Source of the DNA: Amycolatopsis sp. DSM 110486
Lineage (GTDB): Bacteria; Actinomycetota; Actinomycetes; Mycobacteriales; Pseudonocardiaceae
DNA length: 64,000 nt
Assembly (NCBI RefSeq): GCF_019468465.1
Contig: NZ_CP080519.1
Span: 1,689,001 to 1,753,000 of the forward strand
Direction: 5' to 3'
In this document: one piece after another, positions 1 to 64,000 of the stretch
Position numbering within the stretch: the stretch's first letter is position 1
Layout of the letters: each line of letters opens with the position of its first letter
Notes under the pieces: model-generated
What the model saw: the letters and a program-made list of their open reading frames with translations, nothing else
Told to the model about the DNA's origin: nothing
Databases searched by the model: none
Program-made: the position numbers and the translations under genes

Positions 1-1011
1 GGCGTGCAGCTGACGCACCGCAACCTCTGGCTCAACGCCACCACGTTCGCCTTGCACACCACGCTCAACGACAACGACGTGCTGCTGCACACCCTGCCGA
101 TGTTCCACTGCAACGGCTGGGGCATGCCCTACGGCGTCACCGGTCTCGGCGCGCGCCACATCGTGCTGCGCAAGGTCGACGGCACGGAGATCCTGCGCCG
201 CGTGGAGGAACACGGCGTCACGATCATGTGCGCCGCCCCCGCCGTGGTCACCGCGGCGCTCGACGGCGCCGCGAAGTGGGACGGCGAGATCCCCGGCCGC
301 GACCGCGTGCGAATCGTCGTGGCGGGCGCGCCGCCGCCGACCCGCACCATCGAACGCGTGCGCGCCGAGCTGGGCTGGGAGTTCATCCAGATCTACGGCC
401 TCACCGAGACGTCGCCGCTGCTCACGGTCAACCGCTTCCGCTCGGAGTGGGAAGACCTCGACACTCACGAGCAGGCGAAGCTCCTGGGCCGCGCGGGCGC
501 GCCGGCGCTGGGCGTGCGCGTGTCGATCGACACCGACGGCGAGGTGCTCGTCCAGTCGAACATGAACCTCGACGGCTACTGGGAGAACCCGGACGAAACC
601 GCCCGCGTGCAGGAGGGCAACTGGTTCCACACCGGCGACGGCGGCCGCTTCGAGGACGGCTACCTCTCCATCGCCGACCGCAAGAAGGACGTGATCATCA
701 CCGGCGGCGAGAACGTGTCCTCCATCGAGGTGGAAGACGCCCTGAACTCCCACCCGGCCGTGCGCGAGGCCGCCGTGATCGGCATCCCCGACACGAAGTG
801 GGGCGAGCTCGTCACGGCCCTGGTCGTCACGGACGGCACCCCCGTGACGGCGGAGGACCTGATCACGCACTGCCGCGGCCACCTGGCCGGCTACAAGTGC
901 CCGAAGCGTGTGGACTTCCTCGACGAGCTCCCCCGCACGGCGACGGGCAAGATCCAGAAGTTCAAGCTGCGCAAGCCGTTCTGGGAAGGCCAGGACCGGC
1001 AGGTGCACTAG
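1..1011 (+). CDS. Acyl-CoA synthetase (AMP-dependent), C-terminal part, cut by window start
   Basis: This is the 3' part of an adenylate-forming enzyme that activates a carboxylic acid through an acyl-AMP and transfers it to CoA. The reading frame is open from the first base and begins inside the conserved phosphate-binding loop (KGVQLTHRN type), so roughly the first third is missing. Visible family motifs are IYGLTETSP (adenine binding), WFHTGDGG with the ribose-binding Asp, the hinge DRKKDVIITGGENVSS, and the C-terminal PRTATGKIQK carrying the catalytic lysine. The motif layout suits a medium- or long-chain fatty acyl-CoA ligase; the substrate cannot be read from this fragment. The neighbour downstream is a convergent LysR gene. 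Confidence 0.93.
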   Translation, partial: GVQLTHRNLWLNATTFALHTTLNDNDVLLHTLPMFHCNGWGMPYGVTGLGARHIVLRKVDGTEILRRVEEHGVTIMCAAPAVVTAALDGAAKWDGEIPGRDRVRIVVAGAPPPTRTIERVRAELGWEFIQIYGLTETSPLLTVNRFRSEWEDLDTHEQAKLLGRAGAPALGVRVSIDTDGEVLVQSNMNLDGYWENPDETARVQEGNWFHTGDGGRFEDGYLSIADRKKDVIITGGENVSSIEVEDALNSHPAVREAAVIGIPDTKWGELVTALVVTDGTPVTAEDLITHCRGHLAGYKCPKRVDFLDELPRTATGKIQKFKLRKPFWEGQDRQVH

Positions 1012-1036
1012 GGCATCTCTGAAAAAGCCTTTTGTT

Positions 1037-1939
1037 TCAGAGTTCCGTTGCGGCTTCCCGCAGGTACGTCTCGAGCCGTCTGATCGGCGCGGTCACACCT
1101 CGCGTATCGAGTCGGCAGGTGTACAGACGACGGACGAGTGTGGGCTGCCGCATCGGGATAACCACCACGCTCGGGGGAGCGTCCGACAGCAACAACCGCG
1201 GCAGCAGTGCGACGCCGAGGCCCGCCGCGACAAGATTGAGTGCGGTGCGGAAGTCCATGCCGTCGAAGTCCAAACGATGTCCGCTTCCCCGGACGCCGCC
1301 GACGGGCGACGCGGCCAAGTCGCGGACGTCGACCGCGGTGTTGATCCACGCATCCGACGGCAGGTCGGCCGGGGTGACGCTGTCGGCTCCGGCCAGGGGA
1401 TGACCGACGGGAACGACGACCATGATCGGATCGTCCATGAGGTGCTCTTGCCTGAGTCCGGCGGGCACTGGCTCGGGAGCGTGTTCGTAGTCGAAGGTGA
1501 TGGCCAGGTCGATCTCACCCCGGAACAGCAGCGCATGCGTTTCGCGCTGCTCGAGTTCGCGGAGTGTGATGTGAACTGCCGGACGGGTCGACCGCAGGCG
1601 CGCGAGCGCAGCAGGAACGATGGAGGCTGCGGCGGAGATGAACGCGCCGAGCCGCACCTCGCCGACGGTTCCGTCCGCGAGCGCCGCGAGCTCGGTGGCG
1701 GCGTGGCTCATCGAGGTGGTGATCGCGGCCTCGGTGTCGAGAAGAACTTTCCCGGCCTCGGTCGCACGGACGGGCCGCCGGACCACGACTCGCGCACCGA
1801 CCCGTCGTTCCAGTTCCGCAATCTGCTGCGAGACCGCGGACTGGGTGTAGCCCAGCTCGTCGGCGGCAGCGGCGAACGAGCCGAGCCGTACGACGGCCGC
1901 AAGGGTCACCAGATGCCGCGGATCGAACAGCCAAGACAT
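1037..1939 (-). CDS. LysR-family transcriptional regulator
   Basis: A 300-residue LysR-type regulator. The N-terminal winged helix (about residues 5-64, with LGYTQSAVSQQIAELE as recognition region) is followed by a periplasmic-binding-protein-like effector domain to the end. It is divergent from the PLP-dependent enzyme gene that starts 76 bases away, the usual arrangement in which a LysR protein controls its neighbour. A dyad lies only 5 bases upstream of its start codon. The likely role is control of the divergent enzyme gene in response to an amino-acid-like inducer. The family and geometry support this; the effector is unknown. Confidence 0.93.
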   Translation of the reverse strand: MSWLFDPRHLVTLAAVVRLGSFAAAADELGYTQSAVSQQIAELERRVGARVVVRRPVRATEAGKVLLDTEAAITTSMSHAATELAALADGTVGEVRLGAFISAAASIVPAALARLRSTRPAVHITLRELEQRETHALLFRGEIDLAITFDYEHAPEPVPAGLRQEHLMDDPIMVVVPVGHPLAGADSVTPADLPSDAWINTAVDVRDLAASPVGGVRGSGHRLDFDGMDFRTALNLVAAGLGVALLPRLLLSDAPPSVVVIPMRQPTLVRRLYTCRLDTRGVTAPIRRLETYLREAATEL

Positions 1940-1944
1940 GAAGT

Positions 1945-1957
1945 TAAGCGTAGCTTA
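1945..1957. promoter_or_regulatory. Dyad in LysR / PLP-enzyme divergent promoter
   Basis: The bases read TAAGC-GTA-GCTTA, a perfect 5-bp inverted repeat with a 3-bp centre in an otherwise GC-rich region. It lies between the divergent LysR and PLP-enzyme starts. LysR proteins bind imperfect dyads with a T-N11-A core, and this site has that size. Binding by the adjacent LysR protein is an inference. Confidence 0.45.
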
Positions 1958-2015
1958 TCGACCGAGAAGAGATCATCGCTTGCGCTAATCCAGAGGCGTC
2001 GGTGACGCTGGACGC

Positions 2016-3080
2016 ATGGACTTCACGCACTTCGACACCGCCATCGACACACTCCCCCGACGTCGGGTCGGGTTCTATCCCACTCCGTTCCACGCCTTGC
2101 CCAACCTGTCGGCGGCGTACGGGATCAACTTCTTCTTGAAACGTGAGGACCTGGCCGGCCCCAGTGCGATCAGCGGAAGCAAGATGCGTCTGGCCGAGTT
2201 CATCCTGGGGCGGGCGATCGAGGACGGGGTGACGCACGTGATCACCCAGGGCGCATACCTGACCAACTCGGGGCTGCAGTTCGCCGCCGCCTGCCTGAGC
2301 GCACGGATCACGCCGATCCTGGTGCTGACGCGGAACGTGCCCCGGCACGGTGAACTCGGCGAGCTCCGCGGCAACTACCTGCTCAACAAAACAATGGGGG
2401 TCGAAACCCACGTCATCAACGTCACCGGCAGCACCGGAGACGCCCCGCGGATCACCGGCACCATCGCGAACCGCAAGGCCGAGCTCGAGGCACAGGGGCA
2501 CAAGGTCCTCGTCGTCGGAGCCGGCGGTGCACACCCCGACGGCTTCATCGCGCACGCCCTGACCTTCCGGGAGATGCTCGAACAGTCCGACGCCGCAGGG
2601 GCCGAGCTCGACTTCGTCTACCACACGATCGGTACCGGGACCGCGCTGCCGGGGATGCTGGCAGCCAAGCTGAGCCTGGGCCACCCGGTGAAGTTCCGGT
2701 CGATCTCCATCCTGAAGTACAACGACGAAGACTGGATGAACCCCGGCGTGATCGTCGAACGGACCAAGGCGGTTCTGGCCACCTTGGGTGCGCCCGTACC
2801 CGACGACGCGACGATCCGTGCCGAGATCGACATCGACCAGCGCTTCATCGGCGAGGACTACGCCGTCGCGTCCCCCGAAAGCTCGGCAGCCATCCGCGAG
2901 CTGGCCCGAGCAGAGGGCGTCTTCGTCGGCCCCGTCTACACCGGCAAGGGACTCGCGGGATTGCTCGACCACGCCCGCAGCGGGCGGATCCCCGCCGACA
3001 GCAACGTCGCGTTCCTGCACACCGGAGACACCGGCAACCTGTTCGAAATCCCCCAAGTCGTCGGCCACATCACCGATTGA
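2016..3080 (+). CDS. PLP-dependent D-cysteine desulfhydrase / ACC deaminase family protein
   Basis: A 354-residue fold-type II PLP enzyme of the D-cysteine desulfhydrase and 1-aminocyclopropane-1-carboxylate deaminase family. The N-terminal FYPTPFHALPNL and LKREDL motifs are typical. Lys56 in SGSKMR is the expected Schiff-base lysine, although the family normally reads GGNK here. The segment around residues 79-88 (GAYLTNSGLQ) replaces the usual GGIQSNHTRQ substrate loop, so the specificity probably differs from the two named enzymes. The C-terminal GPVYTGKGLAG and HTGDTGNLF motifs bind the PLP phosphate. It is probably an amino-acid deaminase or beta-elimination enzyme; the substrate is not assigned. 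It is divergent from its likely LysR regulator. Confidence 0.88.
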   Translation: MDFTHFDTAIDTLPRRRVGFYPTPFHALPNLSAAYGINFFLKREDLAGPSAISGSKMRLAEFILGRAIEDGVTHVITQGAYLTNSGLQFAAACLSARITPILVLTRNVPRHGELGELRGNYLLNKTMGVETHVINVTGSTGDAPRITGTIANRKAELEAQGHKVLVVGAGGAHPDGFIAHALTFREMLEQSDAAGAELDFVYHTIGTGTALPGMLAAKLSLGHPVKFRSISILKYNDEDWMNPGVIVERTKAVLATLGAPVPDDATIRAEIDIDQRFIGEDYAVASPESSAAIRELARAEGVFVGPVYTGKGLAGLLDHARSGRIPADSNVAFLHTGDTGNLFEIPQVVGHITD

Positions 3081-3128
3081 CCCCGTGGCCCCCCGATGTC
3101 GGCGAGTTCGATCGGAGCGGCAGGTGAA

Positions 3129-3680
3129 CTAGCCGCGCGGCTCGGCCGGCCGGTAGACGAGCTGCACCACCCCGTTGCCGAACACCTTCGACCGTTCCAG
3201 CGCGAAGTCCAGGTGCGGACCGTCGGCCGGGAACAGGCGGCGGCCCGCGCCGACGACGACGGGGTGTTGCAGGAGGACCAGCTCGTCGACGAGGCGGCGG
3301 GCGAGCAGCCAGCGCACGAGCGTCGCGCTGCCGCTGGTGAGGATGGTGCCGCCGGGGGCGGCCTTGAGGTCGCGGATCGCGGGTTCTAGGTCGCGCGGCA
3401 GGAGGGTGGTGTGCTGCCAGCCGACGGCGGTGAGCGTGGTGGAGGCGACGTACTTGCGGACGTTGTTCATGAACTCCGCGCCGGGGTCGTCCGTGCGGCC
3501 GGGCCACGCTTCGGCGAAGCCCTCGAACGTCACGCGGCCCAGCAGCATCGCGTCGGCGTCGGACATGCCGGCGCCGACGATGCGCTCGAGCTCGGGCGTC
3601 CAGTGCGAAAGCGACCAGCGGTCCGGCGCTTCGACGACGCCGTCCAGCGACACGAACAACGTGGACACGATCTTGCGCAT
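3129..3680 (-). CDS. Dihydrofolate reductase family protein (RibD C-terminal type)
   Basis: A 183-residue single-domain protein of the RibD C-terminal / DHFR-like superfamily. It starts with the typical MRKIVSTLFVSLDGVVEAP strand, carries LLGRVTFEGFAEAWP (the NADPH-binding hallmark of these small actinobacterial reductases), TSGSATLVRWLL and PVVVGAGRRLFP. Such proteins bind NADPH and a pterin- or flavin-like substrate, but few have a proven reaction. An SD-like GGAG stretch precedes the ATG. It stands alone between a convergent PLP-enzyme gene and the LLM oxidoreductase gene that follows on the same strand after about 70 bases. Confidence 0.9.
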   Translation of the reverse strand: MRKIVSTLFVSLDGVVEAPDRWSLSHWTPELERIVGAGMSDADAMLLGRVTFEGFAEAWPGRTDDPGAEFMNNVRKYVASTTLTAVGWQHTTLLPRDLEPAIRDLKAAPGGTILTSGSATLVRWLLARRLVDELVLLQHPVVVGAGRRLFPADGPHLDFALERSKVFGNGVVQLVYRPAEPRG

Positions 3681-3750
3681 CGGAGGGCTCCTCGTTCGGG
3701 GAGCCCCACTATCCCGGAGACGACCGGGATCGCGCAGACAAACCGAACGA

Positions 3751-4788
3751 TCAACCCACTTGCCGCACCAGGTCGAGCGCGCGGCCGAGCGTCGACAGCC
3801 GCGCGTCGAGCGAGTCGCCCGCCGGGTAGAGGCGGACCGTGTCGACGCCGGCGTCGCGCCAGACGCGCAGCCGCGTGCGGACCATGTCCTCGGTGCCGAT
3901 GAGCGTGGTGCCCAGGACCATCTCGTCCGTCACGAGCGAAGCGGCGCCGTCGCGGTCGCCGGACTGCCAGCGGTCGCGGACCTCCGCGGCGACCTCGGCC
4001 CAGCCCTGGCGGCTGTAGGCGTCGTTGTAGAAGTTGGTGCTCGCGGAACCCATACCCCCCAAGGAAAACGCGAGTTCCTTCTTCCGAGATCCCACCATGT
4101 CGCGCAACTCGTCATCATTTGCGGCGAACGCGACTTCCGCGCCCTGGCACACGTCGAGGTCGCCCCGCACGCGGCCGGACTTCGCGAGGCCGGCGTCGAG
4201 GTGGCTGAAGTACGCCGAAGCGCCTTCGGGCACGAAGCTGGTGCCGAGCCAGCCGTCGGCGACTTCGCCGGTGAGCTCCAGCATCTTCGGCGACAGCGTG
4301 GCCAAGTAGATGGGGATGTCCTCGCATGCTTTCGACGACAGCCGCATCGGCCGCGCCTCGCCCGGCAGCGGGATCTCGAAAGCCTTGCCGGAGAAGGAGA
4401 TCTTCTCCCCCGCGAACGCGCTGCGCACGATCTGCACCGTCTCGCGCATCCGCGTGAGCGGCTTCGCGAACGGCACGCCGTGCAGTCCCTCCATCACCTG
4501 CGGCCCACTCGGTCCGAGGCCCAGTGAGAACCGGCCGCCGGACATGTCGGCGAGTGTCAACGCCGCCTGCGCCACCGCGACGGGCGTGCGCACACCGACC
4601 TGCATGATTCCGGAGCCGAGCTGCAGCCGCGAAGTGCGCCCCGCCAGGAAGCCGAGCACCGACGGCGCGTCCGAACCCCACGCCTCGGCGACCCAGCACA
4701 CGTCGAGACCGAGTTTTTCAGCCTCCAGCACGAACTCCAGCGTCTCCGCCCAGCCGCCCGAGGCCTCGACCGTGGTCGCGGTGCGCAT
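3751..4788 (-). CDS. LLM-class (luciferase-like) flavin/F420-dependent oxidoreductase
   Basis: A 345-residue TIM-barrel oxidoreductase of the luciferase-like class; members use reduced FMN or coenzyme F420. The motifs EFVLEAEKLGLDVCWVAEAWGSDAP near the N terminus, LQLGSGIMQVGVRTPV, and MSGGRFSLGLGPSGPQV fit the F420-dependent actinobacterial group. The start is the ATG whose A overlaps the TGA of the upstream SRPBCC gene (TGATG), so the two are probably translated together. The frame stays open further upstream, but that region is the SRPBCC gene in another frame. The substrate is unknown. The pairing with an SRPBCC lipid- or ketide-binding protein suggests modification of a hydrophobic metabolite. 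Confidence 0.93.
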   Translation of the reverse strand: MRTATTVEASGGWAETLEFVLEAEKLGLDVCWVAEAWGSDAPSVLGFLAGRTSRLQLGSGIMQVGVRTPVAVAQAALTLADMSGGRFSLGLGPSGPQVMEGLHGVPFAKPLTRMRETVQIVRSAFAGEKISFSGKAFEIPLPGEARPMRLSSKACEDIPIYLATLSPKMLELTGEVADGWLGTSFVPEGASAYFSHLDAGLAKSGRVRGDLDVCQGAEVAFAANDDELRDMVGSRKKELAFSLGGMGSASTNFYNDAYSRQGWAEVAAEVRDRWQSGDRDGAASLVTDEMVLGTTLIGTEDMVRTRLRVWRDAGVDTVRLYPAGDSLDARLSTLGRALDLVRQVG

Positions 4789-5300
4789 CAGCGCGCCGCC
4801 TCGACCCGGTCCTTGATCGCCGCGACGGTCGCGATCATCGCGTTCTCGAACTCGCGCATGCGCACGAAAACGATCTTCTCCTCCTTGTCCGGCATGCGGT
4901 CGATGGCGAACGACAGACCCGATCGCGCCGGCCCCATCTGCATCCACTGCGTGAGCTTCGTGCCGCCGTTCTCGGGCTCGAGCGTGAAGCGCCAGGTCGC
5001 CGTGGGCGTCTCCGCGTCCGCCACCGCCCACGCGAACACGCGCGGCTCGTCGTACTCGACGATGAACGACGTCGTCGACCACTCGCCGAGCGCGTCGTGC
5101 TTGCTGTAGCCCACGAAGGAGACGCCGAGCTTCGGGCCGGTCGCCCCGTCGCACCACTCGACACGCTGAAGCTCAGCGCTCATCTCGGGCATGCGCTGCA
5201 CGTCGGACACGAACGGCCACACCGTCTCGGGAGCGCTGTCGATCCAGGTGGCCGCCTCGGCCGTGGGCTTGTCCGCGTACCGCGCGCCGGTCCACTCCAT
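4788..5300 (-). CDS. SRPBCC family protein (START-like, polyketide cyclase / ligand-binding fold)
   Basis: A 170-residue helix-grip protein. The N-terminal AATWIDSAPETVWPFVSDVQRMPEMS is the classic opening of the SRPBCC/polyketide-cyclase family, followed by VFAWAV and ATWRFTLEPENGGTKLTQ beta strands and a long C-terminal helix. Such proteins bind hydrophobic ligands and some cyclise polyketides. Its stop overlaps the LLM oxidoreductase start by one base, so this is a two-gene operon. A good GGAGG lies just upstream of the ATG, and a motif shared with the HxlR gene promoter lies about 50 bases upstream. Confidence 0.9.
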   Translation of the reverse strand: MEWTGARYADKPTAEAATWIDSAPETVWPFVSDVQRMPEMSAELQRVEWCDGATGPKLGVSFVGYSKHDALGEWSTTSFIVEYDEPRVFAWAVADAETPTATWRFTLEPENGGTKLTQWMQMGPARSGLSFAIDRMPDKEEKIVFVRMREFENAMIATVAAIKDRVEAAR

Positions 5301-5349
5301 CGTGGTGCGCCTCCTCAGCTTCGACCGTCAAGGTGCCTCTGACCACGAT

Positions 5350-5365
5350 AGTTTCGTAGTGAGAC
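5350..5365 (+). promoter_or_regulatory. Candidate HxlR operator, copy 1 (AGTTTC-N4-TGAGAC)
   Basis: The sequence AGTTTC-GTAG-TGAGAC lies about 50 bases upstream of the SRPBCC start. A second copy with the same 6+6 bases and a different 4-base centre lies 18 bases upstream of the HxlR gene. The half-sites form an imperfect dyad (GTYTC-N5-GARAC), as expected for a dimeric winged-helix protein. Control of the SRPBCC-LLM operon by HxlR is inferred. Confidence 0.5.
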
Positions 5366-5388
5366 CCTCGTGTCAACGCGAGGTCGGC

Positions 5389-5901
5389 TCAGTGCGCGGC
5401 TTCCTGCTTCGCGAACCGCGCCTCGACGTCGGGCCGGTGCGCGATCTTCTCGGGGAAGCCGGGGCCGCGGCGCATCCGCGTGTCCTCGGAGGTGAGCGGC
5501 TCGCCGCAGTGCGCGCAGACGACCTCGGCGTGCGTGTCGTGGCCGCACTTCTCGTGGTGCGTCGTGATCGGCGGGCCGGCCTCGCCGGCGAGCCAGCGGT
5601 CCCCCCACGCCGTCATCGCGATGAGGACCCCGAAGAAGTCCTTGCCCTTGTCGGTGAGCACGTAGTCGTAGCGCACCGGCTCGGTCTGGTAGGCCACCTT
5701 CTCCAGCAGACCCTCGTCGACCAGCCGGCGCAGCCGGTCGGCGAGGGTGTTGCGCGCGATGCCGAGCGCCTGCTGGAACTCGTCGAAGCGCGTGACGCCG
5801 TAGAACGCGTCGCGCAGCACGAGCGGCGTCCACCAGTCCCCGAGCAGGTCCATGGTCCGCGCGATGGAGCACGGCCACTGCGCGAAGGAAGTCCGTTTCA
5901 T
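5389..5901 (-). CDS. HxlR-family winged-helix transcriptional regulator with C-terminal cysteine cluster
   Basis: A 170-residue regulator. Residues from CSIARTMDLLGDWWTPLVLRD onward form the HxlR winged helix (LGIARNTLADRLRRLVDEGLL is the recognition part). The C-terminal extension has CGHDTHAEVVCAHCGEPL, a possible metal-binding or redox cysteine cluster, which is common in the longer actinobacterial members. HxlR proteins often sense electrophiles or oxidants. It lies just upstream of the SRPBCC-LLM operon on the same strand, and a matching 16-base motif precedes both transcription units. Confidence 0.92.
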   Translation of the reverse strand: MKRTSFAQWPCSIARTMDLLGDWWTPLVLRDAFYGVTRFDEFQQALGIARNTLADRLRRLVDEGLLEKVAYQTEPVRYDYVLTDKGKDFFGVLIAMTAWGDRWLAGEAGPPITTHHEKCGHDTHAEVVCAHCGEPLTSEDTRMRRGPGFPEKIAHRPDVEARFAKQEAAH

Positions 5902-5918
5902 GGACGGGAGACTACGCC

Positions 5919-5934
5919 GTCTCAGTCTGAAACT
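5919..5934 (-). promoter_or_regulatory. Candidate HxlR operator, copy 2 (AGTTTC-N4-TGAGAC)
   Basis: On the minus strand this reads AGTTTC-AGAC-TGAGAC and sits 18 bases upstream of the HxlR start codon. It overlaps a perfect inverted repeat, GAGAC-N6-GTCTC (5908-5923), so the protein may bind two overlapping sites. All 12 conserved bases match copy 1 upstream of the SRPBCC gene. Autoregulation is the likely meaning. Confidence 0.5.
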
Positions 5935-5953
5935 CAGCTGTTGGAAGCTGTGA

Positions 5954-6349
5954 TCAGGCGATTTCCACGCGGTGGCCGACGGTCACGTCCACGTGATCGG
6001 GCACCTCGTCGTGCTCGTCGCCGACCGAGAGCGTGCCCGCGGGCTCCACGAGCAGCACGGCCGCGCCTTCCTTCGAAGACGGCTTGTGGAACGTCCCGCG
6101 CGGCACCACGAACACCGAGCCGCGCCCCACGGTGACCACGCGCTCACCGGCGGGCTCCCGCAGGCCGATCCGGATCTCGCCGTCGAGGACCAGGAAGAAC
6201 TCGTCGGTGTTCTCGTGGACGTGCCACACGTGCTCGCCGGAGAAGCGGGCGAGGCGGACGTCGTAGTCGTTGATGTTCGCGACGATGCGCGGGCTCCACA
6301 CGGCGTCGAAGCCGTCGAGCACGGTCTGCAGATCGATGGGCTGGTTCAT
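5954..6349 (-). CDS. Cupin domain-containing protein
   Basis: A 131-residue single cupin. Motif 1 is HVWHVHENTDEFFLVLDG (HxH and Glu metal ligands) and motif 2 is the GSVFVVPRGTFHKP segment with its histidine, so the metal site looks complete. Small stand-alone cupins of this type can be isomerases, dioxygenases or ligand-binding proteins; no specific reaction can be assigned. It is divergent from the GlxA/AraC-type regulator gene, with about 50 bases between the two starts, so it may be that regulator's target. Confidence 0.9.
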   Translation of the reverse strand: MNQPIDLQTVLDGFDAVWSPRIVANINDYDVRLARFSGEHVWHVHENTDEFFLVLDGEIRIGLREPAGERVVTVGRGSVFVVPRGTFHKPSSKEGAAVLLVEPAGTLSVGDEHDEVPDHVDVTVGHRVEIA

Positions 6350-6401
6350 GCGATCGATCGTCGTCCTGTCGCCAGGCCACCGGGAGTGCTAGGAATAGCA
6401 C

Positions 6402-7367
6402 ATGTCGCAAGGATCCTCGCACCGCGTGGTGATGGTCGTGGACGACGGCTCGAATCCGTTCGAGATGGGCGTCGCGACGGAGCTGTTCGGCCTGCGCCGG
6501 CCGGAGCTCGGGCGGCCCTGGTACGAGTTCACGCTGGCCTCGGCGCGCGAGCGCGTGGGCATGCACCTGGGGATGTTCACGCTCTCGGGCATCGCGGGGC
6601 TCGGCGCGGTCGACGAGGCGGACACGGTGATCGTGCCGAACCGGCCGGATCCGCAGGTGCCGGCGGATGCCTCGGTGCTGTCGGCGATCCGGCGGGCGCA
6701 CGCGCGCGGCGCGCGGCTGATGAGCTTCTGCACCGGCGCGTTCACGCTGGCCGAGGCGGGTGTGCTGGACGGGCTGCGCGCGACGACGCACTGGCGGTGG
6801 GCGGCCGAATTCACCGAGCGCTACCCCGACGTGCGGCTGGAGCCCGACGTCCTGTTCGTCGACGAGGGCACGGTGCTCACGGCGGCGGGCAGCGCGGCGG
6901 CGATGGACCTTGGCCTGTACGTGATCCAGCGCGACCACGGCGCGGAGATCGCCAACGCCGTGAGCCGCCGCCTGGTCTTCCCCGGCCACCGCGACGGCGG
7001 TCAGCAGCAGTTCGTGGAACGGCCGGTGCCCGTGGTGCCGGACGCGTCGCTGGCGCCGGTGCTGGAGTGGGCGCGCGCCAATCTCGACCGGGCGTTGACC
7101 GTCGCGGACCTGGCCACGCGGGCGGCGACCAGCCAGGCGACGCTGCACCGGCGGTTCCGTGGCGAGCTGGGCACGACGCCGCTGGCCTGGCTGACGACGG
7201 AGCGGGTGAGCCTCGCGTGCCGGCTGCTGGAACGCGGCGAGCTGCGGCTGGACCGCGTCGCCACCGAATGCGGGTTCGGGACGGCCGCCAACCTGCGGGC
7301 GCAGCTGCGGCGGCACACGGGGCTGAGCCCGTCGGAGTACCGGCGGCGGTTCGGGCCGGCCGCCTGA
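6402..7367 (+). CDS. GlxA-family transcriptional regulator (DJ-1/PfpI domain plus AraC HTH)
   Basis: A 321-residue regulator. Residues about 5-190 form a DJ-1/PfpI glutamine-amidotransferase-like domain with the nucleophile-elbow cysteine in MSFCTGAFTLAEAG. The C-terminal 100 residues are an AraC/XylS double helix-turn-helix (RALTVADLATRAATSQATLHR and LDRVATECGFGTAANLRAQLRRHTGLSP). Members of this group sense small metabolites through the DJ-1 domain. It lies divergent from the cupin gene. The stop codon directly abuts the stop of the convergent TetR gene, so no space remains for a separate terminator. Confidence 0.95.
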   Translation: MSQGSSHRVVMVVDDGSNPFEMGVATELFGLRRPELGRPWYEFTLASARERVGMHLGMFTLSGIAGLGAVDEADTVIVPNRPDPQVPADASVLSAIRRAHARGARLMSFCTGAFTLAEAGVLDGLRATTHWRWAAEFTERYPDVRLEPDVLFVDEGTVLTAAGSAAAMDLGLYVIQRDHGAEIANAVSRRLVFPGHRDGGQQQFVERPVPVVPDASLAPVLEWARANLDRALTVADLATRAATSQATLHRRFRGELGTTPLAWLTTERVSLACRLLERGELRLDRVATECGFGTAANLRAQLRRHTGLSPSEYRRRFGPAA

Positions 7368-7952
7368 TCAGTTCTCGAGCTCGCGCAGGGCGGCGGCGAT
7401 CGCGTCGCGGTGAACGGCCGGCGGGTAGGTGGCAGGGTCGGCCGCGGTCAGGGCGTTGAGGCCTTCGACCAGGGCGATCAGGCGTTTCGCGGTCCGTTCG
7501 CGGCGCGGGTGAGCCCAGCGGGGGTGGCAGGCGCCGACGAGCCGCGTCACGCGGATGACGAACGAGCGGTTGTGCGCGCGGTGGCGGTCTGCCAGCTCGG
7601 GGTCGGCCAGGGCGGCGGCGAGGAAGCCGACCCAGACCCGGGCCTCGTCGGCGGCTTCTTCGGTGAGAGTGGCGGCGTGGCAGAGGACGTCGCGCAACAC
7701 GGCGGTGGGTGGGCCGCCGACGGCTTCGGTGGCGTCGGCGCGTTCGGCGGTGCGCTGGTGCAGCTGGTCGCGGGCGTGCAGCAGCAGGGCCCGCTTGGTC
7801 GGGAACGCGTGCATGACCAGGCCCGTGGTGCAGCCCGCGCGCTCGGCGACGGCGCGCACGGTGAGACCGGGCAGCCCGTCGACGGCCAGCACTTGCCACA
7901 CCGCGCCGGAGAGCAGTTCGCGCTGAGCGTCGACGTCGCGCTGTCTTGGCAT
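7368..7952 (-). CDS. TetR-family transcriptional regulator
   Basis: A 194-residue TetR protein starting at MPRQRDVDAQRE. The N-terminal helix-turn-helix is LTVRAVAERAGCTTGLVMHAFPTKRALL, and the C-terminal part is a ligand-binding helical bundle of the AcrR/TetR type. The open frame continues upstream past this ATG, but that DNA holds the divergent GNAT gene and the operator cluster, so the internal ATG is the start. A run of three GTAAC half-sites lies 14-35 bases upstream, in the divergent promoter, and is the likely autoregulatory operator. The GNAT gene is the probable target. Confidence 0.93.
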   Translation of the reverse strand: MPRQRDVDAQRELLSGAVWQVLAVDGLPGLTVRAVAERAGCTTGLVMHAFPTKRALLLHARDQLHQRTAERADATEAVGGPPTAVLRDVLCHAATLTEEAADEARVWVGFLAAALADPELADRHRAHNRSFVIRVTRLVGACHPRWAHPRRERTAKRLIALVEGLNALTAADPATYPPAVHRDAIAAALRELEN

Positions 7953-7965
7953 GCGAGCCTCCTTT

Positions 7966-7987
7966 CCGTAACATCGGTTACGGTAAC
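7966..7987. promoter_or_regulatory. TetR operator cluster: three GTAAC half-sites forming two overlapping palindromes
   Basis: Bases 7966-7983 read CCGTAAC-ATCG-GTTACGG, a perfect 7-bp inverted repeat with a 4-bp centre. The right half-site is reused in GTTAC-G-GTAAC (7977-7987). The cluster lies between the divergent TetR and GNAT genes. The size and placement are typical of an autoregulatory TetR operator; binding is inferred. Confidence 0.65.
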
Positions 7988-8027
7988 ACTTGTTCCGAAA
8001 CCACGCGTGAATTTTTGGGGGGTGGCG

Positions 8028-8528
8028 GTGATCGAGATCCTGCGTTCGGAGTGGGACGCGCCGGAGGCGGTGGCCCTGCGGACGGCACAACGGGCCGAAT
8101 TGGACACCCGGTACGCGACCAGTGATCACGAAGCCGGCCCGGCGCCAACCGCCGAAAGTATGGCCGTTTTTGTCATCGCGTGGTCCGACGGCACCGCGGT
8201 CGGCTGCGGTGGCCTGCGGTTCCTCGGGCCGGGTGAGGCGGAGATCAAACGCATGTACGTGGTGCCGGCCTCGCGCGGCACCGGCGTTTCGACGGCGTTG
8301 TTGCGAGCGCTCGAAGAGGAGGCCGTGTCGCACGGCATCACGCGGCTACTGCTGGAAACCGGCGTCCGCCAGCCGGACGCGATGCGCTTCTACCAGCGGG
8401 AAGGCTACGAACCGATCCCGGCCTTCGGCGCGTACGACAGTGATCCACTGGCCCGATGCTTCGCGCGATTACTCCATTCGGCGCAGTCGTTGGAAAACCA
8501 GTCTGCACCTCCTGTTAAACCCCGGTGA
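8028..8528 (+). CDS. GNAT-family N-acetyltransferase
   Basis: A protein of about 166 residues. The acetyl-CoA-binding core is clear: EIKRMYVVPASRGTGVSTALLRALEEEA contains the R/Q-x-x-G-x-G/A pyrophosphate loop, and GVRQPDAMRFYQREGYEPIPAFGAY is the usual C-terminal GNAT segment. Two adjacent GTG codons (8022 and 8028) can serve as start; 8028 is chosen because the G-run at 8017-8022 then sits at normal SD distance. It is divergent from a TetR regulator with a palindromic operator in between, which suggests inducible resistance or metabolite acetylation. Confidence 0.88.
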   Translation: MIEILRSEWDAPEAVALRTAQRAELDTRYATSDHEAGPAPTAESMAVFVIAWSDGTAVGCGGLRFLGPGEAEIKRMYVVPASRGTGVSTALLRALEEEAVSHGITRLLLETGVRQPDAMRFYQREGYEPIPAFGAYDSDPLARCFARLLHSAQSLENQSAPPVKPR

Positions 8529-8673
8529 AAATGTCCGATCGGCCAACTACGGATTTAGCGTGGATGGACGAGACCTCGCCGTCTCGACAGATTTGGCGCA
8601 GGCTCACAAAAGGCGGCCGTCTTCGGCTAGCTTGACGGAAGAGAGGGTCCGAAAGGCGAAACGGGGAGCGACG

Positions 8674-9903
8674 ATGGCGAAACACCGGCCACGCCGGAGG
8701 TCTGTCCGCGGCAAGGCGGCAGCCGCCCTCGCGGGTGGCGCGCTCGTGGTGCTGCCGACGATGGCCGCTTCGGGTCTGCCTATTCCGCTCGCCGCCGCCC
8801 CGGCCCCCACGGCCGCGGGCACCTCGCAGTCGCCGATCGCCGCGCCGTGGCTCCCGCCGAACATCGAGCTCCCGCCGGTCGCCGTGGACGGCAGCCTGCC
8901 GCAGCCGCCGACCCCGTTGCCGCTGACCGTGCCGGGCTTTCAGGTGAGCACGGGTTCGGCCACGCCGTCCGGTCCACTGGGGATTCCGGGCAGCATGCTG
9001 AAGGCGTACCAGAACGCGGCCGACATCATGTCCCGCGAGCAGCCCGGCTGTCACCTCGACTGGGAGCTCATCGCGGCCATCGGGCGCATCGAGTCCAACC
9101 ACGCGCGCGGCGGTTACGTCGACGCGCAAGGCAACACGCTCGAGCCCATCCTCGGTCCGGTGCTCGACGGTTCCGGCCCGTTCGCCGCCATCGGCGACAC
9201 CGACGGCGGCAAGTACGACGGCAACGCGGTGTGGGACCGCGCCGTGGGCGCCACGCAGTTCATCCCGTCGACCTGGGCGGGCTACGCCTCCGACGGCAAT
9301 GGCGACGGCGTGTCCAACCCGAACAACATCTACGACGAAACCCTCGCCACGGCGCGCTACCTGTGCTCCGGCGGCTTGGACCTTTCCAGCGACGCGATGC
9401 AGCGCGTGGCCGTGCGGCGCTACAACAACTCGCAGTCCTATGTGGACACGGTCATGGCCTACGCGGCGGCCTACCGCGGCGGCGTGTCGCAGCTGCCCGA
9501 CAGCCAGGTCCCCATCGGCGCGCCCCCGGGCCCCGGCGCCATCGCGGCCGCCGCCGGCAGCCCCCTCGGCGACCCGGCCCCGCCGCCGCCCCCGGTCGTC
9601 ACCCCGCCGGGCTCCCCCACGCAGCTCCCGGCGTCGACGACGCCGAGCTCAACCCCCACGACTCCGGCGGAATCCAGCACCACCCCGTCGGACTCCAGTA
9701 CCACGCCGCCGCCATCCGACGGGTCGACCCCGCCGTCTTCGGACAGCTCGACTCCGCCGCCTGCCGAGAGCTCGACCCCACCGGCCGGCTCGACGACGCC
9801 GACCACCACCACCCCGTCGTCGTCCGGCTCGGACTCGTCTTCCTCCACGGGCTCGGACACCACCTCGCCCCCGGAGACGACGAGCACCACGCCGACCAGC
9901 TGA
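8674..9903 (+). CDS. Secreted lytic transglycosylase-like protein with Pro/Ser/Thr-rich tail
   Basis: A 409-residue exported protein. Residues 1-40 form a twin-arginine-like or Sec signal region (KHRPRRRSVRGK followed by a hydrophobic core). A proline-rich linker follows, then a transglycosylase SLT domain (about residues 105-265) with Glu140 in AAIGRIESNHARGG as the probable catalytic acid, and GATQFIPSTWAGYASDGNGDG, which may bind calcium. The last 110 residues are low-complexity Ser/Thr/Pro, a wall-spanning or glycosylated tail. It would cleave peptidoglycan glycan strands outside the cell. GGGGAG lies 5 bases before the ATG. The frame extends upstream, but that part overlaps the GNAT gene and is not coding. 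Confidence 0.93.
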   Translation: MAKHRPRRRSVRGKAAAALAGGALVVLPTMAASGLPIPLAAAPAPTAAGTSQSPIAAPWLPPNIELPPVAVDGSLPQPPTPLPLTVPGFQVSTGSATPSGPLGIPGSMLKAYQNAADIMSREQPGCHLDWELIAAIGRIESNHARGGYVDAQGNTLEPILGPVLDGSGPFAAIGDTDGGKYDGNAVWDRAVGATQFIPSTWAGYASDGNGDGVSNPNNIYDETLATARYLCSGGLDLSSDAMQRVAVRRYNNSQSYVDTVMAYAAAYRGGVSQLPDSQVPIGAPPGPGAIAAAAGSPLGDPAPPPPPVVTPPGSPTQLPASTTPSSTPTTPAESSTTPSDSSTTPPPSDGSTPPSSDSSTPPPAESSTPPAGSTTPTTTTPSSSGSDSSSSTGSDTTSPPETTSTTPTS

Positions 9904-9957
9904 TTCCCGTGGCGTGAGTGGTGAAGCCGGGCTCCACCACTCACGCGTCCGGCTGCG

Positions 9958-10338
9958 TCAGGAAGCGCGGGCCTCGTCGTAGGCGTCGCGGGCTTCGGTT
10001 ACGGCGGGGAGCCTGCGCTCGACCCAGTGGGCCAGGCCGCGGACCTGTTCGGCGGCCTCGCGGCCCATCGGGGTGAGCGAGTAGTCGACGCGGGGCGGGA
10101 TGACGGGTTTGGCGTCGCGGTCGAGGAAACCGTCGCGTTCGAGGGTTTGCAGCGTCTGCGCCAGCATTTTTTCACTCACGCCGCCGATTTCGCGGCGGAG
10201 CTCGCTGAAGCGGTATGAGCGTTCGAGCAGGGCGGCGAGCACGAGGATGCCCCAGCGGCTCGTCACGTGTTCCAGCACGATGCGCGACGGGCAAGTCGCG
10301 CGGTTGACGTTGGGCGCCTCGGGCAGTGCTGCGGTCAT
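9958..10338 (-). CDS. HxlR-family transcriptional regulator
   Basis: A 126-residue single-domain winged-helix regulator (CPSRIVLEHVTSRWGILVLAALLERSYRFSELRREIGGVSEKMLAQTL and DYSLTPMGREAAEQV match the HxlR pattern; the N-terminal cysteine common in redox-sensing members is present). AGGAGG is placed correctly before the ATG. The ribosome-binding site and start codon sit inside the first recognisable codons of the divergent NAD(P)-binding gene, which leaves no intergenic promoter. HxlR genes are often divergent from an NmrA-like quinone oxidoreductase, as here. Confidence 0.93.
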   Translation of the reverse strand: MTAALPEAPNVNRATCPSRIVLEHVTSRWGILVLAALLERSYRFSELRREIGGVSEKMLAQTLQTLERDGFLDRDAKPVIPPRVDYSLTPMGREAAEQVRGLAHWVERRLPAVTEARDAYDEARAS

Positions 10339-11181
10339 GTCACCCTCCTGGTTACCGGGCAGCTGGGCCGGCAGGTCGTCGCCGACCTCCTCGCGGCCGG
10401 CGTGCCCGCGGGTGAGATCACGGCCGTGGCGCGCAGTGCGGAGAAGGCGGCCGACCTGGGTGTGCGCGTGCACGTCGGCGACTACGACCGGCCGGAGACG
10501 CTGGCCGGGGCGTTCGCCGCCGGGGACCGCGTGCTGCTGGTGTCCGGCACCGAGCTCGGCAAGCGCGTCGGCCAGCACACCGCCGTCATCGACGCCGCGA
10601 AGGCCGCCGACGTCGCACAAATCGCGTACACGAGCGTCTTCGGCGGCCAGGACGCCGACTTCACCCTCGCCGACGACCACCTCGAGACCGAGCAGCGCAT
10701 CCTTGACTCCGGGCTGCCGTACACGTTCCTGCGCAACAACTGGTACTCCGAGATGGTGGTCCTCGACGTCGCCGGGTCGCTCGCCCGCGGTGCCGTCGTG
10801 AACAGCATCTCCGCCGACGCGCGCATCGCCAGCGCGCCGCGCGAGGACTACGCCGCGGCCGCCGCCACGGTCCTCCGTACCGACGGTCACCTCGGCGTCG
10901 CCTACGAGCTCGGCGGCGACACCGCGTTCACGTACGGCGAGTTCGCCGCGGAGCTCGCGCGCCTCGGCGGCCGCCCGGTGGTCCATACCACCATCCCCGG
11001 CGCGGAGTACGAAGCAATCCTGACCGGCGCCGGTGTGCCGGCATTGATGGCGACGGTCCTGGTCGACGTCGACGACGCCATCTCGCGCGGCCGCCTCGCC
11101 GGCACCCCGGGCGAGCTGGCGAAGCTCCTCGGCCGCCCGCCGGCACCGATCAGCGAGACGATCGCGAAGCTGCTCGGCTGA
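10267..11181 (+). CDS. NmrA-like NAD(P)-binding (quinone oxidoreductase-type) protein with aberrant 5' end
   Basis: Homology to the NmrA/QOR2-type SDR group runs from codon 10339 (TLLVTG-QLGRQVVADLL) to the stop, about 280 residues, with AYTSVFGGQDADFTLADDH and FLRNNWYSEM intact. Two things are wrong at the front. First, the dinucleotide loop that reads TGATGxxG in the family is shortened to TGQLG, as if 9 bases between two ACCGG repeats were lost. Second, no ATG, GTG or TTG lies near the homologous start. The only in-frame start is the one listed, which would run 24 codons antisense through the HxlR gene. The gene is probably 5'-damaged; activity is doubtful. Confidence 0.6.
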   Translation: MFQHDARRASRAVDVGRLGQCCGHVTLLVTGQLGRQVVADLLAAGVPAGEITAVARSAEKAADLGVRVHVGDYDRPETLAGAFAAGDRVLLVSGTELGKRVGQHTAVIDAAKAADVAQIAYTSVFGGQDADFTLADDHLETEQRILDSGLPYTFLRNNWYSEMVVLDVAGSLARGAVVNSISADARIASAPREDYAAAAATVLRTDGHLGVAYELGGDTAFTYGEFAAELARLGGRPVVHTTIPGAEYEAILTGAGVPALMATVLVDVDDAISRGRLAGTPGELAKLLGRPPAPISETIAKLLG

Positions 11182-11263
11182 GCCCGATTCCCCGCGCTCC
11201 CGCCTCAGGGACCGGCCGAGATCGCGCTATAAGCTGCAGGCGGTCCGAGCCCGAGGAGCGAAC

Positions 11264-12172
11264 GTGTCCTGGAACCCCCAAGCGCTGCCCGATCTGTCCG
11301 GTCGCACCTATGCCGTGACGGGCGGGAACGCGGGGATCGGCTACTTCATCTCCGAACAGCTCGCCGGCGCCGGCGCACACGTGGTGATCCTCGGACGCAC
11401 CCCGGCCCGGCTGGCGACCGCGGCCGACGCGATCAAAAACCGCCACGCGCAGGCCGAAATCAGCACGATCCGCCTGGATCTGGCCGACCTCGAGTCCGTC
11501 GCGGAAGCCGCCGATTCGCTCAATCGTCTCGGGCACGTGGACGGGCTGGTCGAGAACGCCGGCTCCACCTCCCCCGGCCGCCGACGCCGGACCACGCGCC
11601 AGGGCTTCGAACTCGCCGTCGGCACCAACCACCTCGGCCACTTCGCCCTCACCGCGCTCGCGATGCCGGTGCTCACCGCGTCCCACGCCCGCGTCGTGCC
11701 CATGGGCAGCCTGATCACCCGGCTGCAGCCGTTCGACCTCGACGACCTGCAGACCGAACGCAAGTACTCCGAGTTCCGCGCCTACGCCCAGTCCAAGCAC
11801 GCCGTGCAGTCCTTCGGCTTCGAACTCGACCGGCGGCTGCGCGCGGCCGGCTCGAAGGTCACGTGCGTGGTGGCCCACCCCGGCTTCAGCCTCGACAGCG
11901 CCAGCCCGCGCCGCGACGGCATCACCGACCCGAAGCCGCTGATGCGCCTGTTCGCGCCCCTCACGCAGGGCAAGGACCGCGGCGCCTGGCCCGCCGTCCG
12001 CGCCGCCGTCGACCCGGAAGCCACCGGGGGCCAGTTCTACGGCCCCGCCCGCGGCGGCGTCGGCCGCCCCGCACCGAAGACGGCCGTCAAGGTCGACCGC
12101 GACCCCGAACGCGCGGCCAAGCTGTGGGCCCTGTCGGAAAAGCTGACGGGCACGACGTTCGACGTCCACTGA
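11264..12172 (+). CDS. SDR-family oxidoreductase
   Basis: A 302-residue short-chain dehydrogenase of the longer retinol-dehydrogenase/protochlorophyllide-reductase-like type. The cofactor loop is TGGNAGIGYFI, the NNAG-equivalent is VENAGSTSPG, and the catalytic Tyr/Lys pair is in AYAQSKHA, with the Ser in MGSLITR. The GTG start follows GAGGAG at 5 bases. The stop codon lies inside the first copy of a 25-base direct repeat that belongs to the neighbouring TetR tail duplication, so its original 3' end may have been altered. The substrate is unknown. Confidence 0.9.
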   Translation: MSWNPQALPDLSGRTYAVTGGNAGIGYFISEQLAGAGAHVVILGRTPARLATAADAIKNRHAQAEISTIRLDLADLESVAEAADSLNRLGHVDGLVENAGSTSPGRRRRTTRQGFELAVGTNHLGHFALTALAMPVLTASHARVVPMGSLITRLQPFDLDDLQTERKYSEFRAYAQSKHAVQSFGFELDRRLRAAGSKVTCVVAHPGFSLDSASPRRDGITDPKPLMRLFAPLTQGKDRGAWPAVRAAVDPEATGGQFYGPARGGVGRPAPKTAVKVDRDPERAAKLWALSEKLTGTTFDVH

Positions 12173-12193
12173 TCAACCCGGCGGTTCAAGCCC
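12169..12193. repeat. 25-bp direct repeat, copy A
   Basis: This is identical over 25 bases to 12360-12384, starting CTGATCAACCCGGCGG in both. Copy B is the true 3' end of the TetR gene. Copy A marks the start of a decayed second copy and includes the SDR gene's stop codon. Confidence 0.85.
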
Positions 12194-12312
12194 TGTCGCC
12201 GGCATCCACCGCCTGGCCCAGCAGCACAGCCAGCTCGGATCACTGCCAGAGCTGCCAGCCTTAGGTCGCCGACACGGCACCAGCGCTCGAACGCCGCCGG
12301 GTTCAGTAACAA
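12170..12312 (-). pseudogene. Decayed duplicate of the 3' end of a TetR gene
   Basis: Read on the minus strand, this stretch resembles the last ~45 codons of the intact TetR gene next door: NPAAFERWC matches NRAAFKCWY, and both end in GLEPPG and a TGA inside the 25-base repeat. The similarity persists at the DNA level (for example CCAGCGCTCGAACGCCGCC against CCAGCACTTGAACGCCGCC) but with many substitutions and about 30 extra bases that break the frame. It is either an old tandem duplication or the remnant of a lost paralogue. Confidence 0.65.
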
Positions 12313-12359
12313 GTCGCCGGCCCTTGCCGGAGAAACTCGCCGGCGCTTTCTGCGCCCGG

Positions 12360-12384
12360 CTGATCAACCCGGCGGTTCAAGCCC
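12360..12384. repeat. 25-bp direct repeat, copy B (3' end of TetR gene)
   Basis: The second copy of the 25-base identical repeat. It contains the stop codon and last codons of the intact TetR gene. The repeat period is 191 bases. Confidence 0.85.
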
Positions 12385-12951
12385 CGAGTCGAGCGCGTCC
12401 ATCGCCCGATTCAGCAGCGCCACCAGGTCCGGGTCGCTCCCCGGGTACCAGCACTTGAACGCCGCCCGGTTCGCGGCGAACGCGGTCTCCACCGTGAGCC
12501 GCACGTAGAGGTCGTCGACAGGTTGGCCGGTCCGCGCCGCGATGGACTCCAGGGCGGCCTCCTCCACGAGCTTGTTGACGTGCGCGAGCCGGCCCCACAA
12601 CTCGGGGTATTCGCGCAGCATCAGGGCCCGCTCGCCGAAGGTGGGGTCGGCGGAGGCTTCCGTGAAGCGCTCCGTGAAGACCGCGCGCAGGGTCGCGAGT
12701 GGACGTTCCGAGGCAGGCCGCGCGGCGACGCCCGACCGGATGCCGTCGGGGGTGAGCGCCAGGGAGAAGACCGCGGCTTCCTTGCTGTCGAAGTAATTGA
12801 AGAACGTGCGCGCCGAGACGCCGGCCTTGTCGCAGATCTGGTCGACGGTCACCTCGTGCGGCCCGCGCGATCGGTACAGCGCGACGGCCGCCGAGCGGAT
12901 CGCCTGTCGCGTTGCTTCCTTCTTGCGCTCGCGAAGCCCCGCCCCTGTCAT
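12364..12951 (-). CDS. TetR-family transcriptional regulator
   Basis: A 195-residue TetR protein. The helix-turn-helix is HEVTVDQICDKAGVSARTFFNYFDSKEAAVF (residues about 32-62), followed by the usual actinobacterial MftR/TetR-C-like bundle. It is divergent from a multi-pass membrane protein gene, with a triple half-site operator between them, the standard layout of a repressor and its exporter target. A diverged copy of its C-terminal codons lies immediately downstream. Confidence 0.94.
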   Translation of the reverse strand: MTGAGLRERKKEATRQAIRSAAVALYRSRGPHEVTVDQICDKAGVSARTFFNYFDSKEAAVFSLALTPDGIRSGVAARPASERPLATLRAVFTERFTEASADPTFGERALMLREYPELWGRLAHVNKLVEEAALESIAARTGQPVDDLYVRLTVETAFAANRAAFKCWYPGSDPDLVALLNRAMDALDSGLEPPG

Positions 12952-12962
12952 CTTTCTTACAC

Positions 12963-12985
12963 TACTGCACTTTTGCAGTACTGCA
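12963..12985. promoter_or_regulatory. TetR operator cluster: three TACTGCA half-sites
   Basis: Bases 12963-12980 read TACTGCA-CTTT-TGCAGTA, a perfect 7-bp dyad. The right half also forms the 12-bp palindrome TGCAGTACTGCA (12974-12985). The cluster begins 12 bases upstream of the TetR start and ends 17 bases before the membrane-protein ATG, so occupancy would block both promoters. Confidence 0.7.
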
Positions 12986-13001
12986 AGATAACGTGACCGC
13001 C

Positions 13002-14336
13002 ATGGCGGAAGAACTGGCCAAACCCTCGACCACTCGCACCCTTGCCGAGAACCTTTGGTTCCCCGTTGTCCTTTTTCTCGGTTTTGCCGTGGTCTACCTG
13101 GCCGCCTTCCACCGGCCGCAGCCGCACGAGGTGCCGGTGGCCGTCGCCGACCCGGTGGCCGCGACCCGGGTCCAAGGCCGGCTCGACGAGGTCAGCCCCG
13201 GCGGGTTCCACGTCGTCGCCGTGCCCGACGCGCAAGCGGCCCGTGAAGCCGTGCTGGACCGCACCACCAGCGGGGCCTTCACCCCGGACGCAAAGCACCC
13301 CGTGCTCTACGTCGCCAAAGCCAACGGCTTCACCCTCCAGTCCCTGCTGACCCAGACCTTCACGCCGCTGGCCAACGGGAAGCTCACCGTCGTCGACCTC
13401 GCCCCGACCGTCGCCGGCGACCCGCTGGGCAACGGGCTGTTCTACCTGCTCCTCGCGTGGGGCCTGCCGAGCTACTTCGCCGTCATGATGCTGCTGCGCG
13501 CGGTCGGGCTCAGCCGTCGCGCGCGGATGGTCACGTTCGTCGGCTGGGCCGCGTTCCTCTCCGTGGCGGGTTTCCTCATCGCCCACGCCATGGACGTGAT
13601 CCCCGGCAACCCGGTCGCGATCCCGCTCGCGTTCCTGTCGAGCCTCGTGGTTTCCCTGGTCTCCCAAGGCCTCGTGCCGATCTTCAAGCAGTTCTTCCCC
13701 GGCGTCGCGGTCATGCTGTTCGTCATCCTCAGCTCCGCGTCCAGCGGCGGCACCGTCCCGCCGCAGATGCAGCCCGCGCTGTTCCGCGCCCTGCACCCGA
13801 TCCTGCCGATGGGCAACCTCAACGACGCACTGCGCGGCGTCTTCTACTTCCACGGCGCCGGCGTCGGCGGGCACGTCCTGGTGTTGTGCGCCTGGCTCGC
13901 GCTCGGCATCGCCCTCAACGTGGGCCACGCGCTGTGGCTTCGCCGGAAGCACACGCAAGACGAAGCACCGCCCGTGGAAGATCCCGTGCTCGAGATGCCG
14001 CGGCCCACCGCGCTCCCGACCCACGGCCACCGGTTCGGCGAGCTCGTGCCCATGCTGATCGGCACCGTCCGCTCCACCACCGGTGACCGCGTCGGCGGCG
14101 CGATCCTCACCGTCACCGACGGAAAAGGCCGGCAGCTCGTGCGGACCACCGCCGACGACGAGGGTGCTTTCGCCGTCGGCGGACTGCCCGAGCAGTTCGT
14201 GGACCTCGTGGTGACCGCGCCCGGCCGCCAACCCACCGCACGCCGGACGTTCTTCCGCGAAGGCGTCTTCCGGCGCGAAGACTTCGTGCTCGCCCCGGAG
14301 CCGGCGCTCACGCCGTCCAGCCACCGTCCACAGTGA
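13002..14336 (+). CDS. Multi-pass membrane protein (ABC-2/YhgE-like permease) with C-terminal carboxypeptidase-regulatory-like domain
   Basis: A 444-residue membrane protein. One N-terminal segment (WFPVVLFLGFAVVYLAAF) is followed by an extracytoplasmic region of about 140 residues, then five or six hydrophobic segments (residues about 150-320). This is the topology of the YhgE/Pip and DUF3533 group, linked to the ABC-2 permease fold. The last ~90 residues (LIGTVRSTTGDRVGGAILTVTD to the end) look like a carboxypeptidase-regulatory-like beta-sandwich, an unusual addition. GTG 12993 is an alternative start. It is divergent from a TetR gene and probably repressed by it; a transport or efflux role is inferred. 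The 3' end overlaps the convergent SDR gene by 29 bases. Confidence 0.8.
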   Translation: MAEELAKPSTTRTLAENLWFPVVLFLGFAVVYLAAFHRPQPHEVPVAVADPVAATRVQGRLDEVSPGGFHVVAVPDAQAAREAVLDRTTSGAFTPDAKHPVLYVAKANGFTLQSLLTQTFTPLANGKLTVVDLAPTVAGDPLGNGLFYLLLAWGLPSYFAVMMLLRAVGLSRRARMVTFVGWAAFLSVAGFLIAHAMDVIPGNPVAIPLAFLSSLVVSLVSQGLVPIFKQFFPGVAVMLFVILSSASSGGTVPPQMQPALFRALHPILPMGNLNDALRGVFYFHGAGVGGHVLVLCAWLALGIALNVGHALWLRRKHTQDEAPPVEDPVLEMPRPTALPTHGHRFGELVPMLIGTVRSTTGDRVGGAILTVTDGKGRQLVRTTADDEGAFAVGGLPEQFVDLVVTAPGRQPTARRTFFREGVFRREDFVLAPEPALTPSSHRPQ

Positions 14337-15048
14337 GCGTCGAGCCGGTCGTGTACGAAGACGCGTCCGACGCCAGATACACCGCCGCACCACCGAGCTC
14401 CGGCGGCGAGGCCACGCGGTTCTGCGGGATGTTCGCCAGGATCCGCGCGCCCCACTTGCTCGTGACCAGGCCCTCGGACAGCTCGGTGTGGAAATAGCCC
14501 GGCGCCAGCACGTTCACGCGCACGCCCTTCGGCGCCCACTCCACAGCAAGCACGCGCGACAGCGCCTCGACACCACCCTTGCTCGCGGCGTACGCGGCAA
14601 AGCGGTCGAACCCGGTGCGCGCGTGCACCGACGACACCGTGATGATCGACCCCGCTCCCTGCGTGAGCATCTGCCGCCCGGCCGCGCGGGCGCAGTAGTA
14701 CGTGCCCGACAGGTTGACGTCGAGCACGTGCGCCCAGTCGTCGTCGCTGCCCTGCTCGCTGCGCCGGAACGTCGGGCTGATCCCGGCCGCGGTCACGCAC
14801 ACGTCCAACCGCCCGAGCGAAGCCACGATCCCCGATACCGCACTGTCCGCAAAGGACGGATCCGACACCGAACCCGGGAGCACCAGAGCACCACCGACCT
14901 CCGCCGCCAACGACGTCAGGTCGTCCTCCGTCCGCGACGTCACGGCCAGCGTCGCCCCGGCCGCGGCCAACGCCACCGCGATCGCCCGGCCCAGGCCCTT
15001 GCCCGCGCCCGTGACCCAGACGACCTTGCCCGTCAGATCGAAGCTCAT
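14308..15048 (-). CDS. SDR-family oxidoreductase (last gene of carboxylase operon)
   Basis: A 246-residue classical SDR: TGAGKGLG cofactor loop, VTAAGIS in place of NNAG, catalytic Ser in TVSSVHARTG, YAASK catalytic pair and a C-terminal LTVDGGWTA. Its ATG overlaps the TGA of the preceding acyl-CoA ligase gene by four bases (ATGA), so it is co-translated. It is one of three SDRs in this operon, suggesting successive alcohol/ketone oxidations of the operon's substrate. Its 3' end overlaps a convergent membrane-protein gene. Confidence 0.93.
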   Translation of the reverse strand: MSFDLTGKVVWVTGAGKGLGRAIAVALAAAGATLAVTSRTEDDLTSLAAEVGGALVLPGSVSDPSFADSAVSGIVASLGRLDVCVTAAGISPTFRRSEQGSDDDWAHVLDVNLSGTYYCARAAGRQMLTQGAGSIITVSSVHARTGFDRFAAYAASKGGVEALSRVLAVEWAPKGVRVNVLAPGYFHTELSEGLVTSKWGARILANIPQNRVASPPELGGAAVYLASDASSYTTGSTLTVDGGWTA

Positions 15049-16550
15049 CCGCGAAGGTTCCTCTTCAGCACCTTGCCCGACGGCGTCCGCGGCAGCTCGT
15101 CGAGGAACACGAGATCCGCCGGCACCTTGAACTTCGCCAGCCGTTCGCGGCAGAACGCCACCAGCGCGTCGCGGTCCTGTGCCGCGCCCGGGCGCAGCAC
15201 GACGAAAGCCTGCGGCACCTCACCCCACCGCGGGTGGCCCATGCCGACCACCGCCGCCTCGACGACGTCGGGGTGCTCGTACAGCACGCGCTCCACCTCT
15301 GGCGTCGCGATGTTCTCGCCGCCCGACACGATCATGTCCTTCTTGCGGTCCTCGACGTAGAGGTACCCGTCCTCGTCGAGCCGCCCGACGTCGCCGGTGT
15401 GGAACCAGCCGTCGCGGAACGCCTTCGCCGTCGCGGCCTCGTCGCGCCAGTACCCGATGCTCACCTTGGGCCCGCGCAACGCGATCTCGCCCAGCTCGCC
15501 GGTGGGCAGCGGCGCCCCGGTCTCGTCGACGATCCGGACTTCGAGGTGCACCACCGGCCGCCCGACGGAACCCACCTTGGCCAGCATGTGCTCGGGGTCG
15601 TTGAAGGTATCGCCCGACACGGTCTCGGTGAGCCCGTACGCGTCGGAGAACCACGCCTTCGGGAACGCGGCGAGGATCTTCTCCACCAGCGGCACCGGCA
15701 TCTTCTCCCCGCCACCGATGATGAACCGGATCGACGACGTGTCACGTTCCAGGATGTCGGGCAGCTGCAGGATCGCGTTCATCATCGACGGCGCCAGCCA
15801 GATGTTGCTCGGCCGCTCGCGCTCGATCGTGTCCACGACCTCGGCCGCGTCGAACTTCCGCAGCACGATCAGTGAGCCGCCCGCGTGTAGCGTGCCGACG
15901 CCGGGCAGGTCGAACCCGCCGACGTGGTACAGCGGCCCGCACACCAACGTCGCGTCCTCGGCGGTGATGCCGAACTCGACGAGGTGGCCGAGGTTCTTCC
16001 ACGCCAGGTTCCCGTGCGTGATCTGCACGCCCTTCGGCCGCGACGTCGTGCCGGACGTGTACATCAGCCGCTGCAGGTCATCCGCGCCGACCGACGCCGG
16101 CGTCACGGAACGGCCGAGGTTCGAGCCCACCAGGTCTTGGTACGACGTCCAGCCCGAAGCACTTCCACCCAGCAACAGCCGCTGCTTCAGACCCGGCAAC
16201 GGCAGAGTGTCCACCGACGACTGGAACTCCGGCTCCGTCAGCAGCGCCACCGCGCCCGAATGCTCGAGGACGTAACGCCATTCCTCGGGCGAGAGCCGGT
16301 AGTTGAGTGGCAGGAACGCGGCCCCGATCCGGTTCACCGCGAAGACCGCCTCCAGGAACTCGAGGTGGTTGTACAGCAGCAGCCCGACGACGTCACCGCG
16401 GCCGATGCCCAGCTCCGTGAGCCCGGACGCCAGCGCGTCGACCCGGGTGAGCAGCTCGCGGTTGGTCAAGGACCGCGAACCCTGGCTGAGCACCACCTTG
16501 TCCGGATACCGGCCGGTGTTGTGGTCGAGGATCGTGGCGAAGTTCGACAT
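15045..16550 (-). CDS. Acyl-CoA ligase (AMP-dependent synthetase)
   Basis: A 501-residue adenylate-forming ligase, complete: LMYTSGTTSRPKGVQITHGN (phosphate loop), DAYGLTETVSG, WFHTGDVGRLDEDGYLYVEDRKKDMIVSGGEN, and PRTPSGKVLKRNLRG with the catalytic lysine. It is coupled at both ends (ATGA with the downstream SDR, TGATG with the upstream SDR). In an operon with HyuA/HyuB-type carboxylase subunits, a ligase could activate the 3-oxo acid formed by carboxylation, as the benzoylacetate-CoA ligase does in acetophenone degradation. That parallel is inference; the substrate is not readable. Confidence 0.94.
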   Translation of the reverse strand: MSNFATILDHNTGRYPDKVVLSQGSRSLTNRELLTRVDALASGLTELGIGRGDVVGLLLYNHLEFLEAVFAVNRIGAAFLPLNYRLSPEEWRYVLEHSGAVALLTEPEFQSSVDTLPLPGLKQRLLLGGSASGWTSYQDLVGSNLGRSVTPASVGADDLQRLMYTSGTTSRPKGVQITHGNLAWKNLGHLVEFGITAEDATLVCGPLYHVGGFDLPGVGTLHAGGSLIVLRKFDAAEVVDTIERERPSNIWLAPSMMNAILQLPDILERDTSSIRFIIGGGEKMPVPLVEKILAAFPKAWFSDAYGLTETVSGDTFNDPEHMLAKVGSVGRPVVHLEVRIVDETGAPLPTGELGEIALRGPKVSIGYWRDEAATAKAFRDGWFHTGDVGRLDEDGYLYVEDRKKDMIVSGGENIATPEVERVLYEHPDVVEAAVVGMGHPRWGEVPQAFVVLRPGAAQDRDALVAFCRERLAKFKVPADLVFLDELPRTPSGKVLKRNLRG

Positions 16551-17338
16551 CAGCGCTCCTGTGCGTGGAAGCTGTGCAGCTCGCCCCCGGCCGATCCCCA
16601 GTGGATGGTGCTGATCATGCCGCCGTCGGCGACCAGATCGGTGCCGGTGACGTAGTCCGCGCCCGGCCCGGCCAGGAACGCCACCACGCGCGCGATGTCG
16701 TCCGGCTCGCCGATGCGGCCCAGCGGTGTGTTCGCCACCGTTGCCGCGCGGATGTTCTCGTTGCCCAGTGTGTCGCGGTTCAGTCCGCTGTGGACGACAC
16801 CGGGACTCACGGAGTTAATGCGGATCCCGTCGACGGCCAGCTCGGCGGCCAGCTGCTTCGTCAGCGCCAGCACCCCGCCTTTCGCCGCCGTGTACGACGA
16901 AAAGCCGTACCCGGCGTGCCCGGCGATCGACGCGATCTGCACGATCGAGCCGCCGCCACCCGCGGCCATCGCCGGAATCACCTGCTTGAGCAGGATGAAG
17001 TACCCGGTGAGGTTCACATCGAGCACCCGCCGCCACTCGCCCACAGTGGACTCCAGCAGCTTCTTGCGGATGATGATCCCCGCGGCGTTCACCAGTACCT
17101 TCGGCGGACCGAACCGTTCGACGGCCTCGCTCACCGCGTCGGCCACGGCGTCTTCGTCGGTGACGTCGACCGCGAACGCCGCCGCGGCCACGGAAAGTTC
17201 CTTCGCCGTGCGCTCGGCCGCGGCTCCGTCGGAGTCGAGCAGCACGAGCGGCCGGCCGTCCTCGGCGAGCCGCAGCGCGCAGGCGCGGCCGATCCCGGAG
17301 CCCGCCCCGGTGACGACCGCGCAGCCTGTCTTGTCCAC
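16550..17338 (-). CDS. SDR-family oxidoreductase
   Basis: A 262-residue classical SDR: TGAGSGIGRACALRLA, NAAGI, IASIAGHAGYGFSSYTAAKGG with the Ser/Tyr/Lys triad, and a DLVADGGM C-terminal motif. The last 20 residues extend beyond the usual end. The start is GTG, with AAGGAGG about six bases upstream. Its stop overlaps the ligase start by one base. It is the second SDR of the operon, probably acting on a secondary alcohol or 3-hydroxyacyl intermediate. Confidence 0.93.
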   Translation of the reverse strand: MDKTGCAVVTGAGSGIGRACALRLAEDGRPLVLLDSDGAAAERTAKELSVAAAAFAVDVTDEDAVADAVSEAVERFGPPKVLVNAAGIIIRKKLLESTVGEWRRVLDVNLTGYFILLKQVIPAMAAGGGGSIVQIASIAGHAGYGFSSYTAAKGGVLALTKQLAAELAVDGIRINSVSPGVVHSGLNRDTLGNENIRAATVANTPLGRIGEPDDIARVVAFLAGPGADYVTGTDLVADGGMISTIHWGSAGGELHSFHAQER

Positions 17339-17362
17339 AGTGGACCTCCTTCCGCGGGGCGC

Positions 17363-18121
17363 TCAGCCCATCGCGTAACCCCCGTTGACGTCGACCACCG
17401 CACCCGTCATGTAGCTCGCCGCGGGCGAGGCCAGGAAGGCCGCCACGCGCGCGATCTCCTCGGGCCGCGCCAGGCGGCCGAGCGGGTTGTAGTCGTCGGA
17501 ATACCCCTTGCCCACGATCATGTCCGTGTCCACCACGCCAGGAGCCACGGCGTTGGCGACGATCCCGTTGCGGGCCTCGGTTTTCGCGAGCCACTTCACC
17601 ACCGCGTGGACCGCGCCCTTGCTGGCCACGTAGTGCGGGCCGGCGAGCACGCCGCCGACCTTGCCCGCCACCGAGCCGATGCAGACGACCCGCGCGTCGT
17701 GACCGCGCAGGAACGGCAGCGCGCCGCCGATGCACCACAGCGTGCCCTTGACGTTCACGCCGAGCACCGCGTCCACTTCGGACTCCGGCAGCTCGTCGAG
17801 CCGCATCGTCTCGCCGTAGACGGCCGCGCACGTCACCAAGGCGTCGAGCCGGTTGCCCGGCCCCGCCGCCTCGGCCATGGCCGAGGCGGCGGCGGTGCGG
17901 TCGGTGACGTCGAGGACCAGACCCGCGGCGGAACCGCCGGCCTCGGTGATCTCGGCGACGGTCGCGGCGGGATCCCGGGCGTCGAGCACCGTGACGTGGG
18001 CCCCGGCGAGCGCGAGCTCGACGGCGATCCGGCTGCCGATCCCGCGCGCCGCACCGGTCACGACCGCACGCGCCCCGGCCAGGGATGCCGGGCCACGCGG
18101 GTCGAGAACTCCGTGGCTCAC
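17363..18121 (-). CDS. SDR-family oxidoreductase
   Basis: A 252-residue classical SDR: ARAVVTGAARGIGSRIA, CIGSVAGKVGGVLAGPHYVASKGAV (Ser, Tyr, Lys), and VVDVNGGYAMG at the end. The start is a GTG that overlaps the upstream CMD gene's stop as GTGA; the frame is open further upstream, but only through the CMD gene in the wrong frame. The NNAG motif is replaced by VTCAAVYG. It is the third SDR of the operon. Confidence 0.92.
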   Translation of the reverse strand: MSHGVLDPRGPASLAGARAVVTGAARGIGSRIAVELALAGAHVTVLDARDPAATVAEITEAGGSAAGLVLDVTDRTAAASAMAEAAGPGNRLDALVTCAAVYGETMRLDELPESEVDAVLGVNVKGTLWCIGGALPFLRGHDARVVCIGSVAGKVGGVLAGPHYVASKGAVHAVVKWLAKTEARNGIVANAVAPGVVDTDMIVGKGYSDDYNPLGRLARPEEIARVAAFLASPAASYMTGAVVDVNGGYAMG

Positions 18122-18513
18122 GCCGACTTCTGCTCGTGCGCCGCCAGTTCCTCCATCAGCACGGGGACCCCGAGGGTGCAGGTGTGGATCCCGAGCACGC
18201 TCGTGAGCTCCAGCACCTCCATGATCTCCTCCTTGGTGGCCCCGTAGCCGAGGGCATTGCGGATGTGCTGGCGCAGCCCGGGCTCGTAGAGGTGCGTGGT
18301 GGAGGCGTCGATCGCGGTGTAGATCAGCTCCTTGACCTTCGGCTCCAGCACCCCCTTGCGCCACGGCACCGCCGAGAAGTTCAGGTACGCCTCGAAGAAG
18401 TCCGGGTCGAGGCTCAGCAGCCCTTCCCAGAACGTGTTCCAGTACCCGCGCTCGGCGAGGAACGTCTCCCGCAGCTTGTTCTGCCGGTCGACGTCCGTCC
18501 CGTTCTCGGACAA
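18118..18513 (-). CDS. Carboxymuconolactone decarboxylase-family (AhpD-like) protein
   Basis: A 131-residue alpha-helical protein with the CMD core (PKVKELIYTAIDASTTHLYEPGLRQHIRNALGYGATKEEIMEVLELTSVLG). It lacks the CxxC pair of true AhpD peroxidase partners, so a thiol-peroxidase role is unlikely; a decarboxylase, lactone or structural role is possible. The start is a TTG preceded by GGGAGG at five bases; no ATG or GTG fits better. It sits between the HyuB gene (11-base gap) and an SDR (GTGA overlap), so it belongs to the operon. Confidence 0.87.
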   Translation of the reverse strand: MSENGTDVDRQNKLRETFLAERGYWNTFWEGLLSLDPDFFEAYLNFSAVPWRKGVLEPKVKELIYTAIDASTTHLYEPGLRQHIRNALGYGATKEEIMEVLELTSVLGIHTCTLGVPVLMEELAAHEQKSA

Positions 18514-18524
18514 CGGTTCCTCCC

Positions 18525-20453
18525 CTACTTCGCGGCCAGCTCGGCGCGGCGCTTGGCGGTGGCTTCCTGGTCGATCTTCAGGTTCTCCGGGTCGCCGTGC
18601 GGGTCGCCGGAGATCACCACGCCGTAGTCGCGGTACGCGCCCTCGATGGTCACGTACTCGTCGCGCACGTCGCGGCACACGCGCTCGGGATCGCGCTGCA
18701 GCGGTGAACCCCAGCCGCCGCCGCCGTTGGTGAGGTAGCGGAACACCGCGTTGGGCTTGGTGTGCCACACCGGGGTGCTGGCGAAGTAGAAGTACTCGCC
18801 GTTCGGGTCCACGGTCTTGGTCTTCGGGTCGAGCATCCCGGCGACGGGCGTCGCGCCCGAGTAGACCTCGGGTTCGGTGCCGATGAGGTCCTTGTCCTTC
18901 GTGACGTTCTTGTAGTCCGGGTGGAACACCCAGGTCGCGCCGAGCGCGCCGGCCTCACCGCCGTAGACGCCGACGCCACTCGCGGTCTTGGTGTGCAGCG
19001 GGCTCGACCAGTGTTCCGCGTCCGTCAGGTACAGCGTGTCCTTGAGCACGGCCGCGCCACCGCGGTTGTCGCCCGCGCCGCCGCTGTCCGGCGCGTACTC
19101 CTTGCGCAGCACCACGGCCGGCAGCTCGGACTCGATGGCTTCCGTGGCCGGGTCCAGGTTGTTGGCCTGGTAGACCACGGAGTAGCTGTCGGCGTCGCCG
19201 TCCTGCGTCGCGCCCCAAGGCCCGTGCTCGCCGCCGCACTGCGCGGTGGTGACCCACGGGGTGCCATCGGGCAGGACTCCGTTGGCGTTGTGGATGTTCA
19301 GCGAGCCGTAGTCGCCGCCGACGGCCTTGCGGCCCAGCGCCTTCTCCAGCGCGCGGAACACCGCGAGCAGTACCGGCCCGGTGCTTTCCCAGTACAGGAA
19401 CACCGCGCCGTCCGGTGGCGTGGCGCTGATGAACGTGCCGGCCGGCAGGACGATGTCGATCGGCCGGTACGCGCCGGAGGTGAACGGCGTGGCCGGGTCG
19501 ATGAGGAACTTCAACGCGACACCGACGGCGGTCTTCGTGTCGAGGATGCCGGCGTTGATCGACGTGCGCGCCTGCGGCGAGGTGCCCGAGAAATCGAGCT
19601 CCATCCGGTCGGCGGCCTTGGTGATCCTCAGTCGGATCTTGTACTCGACGGTGTCGTCGACGCCGTCGCAGTCGATGCCTTCCTCGGCCTCGTACACGCC
19701 GTCGGGCAGCTCGGCCAGCGCGGTGCTCATGGACTCGGCCGACACGTCGGTGGAGTAGCGGATCGCGCCGAGGTACGCGTCGACGCCGTAGCGCTCCACG
19801 CTCTCGTTGATCAGCTTCTCGCCCAGCAGCAGGTTCTGGTAGATCGTCTTGATGTCGGGCAGCAGCAGCGCGCAGTAACGGGCGTTGTCGAAGATCAGGT
19901 TGAACGCCGACTTCACCGGCTTGTCTTTCTTGTACAGCTGCATCGGCGCGATCACGAGGCCGTTCTCGTACACGTTGCGCTTGGTGCCGGAGAAGCCCGC
20001 CGGGATCACGCCGCCCATGTCGAGCTGGTGCGCGCGCAGCGTGACGAGCGAGATCAGCTTGCCCTCGTGGAACACCGGGCGGATGAAGCAGATGTCGTTC
20101 ACGTGGTTGCCCGCGCGGTACGGGTCGTTGCAGATCACCACGTCACCCGGTTCGAGGTTCTCCGGGCCGTACTCCTCGATGGTGTTGCGCACGGCCTCGG
20201 ACATGGTGCCGAGGAACATCGCGAGGCTGTTGCTCACCGAGGACATCGGGTAGTTCTGTTCCGGCGGGCCGGAGATCGTCGCCGCGAAGTCGTACCAGTC
20301 GCGCAGGATGAGCGAGAACGCGTTGTTGAGCAGGCCGGTGCACATGTGCTGCACGATGTAGCGCATGCGGCTCGACAGGACCGACGCGGTGAAGCGGTCG
20401 GAGCCGTACAGCTCGGCGAACTGGGCGTCGTCGAGGTCCTTCAGAGAGGTCAT
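18525..20453 (-). CDS. Hydantoinase B / oxoprolinase-family protein (HyuB-like carboxylase or hydrolase subunit)
   Basis: A 642-residue HyuB-family protein (DPYRAGNHVNDICFIRPVF, ARAHQLDMGGVIPAGF-like and GEHGPWGATQDGDADSYS segments). HyuA/HyuB pairs occur in ATP-dependent N-methylhydantoinase, 5-oxoprolinase, and acetone and acetophenone carboxylases. It follows the HyuA gene with a three-base gap, so the two subunits are made together. With the acyl-CoA ligase and SDRs downstream, a carboxylase of a ketone substrate seems more likely than a hydantoinase, but the sequence alone does not decide. Confidence 0.9.
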   Translation of the reverse strand: MTSLKDLDDAQFAELYGSDRFTASVLSSRMRYIVQHMCTGLLNNAFSLILRDWYDFAATISGPPEQNYPMSSVSNSLAMFLGTMSEAVRNTIEEYGPENLEPGDVVICNDPYRAGNHVNDICFIRPVFHEGKLISLVTLRAHQLDMGGVIPAGFSGTKRNVYENGLVIAPMQLYKKDKPVKSAFNLIFDNARYCALLLPDIKTIYQNLLLGEKLINESVERYGVDAYLGAIRYSTDVSAESMSTALAELPDGVYEAEEGIDCDGVDDTVEYKIRLRITKAADRMELDFSGTSPQARTSINAGILDTKTAVGVALKFLIDPATPFTSGAYRPIDIVLPAGTFISATPPDGAVFLYWESTGPVLLAVFRALEKALGRKAVGGDYGSLNIHNANGVLPDGTPWVTTAQCGGEHGPWGATQDGDADSYSVVYQANNLDPATEAIESELPAVVLRKEYAPDSGGAGDNRGGAAVLKDTLYLTDAEHWSSPLHTKTASGVGVYGGEAGALGATWVFHPDYKNVTKDKDLIGTEPEVYSGATPVAGMLDPKTKTVDPNGEYFYFASTPVWHTKPNAVFRYLTNGGGGWGSPLQRDPERVCRDVRDEYVTIEGAYRDYGVVISGDPHGDPENLKIDQEATAKRRAELAAK

Positions 20454-20456
20454 GGT

Positions 20457-22487
20457 TCACGCCTTCCGGATGCGCAGCTCGCCGTAGGTCCCGACGGTCG
20501 CGACCTGACCCGGGACGAGGAACGTGGTGGACAGCGGTTCGCGGACGACCGCGGGGCCGGGGACCTTGTCGCCGACGCGGAGGTCGGCGCGCTGGTACTC
20601 GCCGGCGTCGAGCACGTCGTCGGTGAGGTAGCGGATCTTCAGCGTGCGCGTCGGCTGCAGGGTGTCGCCGGACGCGCGCTCCGGGATCTTCGGGTACTCG
20701 ACCTTGTCGGCCTTCGCGACGGCCTGGACGCGGTAGGTGACGCCCTGCACGGGCAGGGCCTCGAACTTGTTGCCCGAGCGCTCGGCGTAGGCCTCGTGGA
20801 AGTTCGCGACCATCGTGGCGACGGCCTCCGCGTCGATCGTGCCGGCGGGCACGCCGATGAACGGCGTTTCCCACGTCTGGCCGGCCAGCCGTCCGTCGAA
20901 GCTGCGGACGAACTCGATGTTGTCGCGGTCCTTCTCCTGCAGGCGTTCGCGCAGCCGCTCCTCCATGGAGTGGTAGACCTTGTCGACCTGTTCGGCCGCC
21001 TCGGACGTGAGCAGCGTGTAGGCGCTGCGGCTGTCGGCGTAGACGAGGTCGGAGCTGACAAGGCCCAGCGCGGAGAACAGCCCCGGGTGCGGCGGCACGA
21101 TGACCTCGGCCGCGTGCACCAGGTCGAGCACCGCGGGCAGCAGCATCGGGCCGGCCGCACCGTAGGCGACGAGGCTGTAGTCGCGCGGGTCGACACCGTG
21201 CTGGATGGCGATGTTCACGACGCCCTCGGCGATGTTGTTCACGCCGATGTTGAACGCGTAGCTCACGCGCTGCTCGAACGACAGCTTCGAGTCGAGCGCC
21301 TCGAAGGCTTGCCGGGAGAGGTCCGGGTCGAGCTTCATGCGGCCACCGGCGAACCCGTCGGGGTCGATGATGCCCATCAGCAGGCAGGTGTCGGTGGTTG
21401 TCGGCTGCCGGCCGCCCAGGCCGTAGCAGGCCGGGCCGGGGTCGGCGCCCGCGCTGCCCGGGCCGACCTTCAGCTCGCCCGCCGGGTTGATCGTGACGAG
21501 GCTGCCGCCGCCGGCGCCGATGCTGGAGACCTCGTTGGACAGTGCGTTCACGATCAGGTCGTGTTCGAGTTCGAACGTCGTGTTCACGAACGGCTTGCCG
21601 TCGCTGACCATGCTGATGTCGCACGAGGTGCCGCCGACGTCCGCGCACAGCAGGTTGCCGGCGCCGATCAGGCCGCCGAAGTGGGCGCTGGACACGGTTC
21701 CCGCCGCGGGGCCGGCGAACACGATGCGGAACGGGTGCTCCATCGCGACGTCGGAGCGCACCAGCTGCGCGGCGCAGTCGGCGAAGTTGAGGTCTCCGGT
21801 GAAGCCGAGGTCGCGCAGGCCGGCGTCGAGGCGTTTGGTGTAGGCGTCGTAAGTCAGGCGCATGAAGACGTCGATGACCGTGGTCGACGCGCGCGCGAAC
21901 TCCTTGGCGAGCGGGGAGACCTCGCTGGAGATCGACACCGGGATGTCGCCGAGCTCTTCGTGCACGAGCTGGCGCAGGCGCTCTTCGTGATGGTTGTTCA
22001 CGTATGCGTTGATGAGGCAGATGGCCACACCTTCGACGCCGCACTTGCGCAGCACCGCGAGCTCTTCGCGCGCGTGGTCCTCGTCGAGCTGGATCAGGAT
22101 GCCGCCGTCGGCGGTCAGCCGCTCGCGGATGCCGCGCCGGAGGTACCGGGGCACGAGCGGCCGGTTCGCGTCGCCGTAGGAGCGGCGCCACGCCGGGTTC
22201 GTCAGGCCTTCGACCGGGCGCCAGGTGCGGCCGATGTCGAGGATGTCCCGGTGTCCCAGCGTGGTCAGGAAAGCGATCTTCGGCAGCCGCCGCGTGATGA
22301 TCGCGTTGAGGCCGTGGGTGCTGGCGTGGTTGAAGACCGCGGACGCGCTCACGCCGACTTCTTCGGCACCTCGCAGCACACCGCGTTCGGTGGTGCGCAC
22401 GTCCGTGGCGACCTTGACGGTCTTGATCTCGCCATCGGCGATCGCCACCACGTCCGTGAACGTGCCGCCGACGTCTACTCCGATCAT
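20457..22487 (-). CDS. Hydantoinase A / oxoprolinase-family protein (HyuA-like, ATP-binding subunit)
   Basis: A 676-residue HyuA-family protein with the ASKHA-type ATP-binding signatures: MIGVDVGGTFTDVVAI at the N terminus, CADVGGTSCDISMVSDGKP in the middle and SSIGAGGGSLVTI. These subunits bind ATP and phosphorylate the substrate in acetone and acetophenone carboxylases or in oxoprolinase. The C-terminal SxL/HyuA-C region is present and the length is normal. It is preceded by a small 88-residue protein gene (29-base gap) and followed immediately by HyuB. Confidence 0.93.
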   Translation of the reverse strand: MIGVDVGGTFTDVVAIADGEIKTVKVATDVRTTERGVLRGAEEVGVSASAVFNHASTHGLNAIITRRLPKIAFLTTLGHRDILDIGRTWRPVEGLTNPAWRRSYGDANRPLVPRYLRRGIRERLTADGGILIQLDEDHAREELAVLRKCGVEGVAICLINAYVNNHHEERLRQLVHEELGDIPVSISSEVSPLAKEFARASTTVIDVFMRLTYDAYTKRLDAGLRDLGFTGDLNFADCAAQLVRSDVAMEHPFRIVFAGPAAGTVSSAHFGGLIGAGNLLCADVGGTSCDISMVSDGKPFVNTTFELEHDLIVNALSNEVSSIGAGGGSLVTINPAGELKVGPGSAGADPGPACYGLGGRQPTTTDTCLLMGIIDPDGFAGGRMKLDPDLSRQAFEALDSKLSFEQRVSYAFNIGVNNIAEGVVNIAIQHGVDPRDYSLVAYGAAGPMLLPAVLDLVHAAEVIVPPHPGLFSALGLVSSDLVYADSRSAYTLLTSEAAEQVDKVYHSMEERLRERLQEKDRDNIEFVRSFDGRLAGQTWETPFIGVPAGTIDAEAVATMVANFHEAYAERSGNKFEALPVQGVTYRVQAVAKADKVEYPKIPERASGDTLQPTRTLKIRYLTDDVLDAGEYQRADLRVGDKVPGPAVVREPLSTTFLVPGQVATVGTYGELRIRKA

Positions 22488-22516
22488 GGAACTACCCGCC
22501 TTTCGGTGATTCGTGG

Positions 22517-22783
22517 TCAGTAAACGTCGAGGCCGTCGGAGGTGAGGACGATGGGGCCGAGCAGCGGGCCGGTTTCACGGCTCACCGATTCGAGCGTTTT
22601 CTGGTGCTTGACGACGGTGAACCAACCGCCTTCCGAGAGCACCGGGTAGCGGCGGAAATCCGCTGCGGTGGAACCGGGGAAATCCCGCTCGAGGTTCACG
22701 CCGAGCGCCTGCAGATCGGCGTCGGTGACCTCTTCCCGGGCTACCGAAAGTCCTTCGGGGACGGATGATTCGACTGCGTCCAT
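22517..22783 (-). CDS. Small protein, first gene of the HyuA/HyuB operon
   Basis: An 88-residue acidic soluble protein (EEVTDADLQALGVNLERDFPGS, then RRYPVLSEGGWFTVVKHQKTLESVSRETGPLLGPIVLTSDGLDVY). I do not recognise a named family. It has no cysteines, so it is not the zinc-carrying gamma subunit known from acetone carboxylase, but its size and position fit an accessory or small carboxylase subunit. It is the promoter-proximal gene of the eight-gene operon, 133 bases from the divergent enoyl-CoA hydratase start. Confidence 0.72.
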   Translation of the reverse strand: MDAVESSVPEGLSVAREEVTDADLQALGVNLERDFPGSTAADFRRYPVLSEGGWFTVVKHQKTLESVSRETGPLLGPIVLTSDGLDVY

Positions 22784-22826
22784 GGGCCATCACTCCGGTG
22801 TGTTGTGCCGCTGCCGAGTTTCGTGT

Positions 22827-22836
22827 ACCAATCGGT
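22827..22836. promoter_or_regulatory. Candidate operator ACC-AATC-GGT upstream of the carboxylase operon
   Basis: An ACC-N4-GGT dyad in the divergent promoter between the small-protein operon and the enoyl-CoA hydratase. The surrounding 23 bases match 17 of 23 positions of a stretch (27039-27061) in the E1/alcohol dehydrogenase divergent promoter. It may be the site of the nearby TetR protein; this is a weak inference from two sites. Confidence 0.35.
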
Positions 22837-22916
22837 CTAAGAAACCGTGATGGGAAGCACTGTAGGACCCTGATCGCGGCCTGACAAGCCCGGACCGGGT
22901 GAGGTGAGGAGCTTCA

Positions 22917-23696
22917 GTGATGACGGAACGGGTACACGTCGAAACCACCGGCCGGGTCGTGACGGTCCGCCTGGACCACCCGCCCCTCAACGCCTTCGAC
23001 ACCGAGATGCGCCACGCACTGGCCGACACCGCGGCGCGCTTGGCGGACTCCGACGACGTCCACGCGGTGGTGCTCCACGGCGGCTCGCGGGTGTTCGCTG
23101 CGGGCGCGGACATCAAGCAGCTGGCCGGGTTCTCGTTCGAGGAGGTACTCGGCTGGAACCGCGCGCTGCAGAAGGCGTTCACCCGGTTCGCCGAACTCCC
23201 GATGCCGGTTGTCGCGGCGGTCAACGGATACGCCCTCGGCGGCGGCATGGAACTCGCGCTCGCGGCCGACTACCGCATCGCGGCTCCCGACGCGGTGTTC
23301 GGCCAGCCGGAGGTGCTGCTCGGCATCATCCCGGGTTCCGGCGGCACGCAACGGCTGGCGCGCTTGATCGGCCCGTCGCGGGCGAAGGAGCTGCTGATGA
23401 CCGGACGACGAGTGCGTGCTCCGGAAGCGCTCTCCCTGGGGCTCGTGGATCGGATCGCTCCGGATCCCCTTGCCGCGGCTCTGGAGTACGCACAGGTTCT
23501 CGCGGCGGGCCCCCGGTTCGCGATCCAGGCGGTGAAGGAGGCCGTGGACCACGGGCTGGATTCGTCGATCGCCGCGGGCCTGGCCCTGGAACGCTCGCTC
23601 ATCGCCGGCCTGTTCGCCACGCGCGACCGCGACACCGGCATGGCGTCGTTCCTGCGCGACGGACCGGGCAAGGCCACGTTCGACCGTGACGCCTAG
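22917..23696 (+). CDS. Enoyl-CoA hydratase/isomerase family protein
   Basis: A 259-residue crotonase-fold protein. The oxyanion-hole segments are SRVFAAGADIKQLAGF and NGYALGGGMELALAADYRIAA; FGQPEVLLGIIPGSGGTQRLARLIG carries the glutamate region typical of hydratases. A GTG directly followed by ATG can start translation, both after GAGGTGAGGAG. It is divergent from the carboxylase operon and followed by a TetR gene on the same strand, so it probably supplies a beta-oxidation step for the CoA thioesters made by that operon. Confidence 0.94.
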   Translation: MMTERVHVETTGRVVTVRLDHPPLNAFDTEMRHALADTAARLADSDDVHAVVLHGGSRVFAAGADIKQLAGFSFEEVLGWNRALQKAFTRFAELPMPVVAAVNGYALGGGMELALAADYRIAAPDAVFGQPEVLLGIIPGSGGTQRLARLIGPSRAKELLMTGRRVRAPEALSLGLVDRIAPDPLAAALEYAQVLAAGPRFAIQAVKEAVDHGLDSSIAAGLALERSLIAGLFATRDRDTGMASFLRDGPGKATFDRDA

Positions 23697-23728
23697 AGTG
23701 GTGTGTCTGCCAGCAGCGGAGGGGAAAA

Positions 23729-24388
23729 ATGCCGAGACCACCGGGACACGGCCCCGGCTACGAGGTCAAGCGCCAGGAGATCATCGACCAGGCCGCCGCG
23801 CTGTTCGCCAAGCAGGGCTATGCCGCCACCGGGATCGCCGAGATCGGTCAGGTCGCGGGCCTCGCGAAGGGCGCGCTGTACTACTACATCGGGTCCAAGG
23901 AGAACCTCCTGGTCGAGATCCAGGACCGCGTGCTGCGCCCGCTGCTCACCGCAGCCCGCCGCATCGCCACCCTCGACGAGGACCCGGTCCTGCGGCTGCG
24001 CCTGCTGTCCGAGACGCTGCTCGACATCATCCTCGAGCGCCTCGACCACATCTGGGTGTACGAACACGACTACCGCCACCTGCGCGGCGCCAACCGCGCC
24101 CGCCTGCTGCGCCAGCGCCGCGAGTTCGAGCGCATCGTGCTGGAGCTGTTGACGGCCGCGATGGACACCGGCGCGTTCCGCCGGCTGGACCCGCGGCTGG
24201 CGATGCTGCAGTTCCTGAACTTGCACAACCACACCTACCAGTGGGCACGCCCGGACGGACCGTGGGACGCGGCGTTCCTGTCGCGGGAGTACTGCGCGAC
24301 GTTGATCTCGGGGTTCTGCAGTCCGGGTTACGACGTGGCTGATCTGGAGGAACGGGTGGCCGCGTTCAGAGCGCGGGTGCCGGTCTGA
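23729..24388 (+). CDS. TetR-family transcriptional regulator
   Basis: A 219-residue TetR protein. The N-terminal region AAALFAKQGYAATGIAEIGQVAGLAKGALYYYIGSKENLLVEIQ is a textbook TetR helix-turn-helix, and the C-terminal region resembles the KstR2/FadR-like group that senses acyl-CoA esters. The gene lies 32 bases after the enoyl-CoA hydratase and is probably co-transcribed, so it is the best candidate regulator of the divergent carboxylase operon and perhaps of the E1/alcohol dehydrogenase promoter, which carries a similar dyad. Confidence 0.94.
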   Translation: MPRPPGHGPGYEVKRQEIIDQAAALFAKQGYAATGIAEIGQVAGLAKGALYYYIGSKENLLVEIQDRVLRPLLTAARRIATLDEDPVLRLRLLSETLLDIILERLDHIWVYEHDYRHLRGANRARLLRQRREFERIVLELLTAAMDTGAFRRLDPRLAMLQFLNLHNHTYQWARPDGPWDAAFLSREYCATLISGFCSPGYDVADLEERVAAFRARVPV

Positions 24389-24406
24389 CCTGCTCGGTTC
24401 GCTCGG

Positions 24407-24967
24407 TCACGCGCGGGCGGGTGCCTCCTCATCCGGCCCCGCCGTGATCTGCAAGGCCTCGCGGACTTGCTGGCGCAGCCCGAGCAGCAGCACACCCAGG
24501 TAGCGCTGCTTCTTCACGGCCGCACCCAGGTCCCGCAGGCCCAGCGCGTAGTCGTGGCTCTGGCGGAACTCGAGGTAGACCTCGTCGGCCGCGGCGGCGA
24601 GAGCCTGCGGACCGAAGATCATCAGTCCGGACAGCACCTGCTGTACCTGCTCGTCGAGTGCGCGCAGTTCGTCGACGCCGGCCGGCTCGTGGCCGGCCTC
24701 GCGCGCCGCGACCGGCTTCTCCAGCGCGCGTTCCCAGTCGCGGAAGGCGGTGAGCACCGCGATGTGCACGTCGAAGCGCTTCTCGCGCCAGTGGGCGTCG
24801 AGGTCGCGCCGGCGTTCCCGCGCCCAGCGCTGGTCTTCGCGCACGGCTTCGCGCGCCCACCGGCGCTCCTCTCGCCAGACGTTGATCAGCTGACCGCTCA
24901 CCACCCCCAGGATGCCGAGCACCGCGACGACGATCGGGACCCACACCGAGACCTGGCCGGACTCCAT
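24407..24967 (-). CDS. Membrane-anchored hypothetical protein with charged coil
   Basis: A 186-residue protein of no recognised function. It starts at MESGQVSVWVP; one transmembrane helix (VPIVVAVLGILGVVSGQLI) is followed by a highly charged Arg/Glu/Trp helix likely to form a coiled coil, then a soluble helical domain. The fold recalls short single-helix actinobacterial membrane proteins. It is followed closely by the E1 gene's stop (13 bases from its own start), so it may be the second gene of that transcript. Confidence 0.72.
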   Translation of the reverse strand: MESGQVSVWVPIVVAVLGILGVVSGQLINVWREERRWAREAVREDQRWARERRRDLDAHWREKRFDVHIAVLTAFRDWERALEKPVAAREAGHEPAGVDELRALDEQVQQVLSGLMIFGPQALAAAADEVYLEFRQSHDYALGLRDLGAAVKKQRYLGVLLLGLRQQVREALQITAGPDEEAPARA

Positions 24968-24980
24968 GCGGGCAGCGTAG

Positions 24981-26969
24981 TCACGCGCGGGCGGATTCCC
25001 GGACAGCGGCAGCGATCCGTTCCTTCGACGGCAGCCACACCCGTTCCAGCGAAGGCGCATAAGGCGCCGGCGTCCCCGCCGCACCCACCCGGATCACGGG
25101 CGCGTCCAGCGTCCAGAAGCCCTCGCGGGCGGCCACGGCTGCCAGCTCGGCGCCCACGCCGAAGTCGCCGACCGCCTGGTGTGCCACCACAAGCCGGCCC
25201 GTCTTGGCCAGCGACTGCAGGACCGTGGCGGTGTCCAGCGGTGCGATGGTCCGCAGGTCGATCACCTCGACGCTGATCCCCTCGGCCGCCAGCTCCTCAG
25301 CCACGTCGACACAGTCGTGCACCAGCTTCGAGTAGGACACCAGCGTCACGTCTGTTCCCGGTCGGCGGATGGCGGCGCGGCCCAGCGGAACCAGGTGCGT
25401 GGGCGGTGGCTGCGGTCCCTTTCGCCCGTACATCAGGCGGTTCTCCACGAACACCACCGGATTCGGATCGCGAATGGCGGCCCGCAGGAGGCCGTACGTG
25501 TCCGCAGGCGTCGACGGCATCACCACGGTCAGGCCGGGAATGTGCGCGAGCAGCGCCTCCAGGCTCTGCGAATGCTGGCTCCCCGACGACTTCCCCGCGC
25601 CGAACTGCGTGCGCACGACCATGGGCAGGCTGACGGCGCCGCCGGTCATGAAGCGGAGCTTCGCGGCCTGGTTCATCAACTGGTCGAGGCACACGCCGAC
25701 GAAGTCGAAGTACATCAGCTCCACCACGGGCCGCAGCCCGGCCATCGCGGCGCCCACGCCGGCGCCGATGATGGCGCTTTCCGAGATCGGCGTGTCACGC
25801 ACGCGGCCGGGGTACTTCTCGGCGAGTCCCCTGGTCAGGCCGAAGACGTTGCCGCCGGCGCCGACGTCGATGCCCGCCAGGAACACCGACTCGTCGTGAG
25901 ACAGCTCGTACTCCAGCGCCCCGCGGATCGCGTCCATGGTCCGGAAGATCTCGCCCGTCGCCTCGGCCGGCTCCGGCACGGGCTCCCGCGGCACGCCGAC
26001 GTAGTGGTGCAGCGTGTCCGGCGACGGTTCGGCCGCGGCGCGCGCGGCCTCGACCGCCGCCTCGATCCGGGCGTCCACCTCGGAATCGATCGGGGCGACG
26101 TCCGTGCCCAGCTCACGCAGCCGCGCCGCCAGCCGCACCAGCGGGTCGCGTTCCTTCCACTCCGCCAGCTCCTCCGGCTCCCGGTACTTCTCCGGGTCGC
26201 CCTCGTAGTGGCCGTGCCAGCGGTACGTGTCGGCCTCGACCAGCACGGGCCCGCCGCCCTCACGCAGCTCGCGCACCAAACCGTCGACGAGCGAGGCAAC
26301 GGCGGCGACGTCGTTGCCGTCCACGTGGTGGTAGTCCATCGCGTACCCCGGCGCACGATCTTCGAGCGAAGCGCGCGTCTGCGTGGCGATCGGCGAGAAT
26401 TCGGCGTACTTGTTGTTCTCGCAGAAGAAGATGACCGGAAGCCGCCACACCGAAGCGAGGTTCGCCGCTTCGTGGAACATGCCCTGGGCCACGGCGCCGT
26501 CGCCGAAGAACGCCAGCACCACACCGCCCTGGGCACGCAGCTGCGCGGCCGTACCGGCGCCGACGGCGATCGGCAGCCCCGCGGCGACGATCCCGTTGGC
26601 CCCGAAGATCCCCTTGCGCGGGTCGGCGATGTGCATCGACCCGCCGCGGCCCCGGCACGTGCCGGTCTCCTTGCCCATCAGCTCCGCGAACATGCCCTCG
26701 ACGTCGAGGCCTTTCGCGATGCAGTGGCCGTGCCCGCGGTGTGTGGACGTGATCACGTCGCGGTCGTCCAGCGGCCGGCACGCGCCGACGGCCGAGGCTT
26801 CCTGCCCGATGGACAGGTGCAGGAAGCCGGGGATCTCGTTGTTCCGGTACAGCCTCGACGCCCGGTCCTCGAACTGCCGGATCAGCCGCATCCGCCGGTA
26901 CATCTCGGCCAATGCGCTCGGGTCACCGTCGAATGCCGTTGCCAGGTCGCTCACCCGGGTGGAAGTCAT
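24981..26969 (-). CDS. Fused alpha-beta 2-oxoacid dehydrogenase E1 (thiamine diphosphate-dependent)
   Basis: A 662-residue protein in which both E1 subunits are fused. Residues about 20-330 are the alpha part, with the thiamine diphosphate motif GDG (156-158) to NN (185-186) and the phosphorylation-loop region TYRWHGHYEGDPEKYR. The beta part starts near residue 350 (MDAIRGALEYELSHDESVFLAGIDVG) and ends with the transketolase C-terminal domain. It would decarboxylate a branched-chain 2-oxoacid, pyruvate or acetoin and pass the acyl group to a lipoyl E2, but no E2 or E3 gene is present in the window. The start is the ATG at MTSTRVSD. It is divergent from an alcohol dehydrogenase gene. Confidence 0.93.
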   Translation of the reverse strand: MTSTRVSDLATAFDGDPSALAEMYRRMRLIRQFEDRASRLYRNNEIPGFLHLSIGQEASAVGACRPLDDRDVITSTHRGHGHCIAKGLDVEGMFAELMGKETGTCRGRGGSMHIADPRKGIFGANGIVAAGLPIAVGAGTAAQLRAQGGVVLAFFGDGAVAQGMFHEAANLASVWRLPVIFFCENNKYAEFSPIATQTRASLEDRAPGYAMDYHHVDGNDVAAVASLVDGLVRELREGGGPVLVEADTYRWHGHYEGDPEKYREPEELAEWKERDPLVRLAARLRELGTDVAPIDSEVDARIEAAVEAARAAAEPSPDTLHHYVGVPREPVPEPAEATGEIFRTMDAIRGALEYELSHDESVFLAGIDVGAGGNVFGLTRGLAEKYPGRVRDTPISESAIIGAGVGAAMAGLRPVVELMYFDFVGVCLDQLMNQAAKLRFMTGGAVSLPMVVRTQFGAGKSSGSQHSQSLEALLAHIPGLTVVMPSTPADTYGLLRAAIRDPNPVVFVENRLMYGRKGPQPPPTHLVPLGRAAIRRPGTDVTLVSYSKLVHDCVDVAEELAAEGISVEVIDLRTIAPLDTATVLQSLAKTGRLVVAHQAVGDFGVGAELAAVAAREGFWTLDAPVIRVGAAGTPAPYAPSLERVWLPSKERIAAAVRESARA

Positions 26970-27011
26970 CACGCTCCTGCCCTTGCCGTTCACCGGTTTT
27001 CTCCCCGGCCC

Positions 27012-27052
27012 TTGACATCGCGCCGGGAACCACGATTCTTGTACCGACTGTT
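27012..27052 (+). promoter_or_regulatory. Possible promoter and dyad of the alcohol dehydrogenase gene
   Basis: A perfect TTGACA lies at 27012-27017, but the -10 region 16-18 bases on is poor. Immediately after it is ACC-GACT-GTT (27043-27052), a degenerate match to the ACC-AATC-GGT dyad upstream of the carboxylase operon. A repressor bound here would overlap the start of transcription. Confidence 0.35.
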
Positions 27053-27084
27053 CGAAAAAACAACTCCAGTTCGGAGGTGGTCGC

Positions 27085-28143
27085 GTGCACGCGCTGCGCT
27101 GGCACGCCAAGGGCGAGCTGCGCCTCGACGACGTGCCGGAACCGCCGGCACCGGCGCCGGGTCAAGCGGTGATCGCCGTGTCGTACTGCGGCATCTGCGG
27201 CACCGACCTGCACGAGTTCGCGCACGGCCCCAATCTCATCCGCACGGGGCCACACCCGTTGACCGGCCTCGAACCGCCGTTCACCCTCGGCCACGAGATG
27301 AGCGGCACGGTCCTGGCGCTCGGTTCCGACGTGCCCGGTGTGAACGTCGGCACACGCGTGGCCGTCGACCCGTGCCTGCGCTGCGGCGTGTGCCGCTGGT
27401 GCACCCACGGCGAGTACCACATCTGCGCCAAGGGCGGCTCGATCGGCCTCGCCGCCGACGGCGGGTTCGCGTCGAAGGTGACCGTGCCCGTCGAGGGCCT
27501 CGTGCCGATCCCCGACGGTGTCTCCGACGAGCTGGCCGCCCTGGCCGAGCCGCTCGCCGTGGGCCTGCACGCCATCCGCCGCGCCGGCGTCCAGCCGGGT
27601 GACCACGTCCTGTTGCTCGGCGCGGGTCCGATCGGGATCGCCGCGCTGCTGGCCGCGAAGCTCGCGGGCGCCGCGGGCCTGTATGTGAGCGAGCCCGTGC
27701 CCGACCGCGCGCGCAAGGCCGCCGAGATCGGCGCGACCGAGGTCTACGACCCGGCGAAGACCGACGTGCGGCGTGAGGTCTTCCTGCGCACCGGCCGCGT
27801 CGGGCCCGACGTGGTGGTGGAGGCGACCGGCCGTCCGGAGCTGGTGGAGCTGGCCGTGAACACCGTGCGCCGGGGCGGGCGCGCGGTGCTGTGCGGGATC
27901 AGCGGTGCGAGCGCGTCCTTGCCGATCACGCAGATCGTGCCGTTCGAGCGCACGGTGCTGGGCTCGCTGGGCTACAACTTCGACATCCCGCGCGTGCTCG
28001 ACCTCATGGCCACCGGCCGGCTCGACGCGACGCCGATGCTCACCGGGGTGCGGCCGCTCTCGGCCGGGCGCGACGCGTTCGCCGAGCTCGAAGCCGACCG
28101 CGGCAGCCACCTCAAGATCCTGCTGAAGCCGGAGGAGCACTGA
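27085..28143 (+). CDS. Zinc-dependent alcohol dehydrogenase (2,3-butanediol / polyol dehydrogenase-like)
   Basis: A 352-residue medium-chain dehydrogenase. The catalytic zinc ligand Cys38 is in SYCGICGTDLHEF with HE in TLGHEMSG; the structural zinc lobe is CLRCGVCRWCTHGEYHIC; the Rossmann glycines are in LLGAGPIGIAALLAA. The loop lengths match butanediol/sorbitol-type enzymes. The GTG start has GGAGGTGG upstream. Its stop overlaps the acyl-CoA dehydrogenase start (TGATG). Together with the divergent E1 gene it suggests use of a vicinal diol or acetoin-like compound; this is inferred. Confidence 0.93.
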   Translation: MHALRWHAKGELRLDDVPEPPAPAPGQAVIAVSYCGICGTDLHEFAHGPNLIRTGPHPLTGLEPPFTLGHEMSGTVLALGSDVPGVNVGTRVAVDPCLRCGVCRWCTHGEYHICAKGGSIGLAADGGFASKVTVPVEGLVPIPDGVSDELAALAEPLAVGLHAIRRAGVQPGDHVLLLGAGPIGIAALLAAKLAGAAGLYVSEPVPDRARKAAEIGATEVYDPAKTDVRREVFLRTGRVGPDVVVEATGRPELVELAVNTVRRGGRAVLCGISGASASLPITQIVPFERTVLGSLGYNFDIPRVLDLMATGRLDATPMLTGVRPLSAGRDAFAELEADRGSHLKILLKPEEH

Positions 28144-29300
28144 TGGACTTCGACCTGCCCGAGGAAACCGTCGCACTGAAGCAGCTCTGCCGGGATTTCG
28201 CCGCGAAGGAGATCGCGCCGTACGCCGCAGATTGGTCCGAGCGCAGCCACTTCCCCACGGAGGTGTTCCACGACCTGGGCAAGCTCGGGCTGATGGGCAT
28301 GCTCGTGGACGAAAAGTACGGCGGTGCCGACGCCGGCTTCGTGTCCTATGTGGCCGCGATGGAGGAGCTGGGCGCGGCCGACCAGTCGATCGCGTCGGCG
28401 TGGAACGCGCACTCGACGATCGCGACGCTGCCGCTCGCCACGTTCGGCACCCACGAGCAGAAGGAACGCTGGCTGCGGCCGCTCGCCTCGGGAGAAGCGA
28501 TCGGTGCCTTCGGCCTCACCGAACCCACGGCCGGCTCGGACGCGGCCGGTATCCGCACGCGCGCGCGACAAGCCGACGGCGGCTGGCTGCTCGACGGCAC
28601 GAAGATGTTCATCAGCAACGCCGGCACCGAGATGAGCCTCGGCGTCACCGTGCTGGCCCTCACCGGCGAGAACGACGGCGGTGCGAAGCGCTACGGCACC
28701 TTCTTCATTCCCGAAGGCACCCCCGGCTACACCAAGGGACAGCCGCTGAAGAAGCTCGGCTGGCACGCGCTCGACACGCGTGAGCTCGTGTTCTCCGGCT
28801 GCTGGGTGCCCGACGACCACCTGATCGGCGAGGAGGGCAACGGCCTGCGCCAGTTCCTGGAAGTCCTCGACGGCGGGCGCATCAGCGTGGCCGCGCTGTC
28901 GTTGTCGCTGGCGCAGAAGGCCCTCGACCTCGCGGTGCGCCACGCGGGCGAACGCGAGCAGTTCGGCCAGCCGCTCACGCGGTTCCAGGCCGTGGGGCAC
29001 AAGCTCGCGGACATGGCCACGGAGATCGCGGCGGCGCGCTGGCTCGTGTACAACGCGGCGTGGCTCGGCGACCAGGGCCGGCCGTTCAGCACGGCGGCCG
29101 CGATGGCGAAGCTGTACGCGTCGGAGGTCGCGAACCGCGCCGCCAGCCAGAGCGTGCAGATCCACGGCGGCTACGGCTTCATCCGCGAGTCCACCATCTC
29201 GCGCTTCTACGCCGACGCGAAGATCCTCGAAATCGGCGAAGGCACGAGTGAGGTGCAGCGCAACGTCATCGCCCGGGCTCTGGCGCGCGGCACCGCTTGA
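28143..29300 (+). CDS. Acyl-CoA dehydrogenase
   Basis: A 385-residue flavoprotein of the acyl-CoA dehydrogenase family: FGLTEPTAGSDAAGIRTRA (FAD/substrate loop), FISNAGT, QSVQIHGGYGFIRES and ILEIGEGTSEVQRNVIAR, with the EGT motif that holds the catalytic glutamate in short- and medium-chain members. The start codon overlaps the stop of the alcohol dehydrogenase gene, so the two are translationally coupled. The last 35 bases overlap the convergent TetR gene. It would introduce a trans-2 double bond into an acyl-CoA downstream of the E1 product. Confidence 0.95.
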   Translation: MDFDLPEETVALKQLCRDFAAKEIAPYAADWSERSHFPTEVFHDLGKLGLMGMLVDEKYGGADAGFVSYVAAMEELGAADQSIASAWNAHSTIATLPLATFGTHEQKERWLRPLASGEAIGAFGLTEPTAGSDAAGIRTRARQADGGWLLDGTKMFISNAGTEMSLGVTVLALTGENDGGAKRYGTFFIPEGTPGYTKGQPLKKLGWHALDTRELVFSGCWVPDDHLIGEEGNGLRQFLEVLDGGRISVAALSLSLAQKALDLAVRHAGEREQFGQPLTRFQAVGHKLADMATEIAAARWLVYNAAWLGDQGRPFSTAAAMAKLYASEVANRAASQSVQIHGGYGFIRESTISRFYADAKILEIGEGTSEVQRNVIARALARGTA

Positions 29301-30084
29301 CCTGCAGCTCGATGCCGTCGAGCAGCCGGTCGAGGCCGAACTCCCAAGCCTCGGCCGCCTGCTCGCCCGCGCCCTGGTCGAAGCCGCCGCCGAGCCACGC
29401 GCGGTTCATCGCCGGGTGCGCGGTCAGGTCGAAGTACTTGCCCCAGAAGGAAGAACGCTGGTCCCACCACGCGTCGTTCGACTGGCCGGTACTGCGTTCG
29501 AGGTGGATGCTCTCGGCTTCGAGCGCCGCGTTGGCGTCCACGTAGGCCGTGATGCTGTTCGCGGCGGCCACGGTTTCGCGCGGCGCGAGCCCCAGACCGT
29601 CCACGGTGGACAGCACGTACTCCTGGCCGGCGAGCTGACCCGGGCCGAGCGCAGGGCGCACTCGCGACATCTCGCGCAGCCACGGGTGGCGGCGGTGGGC
29701 TTCGCGCGTGCGCTCGGAGTAGAGCCGGATCTGCGCGCGCCAGTCGCCCGTCCGGGGCTGCCCGGGGCCGGGCAGGCCGCGCTCGACGAGGACGTCGTCC
29801 ACCATCAGGTCGACGAGCTCGGTCTTGCCGGGCACGTACGTGTAGAGCGTCATGGTCCCGGCGCCGAGCTCCTTGGCGACCCGGTGCATCGACGTGGCCA
29901 CAAGCCCGTCGGCGTCGGCGACCGTGATGGCCGCGGCCACGATCTGCCCGACGGTGAGCGTCGGCCGGCGCCCGCGCGCGGGTTCGGCCGCGGGCGTGGA
30001 ACGTTCGCGCCACAGCAACGCGAGCGTGCGGTCGATCTGCTCAGCCTCCGCGGCGCGTTCGTCGCTGTTCTGCTCGACGGTCAT
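29266..30084 (-). CDS. TetR-family transcriptional regulator (TetR C-terminal type)
   Basis: A 272-residue TetR protein with an N-terminal extension of about 40 residues before the helix-turn-helix (LTVGQIVAAAITVADADGLVATSMHRVAKELGAGTMTLYTYVPGKTELV). The C-terminal portion matches the tetracycline-repressor-like domain (LYSERTREAHRRHPWLREMS...). The stop lies inside the convergent acyl-CoA dehydrogenase gene. The target is unknown; no strong dyad other than CCCCGGC-N11-GCCGGGG was seen upstream. Confidence 0.92.
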   Translation of the reverse strand: MTVEQNSDERAAEAEQIDRTLALLWRERSTPAAEPARGRRPTLTVGQIVAAAITVADADGLVATSMHRVAKELGAGTMTLYTYVPGKTELVDLMVDDVLVERGLPGPGQPRTGDWRAQIRLYSERTREAHRRHPWLREMSRVRPALGPGQLAGQEYVLSTVDGLGLAPRETVAAANSITAYVDANAALEAESIHLERSTGQSNDAWWDQRSSFWGKYFDLTAHPAMNRAWLGGGFDQGAGEQAAEAWEFGLDRLLDGIELQVKRCRAPEPGR

Positions 30085-30212
30085 CGTCGCAGCCCCCTCC
30101 CCTGCCCCGGCGGTGATCGGTTGCCGGGGATCCTACCTGCCGGTTCGGGACCTTCGACCCATCCGCGAGGCTCCGGTCGCGGCTACGCTGGGTGGGGATC
30201 GGAGGTGTTGGA

Positions 30213-30617
30213 GTGACCGAGCGCAAACCCCCCGGCGTGTCCTTCGGCTCGTGGGTCGACCGCCTGATCAACGCCGCCCAGTCGCGCGGCGAGTTCGACG
30301 ACCTGCCCGGCGCCGGCAAGCCGCTGCCACCCGCAACGGGGCGCGACGCCGCCACGGACTGGGCCCTGCGCCGCGCCCGCGAAGGCGACCTGGACACGGG
30401 CTCGTTCCTGCCGCCGTCACTCGCGATCCCGCGCGAGATCCAGGACCTGCCGGCGAAACTCGCCTCGGTGCGCACCGAGAAGCGCGTGCGCGAGATCGTG
30501 GAAGACCTCAACGAACGCATCCGCGAAACGCACCGCCGGCCGCAGGAAGGCCCGCCGTTGCGCGCGATGCCGTTGGACGTCGACGAGATCGTGGAGAGCT
30601 GGCGCGTCACCCGGTGA
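30213..30617 (+). CDS. DUF1992 (DnaJ homologue subfamily C member 28-like) domain protein
   Basis: A 134-residue small protein with the DUF1992 signature: FGSWVDRLINAAQSRGEFDDLPGAGKPLP near the N terminus and LAIPREIQDLPAKLASV after it. The domain is known from DnaJC28-like proteins; its molecular role is not established. The GTG start has GGAGG seven bases upstream. The gene stands alone, divergent from a TetR gene and overlapping the convergent CocE-type hydrolase gene by 11 bases. Confidence 0.9.
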   Translation: MTERKPPGVSFGSWVDRLINAAQSRGEFDDLPGAGKPLPPATGRDAATDWALRRAREGDLDTGSFLPPSLAIPREIQDLPAKLASVRTEKRVREIVEDLNERIRETHRRPQEGPPLRAMPLDVDEIVESWRVTR

Positions 30618-32469
30618 ACGCCGTGAGCGGCGCCAGCGGCAGCGTGATCGACGACGCGGGCGTCTTGACCTGGTAGATGCCGCCGAGCAGGCGGGGCAGC
30701 TGGGTGAGCGTCGGCGTGAGGTGCGGGGTGTCGGCCGTCGTCAGCACCACGCGGATCCGGTGCCCGGCCGCGAGCTGCGCGAAGGTGGGGAACACCTCCA
30801 CGTCGTAACGCGTGATTTCGTTGGGTACCACCCACTTCTCCGACTGGCGCGTGTACGGGTGGTAGGGCATCAGGAGCTTCCCGTCGGGGCTGTACCAGCT
30901 GCGCGACGTGTCGGTTTCCCGCTGCGAACCGACCAGCGCGCCTTCGGTGAGCGGCTTGGACGAACCGTCCGGGCCGACGTCGGTCACGGTCACCACCCAC
31001 ATCGTGTCCAGGGTGTTGGCCTGCGCTGAGATCGACGCGGTGATCGGCCCGGCGAGCACGCTCGGCTGTGTCAGCGGCGCGGACGTGTAGACGAGCGAGC
31101 CGGGACCGTGTTCGCGGTCGAGGTTCGTGGTGTCGCACGCGGGGTTCGGCAGGAATCCGCCCAGCCACTGGGCGGTGGACCGCGTGCAGGTGCTCGACGT
31201 CGGCGTCCAGGTGATCCAGTCGGTGCCGCTGCCCGAGGGCGGGCTGGTCGTCAGCGTGCCGTCGTTGGCCGACCGCGGTGCGGTGCCGGTGCGTCCGCCG
31301 CCGAGGTAGTAGGTGGTGGCTTGTGCGCCGGCGAACGGGTACGTCGTGGTGTCGACCCAGTTGTCGGTGCCGAACACGTTGGCGTGCAAGGGTTTCGTGG
31401 TGTCGGTGATCCCGGTGTCGACGCCCTTGAGCCAGTGGTCGTACCAGGCCAGCTCGATCGGGTGCAGGTCGATGTCGCCGGTCGGATCGTGGTACCACGG
31501 GCCCATCATGAGCTGGTAGCGGCTGGTCGCCGTCTGGCCGGCGGCCATCGGCGCGTTCACGGGACGGCCGGCCCACGCGTTCTGCAGCGCCGCGTAGTTC
31601 ATCAGGGCACCGCGCTGGAAGAGGTCGTTCCAGCCGCCGACGAGGTACGCGGGGATGCCGTTCGCGACGACGTCGCCCAGCACGTTGGCGGGGTTGCGCG
31701 ACTGCCAGTAGTCCTCGTCGAACGCCTGCTCGCCGCCGGTGAACTCGCCCGTGAGCAGGGGCAACGTGCCCGCGCCGAGGCCGCCGAGGTGCTGCAGATC
31801 GGTGGTCAGCGCCGCCAGCAGTGCGGCCGGTGAACCGCTGTTCAGTGCGTCGAGCACGGGCTGGGTGACCGTGCGCAGACCGGTGAGCAGCTCCCACAGC
31901 GGCATGAACTCGGCGTTGGGCAACCCGCCCATCGCGGCGAGGTCGCGGTAGAGGTCGTTGCCCGCGACCACGGGGAAGATCGCCTTGAGCGGTGAGCCAG
32001 GGCCGACGGCGGCCGCGGTTGTCAGCTGGTTGATGCCGACGTAGGAGCCGCCGTTGAGGCCGACGTCGCCGTCGCTGCCGGGCAGCGCCGCGGCCCACCG
32101 GACCAGGGCGGCGCCGTCCTGGCGTTCGATCGGCGCGAACGGCACCCACTGCCCGCCCGAACCGCCGGTGCCGCGCACGTCGGAGATCACGGCGACATAC
32201 CCGCGCTGGACGAAGTAAGACAGGTCTTCGTGCAGGTCAGCGCGACCATACGGCGTCTGCGCGAGCAGCACCGGGTACGTGCCGGGCGCGTCGGGGCGCA
32301 GGACGTCGGCCTTGATCACGGTGCCGTCCGCCATGGTGACCGGCACATCGTTCGTCTCGGTCACGGCGAACTGGGCCGGGCCCGGTAACCAGGTGGCCGC
32401 TTGTGCCGGGGAGACGAGCTGGGTCAGGAAGAGGACGAGCAGGCCGAAGAACGCCGTCGAACGCCGCAT
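30607..32469 (-). CDS. Secreted CocE/NonD-family hydrolase (X-Pro dipeptidyl-peptidase-like)
   Basis: A 620-residue secreted serine hydrolase. It starts at MRRSTAFFGLLVLFLTQL, a clear signal peptide ending at AQA. The alpha/beta-hydrolase domain carries DVRGTGGSGGQW and the nucleophile elbow GGSYVGINQL; the C-terminal jelly-roll domain (PVAG..ITASISAQANTLD, GHRIRVVLTTADTPH) is that of X-Pro dipeptidyl-peptidases and cocaine esterase. It would hydrolyse an ester or acyl-amide outside the cell. The open frame extends upstream of this Met without a plausible signal sequence. It is divergent from the MHS transporter operon. Confidence 0.92.
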   Translation of the reverse strand: MRRSTAFFGLLVLFLTQLVSPAQAATWLPGPAQFAVTETNDVPVTMADGTVIKADVLRPDAPGTYPVLLAQTPYGRADLHEDLSYFVQRGYVAVISDVRGTGGSGGQWVPFAPIERQDGAALVRWAAALPGSDGDVGLNGGSYVGINQLTTAAAVGPGSPLKAIFPVVAGNDLYRDLAAMGGLPNAEFMPLWELLTGLRTVTQPVLDALNSGSPAALLAALTTDLQHLGGLGAGTLPLLTGEFTGGEQAFDEDYWQSRNPANVLGDVVANGIPAYLVGGWNDLFQRGALMNYAALQNAWAGRPVNAPMAAGQTATSRYQLMMGPWYHDPTGDIDLHPIELAWYDHWLKGVDTGITDTTKPLHANVFGTDNWVDTTTYPFAGAQATTYYLGGGRTGTAPRSANDGTLTTSPPSGSGTDWITWTPTSSTCTRSTAQWLGGFLPNPACDTTNLDREHGPGSLVYTSAPLTQPSVLAGPITASISAQANTLDTMWVVTVTDVGPDGSSKPLTEGALVGSQRETDTSRSWYSPDGKLLMPYHPYTRQSEKWVVPNEITRYDVEVFPTFAQLAAGHRIRVVLTTADTPHLTPTLTQLPRLLGGIYQVKTPASSITLPLAPLTAFTG

Positions 32470-32667
32470 GCGGCCAGTCAACGCCGGCGCCCGTCGACGG
32501 GGCACCGCCGCCGGGGTGAGCCGTCGTCGACCGATCGTGGGCGGCAGTTTTCCCGCCAGGGCAACGGATCCGATGCTTTTCACCCGACCGCACCCGCCGT
32601 CGACCGGCGGGCATCCGGTCGAGCACCCGTCGAGCACCTGTCGAACCCGCCGCCTGTCGGCTGCAAA

Positions 32668-32699
32668 CTGTTGACAGCAGACAGGCAACTACCTATCGT
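32668..32699 (+). promoter_or_regulatory. Sigma-70-like promoter with dyad over -35, upstream of the transporter operon
   Basis: TTGACA (32671-32676), a 17-base spacer and TATCGT (32694-32699) form a good housekeeping-type promoter 45 bases before the MHS transporter ATG. The dyad CTGT-TG-ACAG (32668-32677) covers the -35 box. It is a plausible operator for the GntR protein encoded second in the operon. Confidence 0.6.
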
Positions 32700-32743
32700 T
32701 CTCGCATCCGAGTCCCCCCGGTTCTGCCTGGAAGGCGGAAATC

Positions 32744-34063
32744 ATGGAAAACCGCACGTCAGCGGTCGGCGTCGCCGCCCCCGCAGGCCCGGCGAGCATC
32801 GACCGCCGGGTCGTGGCCGCCGGGTTGGTCGGCTCGATCGTCGAGTACTTCGACTTCGGCATCTACGGCTACCTCGCGACCGTGCTCGCCGTCGTCTTCT
32901 TCGCCTCCGGCGCCGACCCCACCGCGTCCCTGCTGGCCACGCTCGCGACCTTCGCCGCCGCGTTCGCGCTGCGTCCGCTGGGCGGCCTGATCTTCGGTCA
33001 CCTCGGCGACCGACTCGGCCGCAAGCGCATGCTGGCCACCACAGTGCTCGCCATGTGCGCCGCGACGTTCGCCGTCGGCATGCTCCCCACGTACGCGGCG
33101 ATCGGCAGCGCGGCCGCGTTCCTGCTGGTCACGGCCCGGTGCGTGCAGGGTGTCGCGGCCGGCGGCGAGGTCGGCGGTGCCGCGTCCTACGTCGCCGAAT
33201 ACGCCCCGGCCCACCGCCGCGGCTTCCTCTGCTCCACCGTCCAGTTCGGCGCACTCGGCGGCGCGCTGCTCGCGTCCGCCGTGGTCACGACGCTGACGAC
33301 CGTGCTCACCAAGCAGCAGATGACCGACTGGGGCTGGCGCCTGCCGTTCCTGCTCAGCCTGCCGCTGGGCGCGGTCGGCGTGTGGATCCGGCTCAAGCTC
33401 GAAGACTCGAAGCAGTTCCACAACCTGGCTGCCCAGGGTGAGGTCGCGAAGGCGCCGGTGCGCGAGCTGTTCGCTTCGCACCGCGGGGCACTGGTGCGCA
33501 CGCTCGGCCTGTCGATCCTGCTGTTCGCCCTCTACTACGTGGTCTACGTGTACGCGTCGATCCACCTGCAGCGCGTGGGCGGGTTCAGCCCGAAGCAGGC
33601 CTTCTGGTCGACCACGGTCACGCTGATCGTCTCGTGCGCGGCCATGCCGTTCTTCGGCGCGCTGTCGGACCGGATCGGGCGACGCCCGATGTTCCTCGGC
33701 GCGACGATCGCGACGCTGATCCTCACCGTGCCGGTGTTCATGGTGATGAACGCGGGTCACTACGTGCCGGCTCTGTTCGCCCAGATCGTGCTGGGGCTGC
33801 CCGAATCCGCGCTGATGGCGGTGGCGTTCTCGACGTTCGCGGAGCTGTTCACCACCCGCGTGCGCTACAGCGGCATCGCGCTCGGGTTCAACCTGGCCAG
33901 CACGGCCGTGGGCGGCACCGCGCCCTACATCTGCACCTGGCTGATCGCCCGCACCGGCAGCAGCCTGGCCCCGGCCGGTTTCCTCCTCGTGACAGCGTTG
34001 ATCACACTTGCGGCAGCAGTGCGGATGAAGGAGACCCGCGGCACCGCGCTGCGTGACAGCTGA
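32744..34063 (+). CDS. MHS-family MFS transporter (metabolite:H+ symporter)
   Basis: A 439-residue protein with 12 predicted membrane segments. The signature of the metabolite:H+ symporter group is visible: VGSIVEYFDFGIYGYLATVLA at the start, FGHLGDRLGRKRML between helices 2 and 3, VQGVAAGGEVGGAASYVAEYAPAHRRG, and the second-half repeat FGALSDRIGRRPMF. Members import organic acids, betaines or shikimate. It heads a six-gene operon, so it probably brings in the substrate. The start has AAGGCGG upstream. Confidence 0.94.
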   Translation: MENRTSAVGVAAPAGPASIDRRVVAAGLVGSIVEYFDFGIYGYLATVLAVVFFASGADPTASLLATLATFAAAFALRPLGGLIFGHLGDRLGRKRMLATTVLAMCAATFAVGMLPTYAAIGSAAAFLLVTARCVQGVAAGGEVGGAASYVAEYAPAHRRGFLCSTVQFGALGGALLASAVVTTLTTVLTKQQMTDWGWRLPFLLSLPLGAVGVWIRLKLEDSKQFHNLAAQGEVAKAPVRELFASHRGALVRTLGLSILLFALYYVVYVYASIHLQRVGGFSPKQAFWSTTVTLIVSCAAMPFFGALSDRIGRRPMFLGATIATLILTVPVFMVMNAGHYVPALFAQIVLGLPESALMAVAFSTFAELFTTRVRYSGIALGFNLASTAVGGTAPYICTWLIARTGSSLAPAGFLLVTALITLAAAVRMKETRGTALRDS

Positions 34064-34089
34064 ACCACGACAACCGAAGAAGGCAGGAC

Positions 34090-34806
34090 ATGGCGACACC
34101 GCCCCCTCTGGAACGACGCACCGACACCTACGCCGGCCGCAGCCTCGACGTGCTGCGCGGCATGGTGCGCGACGGGCAGTTGCAGCCCGGGCAGCGGCTC
34201 AACGAGGTCGAGCTCGCCCGCGCGCTCGGCATCAGCCGGGGTCCGCTGCGCGAGGCGATCCAGCGGCTGGCCAGTGAGGGCCTGCTCAACGTCGTGCCCC
34301 ACCGCGGTGCCTACGTGCGCACGTTCGACGCCGACGAGCTGCGCGATCTCTACGAGCTGCGCACCGCGTTGGAGACCCACGCCGTGCGGCTCGCGGCCCG
34401 GCGCGCGGACAACGAGGACCTGCGGGACCTCGACGACCTTCTGCGGGCCACCGAAGAGGTCCTGGAGTCCGATGTGGACACCGCGTACCCGGGCGAGTTC
34501 GACTTCCACCACCGCGTGGTCGCGCTGTCGGGCAACCAGTCCATCCTGCGCGCCTTCGCCGACGCCAACAACCAGATCCAGCTGGCCCGGTCGCGTTCCG
34601 GTCGCCAGCCGCGCCGGGCCCGCGACGCGTTCAAGGAGCACCGCGAGGTCCTGCGCGCGCTGGCCGCCGGCGACGCCGACGTGGCCGCGCGCCTGATGGA
34701 CGAGCACCTGCAGCATTCGCTCGAAAATGCCCTGTCCCTGTTCGAAAACACCGTGCCCGACAGCCCGAAGGGGCTGGCGGGGCGGGGAGAAGACGAGGAG
34801 TTGTAA
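34090..34806 (+). CDS. GntR-family regulator with FCD domain
   Basis: A 238-residue FadR-subfamily GntR regulator. The winged helix (LQPGQRLNEVELARALGISRGPLREAIQRLASEGLLNVVPHRGAYV) is followed by an FCD ligand-binding bundle with the metal-ligand histidines in FDFHHRVV and EHREVLRAL. Such proteins bind carboxylic acids. It lies 26 bases after the transporter gene and 5 bases before the lyase gene, so it is part of the operon and likely regulates it through the dyad at the operon promoter. Confidence 0.94.
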   Translation: MATPPPLERRTDTYAGRSLDVLRGMVRDGQLQPGQRLNEVELARALGISRGPLREAIQRLASEGLLNVVPHRGAYVRTFDADELRDLYELRTALETHAVRLAARRADNEDLRDLDDLLRATEEVLESDVDTAYPGEFDFHHRVVALSGNQSILRAFADANNQIQLARSRSGRQPRRARDAFKEHREVLRALAAGDADVAARLMDEHLQHSLENALSLFENTVPDSPKGLAGRGEDEEL

Positions 34807-34811
34807 GCCCT

Positions 34812-35699
34812 GTGACAAGCTCTCTGGGTGCCCGGTTGCGCGAGCGGGTGGCGGCACGCGACCAGGCGCCGTTGCTCCTGGCGGGTGCGCCCAACGCGCT
34901 CACCGCCCGGGTCGCGGAAGAGACCGGGTTCGAAGCCGTCTACCTCTCCGGTGCCGGGATCACCAACACCTACCTCGGTGCCCCCGACGTCGGCCTGCTG
35001 TCCCTGCCCGAGCTGGCCGGCCACGTCGAGGCCACGCGTGACGCGGTGTCCCTGCCGCTCGTGGTCGACGCCGACACCGGCTTCGGCAACGCGCTCGGCG
35101 TGCAGCGCACCGTGCGCACGCTCGAACGCGCCGGCGCCACCGCGATCCAGCTCGAAGACCAGGTCTCCCCCAAGCGGTGCGGCCACTTCACCGGCAAAGA
35201 GGTGATCGAAGCGTCGGAGATGGTCGGGAAGATCCAGGCCGCCGTCGACGCTCGTGCCACCGAGGACTTCCTGATCGTGGCGCGCACCGACGCGCGCGCG
35301 GTGGTGGGACTCACCGCCGCGTGCGAGCGCGCGAACCTCTACCGCGAAGCCGGCGCCGACATCCTGTTCGTCGAAGCGCCCGGTTCGCCGGAGGAGCTGG
35401 CCGAGATCACCCGCACCGTGCCCGGCCCGCACATCGCCAACATGGTCGAGGGCGGGCTCACGCCCATCCTGCCGCTGGAAGAGCTGCGCACGCTGGGCTT
35501 CTCGGTCGCCCTCTACGCCAACACGGCCATGCGCGGCGCCGTCGCGGGGATGCGGATCGCGTTGCGCCACCTCAAGGAACACGGCGACACCACCGAGATC
35601 GGCGACAAGATCATCAGCTGGGCCGACCGGCAGAACCTGGTGCGCAAGCCGCTGTTCGACGCCCTCGACGAGAAGTACGCGGGAAGGACCACCGAATGA
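34812..35699 (+). CDS. Isocitrate lyase / PEP mutase-family lyase
   Basis: A 295-residue TIM-barrel lyase. The metal-binding DADTGFGN and the catalytic-cysteine loop KRCGHFTGKE are present; the cysteine places it with C-C lyases (methylisocitrate or dimethylmalate lyase type) rather than the PEP mutases. It would split a 2-hydroxy-dicarboxylic acid, giving pyruvate, glyoxylate or a related 2-oxoacid. The GTG start has GAGGAG upstream. Its TGA overlaps the ATG of the amidohydrolase gene (ATGA). Confidence 0.9.
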   Translation: MTSSLGARLRERVAARDQAPLLLAGAPNALTARVAEETGFEAVYLSGAGITNTYLGAPDVGLLSLPELAGHVEATRDAVSLPLVVDADTGFGNALGVQRTVRTLERAGATAIQLEDQVSPKRCGHFTGKEVIEASEMVGKIQAAVDARATEDFLIVARTDARAVVGLTAACERANLYREAGADILFVEAPGSPEELAEITRTVPGPHIANMVEGGLTPILPLEELRTLGFSVALYANTAMRGAVAGMRIALRHLKEHGDTTEIGDKIISWADRQNLVRKPLFDALDEKYAGRTTE

Positions 35700-37108
35700 A
35701 GCCCTACGATCTGCGACTCCACGGCGGCCGGGTCGTGCTGCCCGGCACCGGCCTGAGCGAGGTCGACGTGTGCGTGCGCGACGGGAAGATCGCCGCGATC
35801 TGCTCGCCGTCCGACGAACTGCCCGCCACCGAGACCGTCGACGTCACCGGCCGCTGGGTCCTGCCCGGTGCCATCGACGCCCACGTGCACCTTGGCCAGG
35901 ACCTCTCCGTGCCCAAGACCGTGGAGGACGCCGCACTCGAGACGGCTTCGGCCGCGGCGGGCGGCGTCACCACGATGCTGGCGTACCTGATGAGCCCGCG
36001 GCCCTACGACGAGCTGTTCCCGGCCGCGCGCGACCTGATGGCCGAGCACGCGCACACCGACTTCGGCTTCCACTTCTGCGTGGTGACGCCCGAGCACGTC
36101 GAGTCCATCGGGCACTACACGCGTGACCTCGGTGTGTCGAGCTTCAAGGTGTTCACCAACTTCCGTGGCAACGAGGGCGCGTACCTCAACCTGCCCGGCA
36201 ACGACGACTCGTTCCTGTTCGACGCGCTGCAGGCCGCCGCCGACTCCGGCGCGATGATCGCGCAGCACGCCGAGAACATCGAGCTCGTGTGGCGGCTGCG
36301 CGAGCGGCTGAGCAAGGACCCCGACGCCGGCCTGGACGCGTGGCACGCCGTGCGTCCGCCGTATGTGGAGGCCGAGGCCGAGGGGCGGGTCGCGTACCTC
36401 GCGAGCGTGGTCGGCGCGTCCAGCTATGCGGTGCACGTGACGAGCCGGGAAGCGCTTTCGGCGTTGGAGCGCCAGCGGGCCGAGTACCCCGACGTGTTCG
36501 TGGAGACGTGCCCGCACTACCTCACGCTCGGCATCGACTCCGGGCTCGGCTCGCGCGGCAAGGTGAACCCGCCGCTGCGTACGCGTGACGACCGCGAAGC
36601 GTTGTGGGAAGCCGTGGCCGACGGCCGCGTCGACGTGATCGGCTCCGACCACGTGCCGCGGCATTTCAGCGCGAAGGACAAGGACCTGTGGAGCGCTTCG
36701 GCCGGTTTCCCCGGCACCGGAACGCTTTTGCCGCTGCTGCTGAGTGAAGGTCACTTCAACCGGGGCATTCCGGTGGAGCGGCTCGTCGACCTCACGGCCA
36801 CGCGTCCGGCGCAGCTGTTCGGCCTGTGGCCGCGCAAGGGCGCGATCCGGATCGGCGCGGACGCCGATTTCGCTGTCATCGACCCGAACCGGCCGAGCAC
36901 GGTCGCCGCGGCGACGCAGCATTCCGGTGCCGAGTACTCGGTGTGGGAGGGCTGGGAGTCGAAGGTGAGCGTGCAGCACACCATTCTCGGCGGCGAGTTC
37001 ACCGTGCGCGACGGTGAGGTGCAGGGCCCGCGCGGGCGGTTCCTGTCCCGGCGCAACAGCGGGCGTGCCGCGCTGGCTGCCAGTGCGAAGCAGGAGGTTT
37101 CGGCGTGA
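35696..37108 (+). CDS. Cyclic amidohydrolase (hydantoinase/dihydropyrimidinase/allantoinase family)
   Basis: A 470-residue binuclear metal hydrolase. Metal ligands are visible as DAHVHLG, the probable carboxylated lysine in SSFKVFTNFRG, QHAEN, AVHVTS and the catalytic Asp in GSDHVPRHFS. The family opens cyclic amides (hydantoins, dihydropyrimidines, allantoin). It is coupled by ATGA to the lyase upstream and by GTGA to the amidase downstream. The substrate-binding loops are not obviously those of any one named enzyme, so the ring it opens is left open. Confidence 0.92.
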   Translation: MKPYDLRLHGGRVVLPGTGLSEVDVCVRDGKIAAICSPSDELPATETVDVTGRWVLPGAIDAHVHLGQDLSVPKTVEDAALETASAAAGGVTTMLAYLMSPRPYDELFPAARDLMAEHAHTDFGFHFCVVTPEHVESIGHYTRDLGVSSFKVFTNFRGNEGAYLNLPGNDDSFLFDALQAAADSGAMIAQHAENIELVWRLRERLSKDPDAGLDAWHAVRPPYVEAEAEGRVAYLASVVGASSYAVHVTSREALSALERQRAEYPDVFVETCPHYLTLGIDSGLGSRGKVNPPLRTRDDREALWEAVADGRVDVIGSDHVPRHFSAKDKDLWSASAGFPGTGTLLPLLLSEGHFNRGIPVERLVDLTATRPAQLFGLWPRKGAIRIGADADFAVIDPNRPSTVAAATQHSGAEYSVWEGWESKVSVQHTILGGEFTVRDGEVQGPRGRFLSRRNSGRAALAASAKQEVSA

Positions 37109-37794
37109 GCGACCGTCCGTGGTCCGACGTGATCACCGCCGACGACGAAGCCCGCTACGAAGCCGCGGGGTTCGGCAAGCCCGCCGGCCTCGGCGAGCGG
37201 CCGGCGTTGCTGATCATCGATGTGCAGTACCGCACCGTCGGGAACTCGCCGAAGCCGTTCTTCGAGTCGGTGGCCGAGGACTACCGCACGAGCTGCGGCC
37301 AGGCCGGCTGGGACGCGGTGGCGAACATCAGCCGGCTGCTGACGACGTTCCGGGCTCGGGGCTGGCCGGTTCTCTACCCTTATGTGGCCCCGAAAGCCTC
37401 GTACGACTCGGGTCGGCTGGGGGCGAAGGTGCCGTCCATCATGGACGTTCCTTCGCAGGGATATGAGTTCGTGGCCGAGGTCGCGCCGGCCGAGGGTGAC
37501 GTGCTGCTGCCGAAGCGGCACCCGAGCGCGTTCTTCGGGACGCCGCTGGTCAGCTACCTGATCGACCGGGCCGTGGACACACTCGTGGTCACCGGCTGCA
37601 CCACCAGCGGCTGCGTGCGGTCCAGTGTGGTCGATGCGTTCGCGTACAACTTCCGCGTCGCCGTACCGCACGATGCCGTGTACGACCGCACGCCGACCGT
37701 GCACCAGGCCAACTTGTTCGACATGGCGCAGAAGTACGCGGACGTCGCCAGCACGGACCGGATCCTCGCGGCCCTTTCGGAGGTCTCGGCGTGA
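37105..37794 (+). CDS. Isochorismatase-family cysteine hydrolase (N-carbamoylsarcosine amidase / maleamate amidase-like)
   Basis: A 229-residue cysteine hydrolase. The catalytic triad is visible: Asp in LLIIDVQYRTVG, Lys in LLPKRHPSAFFG and Cys in VTGCTTSGCVRSS. The N-terminal extension (ITADDEARYEAAGFGKP) is characteristic of the N-carbamoylsarcosine/maleamate amidohydrolase branch. It would release ammonia or carbamate from the linear amide made by the preceding ring-opening enzyme. The GTG start overlaps the upstream stop, with AGGAGG nearby. Confidence 0.92.
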   Translation: MSDRPWSDVITADDEARYEAAGFGKPAGLGERPALLIIDVQYRTVGNSPKPFFESVAEDYRTSCGQAGWDAVANISRLLTTFRARGWPVLYPYVAPKASYDSGRLGAKVPSIMDVPSQGYEFVAEVAPAEGDVLLPKRHPSAFFGTPLVSYLIDRAVDTLVVTGCTTSGCVRSSVVDAFAYNFRVAVPHDAVYDRTPTVHQANLFDMAQKYADVASTDRILAALSEVSA

Positions 37795-39149
37795 CCGACG
37801 TCGACGTGATCGTGGTCGGGGCCGGCGGTGGCGGGCTCACCGCCGCCCTGGCGGCCCACGACGCCGGCGCCAGCGTGGTCGTGTTGGAGAAGGCGGAGCA
37901 CGCGGGCGGGAACACCGCGTTGTCCACGGGCTCCGTGCCGGGCGCGGGAACGCGCTTCCAGGCCGCGGCGGGCATCGACGACTCCGCCGCCCGCCTCGCG
38001 ACGGACCTGCTGGCCCAGTCGGGCAGCCACGACGCCGACGACCTCGCCCGCCTGCTCGCCGCCGGTTCGGCCGGGCTGGTGGAGTGGCTGATCGACACGC
38101 ACGGCGTCGACCTGCGCCTGATCACCGACTACAAGCACGTCGGCCACTCCGTGCCCCGGCTGCACGCGCCGCCTTCGCGCAAGGGCCGCGACCTCGTCGC
38201 CGACCTGCTCGGCGCGGTGCGGGCGACGGACACCGAGGTGCTCGTGCACACGCCGGTGGCCGCGTTGCTCCACGACGAGGGCCGGGTCACGGGCGTGCGG
38301 GTCTCCGGGCCGCGCAGTGGCACCTACGAGATCACCTCCCACGCCGTCGTGTTGGCCGGCAACGGCTTCGCGGCCAACCGCGCCCTCCTGCGCGAGTGGG
38401 CCCCGGCGATCGCCGGCTTCGAGTACTTCGGCGCGCACGGCAGCACGGGCGAGTCGCTGCAGTGGGCCCTCGACCTGGGCGCCCGGCTGGGCAACCCGAC
38501 GGCGTACCAAGGATACGCGGCCGTCGCGTATCCCCACGGCTCCATCACCTCGTGGACGACGGTGGAGATGGGCGGCGTGCTCGTGAATGGCGCCGGCCGG
38601 CGCTTCGGCGACGAATCCCGCGGCTACTCCGGCTACGCCGACGCCGTGCTCGGCACTCCCGGCCCGTGGCACGTCGTGTTCGACACGAAGATCCGCGACT
38701 ACGTGGCGAGCCACGAGGAGGAGTTCGCGGACCTCGTCGCCATGGGCGGCGCGCGGGAGTGCGCGTCGGTGGAGGAACTGGCCACCTTCTGCGGCGTCTC
38801 CCCTTCGGCCCTCTCCACCACCCTGGCCTCCGCCGCGACGGTGGCCTCCGGCGACGACAAGGACGAGTGGGGCCGCACGGACTGGGGCTTCGGCCCGCTG
38901 CACGCGCCCTACGTGGCCGTCCGGTCGGTGCCCGGTCTCTTCCACACCCAGGGCGGGCTGCTCGTCGACGGGCACGCCCGGCCGACCACCGACACCGGCC
39001 CCATCCCGGGCCTCTACGCCGTCGGCGGCGTCGCCACCGGCATCAGCGGCCACACCGGCGGCGCCGGCTACAGCTCCGGCAACGGCCTCCTGGCCGCCCT
39101 CGGCCTCGGCCACCTCGCCGGCACCCACGCCGGCTCCCTCCTGCGATGA
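37791..39149 (+). CDS. FAD-dependent oxidoreductase (fumarate reductase / 3-ketosteroid dehydrogenase-like)
   Basis: A 452-residue flavoprotein of the FAD_binding_2 family. The N-terminal Rossmann motif is VIVVGAGGGGLTAALAAHDAGASVVVLEKA followed by GGNTALSTG, and the C-terminal FAD loop is GLYAVGGVATGISGHTGGAGYSSGNGLLAAL. It would oxidise or reduce a C-C double bond next to a carbonyl. The GTG start overlaps the amidase stop as GTGA, making it the last gene of the operon. It has no signal peptide. Confidence 0.92.
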   Translation: MTDVDVIVVGAGGGGLTAALAAHDAGASVVVLEKAEHAGGNTALSTGSVPGAGTRFQAAAGIDDSAARLATDLLAQSGSHDADDLARLLAAGSAGLVEWLIDTHGVDLRLITDYKHVGHSVPRLHAPPSRKGRDLVADLLGAVRATDTEVLVHTPVAALLHDEGRVTGVRVSGPRSGTYEITSHAVVLAGNGFAANRALLREWAPAIAGFEYFGAHGSTGESLQWALDLGARLGNPTAYQGYAAVAYPHGSITSWTTVEMGGVLVNGAGRRFGDESRGYSGYADAVLGTPGPWHVVFDTKIRDYVASHEEEFADLVAMGGARECASVEELATFCGVSPSALSTTLASAATVASGDDKDEWGRTDWGFGPLHAPYVAVRSVPGLFHTQGGLLVDGHARPTTDTGPIPGLYAVGGVATGISGHTGGAGYSSGNGLLAALGLGHLAGTHAGSLLR

Positions 39150-39297
39150 GGAGTTCGCCTGCCTTCCCTCCCCACCGCTCGGCCTGACCCTGCTGACACA
39201 GCCGCGGAGCGAGCGATGGCCCGGGACCTGCTCGGTACTCCCGTGTGGACAGTGCGGCCGGGCCCAAGTGTCCACAAGAGAGTGTCCGCGCCAGGAC

Positions 39298-39645
39298 CTA
39301 AGTGACCCAGCGCCATTCGTGGCGGCCGGGGGTGAGTATTTCTGTGGCGAGGTGAGCTTGGGTGGCCGAGACGAAACCGGCGAGATAGGCGAGGCCGGCG
39401 GCGGTGATGATGTCGATGGTGCCGTTGCGGAGGGCGGTGAGAGTGGTCGGCAGATGTGACGCGAGGGCGGCGTGAAGAGCCGTGACGGCTTCGGTTTCGG
39501 TATGGGACAGGGCCAGACGGCGGGAGATCTCGGTGGCTGTGTGAGCAGTGGAGGACTTCATGCCAAAAACTGTATCGAACACCTGATCGACAACGCAGTC
39601 GCTGAATCGGGTGGTCTCGGCGCGGGTCACTGAATCAGCAGCGAC
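39298..39645 (-). pseudogene. Remnant of a DUF222 / 13E12-repeat (HNH endonuclease) family gene
   Basis: The reading frame covering FGMKSSTAHTATEISRRLALSHTETEAV to GTIDIITAAGLAYLAGFV resembles the N-terminal DUF222 region of the actinobacterial 13E12-repeat family. Those proteins normally run 350-500 residues and end with an HNH domain. Here the frame stops after RHEWRWVT, with no HNH part. No SD fits an obvious start, and the upstream end dissolves into low-complexity DNA. It is best read as a decayed fragment. Confidence 0.55.
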
Positions 39646-39714
39646 GGCGATCGCGCAGTCGACTCTCACGACTGCCCTGACTCGGCCCACCGACACGGTT
39701 CGAGTAGCGGGGTC

Positions 39715-40110
39715 CTCTGACACGGCCCGCTCGCCCGCTCGCCCAACCCGGCTCGCTCGACCAACCCGGCTCTGGTTGCCAGCTCGGTCAAGCCGAATCG
39801 TTCGGCTCGCGGCCCTCCGGCTCGGTTCCGCCAACGGACTCAGCTCGACTCGCCTCGGCTACCGCACTCGGCAGGCCCGGCTCGATTCGGCCCGCCCGGC
39901 CGGGCTCCGTTCGACTTCCGGATCCACTGAGCCAAGCCTGCCCCAGGTCGAGCCGAGGCCGGCCGGCCTCGGCTCGACTGCCTCGGCTCAGTTCGACTCC
40001 GGCTCGGCCACAGGACTCGACCGACCTGGTTCGGTTCGACTCAACCAGCTCGACTCGGCCAGCTCGACCCGGTTCCGCTCGACTCGACCAGCTCAGCTCG
40101 GCGACTCGAA
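39715..40110. repeat. Low-complexity region of degenerate GCTCGACTCG-type repeats
   Basis: About 400 bases are made of imperfect copies of GCTCGACTCG, GGCTCGGTTC and similar 8-11-mers, on one strand. An open frame passes through it, but its translation is only Ser/Arg/Leu/Thr periodicity and no gene is supported. It separates the 13E12 remnant from the metallophosphoesterase gene. Confidence 0.7.
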
Positions 40111-40180
40111 GCAGCCCTAACAGCCCATTGGGCCGTTAGCTTCAAGAGTCCGGCTACTCTGGGTAGACCATGTCGAAGGG

Positions 40181-41329
40181 ATGGCGACCGTGATGCGTCG
40201 GGTTCGTCGGGCGGCCGCCCTGGTTGTTGCGTTGCTGTTGTTGTTCGGGGAGCCCTGGTCGGTGTTCGTGTTGTTGCCGGGGTGGCCGGTGGCGGGGACC
40301 GTCGCGGGGACGGTGGTGTTCGCGGGCGCGATGGTGGCGTTCCCGGTGCTGATGTTCCAGGGCCACGGGCCGAGGCAGAGCGATGCGGCGGCGCGGGCCG
40401 GGGACGTCATGCTGGGCACCGCCTGGGTGCTGTTCACCTGGAGCGTCCTCGGGCACGTGTTGCGGCTGGCGCTGCTGGTCGCGGGTGTCGACGACCCCGC
40501 GCGGCCGCGGATCGTGGCGGCGGCGAGCCTGGTGGTGTCGGTGGTGTTGCTCGTGGTCGGCAACCGGATCGCGATGCGGGTGCCGCCGGTGAAGGAAGTG
40601 GACGTGGTGATCCCGCGGCTGGGCGCGGGCGTCGACGGGCTGCGCGTCGCGGTCATCACCGACACGCACTACGGCCCCCTCGACCGCACCAAGTGGTCGG
40701 AGAAGCTGGTCGCCGAGGTGAACCGGCTGCAGGCAGACGTCGTCTGCCACGCGGGCGACCTCGCCGACGGGTCGGTCGCCAAGCGCCGCAAGCAGGTCGA
40801 CCCGCTGGGCGGCGTGCAGGCCGGCCTCGGCCGTTTCTACATCACCGGCAACCACGAGTACTTCGGCGAAGCCCAGGCCTGGCTCGACCACATGGCGAGC
40901 CTCGGCTGGGACACCCTCCACAACCGCAGCACCCTCGTCGAACGCGGCGGCGACCGCATCCTCTTCGCCGGCATCGACGACCCCACCGGCGCGGCCTCCG
41001 GGCTGCCCGGCCACGGCCCCGACCTGCCCGCCGCCCTCGCCGGCGCGGATCCGGACGTCCCCGTCGTCCTCCTCGCCCACCAGCCCAAGCAGGTCAAACA
41101 GGCCCGCGAAGCCGGCGTCGACCTGCAGATCTCCGGTCACACCCACGGCGGCCAGATCTGGCCGTTCCACCTGCTCGTCCGCCTCGACCAGCCCACCCTC
41201 TCCGGCCTCACGCCCCACGGCCCCCGCACCCAGCTCTACAACAGCCGCGGCTCCGGCTTCTGGGGCCCTCCGTTCCGCGTGTTCGCCCCCAACGAGATCA
41301 GCCTCCTCACCCTCCGCCGCGCCGCCTGA
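40181..41329 (+). CDS. Membrane-anchored metallophosphoesterase
   Basis: A 382-residue protein. Four hydrophobic segments in the first ~130 residues (ALVVALLLLFGEPWSVFVLLPG..., AGTVVFAGAMVAFPVLMF, AWVLFTWSVLGHVL..., LVVSVVLLVVG) are followed by a calcineurin-like phosphoesterase domain: ITDTHYGP, CHAGDLADG, YITGNHEY, LAHQP and SGHTHGGQIWP, so all metal ligands are present. It resembles YkuE/YaeI-type enzymes acting on lipid phosphoesters. The start is uncertain within a few codons (40181 or 40193). Its stop codon lies at the start of the first 41.3-kb repeat. Confidence 0.92.
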   Translation: MATVMRRVRRAAALVVALLLLFGEPWSVFVLLPGWPVAGTVAGTVVFAGAMVAFPVLMFQGHGPRQSDAAARAGDVMLGTAWVLFTWSVLGHVLRLALLVAGVDDPARPRIVAAASLVVSVVLLVVGNRIAMRVPPVKEVDVVIPRLGAGVDGLRVAVITDTHYGPLDRTKWSEKLVAEVNRLQADVVCHAGDLADGSVAKRRKQVDPLGGVQAGLGRFYITGNHEYFGEAQAWLDHMASLGWDTLHNRSTLVERGGDRILFAGIDDPTGAASGLPGHGPDLPAALAGADPDVPVVLLAHQPKQVKQAREAGVDLQISGHTHGGQIWPFHLLVRLDQPTLSGLTPHGPRTQLYNSRGSGFWGPPFRVFAPNEISLLTLRRAA

Positions 41330-41670
41330 CCTGGGCACCACCGGCCCTCGACCGCCCGGCCTGACGCGAGCAACGACAGGCCGGGCGAGCGCTTCGAAGC
41401 GACCCGGCCAGGCCCGCCGTCGACGACCTCAACCCGGCCACCACGCCTGACCTGAGCACGGCCGACCGACTGGCCTGACGCGAGCAACAGCAGGCCGGGC
41501 AAGTGCTTCCACGGGACCCAGCGATCCGCCGCGCCGCCCGACCGGCCCCGCTCGCCCAAAAACTGGCCTGACCCCAACCCGGCGAGCACGCCTGACCTGA
41601 GCACCGCCGACCCTCGACCTCCCGGCCCGACTCGATCACCGACAGGCCCGGCGAGAGCTTCGGCGCGTCG
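41324..41670. repeat. Three diverged copies of a 120-145-bp tandem repeat
   Basis: Copies begin at 41324, 41445 and 41590 with GCCTGACCTGAGCAC (first copy GGGCAC). Each carries a second block, GCCTGACGCGAGCAAC then AGGCCGGGCGAG and GCTTC, about 35-50 bases later. The first copy includes the metallophosphoesterase stop codon. Antisense frames through it repeat a peptide like SPGLSLLASGRAVEG, but no start or SD supports a gene. The remainder to 41872 holds an A/T-rich stretch (TTTTTTT at 41766) and no gene. Confidence 0.7.
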
Positions 41671-41872
41671 CACGCGACCTCGTCAGGCTCAACCCCGGCG
41701 CACCTTCGCCTGAAATCACCAACGCCAACCCCCACGGCACCTCCTCAACTCGCTCCACCGACTAATTTTTTTGTCTTGACAACAACAACGATCGGTGACA
41801 GCCTTCTCCCCAAGCGACCAACCGAGGAGTCCCCACCAAGCGCACCATCAACCACTGAAGGAGGCAAAACCC

Positions 41873-42673
41873 ATGCCCACCACCGCTTCCGCCGACGGCA
41901 CCACCCTCGGCTACACCCGCGTCGGCACCGGGCCGTCGCTCGTGCTCGTCGACGGGGCGATGTGTTACCGCGGCTCGACGCCCAACGACGCCATCGCGAA
42001 GGAACTCGCCGGCCGCTTCACCGTCTTCACCTTCGACCGCCGCGGCCGGGGCGAAAGCGGGAACACGCTGCCCTACGACGTGGAGCGCGAGGTGGAAGAC
42101 GTCGCCGCCGTCGTCAAGGAGGCGGGTGGCGAAGCCGGCCTCTTCGGGATCTCCTCGGGAGCCGTGCTCGCGCTCGAAGCAGCACAGCGCGGGGTGCCGA
42201 CGAACAAACTCGCCGTGTACGAGCCGCCGTTCGTCGTCGACGGGTCGCGCAAGCCCCTCGAACGCGACTACACCGAGAAGCTCGAGCAGGCCGTCAAGGA
42301 CGACAACCGAGCGGAAGCCGTCCGCCTCTTCATGCGCGTCGGTGTCGAACTGCCCGCGCCCATGGTCGCGATGATGCGCCTCATGCCCGCGTGGCCGAAG
42401 CTCAAGCGCGTGGCCCACACGCTCCCCTACGACAACGCGGTGATGGACGGCAACCAAGCCGGCCGGCCGCTCCCCGAAGGACGCTGGTCAGGCATCGCCG
42501 CGCCCACACTGGTCATCGACGGTGGCAAGAGTCCCCAGTGGATGCGCGCCGGCGTCTCGCAACTCGCCCGTACCCTGCCGGGCGCCACCTACCGCACTCT
42601 CCCGGGCCAGACCCACCTCGTGAAGGCCAAGGCGCTCGCCCCCGTGCTTGCGGAGTTCTTCACACCTCGCTGA
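41873..42673 (+). CDS. Alpha/beta-fold hydrolase
   Basis: A 266-residue alpha/beta hydrolase. FDRRGRGESGNTLPYDVEREVEDVAAV leads to the nucleophile elbow GISSGAVLALEA (Ser), and the catalytic His is in LPGQTHLVKAKALAPVLAEFF. The cap region is short. AAGGAGG precedes the ATG at about nine bases; the frame extends 26 codons further upstream without an SD. The substrate is unknown. It is followed on the same strand by a HAD phosphatase gene after 32 bases. Confidence 0.92.
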   Translation: MPTTASADGTTLGYTRVGTGPSLVLVDGAMCYRGSTPNDAIAKELAGRFTVFTFDRRGRGESGNTLPYDVEREVEDVAAVVKEAGGEAGLFGISSGAVLALEAAQRGVPTNKLAVYEPPFVVDGSRKPLERDYTEKLEQAVKDDNRAEAVRLFMRVGVELPAPMVAMMRLMPAWPKLKRVAHTLPYDNAVMDGNQAGRPLPEGRWSGIAAPTLVIDGGKSPQWMRAGVSQLARTLPGATYRTLPGQTHLVKAKALAPVLAEFFTPR

Positions 42674-42705
42674 CACCGCGAACGGCCGTACGGCAAGCTG
42701 ACCGG

Positions 42706-43359
42706 GTGGCCACGCGAGCGCTGATCTTCGACTTCGACGGAACGCTGGCCGACACGGAAGCCGCGGTGCTGCAGTCGTGGCAGGAGATGTTCCGCGACCA
42801 CGGCACGGAGCTCCCGCTGGAGGTCTGGCACACCGTGATCGGCACGCAGAACACGGCCGCCACGATGTTCGAGCTGCTGGCCGAGCGCGTCGCGAACATC
42901 GACCCCGAGCAGCTGCGCCCGGGGATGCGCGCCCGCGTCCACCAGCTGCTGGAAGCCGAAGGCCCGCGCGAGGGCGTGCTCGGCTACCTCGACGAAGCCG
43001 CGAGCCGGAACCTCAAGCTCGGCGTCGCGTCCAGCTCCTCGGGCACCTGGGTCCACGGCCAGCTCGCCCGCCTCGGCCTCGCCGAACGGTTCGGATCCGT
43101 CGAGACCGGCGACCGCCACGCCGCCAAACCGCGCCCCGACACCTATCTCGCCGCGCTGGCCACGCTCGACGTCGTGGCCGACCAGGCCATCGCCTTCGAG
43201 GACTCGCCCCACGGCGTCAGCGCCGCCAAGGCCGCGGGCATTCCGACGGTCGCCGTGCCGAACGCCATCACCACCGTGCTCGACTTCGGTCACGCCGACC
43301 TGGTGCTGCCGTCGTTCACGGCCAAACCGCTGGCCGAGGTCCTCGACCTCCTGGGCTAG
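42706..43359 (+). CDS. HAD-superfamily hydrolase (phosphoglycolate phosphatase / beta-phosphoglucomutase-like)
   Basis: A 217-residue HAD-IA hydrolase. Motif I is LIFDFDGTLADTE, motif II is GVASSSS, motif III is the Lys in HAAKPRPDTY and motif IV is AFEDSPHGVSAAKAAG. The alpha-helical cap (residues about 18-80) fits the phosphatase/phosphoglucomutase group. The start is GTG; the open frame upstream overlaps the alpha/beta hydrolase gene and is not coding. The stop overlaps the stop of the convergent NUDIX gene. Confidence 0.92.
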   Translation: MATRALIFDFDGTLADTEAAVLQSWQEMFRDHGTELPLEVWHTVIGTQNTAATMFELLAERVANIDPEQLRPGMRARVHQLLEAEGPREGVLGYLDEAASRNLKLGVASSSSGTWVHGQLARLGLAERFGSVETGDRHAAKPRPDTYLAALATLDVVADQAIAFEDSPHGVSAAKAAGIPTVAVPNAITTVLDFGHADLVLPSFTAKPLAEVLDLLG

Positions 43360-43811
43360 ACCAATTCGGACAGCCGGTCGAGGAACGCCCGCTGCCCCTT
43401 CACGAGCTTCACCCGCGCGTCGTCCAGCCCGAACCACTCGACGCGGTCCACCTCCGGGAACTCCTGCTTGCGCCCCGAGCGCGGCGGCCACTCCAGCTCG
43501 AACGTCCCCGGCACGACCGCCGCCGGGGCCAGGTCCGCCTCCACGGCCCACGCCGTGACGACCTTCCCCGACTGCCGCACGTCACCCAGCGCGAGCCACT
43601 CTCCGTCGGGCGCGGGCAGGCCGAGCTCCTCCGCGAACTCGCGCCGGGCGGCGGCCACCGGCTCCTCGCCGTCCTCGAGCTCGCCCTTGGGCAGCGACCA
43701 TGCGGCCTCGTCCTTCTTTGCCCAGAACGGCCCGCCCATGTGCGCGAGCAGCACCTCGACCTCGTCGCGCCGGCGGAAGAGCAGCAGCCCAGCGCTGTGT
43801 TTGGCAGCCAT
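43356..43811 (-). CDS. NUDIX hydrolase
   Basis: A 151-residue NUDIX protein. The NUDIX box is GELEDGEEPVAAARREFAEELG (catalytic REFAEE in place of the canonical REUxEE), with SAGLLLFRRRDEVEVLLAHMGGPFWAKKDEAAWSLPKG before it. This subgroup hydrolyses (d)NTPs, ADP-ribose or similar pyrophosphates. The start is MAAKHSAG; the longer frame upstream is antisense to the DoxX gene. Confidence 0.93.
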   Translation of the reverse strand: MAAKHSAGLLLFRRRDEVEVLLAHMGGPFWAKKDEAAWSLPKGELEDGEEPVAAARREFAEELGLPAPDGEWLALGDVRQSGKVVTAWAVEADLAPAAVVPGTFELEWPPRSGRKQEFPEVDRVEWFGLDDARVKLVKGQRAFLDRLSELV

Positions 43812-43922
43812 CGCGACAGTCTGCCGGAACCCCTCCGAAAAAGTTTCCGCACCCGTGTCGATCCGCGTCGAGCCGGTTCGACGCATCGGCAAAAGGGAAA
43901 AACACTCGGAGGGAACCGGAAA

Positions 43923-44390
43923 ATGACCACCATCACCCGCACCCAGGCCACCCCGTCCACCGCGTCGGCCACGAAGCCGCAGCTCGTCGAGCGCGTCCGC
44001 CCGATCGTGCTGGCCCTGTTCCGAGTCGTCACGTCCGCCCTGTTCCTGATCCACGGCCTGGCCGGCTTCGGCTTCTTCGGCGGCATCGACGGGCAGGGCG
44101 GGGCCGTGCCGTTCGGCAGCTTCCCCGGCTTCTGGGCCAGCGCGATCGAGGTCGTCGGCGCCGTGCTGATCCTGCTGGGTGTGGCGACGCGACCGGCCGC
44201 GATCGTGCTGTCCGGTGTGATGGCCTACGCCTACTTCACCGTCCACGCGCCGTTGGGCCTGCTGCCGATGCAGAACATGGGCGAGCCGGCCGCGCTGTAC
44301 TCGTGGATCTTCCTGACGATCGCCTTCACCGGTCCGGGCGCGTTCGCCCTGGGCAGCCTGCGAAACCGGGCCGAGAAAGCGCGTCAGTAG
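43923..44390 (+). CDS. DoxX-family membrane protein
   Basis: A 155-residue membrane protein with four hydrophobic segments (VLALFRVVTSALFLIHGLAGFGFFGG, FWASAIEVVGAVLILLGVATR, AAIVLSGVMAYAYFTVHAPL, YSWIFLTIAFTGPGAFALG), typical of DoxX/DoxD-like proteins found in thiosulfate-quinone oxidoreductase-related and stress-protection systems. GGAGGG lies before the ATG. It is divergent from the NUDIX gene and its 3' end overlaps the conservon GTPase gene by seven bases. Confidence 0.92.
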   Translation: MTTITRTQATPSTASATKPQLVERVRPIVLALFRVVTSALFLIHGLAGFGFFGGIDGQGGAVPFGSFPGFWASAIEVVGAVLILLGVATRPAAIVLSGVMAYAYFTVHAPLGLLPMQNMGEPAALYSWIFLTIAFTGPGAFALGSLRNRAEKARQ

Positions 44391-44980
44391 CCCGCGGCCG
44401 CCAGGTCGCTGTACTTCACCACGTGCTCCATGAGGATCGTCAGCACCTGCTTGGTGGACTCCCGCTCACGGGCGTCGCACAGCAACAGGGGAACGTCCGG
44501 GTCGAGGTCCAACGCGGCCCGGACCTCTTCCGTGCCGTAGCGGTACGCGCCGTCGAAGCAGTTCACACCCACGATGAACGGCAGGCCGCGCCGCTCGAAG
44601 AAGTCCACCGCGGCGAAGCACGATTCCAGCCGCCGCGTGTCGGCCAGCACCACGGCACCCAGCGCGCCCTCGGCCAGCTCGTCCCACATGAACCAGAACC
44701 GATCCTGCCCGGGCGTGCCGAACAGGTACAGGATCAGCTCGGGGTTGATGGTGATGCGGCCGAAGTCCAGCGCGACGGTGGTGGTGGTCTTCTGCTCCAC
44801 GCCCGAGAGGTCGTCGACGCCCTCGGAAGCGGTGGTGATCACCTCTTCCGTGCGCAGCGGGGGGACCTCGCTGACCGACCCGACCATCGTGGTCTTGCCG
44901 ACCCCGAACCCGCCGGCGATCAGCACTTTGACCGCGGTCGCGGTCAGCGCGCGCCGGGGTTCAGAGTTTCCGGATGCCAT
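44384..44980 (-). CDS. Conservon GTP-binding protein (CvnD-like)
   Basis: A 198-residue small GTPase-like protein of the actinobacterial conservons. P-loop GGFGVGKTTMVG, G3 region LFGTPGQDRFWFMW, and a G4-like VNCFDG instead of NKxD, a known oddity of this bacterial Rab/Mgl-like family. It is the fourth gene of the kinase-roadblock-DUF742-GTPase operon and overlaps the DUF742 gene by 20 bases. It would act as a switch regulated by the roadblock protein at the membrane. Confidence 0.94.
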   Translation of the reverse strand: MASGNSEPRRALTATAVKVLIAGGFGVGKTTMVGSVSEVPPLRTEEVITTASEGVDDLSGVEQKTTTTVALDFGRITINPELILYLFGTPGQDRFWFMWDELAEGALGAVVLADTRRLESCFAAVDFFERRGLPFIVGVNCFDGAYRYGTEEVRAALDLDPDVPLLLCDARERESTKQVLTILMEHVVKYSDLAAAGY

Positions 44981-45332
44981 CGAGAACCGCCTGGAGTACG
45001 TGTTTGTTCGGGGCTTCGGTCGGTGGTGCAGCGGTGCGGAACAGCACCAGGTTCTGCTCGATCAGATCACTCAGCAGAACCTTGACCACAGGCAGGGGCA
45101 GGTCCACGCGCGCGGCCACCTCGGCGACCGACGTCGGTTTCTGGCACAGGCTCAGGATCTGCGCGTACTCCGGCTCGATCGCGGCCACCTCGCGCGCGGT
45201 GCGCATGGCGACCACGAGCGTGATCAGGTCCAGCCCGAGCGTGTCCGAGCGGGTGCGCCCGCCCGTGACGGCGTAGGAGCGGACCAGCGGCCCGGCCTCG
45301 TCGTCGAACCAGGACTCGTGCCGGCCGCTCAT
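44961..45332 (-). CDS. DUF742 protein (CvnC-like)
   Basis: A 123-residue DUF742 protein with a winged-helix-like core (LVRSYAVTGGRTRSDTLGLDLITLVVAM, then SVAEVAARVDLPLPVVKVLLSDLIEQNLV). It is the third gene of the conservon. The start MSGRHESW is chosen because its ATG overlaps the roadblock gene's TGA (ATGA). The protein probably bridges the roadblock and GTPase components. Confidence 0.94.
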   Translation of the reverse strand: MSGRHESWFDDEAGPLVRSYAVTGGRTRSDTLGLDLITLVVAMRTAREVAAIEPEYAQILSLCQKPTSVAEVAARVDLPLPVVKVLLSDLIEQNLVLFRTAAPPTEAPNKHVLQAVLDGIRKL

Positions 45333-45745
45333 GGCGAGGTCCGCTGGACCACTCCGGCCCGCGGTGCCGCCGTGAGCACCGCGCCGACCCGCTTGACCAT
45401 CAGGTTCATCTCGTACGCCACGAGCCCCATGTCCGCGTCGGCGCTCGCCAGCAGCGCGAGGCACGCGCCGCGGCCGGCGGCCGTCACGAAGAGGAACGCG
45501 TGATCCATCTCCACCATCGTCTGCCGCACGTTGCCGCCGCCGAAGTGACGTCCGGTGCCCCTCGCGAGGCTCTGGAACGCCGAAGCGACCGCCGACAGGT
45601 GCTCACCGTCCTCTTCGGACAGGTTGCTCGACCGGCCGATCAGCAGCCCGTCGGAAGAAAGCACCACTGCCCGCTCGGCACCGGCGACCCGCTTGACGAG
45701 GTCGTCGAGCAACCAGTCGAGCTCGTTGACGCCGTTGTTGGCCAT
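45329..45745 (-). CDS. Roadblock/LC7-domain protein (CvnB-like)
   Basis: A 138-residue roadblock/LC7 protein (WLLDDLVKRVAGAERAVVLSSDGLLIGRS..., HAFLFVTAAGRGACLALLA). The family regulates small GTPases, as MglB does for MglA. The start is the ATG overlapping the kinase stop (TGATG). The long open frame upstream is the antisense-like frame of the kinase's proline-rich tail and is not coding. Confidence 0.95.
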   Translation of the reverse strand: MANNGVNELDWLLDDLVKRVAGAERAVVLSSDGLLIGRSSNLSEEDGEHLSAVASAFQSLARGTGRHFGGGNVRQTMVEMDHAFLFVTAAGRGACLALLASADADMGLVAYEMNLMVKRVGAVLTAAPRAGVVQRTSP

Positions 45746-48165
45746 CAGTCGCGATCTCCGTACCTGTTGTCGTCGTAGTCGACTTCCGTCTCCCGGGCGC
45801 GCCGGGTGCCCTGCTGGAACGCCGTGAGGCGGTTGCGGGCGAGTTCCGGCGTGTCCTCCCGGGCATCCTGGAGCTCGTGCGCCGGACGGTCCTCGCGCAG
45901 CTGGGGCACGAGGTTCTGCTGACGCCGGCGCTGAGGCAGCGCCGGGCGTCCGGGTGCTTCCGGCCGGTGCGGCTGCTGGGGGCGGCCGTTCTCCGGTGCC
46001 GGCCGCGGCTCGTGCGCGGGCCACGCCGGCTGGGGCGGGCGAGGCGGCCGGGCGGCACGCGGCGGAGCGGGCTGCTCGACCGGCGGCGCGGGCGGCTCGT
46101 ACGCGGGCTGTTCCACCGCCGCGACCGGAGCCGGCTCGGGACGCAACCGGGCCGCCCGCCGGCCGACGCGGCTCATGCGCACCGGGTCCTGCACCGGCCG
46201 CTCGGGCACCGGCGCCGGGGCCTGCTCCTCGGCGACGTCCGGCGCCGCCTCGGCCAGCGGGGCCAGCAGATCCCTGCGCACCAGCACGATCGCGCGTGTG
46301 CCGCCGTAGGCCGACTCCCGCAGGTGCACGGAGATGCCGTGGCGCGACGCGAGCCGCGCGACCACGAACAGGCCCAGCCGGGGCTCGTCCGACAGCGCCA
46401 TGATCCCGAAGTCCGGCGGGTCGGCGAGCATCGCGTTGAACTCGTCCGACTGCTCCTTCTCCAGCCCGAGGCCCTGGTCCTCGACCTCGATCACCACACC
46501 CTTGCCGACGATGTTGCCGCGCAGCTCGACGCGCGCCTCGGGCGGCGAGAACGACGTCGCGTTGTCGATCAGCTCCGCCAGCAGGTGCACGAGGTCGCCG
46601 ACCACCGGCCCGCGCACGGCGATCGACGGCAGCGCGGCCGTCTTCACGCGCGAGAAATCTTCGGTCTCGGCCGCCGCGCCCCGCACCAGCTCCGCCAGGC
46701 CGACGGGGTTGCGCCACTGCCGGCCGGGCTGGCCACCGCCGAGGATGATCAGGTTCTCGGCGTTGCGACGGGCGCGCGTGGACAGGTGGTCGAGCTGGAA
46801 GAGCGTGTCCAGCTGGTCCGGGTCCTCCTGCTTGCGCTCGGCCGCGTCGAGCACCTTCAGCTGCCGGTGCACGATGACCTGGCTGCGGTGGGCGATGTTG
46901 AGGAACACCGTCTTGGTGCCCTCCCTCGTCTTCGCCTCTTCGACCGCGGCGGCGATGGCCGCCTGCTGTGCCTTGTTGAACGCCTCGGCGACCTCGCCGA
47001 TCTCGTCGTCACCGTGGTCGAGGAAGTGCCCGCCCTCCTCGAGGTCCACGGGTTCGCCCGCCCGCACGCGCTCCACCAGCTCCGGCAGCCGGACCTCGGC
47101 CGCGTCGAGCGTGTCCTCCCGCAGCCGCGCGAGGCGCGCGATGAACCGGCGCGACAGGCGCAGTGCGATGAGCACCACGATGATCGCGATGAGCACCGCG
47201 GCGGCGCCGGCGATGATCGAGTTGGTGAGCGTGGTGTCGGCGTCGGCGATCGCCGCGTTGGTGGCGGCCGCGCTCTGCGTCACGAACATCGTCATCAACG
47301 TGGTGGCGACCTGGTGCGCGGCGTCGCGCCACTGCTGCTGCGGCACGGGCAGCTGCTTTTCGCCCGCCAGGAACGCGTTTTCGACCTGCGTGACGGTGCG
47401 CCAGTCCGGTCCGGCCACGAGCTTGTCGTAGCTCGCGCGCACCTGCGGCAGCATCTGCGGCACGGACTGTTCCAGCTGCGCGTGATACGCGCCGATCTGC
47501 CCGATGTACGCGCGCTGCTCGTCGCCGTTCAGGCCGCCCGAGGCGAGCCCGGCCGCCGACAGGGCGTCGCTGCGCTGCATCTCCTCGGCGGCGTTGAAGA
47601 TCGGGATCGCCGACAGGCGCGCGAACGCGTTCTCCGCACCGCGCGCGGCCTGCGCGAGCCCGGCGACGCCCTGCGTGAACTGGTCGATGATCTGGTTGTA
47701 GAAGGTGAACGTCTGCAGCAGCGGCAGCTGCCCCGCGTCCACCTGCTGACGCACCTGCGGCACCTTCGAGTACAGCCCGGCGAACGTGGCGATGTTCTGC
47801 TTCACGCTCGCGGGCACGGTGTCGTCGTCGGCGAAGTTGCCTTCGAGGATCGAGCTGATCTGCGCGGCCGCCGCATCGGTCTTCGGCCGCGCGGCCTGCA
47901 GCGCCTGACGCGCGCCGCTCTGCCCGGCGAGCAGGCTCATCGACAGCTGCCGCTCCTGCTCGGCGGCGACGATGAACGGGATGCCCGGGCCTTCCGAACT
48001 GCGGATCTTCCGCGCGTAGTCGCGCGCCTGCAGCGCGTCGGTGATCAGGTAGCCGGCTAGCGCGACGCCGACGATCAGGAGAGCGAGACTCGGAATCAAC
48101 GCGATCGCGAGCACGCGTGATCGAATCGACGAGCCGCGGTTGCGACGAACAGAATTCTGCTTCAC
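45745..48165 (-). CDS. Sensor histidine kinase with nitrate/sulfite-sensing-type domain (CvnA-like)
   Basis: An 806-residue membrane kinase, first gene of the conservon. Two transmembrane helices (residues about 18-42 and 315-340) flank an extracellular all-helical NIT-type sensor. A HAMP-like segment follows, then a divergent phosphoacceptor helix (LNIAHRSQVIVHRQLKVLDAAE) and an HATPase domain with N box ELIDNATSFSPPEA and EDQGLGL. The last ~170 residues are a proline/arginine-rich disordered tail. Conservons sense extracellular cues and signal through the roadblock/GTPase pair rather than a response regulator, and none is adjacent here. Confidence 0.94.
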   Translation of the reverse strand: MKQNSVRRNRGSSIRSRVLAIALIPSLALLIVGVALAGYLITDALQARDYARKIRSSEGPGIPFIVAAEQERQLSMSLLAGQSGARQALQAARPKTDAAAAQISSILEGNFADDDTVPASVKQNIATFAGLYSKVPQVRQQVDAGQLPLLQTFTFYNQIIDQFTQGVAGLAQAARGAENAFARLSAIPIFNAAEEMQRSDALSAAGLASGGLNGDEQRAYIGQIGAYHAQLEQSVPQMLPQVRASYDKLVAGPDWRTVTQVENAFLAGEKQLPVPQQQWRDAAHQVATTLMTMFVTQSAAATNAAIADADTTLTNSIIAGAAAVLIAIIVVLIALRLSRRFIARLARLREDTLDAAEVRLPELVERVRAGEPVDLEEGGHFLDHGDDEIGEVAEAFNKAQQAAIAAAVEEAKTREGTKTVFLNIAHRSQVIVHRQLKVLDAAERKQEDPDQLDTLFQLDHLSTRARRNAENLIILGGGQPGRQWRNPVGLAELVRGAAAETEDFSRVKTAALPSIAVRGPVVGDLVHLLAELIDNATSFSPPEARVELRGNIVGKGVVIEVEDQGLGLEKEQSDEFNAMLADPPDFGIMALSDEPRLGLFVVARLASRHGISVHLRESAYGGTRAIVLVRRDLLAPLAEAAPDVAEEQAPAPVPERPVQDPVRMSRVGRRAARLRPEPAPVAAVEQPAYEPPAPPVEQPAPPRAARPPRPPQPAWPAHEPRPAPENGRPQQPHRPEAPGRPALPQRRRQQNLVPQLREDRPAHELQDAREDTPELARNRLTAFQQGTRRARETEVDYDDNRYGDRD

Positions 48166-48626
48166 CGTGGTCCGTTTTCCTTCCGGCAGTACAAGGTATT
48201 CGGGTCTCCCAGGGTTTTCTCACCCGGTTCCGACCAGCCGGATCAACTCACCGTGGTCCATCGCCCGCGACGACGTTAGGCAGGCCGGGCAGACACGTCA
48301 AGTCCGGATGCGAATCCAGGTCACGTTCCCGTGATCCACTCACAACTTCCCGCGGTACTTTGGAAAATCCGCCACGCTAAGGGTGAGCTTGGTCGCACGA
48401 GTAATGGGCCGGACGGCGGTGCCGCCGCGACCTGCAACGCGCTATCGGCGAGGTGATCGACGCGTGAGGAACACGAAATCATTCGGTGAGGTCCATCACG
48501 GAAGGCACGGACAGTCCGTGACGGTCACCTTACGCGCGGCCCTGAACTCCACGCGAGGACGAAAAGGCGTGAAATGGACTACACCGGCCGCGGAATCGCT
48601 GTTCGCACCGGCGCGATTACCACTTT
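48166..48626. other. Gene-free region upstream of the conservon
   Basis: About 460 bases with no supportable gene; the frames present lack SD sequences and recognisable translations. It should hold the conservon promoter. The only clear element is the 11-bp palindrome GTGAC-G-GTCAC at 48518-48528. Confidence 0.5.
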
Positions 48627-48950
48627 TCAGCGCCGAACGCCGTTCGGATGCGAGTCGCCGTCGCGGTGCAGGATCAAGCGCGGCACGTCGGGCCAGTCGG
48701 GGTCGTCTTCGTGGTCGGCCCGGCGAGCGGAGCCGCCGGGCCGGCCCCGGCGGAGGAGGTCGTGCAGCATCTCCCGGCACGCCCAGCCGAGCACGGCCAC
48801 GGAGCAGACCAGCACCAGCACGAGCACCGACTCCACCGGGAAGCGCACGAACAGGTCGCCGAATTCGGCGAGCAGAATTCCGATGATTACCCCGACCAGG
48901 AGTGTGCCGACATACGAAATCGGCACCTCGCGAACCCGTGCACCGGCCAT
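48627..48950 (-). CDS. Small two-helix membrane protein
   Basis: A 107-residue hypothetical protein starting at MAGARVREVP. Two membrane helices (YVGTLLVGVIIGILLAEFGDLF and VESVLVLVLVCSVAVLGWAC) are followed by a charged cytoplasmic tail. No named family recognised; the layout resembles small actinobacterial integral membrane proteins of unknown role. It stands alone between the conservon and the kynureninase gene. Confidence 0.65.
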   Translation of the reverse strand: MAGARVREVPISYVGTLLVGVIIGILLAEFGDLFVRFPVESVLVLVLVCSVAVLGWACREMLHDLLRRGRPGGSARRADHEDDPDWPDVPRLILHRDGDSHPNGVRR

Positions 48951-49168
48951 CGCCGCCCCCTTCGCCCGGCAACCGCGCCGACGTTTCCCCGTGCCGCACG
49001 AGCACGGGATCGCGCCGGTCCGCGGTGCGCCCACCAGCGGAAAAGCAGGGTCCGATCATAGCGGGCAACCACGCGGAACTGTCCCGGTCGCTCACCCGAA
49101 GGGGCTATGCGTGGATCCATTCAGCCACGAAAACCGCGATTTTCCGTGAATTCAGTTCGCCTTTTCGT

Positions 49169-50335
49169 TCAGCTCAGCTCATGCAACGCCGTGACTGCGC
49201 GCAGCACTTCCTCGTACCTCGCGTAGAGCGGCGCGAGCCCGAACCTCAGCACGTCGGGCGGACGGAAATCGCCGAGCACGCCGCGTTCGTGCAACGCCGC
49301 CATGGTCCGTGGCGCGTCCGGCACCCGCACCGAAATCTGGTGGCCGCGCGCGTGGTCGCGCGGCGTCGGCACGTCGGCGCCGGGCAGCAGTACGTCGAGG
49401 CAGCGCAGGAAGAAATCGCCCAGTGCCAAGCCTTTCGCCCGCAACACGGCAAGATCGACGTCGTCCCACACGTCCAGCGCGGCGTCGAGCGCGAGCAGCG
49501 ACAGGATGTCCGGAGTGCCTGCCCGCGCCCGCGAAATCCCCGCGCCCGCGCGGTAGCCGGCCTCCATCGCGAACGGGTCGGCGTGCCCGGCCCAGCCCGC
49601 GAGCGGTTGGTCGAACGACTCCTGGAGCCGGCTCGCGACGTAGACGAACGCGGGCGCGCCCGGCCCGCCGTTGAGGAACTTGTAGGTGCAGCCCACCGCG
49701 TAGTCGACCTCGTGCTCGTCGAGCCGCACCTCGATCGCGCCGACGCTGTGGCAGAGGTCCCAGACGACGGCGGCGCCGGCCGCGTGCGCGGCGGCGGTGA
49801 TCGCGCCCATGTCGTGCAGCCGGCCCGACACGTAGTCGACGTGGTTCACGAGCACCGCCGCCGTCGCCTCACCGCACGCGGCGGGCAGCTCGGCGACCGG
49901 CACGCGCCGCACGGCGTGTCCGGTGAGGCCCCCGACCTGCTCGGTGACGTAACCGTCGGTCGGGAACGTCGCGGCGTCGAGCAGGATCTCGCTGCGGCCC
50001 GGGTTCGCGCGCACGGCGGCGACGAGCACCTTGAACAGGTCGACACTCGTCGAGTCGGCGACCACGACCTGCCCGGGCGCCGCGCCGACGAGCGGCGCGA
50101 TGCGCATCCCGACCCGCTCCGGCGCGTCCCACCAGCCGTCGGTCCACGACCGGATCAGCCGGCCGCCCCATTGCTCGCGGACCACGTCGGCGAGCCGCTG
50201 CGCGACGTGCCTCGGCGGTGCGCCGAGAGAGTTGCCGTCGAAGTACGCGACGGCCGGGTCCAGGTCGAACTCCGCGCGCTTGGCGGCCAGCGGGTCGGCG
50301 GCGTCGAGCTCGGCCGCTTCTTCGGCGAGGGTCAT
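49169..50335 (-). CDS. kynU: Kynureninase
   Basis: A 388-residue PLP enzyme of the kynureninase family, cleaving kynurenine or 3-hydroxykynurenine to (3-hydroxy)anthranilate and alanine. Visible are YFDGNSLGAPP, the PLP-ring segment NHVDYVSGRLHDM, the pyridine-N-binding Asp in WDLCHSVGAIEV, the Schiff-base lysine in GCTYKFLNGGPGAP and the C-terminal RFGLAPLYARYEEV. The length is slightly short of the usual ~410. The start is the ATG that overlaps the upstream TenA-like gene's stop (ATGA); the frame further upstream is not coding. Confidence 0.95.
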   Translation of the reverse strand: MTLAEEAAELDAADPLAAKRAEFDLDPAVAYFDGNSLGAPPRHVAQRLADVVREQWGGRLIRSWTDGWWDAPERVGMRIAPLVGAAPGQVVVADSTSVDLFKVLVAAVRANPGRSEILLDAATFPTDGYVTEQVGGLTGHAVRRVPVAELPAACGEATAAVLVNHVDYVSGRLHDMGAITAAAHAAGAAVVWDLCHSVGAIEVRLDEHEVDYAVGCTYKFLNGGPGAPAFVYVASRLQESFDQPLAGWAGHADPFAMEAGYRAGAGISRARAGTPDILSLLALDAALDVWDDVDLAVLRAKGLALGDFFLRCLDVLLPGADVPTPRDHARGHQISVRVPDAPRTMAALHERGVLGDFRPPDVLRFGLAPLYARYEEVLRAVTALHELS

Positions 50336-51039
50336 GCCGGGAACTCGTCGGCGAGGGTGTCCCAGAACATCAGCTCGTAGCTCTGGAACAGCCGGGCGTA
50401 CGTCCGCGCGCGATCCGCGTCGAGCCGCCCGGCGTCGAGCCCGGCCTGGATCGCGGCGAGCGCCTGCTCTTCGATTTCCGGGACGTCGGCGGCGAAGAAG
50501 TCGAAGAACGCGCACGCGTCGTCGGAGAAGCCGCCGTCCTCAAAACAGTAGTGCTCACGCATCCCCGCGGCGATGGCGGCGCAGTACCGGCCCCACGCGG
50601 TGAAGTTCGCGAAGATCGCGACGGCGACTTCAGCCGCTTCGCCATTCAGCGCCAGCCAAGCGAAGTACGCCGGATATGCCTGACAACCCGCACGCGGCAA
50701 CTCGGTCCCCGGATCATCTCCGGCCGCCGCCGCCAACGCGTCGAGCTTGCCCAGCGCGAGCTGCTCCCCCGGCGCGAGGCCACCGAAGAACTCGCGCGCC
50801 CGCGGTTCGTCGGCGCGGGCGGCCAGCGCGTGGAAGCTGCGCCAGTCGCTGCGCACGATCCATCGCTCCTCGGCGGCGATCGCGGCGAACACCTCGCGCG
50901 GTGCACGGCCGGACACGACGAGCGGCACGAGCCGGTTGTCGTCGTCGCGCGGCGCGAGCTCGCGCTGGATCGCACTCAGCAGTTCACGAGCGGACTGATC
51001 ACGAGCGGGCACAGGCTCTCCTTCGGCGGGGGCTTCCAT
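50332..51039 (-). CDS. TenA / heme-oxygenase-like fold protein, coupled to kynureninase
   Basis: A 235-residue all-helical protein of the TenA/PqqC/heme-oxygenase-like superfamily (EERWIVRSDWRSFHALAARA, AYPAYFAWLALNGEAAEVAVAIFANFTAWGRYCAAIAAG, LFQSYELMFWDTLADE). The cysteine in WGRYC is near where TenA has its nucleophile, but the thiaminase active site is not fully recognisable, and such proteins also include di-iron oxidases and regulators. It is translationally coupled upstream of kynU, so a role in tryptophan or kynurenine metabolism, or in a natural-product pathway using anthranilate, is plausible. Confidence 0.82.
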   Translation of the reverse strand: MEAPAEGEPVPARDQSARELLSAIQRELAPRDDDNRLVPLVVSGRAPREVFAAIAAEERWIVRSDWRSFHALAARADEPRAREFFGGLAPGEQLALGKLDALAAAAGDDPGTELPRAGCQAYPAYFAWLALNGEAAEVAVAIFANFTAWGRYCAAIAAGMREHYCFEDGGFSDDACAFFDFFAADVPEIEEQALAAIQAGLDAGRLDADRARTYARLFQSYELMFWDTLADEFPA

Positions 51040-51212
51040 TCAAGCAGGATCCGCCGAAGTGGATCTTTTGCTCGAGGCGTGAGGAATAGACCGTTTTGCG
51101 TAGTTCACGGTCAGGTCCACGCAGGCACGCGGAGTGGCCGCGATTCTCTATCCACACCGGCCGGGAGCCCCTACAGTGGTCGGTCATCCGCACCACTGGA
51201 GGAGGGCCAGCG

Positions 51213-53060
51213 TTGACCACCCCGCAGTCCGCAGCCGCACAGGCCGAGGGTCAGACGATCCCCCGCCTGCTGCACCACAACGCCACCGAGTACGGCGATC
51301 ACCCCGCCGTCACCTCGCTCGACCTCGAGGGTCACCCGACGCTGAGCTGGAGCGAGTTCTGCACCGCGATCGCCGAGTTCTCGCGCGGCCTGGCCGGGCT
51401 CGACCTCGGCAAGCGCGACCGCATGCTGATCATGGCTGCGAGCAGTCCCGACCACCTGGTCGCCGACCTCGCCGCCGTGCACCTGGCCGCGATCCCGTGC
51501 ACCGCATACGCGACGCTGAGCCCGGACCAGATCCGTTACGTCGCCCTCCACAGCGCCGCGCCCGTGGTCGTCCTCGGCGGCGCGGGTGAGCTGGAGCGCT
51601 GGCTGCCGGTGCTCGACGATCTCCCCGCACTGCGCCACGTCGTCGTGATGGACGCGGCCGCCATCCCGGCCGGCGACGAAAGGTTCGTTTCGTTCGCGGA
51701 AGTGCGCGCGGCCGGACGCGCGGCGCTCGCCGAAGACCCCGCCGCGTTCGAAGCCGCGTGGCAGGCGATCCAGCCGGACGACCCGCTCGCGATGATCTAC
51801 ACCTCCGGCACCACCGGCGACCCCAAGGGTGTCGTGCTGTCGCACCGCAACGCCGTCCACGAAGGACTCGCGGTGCAGAACCTGCACGACGCGCCCATGC
51901 ACGCCAAGAACATCGCCTACCTGCCGCTGGCGCACATCGCCGAGCGCGAGCTGTCGATCTACCTGCCGCTGCTGTGGGCGGGCCACGTGCACACCGTCGC
52001 CGACGCCGCCGGTGTCGTCGCCGCGCTCGGGCAGGTGCACCCGGAGAGCTTCTTCGGCGTGCCGCGCGTGTGGGAAAAGATGGTGGCGGGCATGAAGAAC
52101 ATGCTCGGCGGCGTACCCGAGGACCGGCGCGAGGCGCTGCTCTCGGCCAACGCCCTGCTGCAGGAGGGCTACAAGCTGCGCTCCGACGGCAAGGAGGTGC
52201 CGGCCGAGCTCGCCGAGCGCATCGCGAAGACCGACGAGGCCGTGCTCGCCCCCGTGCGCGCGCTGCTCGGTCTGGACAAGGTGCTCGTCGCCTCCAGTGG
52301 CGCGGCGGCCCTGTCGGTGGAGGTCCTGTACTTCATCGCCGGCCTCGGCGTGGAGATCCAGGAGGTCTGGGGCCTGTCCGAGACGACCGGCGCGGCCACG
52401 TCGAACAGCGCCGGCGGCTTCCGCGCGGGCACCGTCGGCAAGCCGCTCGAGGGCGTCGAGGTGAAGGTGGCCGAAGACGGCGAGCTGCTCGTGCGCGGCC
52501 CCATCGTGTTTCTCGGCTACCTGCAGGAAGACGGCTCCATCGCCGACGCCACCGACGCCGACGGCTGGTACGCCACCGGCGACATCGGCACCATCGACGA
52601 AGACGGTTTCGTACGGATCACCGACCGCAAGAAGGAACTGATCATCACCTCGAGCGGCAAGAACATCGCCCCCACCCGCATCGAGGGCCTGCTCAAGGAA
52701 CACCCGCTCATCGGCCAGGCCGTCGCCATCGGCGACGACCGCCCGTACGTCACCGCCCTGATCGTCCTCGACGACGAGATCGCCCCCGGCTGGGCCACGG
52801 CCCACGGCATCGAGGCGTCGGGCATCGACGAGCTGGCTGCCCACGACCAGGTGCTCGCCGAGATCGAACGCGCGGTGGAATCCGCCAACAGCCGCCTGGC
52901 GCGCATCGAGCAGATCAAGCGCTACCACCTGATCACGCAGGCGTGGACGCCCGAAACCGGCGAGCTCACGCCCACGCTGAAGCTCAAGCGCCGCGTCATC
53001 AACGAGCGCTACGACGCCGCGATCAAGGACCTCTACGCCGCCACCACCCCGGCGTCCTGA
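51213..53060 (+). CDS. Long-chain acyl-CoA synthetase (FadD-like, AMP-binding)
   Basis: A 615-residue long-chain fatty acyl-CoA ligase: MIYTSGTTGDPKGVVLSHRN (phosphate loop), EVWGLSETTGAAT, GDIGTIDEDGFVRITDRKKELIITSSGKNIAPTRIE and a C-terminal TPTLKLKRRVINERY. The long insert between the A3 and A5 motifs and the SSGKN hinge mark the FadD15/AMP-forming long-chain type. The start is a TTG placed six bases after GGAGGAGGG; the frame continues upstream but overlaps no SD. It is divergent from the TenA-kynU operon and convergent with an SDR. Confidence 0.92.
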   Translation: MTTPQSAAAQAEGQTIPRLLHHNATEYGDHPAVTSLDLEGHPTLSWSEFCTAIAEFSRGLAGLDLGKRDRMLIMAASSPDHLVADLAAVHLAAIPCTAYATLSPDQIRYVALHSAAPVVVLGGAGELERWLPVLDDLPALRHVVVMDAAAIPAGDERFVSFAEVRAAGRAALAEDPAAFEAAWQAIQPDDPLAMIYTSGTTGDPKGVVLSHRNAVHEGLAVQNLHDAPMHAKNIAYLPLAHIAERELSIYLPLLWAGHVHTVADAAGVVAALGQVHPESFFGVPRVWEKMVAGMKNMLGGVPEDRREALLSANALLQEGYKLRSDGKEVPAELAERIAKTDEAVLAPVRALLGLDKVLVASSGAAALSVEVLYFIAGLGVEIQEVWGLSETTGAATSNSAGGFRAGTVGKPLEGVEVKVAEDGELLVRGPIVFLGYLQEDGSIADATDADGWYATGDIGTIDEDGFVRITDRKKELIITSSGKNIAPTRIEGLLKEHPLIGQAVAIGDDRPYVTALIVLDDEIAPGWATAHGIEASGIDELAAHDQVLAEIERAVESANSRLARIEQIKRYHLITQAWTPETGELTPTLKLKRRVINERYDAAIKDLYAATTPAS

Positions 53061-53106
53061 TCCCCGGCCCCGGGCGGTTCGGATGAGCACCGCCCGGGGT
53101 GGGTCG

Positions 53107-54000
53107 TCAGGCGATCCGGCTGCTGTCCGTCCACTTTCTCAACCGCGGTGGCACCCGCTTCTCGAGCCCGTAGTTCTCCAGGTGCGCCGAAAACACCTCG
53201 TCAAAGGCGTTCTGCACTGTCTCCGTGTCCCACACCTGCCGCTCGAGGATCGGCTGCTTCAGGAACGGCTGCCCCATCACATGCAGCTGTGGCCCGTTGC
53301 ACCGGATCATCTGCCCGGTGATCCCCGCCGACCCATCCCCGAGCAGGAACAACACCACCGGCGCGATCCGGGACGGCGTCCGCTCCGGCGGACAAGCCCG
53401 CAACGCCCGCTCCGACTTCCACACCATCCGCGTGTGCGCCACCGGGCAGACCGCGTTGGCCCGGATCCCGTGCTCCTCCAGGTCCAGGGCCCACGAATAC
53501 GTCAACGAAGCGACCGCGCCCTTCGAAGCCGCGTACACGCCGAGCTTGCGCTGCCCCAGCGAAGCGCCCGACGAAATATTCACGATGGACCCGTGAATCC
53601 CCCCGGCGACCATCGCCTTGATCGCCGCCAGCCCCGTGTACATCACGCCCAGGACGTTGACCTCGACCAGCTCCCTGGCCTGGTCGACGTTGTCGTCCCA
53701 CGGCAGGGACTCGTAGTTGAGCCCGGCATTGTTGACCAGGCCGTCGATCCGCCCGAACTCGCCCACGCACAGGTCCACGATCGCCTGGGCCTGCGCCGGG
53801 TCGGCCACGCTGTGTCCACTCGCGACGGCCCGGCCGCCGTGCTGCCGGATCGTCTCGGCCGTGCGCTCGGCGAGCCCGGCGTCGACGTCGTTGACCACCA
53901 CGGCCCCGCCCGCGCGGGCCACGTGCACGGCGAACGCCTCGCCGAGTCCCCGGCCTGCGCCTGTGACGACCACGGCCTTGTCCTGCATGAGCCTGTCCAT
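53107..54000 (-). CDS. SDR-family oxidoreductase with extended C-terminal region
   Basis: A 297-residue SDR: VVVTGAGRGLGEAFAVHVARAGG, NNAGLNYE, NISSGASLGQRKLGVYAASKGAVAS (Ser, Tyr, Lys) and a ~50-residue C-terminal extension beyond the usual SDR end, seen in MFE-type or carveol-like dehydrogenase relatives. The ATG at 54000 has GGGGAG upstream; an earlier ATG lacks one. Probably an acyl or hydroxy-compound dehydrogenase, separated by a short convergent gap from the acyl-CoA synthetase gene. Confidence 0.9.
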   Translation of the reverse strand: MDRLMQDKAVVVTGAGRGLGEAFAVHVARAGGAVVVNDVDAGLAERTAETIRQHGGRAVASGHSVADPAQAQAIVDLCVGEFGRIDGLVNNAGLNYESLPWDDNVDQARELVEVNVLGVMYTGLAAIKAMVAGGIHGSIVNISSGASLGQRKLGVYAASKGAVASLTYSWALDLEEHGIRANAVCPVAHTRMVWKSERALRACPPERTPSRIAPVVLFLLGDGSAGITGQMIRCNGPQLHVMGQPFLKQPILERQVWDTETVQNAFDEVFSAHLENYGLEKRVPPRLRKWTDSSRIA

Positions 54001-54390
54001 GACTATCTCCCCACTGCCAGGCACCGGCGGGGCGAGGGGTCGCTCCGCCGGGCTCATTTCCAGTGTTGGGCCATTCGGCACGGGATACAGGGCGACGGCG
54101 ACGAACGGTGTCCGTCATGCGACGAGCGAGTTACGCACGATCAGTCCTCCGGTACCTCCGGACTGGTCAGCACCGACCGGGAATGGGTTCCGCCCGGCCT
54201 GGTCCGGGCCCCCTTGAACAGCCCAACCCGGGAGAACGCTGGTTCTACTGTTCGCCCGCGCGTAATCAGCGGCATACTGATTGTTGTCCCACTGCCGGGA
54301 ACTGTGACTCCCTCGGGGTCGCCGTCACAGTCCAGGCAGAATGCCCACCGGACACGTTCACCCGATCGGGGAGGGGGAAGTGGTCACCCT
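54001..54390. other. Divergent promoter region between SDR and MFS exporter genes
   Basis: About 390 bases without a supported gene. It holds the SD of the SDR gene, an inverted repeat CAGTCC-N12-GGACTG (54142-54165) and the purine-rich SD of the MFS gene (54371-54380). No regulator gene is adjacent. Confidence 0.5.
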
Positions 54391-55605
54391 GTGACGACCC
54401 ACGCCACGCCACGGCTGACGGCGCCACTGCGGAACGTCGAGTACCGCGTTCTGTGGGCGGCCGAGGCCATTTCGAGCGCGGGCGACCAGCTGGCGAAGGT
54501 GGCGCTCGCCATCCTCGTCTACAACCGCACCGGCTCGGCCCTCTGGGCCGCCGTCGTCTACGCCCTCACGTTCCTCCCCGCGCTGGCGGGCGGGCTCGGG
54601 CTGTCCTTCCTCGCCGACCGCTACCGGCGCCGCGCGGTGCTGAGCGTGAGCGCCGCGGTGCAGGCGGTGCTCGTGGGGCTGATGAGCCTGCCGGGCATGC
54701 CACTGGCCGTGCTGTGCAGCCTGCTCGTGGCCGTGCAGCTGGCCGCGTCACCCGCCAACGCCGCGCAGAACGCCATCACGCGCGAAGTGTTCACCGACGA
54801 TGAAATCTACCTGCGCAGCCAGGACCTGCGCGGGATCACCACCAACACGGTGATGCTGGTGGGGCTCGCGGGCGGCGGCCTCCTGGTGACGTTCGTGGGC
54901 ACGTCGTGGGCGCTGGCGATCGACGCCGTGAGCTTCGCCGTTGCCTCGCTCATCGTGCGCGTGTGGGTGCACGATCGCCCGGCCGCGGGCGGCGAGCAGA
55001 CGACGTGGTTCGGGGCCACGCGGTTCGTGTTCGGACAGCGCAGGCTGCGGGTGCTGATCGCGCTGTCGTGGCTGGTCGGGCTCGCGGTGGTCCCCGAAGG
55101 GCTCGCGGCTCCGCTGGCGGAGCAGCTCGGCGCGTCGTCCACGGCCGTCGGCTGGCTGCTGGCTGCCGACCCACTGGGGTTCGTGGCCGGTGCCTACTTG
55201 CTCTCGAAGTTCGCGTCCGCCCAGGTCAGGCTGCGTCTGCTGGGCATCCTCGCGACGACGTCGCTGGCCCTGCTCGCGCTGTTCCTGCTCCAGCCGAACC
55301 TGGCGCTGGCTCTCGTGCTCCTCGCACTGGCGGGTGCGATGGGCGCGTACATCATCACGGTCACCGCGACGTTCGCCACCTGGGTGCCGAACGAGCTGCG
55401 CGGCGGCGCCGGCGGGCTCTACCGCACCGGGCTGCGGGTCGCGCAGGGAGTCGGGGTCGCGCTGGGTGGGGTGGTTGCCCAGGTGACCGGGTCCGCGGTC
55501 ACCGCCATCGCGCTCGCCGGTCTGCTCGGCGTGGCGCTGGCCATCCCCACCGCCTTCTCATGGACCCGGGTGCGGCACGCGGTCGCAGCCGATACCGGGC
55601 TCTGA
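54391..55605 (+). CDS. MFS transporter (multidrug/siderophore exporter type)
   Basis: A 404-residue protein with 12 hydrophobic segments. It begins RNVEYRVLWAAEAISSAGDQLAKVALAILVYNRTGSALWAA, the opening of the MFS_3/EntS-like drug or siderophore exporter group, with FLADRYRRRAVL between helices 2 and 3 and an ITREVF..LRSQDLRG loop. The GTG start follows GAGGGGGAAG at about 10 bases; the long open frame before it has no start with an SD and translates to Pro/Arg-rich noise. It is convergent with the micro-ORF array. Confidence 0.9.
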   Translation: MTTHATPRLTAPLRNVEYRVLWAAEAISSAGDQLAKVALAILVYNRTGSALWAAVVYALTFLPALAGGLGLSFLADRYRRRAVLSVSAAVQAVLVGLMSLPGMPLAVLCSLLVAVQLAASPANAAQNAITREVFTDDEIYLRSQDLRGITTNTVMLVGLAGGGLLVTFVGTSWALAIDAVSFAVASLIVRVWVHDRPAAGGEQTTWFGATRFVFGQRRLRVLIALSWLVGLAVVPEGLAAPLAEQLGASSTAVGWLLAADPLGFVAGAYLLSKFASAQVRLRLLGILATTSLALLALFLLQPNLALALVLLALAGAMGAYIITVTATFATWVPNELRGGAGGLYRTGLRVAQGVGVALGGVVAQVTGSAVTAIALAGLLGVALAIPTAFSWTRVRHAVAADTGL

Positions 55606-55634
55606 GTCGTGGCCGGCTCGTTCACCGGCCGGGG

Positions 55635-55659
55635 CGATCCGGTTCTGACCTCCGGATCG
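55635..55659. terminator. Hairpin between the MFS gene and the micro-ORF array
   Basis: An 8-bp perfect stem CGATCCGG / CCGGATCG with a 9-base loop, 30 bases after the MFS stop and 24 bases after the last micro-ORF on the other strand. There is no long T-run on either side. It could serve as a bidirectional (possibly Rho-independent-like) end for both transcripts. Confidence 0.45.
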
Positions 55660-55682
55660 AAGTCTCGGGGAGCGTCTTGTTC

Positions 55683-55703
55683 TCAGGCTTCGCGGTCACG
55701 CAT
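55683..55703 (-). CDS. Micro-ORF 4: hexapeptide MRDREA
   Basis: A 21-base reading frame with an ATG start and TGA stop, encoding MRDREA. AAAGGAG sits about eight bases upstream. Its 21 bases are identical to micro-ORF 2. It is the last of four micro-ORFs on the minus strand and is followed by a stem-loop. I know of no described family with this peptide. A translated leader or signalling peptide is possible; see the finding on the array. Confidence 0.5.
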   Translation of the reverse strand: MRDREA

Positions 55704-55757
55704 CGCGACTCTCCTTTGCTCACGCTGTCACGAACTCTTGGTTGCCGGTCACCGGAA

Positions 55758-55778
55758 TCACGCCTCGCGGTCACGCAC
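55758..55778 (-). CDS. Micro-ORF 3: hexapeptide MRDREA (GTG start)
   Basis: A 21-base frame, GTG to TGA, encoding the same peptide as micro-ORFs 2 and 4. AGGAGGT lies eight bases upstream. It differs from the other copies at three bases: ATG to GTG, GAA to GAG and GCC to GCG. All three preserve start function or amino acid. It is followed by the 11-bp palindrome CCGGT-C-ACCGG (55745-55755). Confidence 0.5.
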   Translation of the reverse strand: MRDREA

Positions 55779-55839
55779 GGTCGGACACCTCCTCGAACTG
55801 AGTGCACTGACAATTTCCGGGCAAACAGACAAGAACGAT

Positions 55840-55860
55840 TCAGGCTTCGCGGTCACGCAT
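55840..55860 (-). CDS. Micro-ORF 2: hexapeptide MRDREA
   Basis: A 21-base frame, ATG to TGA, encoding MRDREA, with AGGAGGT about nine bases upstream. It can also be read as the last six codons of a 24-residue frame that begins at the ATG touching the micro-ORF 1 stop (55914), so translation could enter either by coupling from micro-ORF 1 or at its own SD. Confidence 0.5.
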   Translation of the reverse strand: MRDREA

Positions 55861-55914
55861 CGGGAAAACACCTCCTGGAGGGCACGGCTCAGCGACTGGT
55901 GTTGCAATTCGCAT

Positions 55915-55932
55915 TCAGGGTTCACCAGCCAT
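55915..55932 (-). CDS. Micro-ORF 1: pentapeptide MAGEP
   Basis: An 18-base frame, ATG to TGA, encoding MAGEP, with GGAGGT 11 bases upstream. It is the first of the four micro-ORFs. Its stop is directly followed by an ATG (TGAATG) that opens a frame running into micro-ORF 2. The peptide is unrelated to MRDREA. Confidence 0.45.
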   Translation of the reverse strand: MAGEP

Positions 55933-55986
55933 CGGGGGAAGGCACCTCCGGGTAAGAGGCACACGGTTGGACGGAACACGAATTCA

Positions 55987-56001
55987 GCCCTCGCGGAGGG
56001 C
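55987..56001. other. Small hairpin upstream of the micro-ORF array
   Basis: GCCCTC-GCG-GAGGGC, a 6-bp GC stem with a three-base loop. It lies 55 bases upstream of micro-ORF 1 on its strand and within the 5' region of the divergent diguanylate cyclase gene. It may be part of a structured leader of the array or of that gene. Confidence 0.4.
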
Positions 56002-56109
56002 CCACCGCCGGGAAGTCGGTGAGTGCGATGATACCGGTAAGCGATAACAGCACCACAGTGGATACCACCAGACCCGCACCACCCGAGAGACCGGAGGAGG
56101 CCGAGCCCG

Positions 56110-57558
56110 ATGCCCGAGAACGGACACGCGCACGGTGAACCGACGGACTCCAATCGCGGGGTACCCACACCCTCCCATGATCACGCACCGAAGTCCCAAG
56201 ATTCTTCCGGGGATGCACACAGTGCTACACAAAAAGCAACCGCGCGATCGCAGGGTGTCGGCAAACGGCTCGGTGAGTTGATTTCCGGCAATCCCGTGCG
56301 GTCGTGGGATCTGTGGACCAAGCCGCGGCCGATGATCGTTTTCCTGCTTTCCTGGGAAGCGCTTGCCGTCGGCCTGCTGACGTACGGGATCGTCACCGGC
56401 GGGCCCACCACGGCTCTGGACTGGGCCCGGTTCGGCATCCTCGCCGTGTGCGCCACGGTGCACATCCAGCTCACGCGCCGGCAGGAGGAGCGGCGGCGCA
56501 ACCGCGTGACGGCCGTCCACATCGACCTGTCGGGGATCTGGGTGTTCCCCGGCGCACTGCTGCTGCCGATCCACTTGACACTGCTGCTGATCGTCATCGT
56601 CCGCGGGCAGCGGTGGTTCAACTCGCGGCGGCCTCCGCACAAGTTCGTGTTCACCTCGTTCACGCACGCCGTGTCGGCCTTGGCGGCGCACCAGCTCTAC
56701 CAGACTTTCGCCTCGGCGGAGCTCGAGAACCTCTCCCCGGGCAATTCACTGAGGCTCTTCGGCATCCTCATGCTGGTCGGCTTCTGTTACGCGGCGCTGC
56801 AGGCGATCGTCATCGGCAGCTTGCTCGCACTGGGCGGAACTTCCGCCCCGACGCTGAGCAACGTGCTGGGCACCAAGGATGACAACCTGCTGGAGCTCTC
56901 GACAATCGGTCTCGGCACGATCGCCACGATCCTCCTGGTGAACTTCCCACCGGCGATCGTGATCCTGGTGCTCATCACCGTGCTGGGCAACCGGCTCGCC
57001 GAGATCAACCAGCTGCAGTCCGAGGCGCGCACGGACCCGAAGACCGGCATCTTCAACGTGCGCGGGTGGTCCGAATCAGCCGACCGCGCCTTGACGCGAG
57101 CCGCACGCAGCAACGAAATGCTGGCGCTGCTGATGATCGATCTGGACCATTTCAAGTGGATCAACGACACCTACGGCCACCCCGCGGGCGACGACGTCCT
57201 GCGCACCGTGGCCCAGACCTTGGACGACATCACGCGTCCCAGGGACATCATCGGCCGCTTCGGCGGCGAGGAATTCCTGATCCTGCTGCCGGACGTGGAC
57301 CAAACGGCCGCCAAGGTCGCGGCCGAACGGATCCGTCTCGCGATCGCCGAACAGCAGATCGTGACCACCGACAAACGCGGCGGGCGCGCCCGCATCACCG
57401 GTCGGACCACCTCGATCGGAGTGGCACTGCTCGGGCCGAACGGATCGACGGTGGAACAGTTGCTGCACGCGGCCGACGCCGCCGTGTATACCGCGAAGGA
57501 AGGCGGCCGGAATCAAGTCCGGTTCGCCGACGCGGATCCGCCGCCGCGCGTGGCCTGA
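56110..57558 (+). CDS. Membrane diguanylate cyclase (GGDEF domain)
   Basis: A 482-residue protein. Residues about 75-290 form six to eight membrane helices (MASE-like sensor), followed by a GGDEF domain with GGEEF at 385-389 and IDLDHFKWINDTYGHPAGDD (Mg and nucleotide binding). RPRD at 376-379, five residues before GGEEF, is a canonical RxxD inhibitory site, so c-di-GMP feedback is expected. No EAL domain is present. GGAGGAGG precedes the ATG. It is divergent from the micro-ORF array, which uses the same intergenic region. Confidence 0.95.
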   Translation: MPENGHAHGEPTDSNRGVPTPSHDHAPKSQDSSGDAHSATQKATARSQGVGKRLGELISGNPVRSWDLWTKPRPMIVFLLSWEALAVGLLTYGIVTGGPTTALDWARFGILAVCATVHIQLTRRQEERRRNRVTAVHIDLSGIWVFPGALLLPIHLTLLLIVIVRGQRWFNSRRPPHKFVFTSFTHAVSALAAHQLYQTFASAELENLSPGNSLRLFGILMLVGFCYAALQAIVIGSLLALGGTSAPTLSNVLGTKDDNLLELSTIGLGTIATILLVNFPPAIVILVLITVLGNRLAEINQLQSEARTDPKTGIFNVRGWSESADRALTRAARSNEMLALLMIDLDHFKWINDTYGHPAGDDVLRTVAQTLDDITRPRDIIGRFGGEEFLILLPDVDQTAAKVAAERIRLAIAEQQIVTTDKRGGRARITGRTTSIGVALLGPNGSTVEQLLHAADAAVYTAKEGGRNQVRFADADPPPRVA

Positions 57559-57796
57559 GCGAAATCGCCGCCCGCCACCAATTGCGATTAATCGCGTTGG
57601 ACCGGCGACCCCCCGAAAACGGACGGCGAATTCAGTCGGAGCTCGCTCTCCGTGACCGAAAGTCGCGAAAAAGGGACTGTGATGCAATTCACCATCCCCT
57701 GAAATATGGTGCCCGGCCCGAACCCGGGGAGATCCCCACCCCTTCCGGGGGTCATCCCCATGCCGCCGCACGGGCGGGGCTGGCACCCTTGAGCGC

Positions 57797-59956
57797 ATGC
57801 CCGCCTCCGACGACCGTCCTCCGGCCGCCGCTCGCGCCCGCCGTCCCTGGTCGACGTCGGGCTGGCTGCTGCTGGTGCTCTTCGTCGTCTTCGGCTTCGG
57901 GCTCATCGCCTCGCGCCCGGCGTCACCGCCGGACCAGGGACCGCCGACCGGCGACGTGCTGGCCGCGCAGAACGCCATCGCCGCGCTGACCCACCCCGGC
58001 CCGCAGCCCACCGCGCTGGCGCTCCTGCCCGAGGACTTCACCGCCGTCAGCGGCGTGACGCCGGGTGCGCTGGCGGCGCGCGACGGGACCGTTCGCGCCG
58101 TCCACGTCGACGGCGGGTGCTCCACCCCTTGGGGCGACGACAACACCAAGTGGGACTACGCGGTGCCGTGCAAGGCCCACGACCTGGGCTACGACCTGCT
58201 GCGCTACGCGGACAAGAAGGGCCACCCGCTCGACCAGAGCGTGCGGGCCTCACTCGACGCGCGGCTGTCGCAGGACATGCACCACGCGTGCGTGGTGAAC
58301 CCGATGGGCTCGCCGGGCACCTGCCAGGTCGTCGCCACGCTCTACTCCGCCGGGCTCGTCGTGAACTCGTGGCACCAGCGGTGGGGACCGCCGGTCGCGG
58401 ACCCGATCGGGCCGATGGTCGCCGGCGTCCTCGTGATCGGCTGCCTGCTCGTGTTCCGGCTGCGCGGCTGGCACACGGCCCGGCGCGTCACCCCGCGACC
58501 CGCTCGCGCCGCGACCGGTCCTCCCACGCGCTGGGCCGTGCTCGGCGCTGCCTCGGCCGTGCTGCTCGTGCTCGGCGAATCGGCGACGGCGCTGGCCGAC
58601 TGGGCGGGCGCGCCCGAGTCCGCGTGGTGGCCGCTGACGTGGCTCGCGCAGCTCACGCCGCTGCTGTTCTTCGCGGGCGGCTACGCGAACGTCACCGGCT
58701 GGCTGGCCGAACGCGACCGCGGCTACCGCCACTACCTCGCCGAGCGCGCGAGCCCGCTGCTCCGCCCCGCGTTGATCTTCGCTGTGGTCGCCCTGCTCGT
58801 CCCGCTGGCGCTGGAGCTGCTCGGCATCCCCGCAGGCACGAACGCGACGGTCATGCGGATCGCGCTGCACCCGCTGTGGCTGCTGGGCGTGTACCTGCTG
58901 ACGATCGTCTGCGCGCCCGCGCTGCTCGCGCTGCACCGCCGCGCCGGGCTGTGGTCGGTGGCCGGCCTGCTTGCGCTCGTCGTCGCGGGCGAGGCCGTCG
59001 CGGCCTGGTCCGGCTCGCCGCTGCCCGGTTACGGCGCCACCCTGGCGCTCGCGCTGCTGGCCCAGCAGGTCGCGTTCGCCCACGCCGACGGGGTGCGGCT
59101 CCCCCGGCCGGTGCTGGCAGGCGCCGCCGTGGCCGGGGTGGGCGCGCTGGCCGTGGCCACCTTCGCGCTCGGCGCGTCGCCGATCCTGCTGGGTAGCCCG
59201 GGCGCGCCCGCCGCGTTGTCAGCGCCGCCGTGGGAAGTCCTGCTGCTCGGCGTGACCCAGCTCGGCTTGGCGGGCCTGCTCGGCGGACGGCTGGTGCGCG
59301 TCGCGGCGCGGCCGCGGGTCAGCCGCGCGACCGGGTTCGTGCTGCGGGCGCCGATGAGCCTGTACCTGGCGTTCCTGGCGGCGATGCTGCTGCTCGTCGC
59401 CGTCGTCTACCTGCCGGGCCCGATCGCCGACGGGCTGAGTTGGCTCGTAAAGCCGCGCACCGCGATGGCGATCGCGCTGCTGCTCGTGCCGGCGGGGTGC
59501 GTGTTCTGGTGGTTCGAACGCCACCCGCGCGGCCACGGCGAACCCGCGCCGCCCCCGCCGAGACCCCGCACGGCCACCGGCTGGCGGCCGGTGCTGCTCA
59601 CGAGAGCGGCCGCCGCGCTCGGCATCGGCTTCGCGACACTCGGCGTCTTCGGGCTCGCGCTGGCCCGCTTCGGCGACGTCGCCGCCGATGCCGATTTCCT
59701 CGGCCTGCACCTCGACCCGGTGCAGAGCCTCGTGCACCTGCTTCTCGGCGTGCTCCTGCTGCACACCGTCCGCACGGGCGCCACCGCGTCGGCGGGCACG
59801 TGGTTCGTCTGCGCGCTCGCCTGTGGCCCGGCGCTGATGGTCTCGTCGGCCGGCCCGCCGACCGTGGTCCTGCACGCGGCGACGGCGGTGTTTGCGCTGG
59901 TCGCGGCCGTTTCGTGCCTGGTTCCCCGGCGCCGCGCTGCGAGCGCGACTTCTTGA
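57797..59956 (+). CDS. Phospholipase A2-like domain fused to a polytopic membrane region
   Basis: A 719-residue protein. After one transmembrane anchor (residues 22-40), residues about 60-185 form a prokaryotic phospholipase A2-like domain: C108..WGDDNTKWDYAVPC125KAHDLGYDLLRY, with the His128-Asp129 catalytic pair and paired cysteines. From about residue 200 the protein has 12 or more hydrophobic segments resembling the DUF1624/acyltransferase-3-like membrane fold. An extracellular lipase joined to a membrane acyltransferase-like part suggests lipid remodelling. The ATG has only a weak SD. Nothing upstream clearly extends it. Confidence 0.8.
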   Translation: MPASDDRPPAAARARRPWSTSGWLLLVLFVVFGFGLIASRPASPPDQGPPTGDVLAAQNAIAALTHPGPQPTALALLPEDFTAVSGVTPGALAARDGTVRAVHVDGGCSTPWGDDNTKWDYAVPCKAHDLGYDLLRYADKKGHPLDQSVRASLDARLSQDMHHACVVNPMGSPGTCQVVATLYSAGLVVNSWHQRWGPPVADPIGPMVAGVLVIGCLLVFRLRGWHTARRVTPRPARAATGPPTRWAVLGAASAVLLVLGESATALADWAGAPESAWWPLTWLAQLTPLLFFAGGYANVTGWLAERDRGYRHYLAERASPLLRPALIFAVVALLVPLALELLGIPAGTNATVMRIALHPLWLLGVYLLTIVCAPALLALHRRAGLWSVAGLLALVVAGEAVAAWSGSPLPGYGATLALALLAQQVAFAHADGVRLPRPVLAGAAVAGVGALAVATFALGASPILLGSPGAPAALSAPPWEVLLLGVTQLGLAGLLGGRLVRVAARPRVSRATGFVLRAPMSLYLAFLAAMLLLVAVVYLPGPIADGLSWLVKPRTAMAIALLLVPAGCVFWWFERHPRGHGEPAPPPPRPRTATGWRPVLLTRAAAALGIGFATLGVFGLALARFGDVAADADFLGLHLDPVQSLVHLLLGVLLLHTVRTGATASAGTWFVCALACGPALMVSSAGPPTVVLHAATAVFALVAAVSCLVPRRRAASATS

Positions 59957-60150
59957 CGAGAAACTCGAAACGCGACACGCACACAACCGGCCAGGCGAAC
60001 GCGCCCGGTTTGGCGGACCATGGGTGGTGCAGGCCACACCGGCCGGGGGAGGTGCGAACCCGCCGCAACCCCGTCCCGGCACCATGCGTCTTCAAGGTCC
60101 GGGGAACCGGACAGTGACAGGCAGAAGGACGAGCAGAAGGAGCGGACCGC

Positions 60151-61842
60151 GTGGATCACCCGCCTCGGAACGGGCAAGGCGACCGACGCCCCGCCCGCCC
60201 CTGGCAGGACCCGCCGGGGCGCGCGAGCGGACGCCGGGTGCCGCCTCCCGCCCGTGACCGCGCCGAGCCGCGCGGCCCCCGCGACGCCGAGCACCGCCCG
60301 TCGCGTCCGCCGCAGCGCCGGTCCGGCCCGCCGCCGCGGCGCTCGAGCCGGCGCGGCTCGCACCGCGGCGCGAAGATCACCCTCGCCGTGGTGTCGCTGC
60401 TGGTCATGGCCTTCACCGGCTACGCGTGGGCGTCGCTGCAGGGCCTGGTCAACGGCCTGAACTACGCCGACGTGATCAATCCTCAGTCAGGCGGTGACCA
60501 GCCCGCCGACGGCGCGCGCGACATCCTGATGGTCGGTCTCGACAGCCGCACCGACGCACAGGGCAACCCGCTCTCCCCGCAGCTGCTCGCCCAACTACAC
60601 GCGGGCGAGGCCGACGGCGAGCTCAACACCGACTCGCTGATCTTCGTGCACATCCCGAACGACGGCAGCAAGGCCGTCGCGATCTCGCTGCCGCGCGACT
60701 CGTACGTGAACATCCCCGGCTTCGGCGAGCACAAGATCAACTCCGCGTACCCCCGCGCGATGCTGCAGGCGCGCAAGGACCTGCAGCAGCAGGGCGTGAC
60801 GGACCCGAAGGAGCTCGACGTCAAGGCCAACCAGGCCGGCGCGAAGGAGCTCATCACCACCGTCGAGGCGCTCACCGGCTCGACGATCGACAACTACGCG
60901 GCGATCAACCTGCTCGGCTTCAGCGAGATCACGCAGGCCATCGGTGGCGTCGACGTGTGCCTCAACAACAACGTCGACGACTCCTACTCCGGCGCGAAGT
61001 TCACCAAGGGCGTTCACACGATCTCCGGGGTGCAGGCGCTGGAGTTCGTCCGGCAGCGCCACGGCCTGCCGCGCGGTGACCTCGACCGGGTGGTGCGCCA
61101 GCAGGTGTTCATGGCCGGGATGGCGCGCAAGGTGCTCTCGGCCGGCACGCTCACCAACCCGGGCAAGCTCAACGCGCTCATCGACGCCATCAAGAAGTCG
61201 GTGGTCCTCAACCAGAACTGGGACATCTTCAGCTTCGCCCAGCAGATGAAGGGCCTCACCGGCGGACAGCTCGAGTTCCGCACGATCCCGGTGGAGAACG
61301 TCGCGTACAAGACGCCCAGCGACGGCGACGCCATCAAGGTCGACCCGCAGGCCGTGAAGATGTTCGTGCAGGGCCTCGCCGGTCCGCAGCCCGGCCAGCA
61401 GGCTGGTCAACAAGAACAGGCGCCGCCGGCGAACGACGCGAACAAGGGCACCACCGTCGACGTCCGCAACGCTTCGGGCCGCACGGGCCTGGCCGCGAGC
61501 GTGTCGAAGCAGCTCACCGGCAAGGGCTTCACCGCGGGCGACACGGCCAACGCGACCTCGCGCAAGACCACCGTGATCTGGGTGCCCTCCGGCGGCGAGG
61601 ACTCCGGTAACGCCGTGGCCGACGCGCTCGGCACCAAGGCCACGGTGCAGGAGGACAAGAGCGTCGGCGCCGGTCACGTGATGGTGTTCCTCGGCTCGGA
61701 CTACCAGCCGAGCGCCGACAACGCCGGCTCCGGTGCGCCGGCCGGCTCGGCCAACGCGCCCGCGTCGTCCCCGGCACCCCCGCCGGCCGCCGGCGACGAC
61801 CAGAAGCCGATCACGGCCGACGGCGTTCCCTGCGTCAACTGA
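60151..61842 (+). CDS. LCP-family (LytR-CpsA-Psr) cell-wall polymer ligase
   Basis: A 563-residue LCP protein. The first 70 residues are Pro/Arg-rich and cytoplasmic; one membrane helix (ITLAVVSLLVMAFTGYAWASL) leads to the LCP domain (about residues 120-310): DILMVGLDSRTDAQGN, TDSLIFVHIPNDG, SLPRDSYVNIPG, and LEFVRQRHGLPRGDLDRVVRQQVFM, with the Arg and Asp residues that bind the polyprenyl pyrophosphate. A LytR C-terminal domain (about 435-525) follows. It attaches teichoic-acid- or arabinogalactan-like polymers to peptidoglycan. The GTG start follows AAGGAG. Confidence 0.95.
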   Translation: MDHPPRNGQGDRRPARPWQDPPGRASGRRVPPPARDRAEPRGPRDAEHRPSRPPQRRSGPPPRRSSRRGSHRGAKITLAVVSLLVMAFTGYAWASLQGLVNGLNYADVINPQSGGDQPADGARDILMVGLDSRTDAQGNPLSPQLLAQLHAGEADGELNTDSLIFVHIPNDGSKAVAISLPRDSYVNIPGFGEHKINSAYPRAMLQARKDLQQQGVTDPKELDVKANQAGAKELITTVEALTGSTIDNYAAINLLGFSEITQAIGGVDVCLNNNVDDSYSGAKFTKGVHTISGVQALEFVRQRHGLPRGDLDRVVRQQVFMAGMARKVLSAGTLTNPGKLNALIDAIKKSVVLNQNWDIFSFAQQMKGLTGGQLEFRTIPVENVAYKTPSDGDAIKVDPQAVKMFVQGLAGPQPGQQAGQQEQAPPANDANKGTTVDVRNASGRTGLAASVSKQLTGKGFTAGDTANATSRKTTVIWVPSGGEDSGNAVADALGTKATVQEDKSVGAGHVMVFLGSDYQPSADNAGSGAPAGSANAPASSPAPPPAAGDDQKPITADGVPCVN

Positions 61843-62025
61843 CCTGTTCAGCGCACCGCGGTTCCTCCGTTCGGAGCAGTCTGCGAAATCGTCACCAAAG
61901 ACTTGCCCGAAACCGCGTAAGGAAAAGCGCACTGCCCACTTTCATACACGTGAGACGTGCACGCGTTCGCAGTCACGAGAGCGGACGCCGCGTGTGAGAG
62001 CGTGAGCAGGGCAGGGGACGAGGAA

Positions 62026-62520
62026 GTGGTGATCGACGCTGAGCACTACCAGCGGATACTCGGTGACGAGCTCCGCAAGCTCCGGCGCAGGCGAGGCTGG
62101 ACGCGCAAGGAGCTGAACACGCATCTGCAGAGTGAGATCTCCCTGCAGACGCTGGCGACGTACGAGCTGGGCACGCGGCAGTGTTCTGTGGTGCGCCTGG
62201 TCGAGCTGTGCGTCGCGATGGACGAGCTGCCCCAGGACCTGCTGGCCAAGGTCCACCGGCGCGTGTTCGTGGAAGAGCCCGGACGCGTGCGGGTGGACCT
62301 GCGGCGAGTGGTGGCCGAGGCCTCGCCCGAGCTGCTGCCGCTGCGCCGCTGGGCCGAGGACCGGCTGCGCCGCGGCGATCCGGGAGCCGGCGCGACCACG
62401 GTGAGCTCGGGCCCGGCCGAGGTGTCGCTCGACCTGGCCGCGCTCGAGCGGATGGCCGAGCTGTGCGACCTGCAGGTCGTCGACCTGATCAGCCATCTGC
62501 GCAAACTCGCACCCGCCTGA
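62026..62520 (+). CDS. Helix-turn-helix (XRE/BldD-like) transcriptional regulator
   Basis: A protein of about 164 residues. The N-terminal HTH (ILGDELRKLRRRRGWTRKELNTHLQSEISLQTLATYELGTRQCSVVRLVELCVAMDEL) is a lambda-repressor-like domain close to that of BldD and similar development regulators. A C-terminal region ending DLISHLRKLAPA may dimerise. Two adjacent GTGs (62026, 62029) follow GGGGAC; an upstream GTG (62002) is also possible. It is followed by two strong hairpins. Confidence 0.88.
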   Translation: MVIDAEHYQRILGDELRKLRRRRGWTRKELNTHLQSEISLQTLATYELGTRQCSVVRLVELCVAMDELPQDLLAKVHRRVFVEEPGRVRVDLRRVVAEASPELLPLRRWAEDRLRRGDPGAGATTVSSGPAEVSLDLAALERMAELCDLQVVDLISHLRKLAPA

Positions 62521-62563
62521 GCCACGGGCGGAGCTGACCCGGGCCGGTTCGCCGGTCCCGGCC

Positions 62564-62600
62564 GGGGGCTTTCGCGTTGTCGAGGGTCGCGAAAGCCCCC
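62564..62600 (+). terminator. Hairpin 1 after the HTH gene
   Basis: A perfect 13-bp stem, GGGGGCTTTCGCG pairing with CGCGAAAGCCCCC, with an 11-base loop, 44 bases after the HTH gene stop. It shares the CTTTCGCG core with hairpin 2. No clear T-run follows, but the stem is strong enough to act as a terminator. Confidence 0.6.
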
Positions 62601-62679
62601 GCCCCCTCATCCCTGACCCGAGCACGCCCACCGCCGTCCGTGGGCTTGTTCGGCGCGCCCTCCTGCCCTCCCCACAAGC

Positions 62680-62730
62680 TACGAAGGGGACTTTCGCGCC
62701 TCCTCCCCTGCCGCGAAAGTCCCCTTCGTA
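62680..62730. terminator. Hairpin 2 (bidirectional terminator-like) between HTH and monooxygenase genes
   Basis: A perfect 19-bp stem, TACGAAGGGGACTTTCGCG on the left arm, with a 13-base pyrimidine loop, followed by CCCCTTTTG. It lies 22 bases after the monooxygenase stop on the minus strand and also serves the plus-strand HTH transcript. It is much longer than a typical actinobacterial terminator. Confidence 0.75.
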
Positions 62731-62751
62731 CCCCTTTTGTGCCCTGCCTTG

Positions 62752-64000
62752 TCAGCCCAGCAGCTCGTAGTCCTCCCGGCGGACCGTGCGCGTGTCGAGC
62801 CAGTACCGCCACGTGAAGCCGGGCCAGATCGTGCGGTTCACGCCCTTCGCGTCGAGGTACCAGCTCTTGCAGCCGCCCTGCGTCCAGATCCCCTTCGCGA
62901 GCTTGCGCTGCACGTCGGTGTTGAACGCCTCCTGCGCCTGTGGCCGCGGGTCGATCGCGCGGTCGCCCGCCAGTCGCAGCGCCTGCGCGATGTAGGAGAT
63001 CTGGGACTCGATCATGAACACCACGGAGTTGTGGCCGAGTCCGGTGTTCGGGCCGAGCAGGAAGAACAGGTTCGGGAACCCGTTGACGGTGATGCCGAGG
63101 TGCGTGCGCATCCCCTCGGCCGCCCACTCCTTGGCGAGGTTGCGCCCGTCGCGGCCGACGATCTCCAGCGTGTCGAACGCGTCGGTGACGTGGAAGCCGG
63201 TGCCGTAGATGATCACGTCGACCTCGTGCTCCACGCCGGCGGCGTCGACCACGCTGTGCTCGCGGACCTCGGTGACACCCTCGGTGACCAAGTCCACGTT
63301 GTCCCTGGCCAGGGCCGGGTAGTAGTCGTTGGAGATCAAGACGCGCTTGCAGCCCATGGTGTAGTCGGGCGTCAGCTTCGCGCGCAGAGCCGGGTCGGCC
63401 ACGGCCTGGTTGATGTTGCGCTTGGCGATCCGCTGGCCGAGCTGCATCACCCACGGCTGGCCGTTGAAGCCGATGGCGCGGGCCTCGAGCATCCAGTACA
63501 GGACGTCGCGATAGGCGCGCTGCGCGAGCGGGACCGCCCTGAACAGGCCGCGGGCCCAGCCGGGCATGTCGTGGTCGGCTTTCGGCATCACCCACGGCGG
63601 GGTGCGCTGGAAGAGCGTCAGGTTCTCGACCTGCCCGACGATCTGTGGCACGAACTGCACCGCGCTCGCGCCCGTGCCGACCACGGCGACGCGCTTGCCG
63701 GTGAGGTCGACGCCGTGGTCCCACTGCGCGGAGTGGAACGCCGGCCCGGCGAAGTTCTCGATGCCGGGCAGGCGCGGGATCTGCGGCCGGTGCAGCGCGC
63801 CGACGCCCGCGACCAGGGCCTTGGCGACGAACTCGTCGCCCGACTTGGTGGTGACGTGCCAGCGGTTCTCGTCGGCGTCCCAGCGTGCGCCGGTCATCTC
63901 CTGGCCGAAGCGCAAGAAGCGGCGCAGGCCGTACTTCTCCGTGACGCCGCGCAGGTAGCTCCAGATCTCGGGCTGCGGCGAGTAGGCGCGCGACCAGCCG
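62752..64000 (-). CDS. Flavin-containing monooxygenase (Baeyer-Villiger type), C-terminal part, cut by window end
   Basis: This is the 3' part of a type I flavoprotein monooxygenase. The Baeyer-Villiger fingerprint FAGPAFHSAQWD (FxGxxxHxxxW) is present (63719-63757), followed by the NADPH-binding VAVVGTGASAVQFVPQI and the later VDVIIYGTGFHVTD motif. The frame is open to the window edge (SPQPEIWSYLRGVTEKYGLRRF precedes the first internal Met), so the N-terminal FAD loop is outside. It would insert oxygen next to a ketone. The stop is followed by a strong hairpin. Confidence 0.93.
   Translation of the reverse strand, partial: GWSRAYSPQPEIWSYLRGVTEKYGLRRFLRFGQEMTGARWDADENRWHVTTKSGDEFVAKALVAGVGALHRPQIPRLPGIENFAGPAFHSAQWDHGVDLTGKRVAVVGTGASAVQFVPQIVGQVENLTLFQRTPPWVMPKADHDMPGWARGLFRAVPLAQRAYRDVLYWMLEARAIGFNGQPWVMQLGQRIAKRNINQAVADPALRAKLTPDYTMGCKRVLISNDYYPALARDNVDLVTEGVTEVREHSVVDAAGVEHEVDVIIYGTGFHVTDAFDTLEIVGRDGRNLAKEWAAEGMRTHLGITVNGFPNLFFLLGPNTGLGHNSVVFMIESQISYIAQALRLAGDRAIDPRPQAQEAFNTDVQRKLAKGIWTQGGCKSWYLDAKGVNRTIWPGFTWRYWLDTRTVRREDYELLG

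Follow-up and report, generated by a model that had tools for sequence, protein, structure and literature searches.

Organization of the locus

The window, as we call the 64,000-nt stretch of the Amycolatopsis sp. DSM 110486 genome analyzed here, contains three minus-strand frames that each encode the hexapeptide MRDREA followed by a stop codon. Units 1 (55840–55860) and 3 (55683–55703) start with ATG and unit 2 (55758–55778) with GTG, and each has its own ribosome-binding site immediately 5′, within a few bases of the start: an AGGAGG Shine–Dalgarno (SD) sequence for units 1 and 2 and AGGAG for unit 3. A preliminary description of this DNA had reported these frames, and on rereading all three were present as described. 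Units 1 and 3 are identical, unit 2 differs at three sites that are each silent for start function or peptide, and the DNA between the copies is not conserved. A fourth frame named in the same description, encoding MAGEP (55915–55932, minus strand), does exist but is no member of the ladder; among the genomes in which the matching stretch was readable, G000 and G010 retain it in full, and its frame or stop is disrupted in G047, G056, and G068. The pattern RTGCGNGANCGNGANGCNTGA has only three matches in the 11-Mb genome, the MRDREA units themselves, and a peptide-agnostic detector run on both strands of the window flagged the MRDREA ladder alone among 39 SD-preceded short ORFs. A structured RNA was considered and rejected, as there is no Rfam match and the fold has a z score of +2.24, with 98 of 100 shuffles folding at least equally well.

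Divergent from the ladder, a plus-strand gene (56110–57558) encodes a membrane sensor domain joined to a GGDEF diguanylate cyclase domain with a GGEEF motif and an RPRD I-site; its orthologs carry ladders. A conserved element that resembles a promoter or operator, GTATCATCGCA, lies 5′ of the ladder on the same strand (56024–56034, minus), and its pattern occurs once in the window. Converging on the ladder is the usual third partner, a gene for a 404-residue MFS transporter (54391–55605, plus, likely start GTG at 54391), and a short-chain dehydrogenase (SDR) gene (53107–54081, minus) is a neighbor conserved at most loci of the 73-locus set described below. In the gap separating the last unit from the MFS stop codon, a GGCCGG/CCGGCC inverted repeat (55611–55630) could be a two-way terminator, albeit one without a T run. 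A 719-residue ORF (57797–59956, plus) encodes a protein whose prokaryotic phospholipase A2 domain precedes an extended membrane portion; the tRNA-Thr(CGT) that ARAGORN calls inside it (59453–59534, plus) is probably spurious.

Distribution of ladders and peptides

Units homologous to those of the window are found elsewhere in the genus. The pattern M-R-[DE]-R-[DE]-A matches in 20 of 80 genus genomes and its reversed control in none of the 80, and M-x-DREA matches in 21, one of which (G027) has a lone match resembling a gene end; G056 has one additional lone match. Most M-x-DREA genomes of the genus have three units, 71–117 nt apart, but eleven MSDREA units are present in G005, and G047, G068, G070, and G079 hold a mixture of MSDREA, MMDREA, and MRDREA. 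A pattern search across 390 genomes of the family added nine matching genomes. Three of them (G165, G208, and G209) have units at the same type of locus, and the remaining six have single matches; one of these (in G261) adjoins a different ladder, and the other five appear to be chance.

When the N-terminal 306 residues of the cyclase were used as the query, the 20 genomes with matches at 61–100% identity were exactly the M-x-DREA ladder genomes. The best match in the other genomes of the 80 had 30–49% identity, with G059 and G072 matching only at 1e-17. All of the first 20 loci fetched for these lower-identity cyclases carry a ladder that matches the position and orientation of the M-x-DREA ladders but encodes other peptides (SARDF, AGRDY, SSRDW, SNRDF, NRDL, NRDA/NRDG, and SRDF). 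The idea that MRDREA is a family-specific oddity was abandoned with this finding; it is the variant of a single clade within a larger family of 5–8-codon frames beside one membrane diguanylate cyclase subfamily, whose peptides include MRDREA, MSSRDF, MRNRES, MRDNTWT, MRGNSWD, and others.

For counting, a ladder was defined as at least two SD-preceded ORFs of 4–10 codons that lie 40–200 nt apart and have at least three residues in common besides Met. False units that satisfy this definition, such as MTTPGPEQR, MTDSVQP, and SDHVEP/DDRVEP, were kept in the counts. Within the genus, 70 of 78 loci have a ladder on the expected strand; the figures are 22 of 30 for other genera of the family (chosen among 45 places that matched with E ≤ 1e-25 across 67 selected genomes) and 14 of 14 for a second family of the class (f21). 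Eight genus loci lack a ladder; seven of these have one unit, and at the eighth (G023), inspection by eye shows one MSDKGW frame preceded by a weak SD. The eight ladderless loci of other genera comprise five with one unit (G119, G342, G253, G208, and G139), two in which no unit was detected (G201 and G220), and one (L140 in G385) with a single longer peptide, MSARRTPSRGDRDL, whose DRDL end is like that of the hexapeptides. Among 20 more distant places, five of them from other families, there are 8 ladders, 8 single units of like kind, and 4 places without a convincing unit; the ladder peptides include MSVRDW, MRDKIW, MRDNNWN, MRANSWD, and, in a third family (f11), MRSVQWA. A further set of 73 loci, which is not independent of the other sets because many genomes are common to both (e.g. 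G047/L280), covers Amycolatopsis, Prauserella, Saccharomonospora, Thermocrispum, Haloechinothrix, Actinophytocola, and Qaidamihabitans. It has ladders at 64 loci, a single unit at 8, and none at L348, which lies at a contig end; the opposite strand has no ladder at any of the 73.

Several ladders can occur in one genome. That of the window encodes 11 GGDEF domains, and a second ladder of ten units (L205, G000:C1:5178443–5179220), encoding RDNNW with short extensions, adjoins another GGDEF gene (C1:5176875–5178116, minus) and an MFS gene of 33% identity. At a third related-sensor gene of this genome (C1:3456440), no ladder was found. A second ladder type, RNRES in three to eight copies, is present elsewhere in six genomes. 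All six second-locus ladders or units checked with Pfam, a set from which L170, L171, L175, L153, and L158 were left out, adjoin a GGDEF gene.

GGDEF genes in general are not ladder partners. No ladder was detected in 68 of 70 GGDEF-gene regions from 12 genomes of other families and G543, where the 1.5-kb flank may miss the gene start for long proteins among L210–L239 and some regions cover one and the same gene; the two exceptions are both in G543, which belongs to the second family. Likewise, the pattern SD-M-x-x-R-[DE]-[T..] gave 17 matches in 16 of 246 genomes of the class outside the family and never a ladder, in a search for R-[DE]-aromatic ends that is blind to the heptapeptide type.

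Selection on the reading frames

The preliminary description had proposed selection on the MRDREA frame and suggested looking for such frames in relatives and comparing silent with replacing changes. The related loci support the proposal strongly. In a sample of 115 ladders with 420 units, a few false detector units included, single-base codon differences within ladders are silent in 867 cases and replacing in 63 (867/930 silent versus about 21% expected). The detector's rule of three shared residues limits replacing changes, but it cannot generate silent ones. Adjacent units alone give 300 silent and 29 replacing differences, and the 165 codon differences at residue 5 include no replacing one. 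Identity between spacers is 33%, and the spacing of the units, with a median of 74 nt, is uniform modulo 3. Given the silent excess, the low spacer identity, and this uniformity, it is the frames and residues that are kept and not the DNA, and we conclude that the ladder frames are coding and under selection.

The units have strong initiation signals. Complementarity of at least 6 nt to the anti-SD is found in 345 of 420 units versus 2.6% of 8043 control starts, although SD strength, like uniformity within ladders, is partly built in, because the detector needs an SD core and three common residues. Start codons are ATG (197), GTG (200), and TTG (23), and the stop is TGA in 416 of 420 units (which are not independent) versus 90 of 118 ordinary genes.

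Two observations do not depend on the detector's criteria, namely the strand control and the silent-change excess at single positions. On the opposite strands of family and second-family loci, the detector found 0 ladders in 122, and in 114 kb of control loci it flagged none on either strand. That the ladders are chance or a noncoding repeat family, a view with nothing in its favor beyond the small size of the frames, is refuted by the opposite-strand count and the silent-change excess, with the empty control loci and the spacing uniform modulo 3 also against it.

Neighboring genes

The linkage of the ladders to one cyclase subfamily, with the MFS gene as the usual partner, is an observed feature of these loci. 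The cyclase gene is divergent, and the next gene, encoding the MFS transporter, converges on the ladder at 102 of 108 family loci and at 67 of 73 loci of the 73-locus set, where its orientation is constant (the two sets overlap). In the second family, a convergent MFS gene of 38–42% identity is present at 14 of 14 loci. The transporter is of the exporter-rich MFS_3/EntS-like type, with all matches below equivalog cut-offs. It is not an obligate partner, as the RNRES loci keep the cyclase and lack the MFS gene; in G086, the MFS gene lies beyond an SDR and the ladder stays beside the cyclase. The SDR is conserved at 62 of the 73 loci. The element GTA[TC]CATCNCA is found on the ladder strand, 71–244 nt 5′ of the first unit, at 54 of the 72 unit-bearing loci of the 73-locus set, and none of its occurrences in that set lies elsewhere.

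This arrangement bears on how the ladders could act. The preliminary description had offered a signal peptide, a translation-sensing leader, and an array of ribosome traps, of which the signal, acting as a ligand, fits best. Leader-peptide attenuators are likewise short SD-led ORFs, but the ladders are repeated, have no codirectional structural gene 3′, and lie outside the leader of the cyclase gene; a translation-sensing leader is disfavored because the gene that follows is convergent at most loci, leaving no codirectional gene to control. A ribosome trap is disfavored because the amino acids are conserved through silent codon changes. The ladder might still work in cis, with repeated initiation, stalling, or termination determining how stable or how long its own transcript is (for example, an antisense RNA that enters the MFS gene), and with the released peptides inert. 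The many strong SDs in a short, regularly spaced transcript, the near-uniform TGA stops, and a transcript directed toward the MFS gene's 3′ end would suit such a role, and a stall dependent on the nascent peptide could account even for the conservation of residues 3–6 through silent changes, which otherwise counts against it. We nevertheless consider action in cis unlikely, as a codirectional target is absent, single-unit loci are common, clade-specific peptides track the cyclase, and RNRES loci have no MFS gene.

The MFS gene invites two further explanations. The peptides could give rise, after modification and export, to a minimal RiPP, an antibiotic, or a toxin, with the MFS protein as exporter and the cyclase as regulator. 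An exporter-rich transporter type beside most ladders and repeated copies that would increase yield are in keeping with this, as is the pentapeptide size of the smallest RiPP precursors known. The frames have no leader sequence, however, and no maturation enzyme is conserved among the common genes, which are the cyclase, the MFS gene, and in one family the SDR; together with the MFS-free RNRES loci, this makes a modified product improbable in our view. Biarylitide-type pentapeptide RiPP genes, which like the ladder units are among the smallest coding genes known, are present in one copy, encode a Tyr/His or Tyr/Trp core, and adjoin a P450 gene; the ladders differ in being usually multicopy, MRDREA lacks an aromatic residue, and no P450 is conserved among the scanned neighbors. 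Alternatively, the peptides could control the MFS transporter, which is conserved beside ladders in two families, with the cyclase a coregulated bystander. The RNRES loci, which keep the cyclase and not the MFS gene, and G086, where the ladder stays with the cyclase, make this very unlikely.

The cyclase and its sensor domain

At the level of sequence, the cyclase has intact motifs for catalysis and feedback. The GGDEF domain of the window protein matches PF00990 (E 2.1e-44), GGEEF is invariant in 44 of 44 aligned sequences, and the RxxD feedback site, RPRD, lies five residues before it, with Arg346 and Asp349 also invariant in 44 of 44. A multihelix membrane sensor precedes the GGDEF domain, as in MASE-domain diguanylate cyclases, but here the sensor has no Pfam family above cut-off (MASE9, PF20972, is a weak match in 4 of 44, best E 0.0055). 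We know of no peptide-gene partner for the MASE-type membrane cyclases. Comparison of the sensor with PDB sequences gave nothing convincing. Its predicted structure, across model residues 52–235, has a putative fold like that of the S-components of ECF transporters (RibU, ThiT, and PanT).

In S-components, the odd-numbered loops bind the ligand. Odd-numbered loops are also the most conserved in the sensor, and charge bias is predicted to place them in the cytoplasm. An extra helix on each side and this charge bias suggest that the sensor is oriented opposite to S-components, from which it differs further in having no sequence match, in being fused to GGDEF, and in lacking an ECF module.

A possible peptide-signaling system

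Clusters of near-identical genes for peptides of five to eight residues, found in many soil actinobacteria beside a membrane enzyme that makes c-di-GMP, point to an undescribed peptide-signaling system. On balance, we think it somewhat probable that the peptides are ligands of the divergently encoded cyclase and bind its S-component-like sensor through cytoplasm-facing loops, thereby setting c-di-GMP synthesis. A ligand and its receptor provide the simplest account because a selected peptide gene is tied to one sensor, in clade-cognate versions and with several pairs per genome. In the window, the ladder would be a short polycistronic mRNA, the sole products of which, translated in vivo, would be copies of (f)MRDREA, with a separate ribosome-binding site for every copy. 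The peptide would bind the sensor, presumably from the cytoplasm, to which its ligand-side loops would be turned, and having several copies could increase or steady the dose. Export or clearance of the peptide is the probable role of the convergent MFS protein; once exported, the peptide could act between cells as a reimported signal, and filamentous actinobacteria would then have a pheromone system as well.

The closest parallels are import-type pheromones. Rap–Phr, PlcR–PapR, and Rgg–SHP use linear, unmodified peptides of 5–8 residues that are released by cleavage of longer secreted pro-peptides, with a single copy per gene as the rule, and are bound by cytosolic TPR-type receptors. The likenesses are a gene beside the receptor, a clade-specific peptide with a cognate receptor, several paralogous pairs per genome, and a cytosolic binding side, which for the ladder peptides we infer. 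Unlike those systems, the frame here is the bare peptide (5–8 codons in 416 of 420 units, the rest up to 10), which leaves no pro-peptide with a secretion signal, and it is usually present as 2–18 separate ORFs beside a membrane diguanylate cyclase. An RRNPP-type TPR receptor was not found beside the ladders, where the neighbors are GGDEF, MFS, and SDR genes.

The preliminary description knew of no family of this kind, and our limited literature search likewise found no such peptide-gene ladders in print; a term search in PMC10654065 gave no match. We regard it as quite possible, if just short of probable, that the ladders represent a new signal class, with bare hexa- to octapeptides free of pre-sequences, ladders of up to 18 micro-genes, an inverted S-component-like receptor-cyclase, and several cognate pairs possible per genome. 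Such a class would convert peptide signaling, or the state of translation initiation, directly into c-di-GMP.

In filamentous actinobacteria, c-di-GMP controls development and antibiotic production, and the inputs of membrane cyclases are mostly unknown. The host genera of the ladders include makers of rifamycin- and vancomycin-type antibiotics. For several Streptomyces cyclases, the sensed input is given as unknown in PMC6205966. If the peptides are ligands, a whole receptor class gains a genetically encoded and easily synthesized one. Even without a ligand role, there are hundreds of selected 5–8-codon genes below every annotation cut-off, and the lower size limit of bacterial genes therefore needs rethinking. 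The ladders are also a ready-made natural system in which to study very short peptide genes. The longest of them (L178 in G086) has 18 flagged SRDW-type units, along with interspersed copies that look decayed and one copy that ends in TAA.
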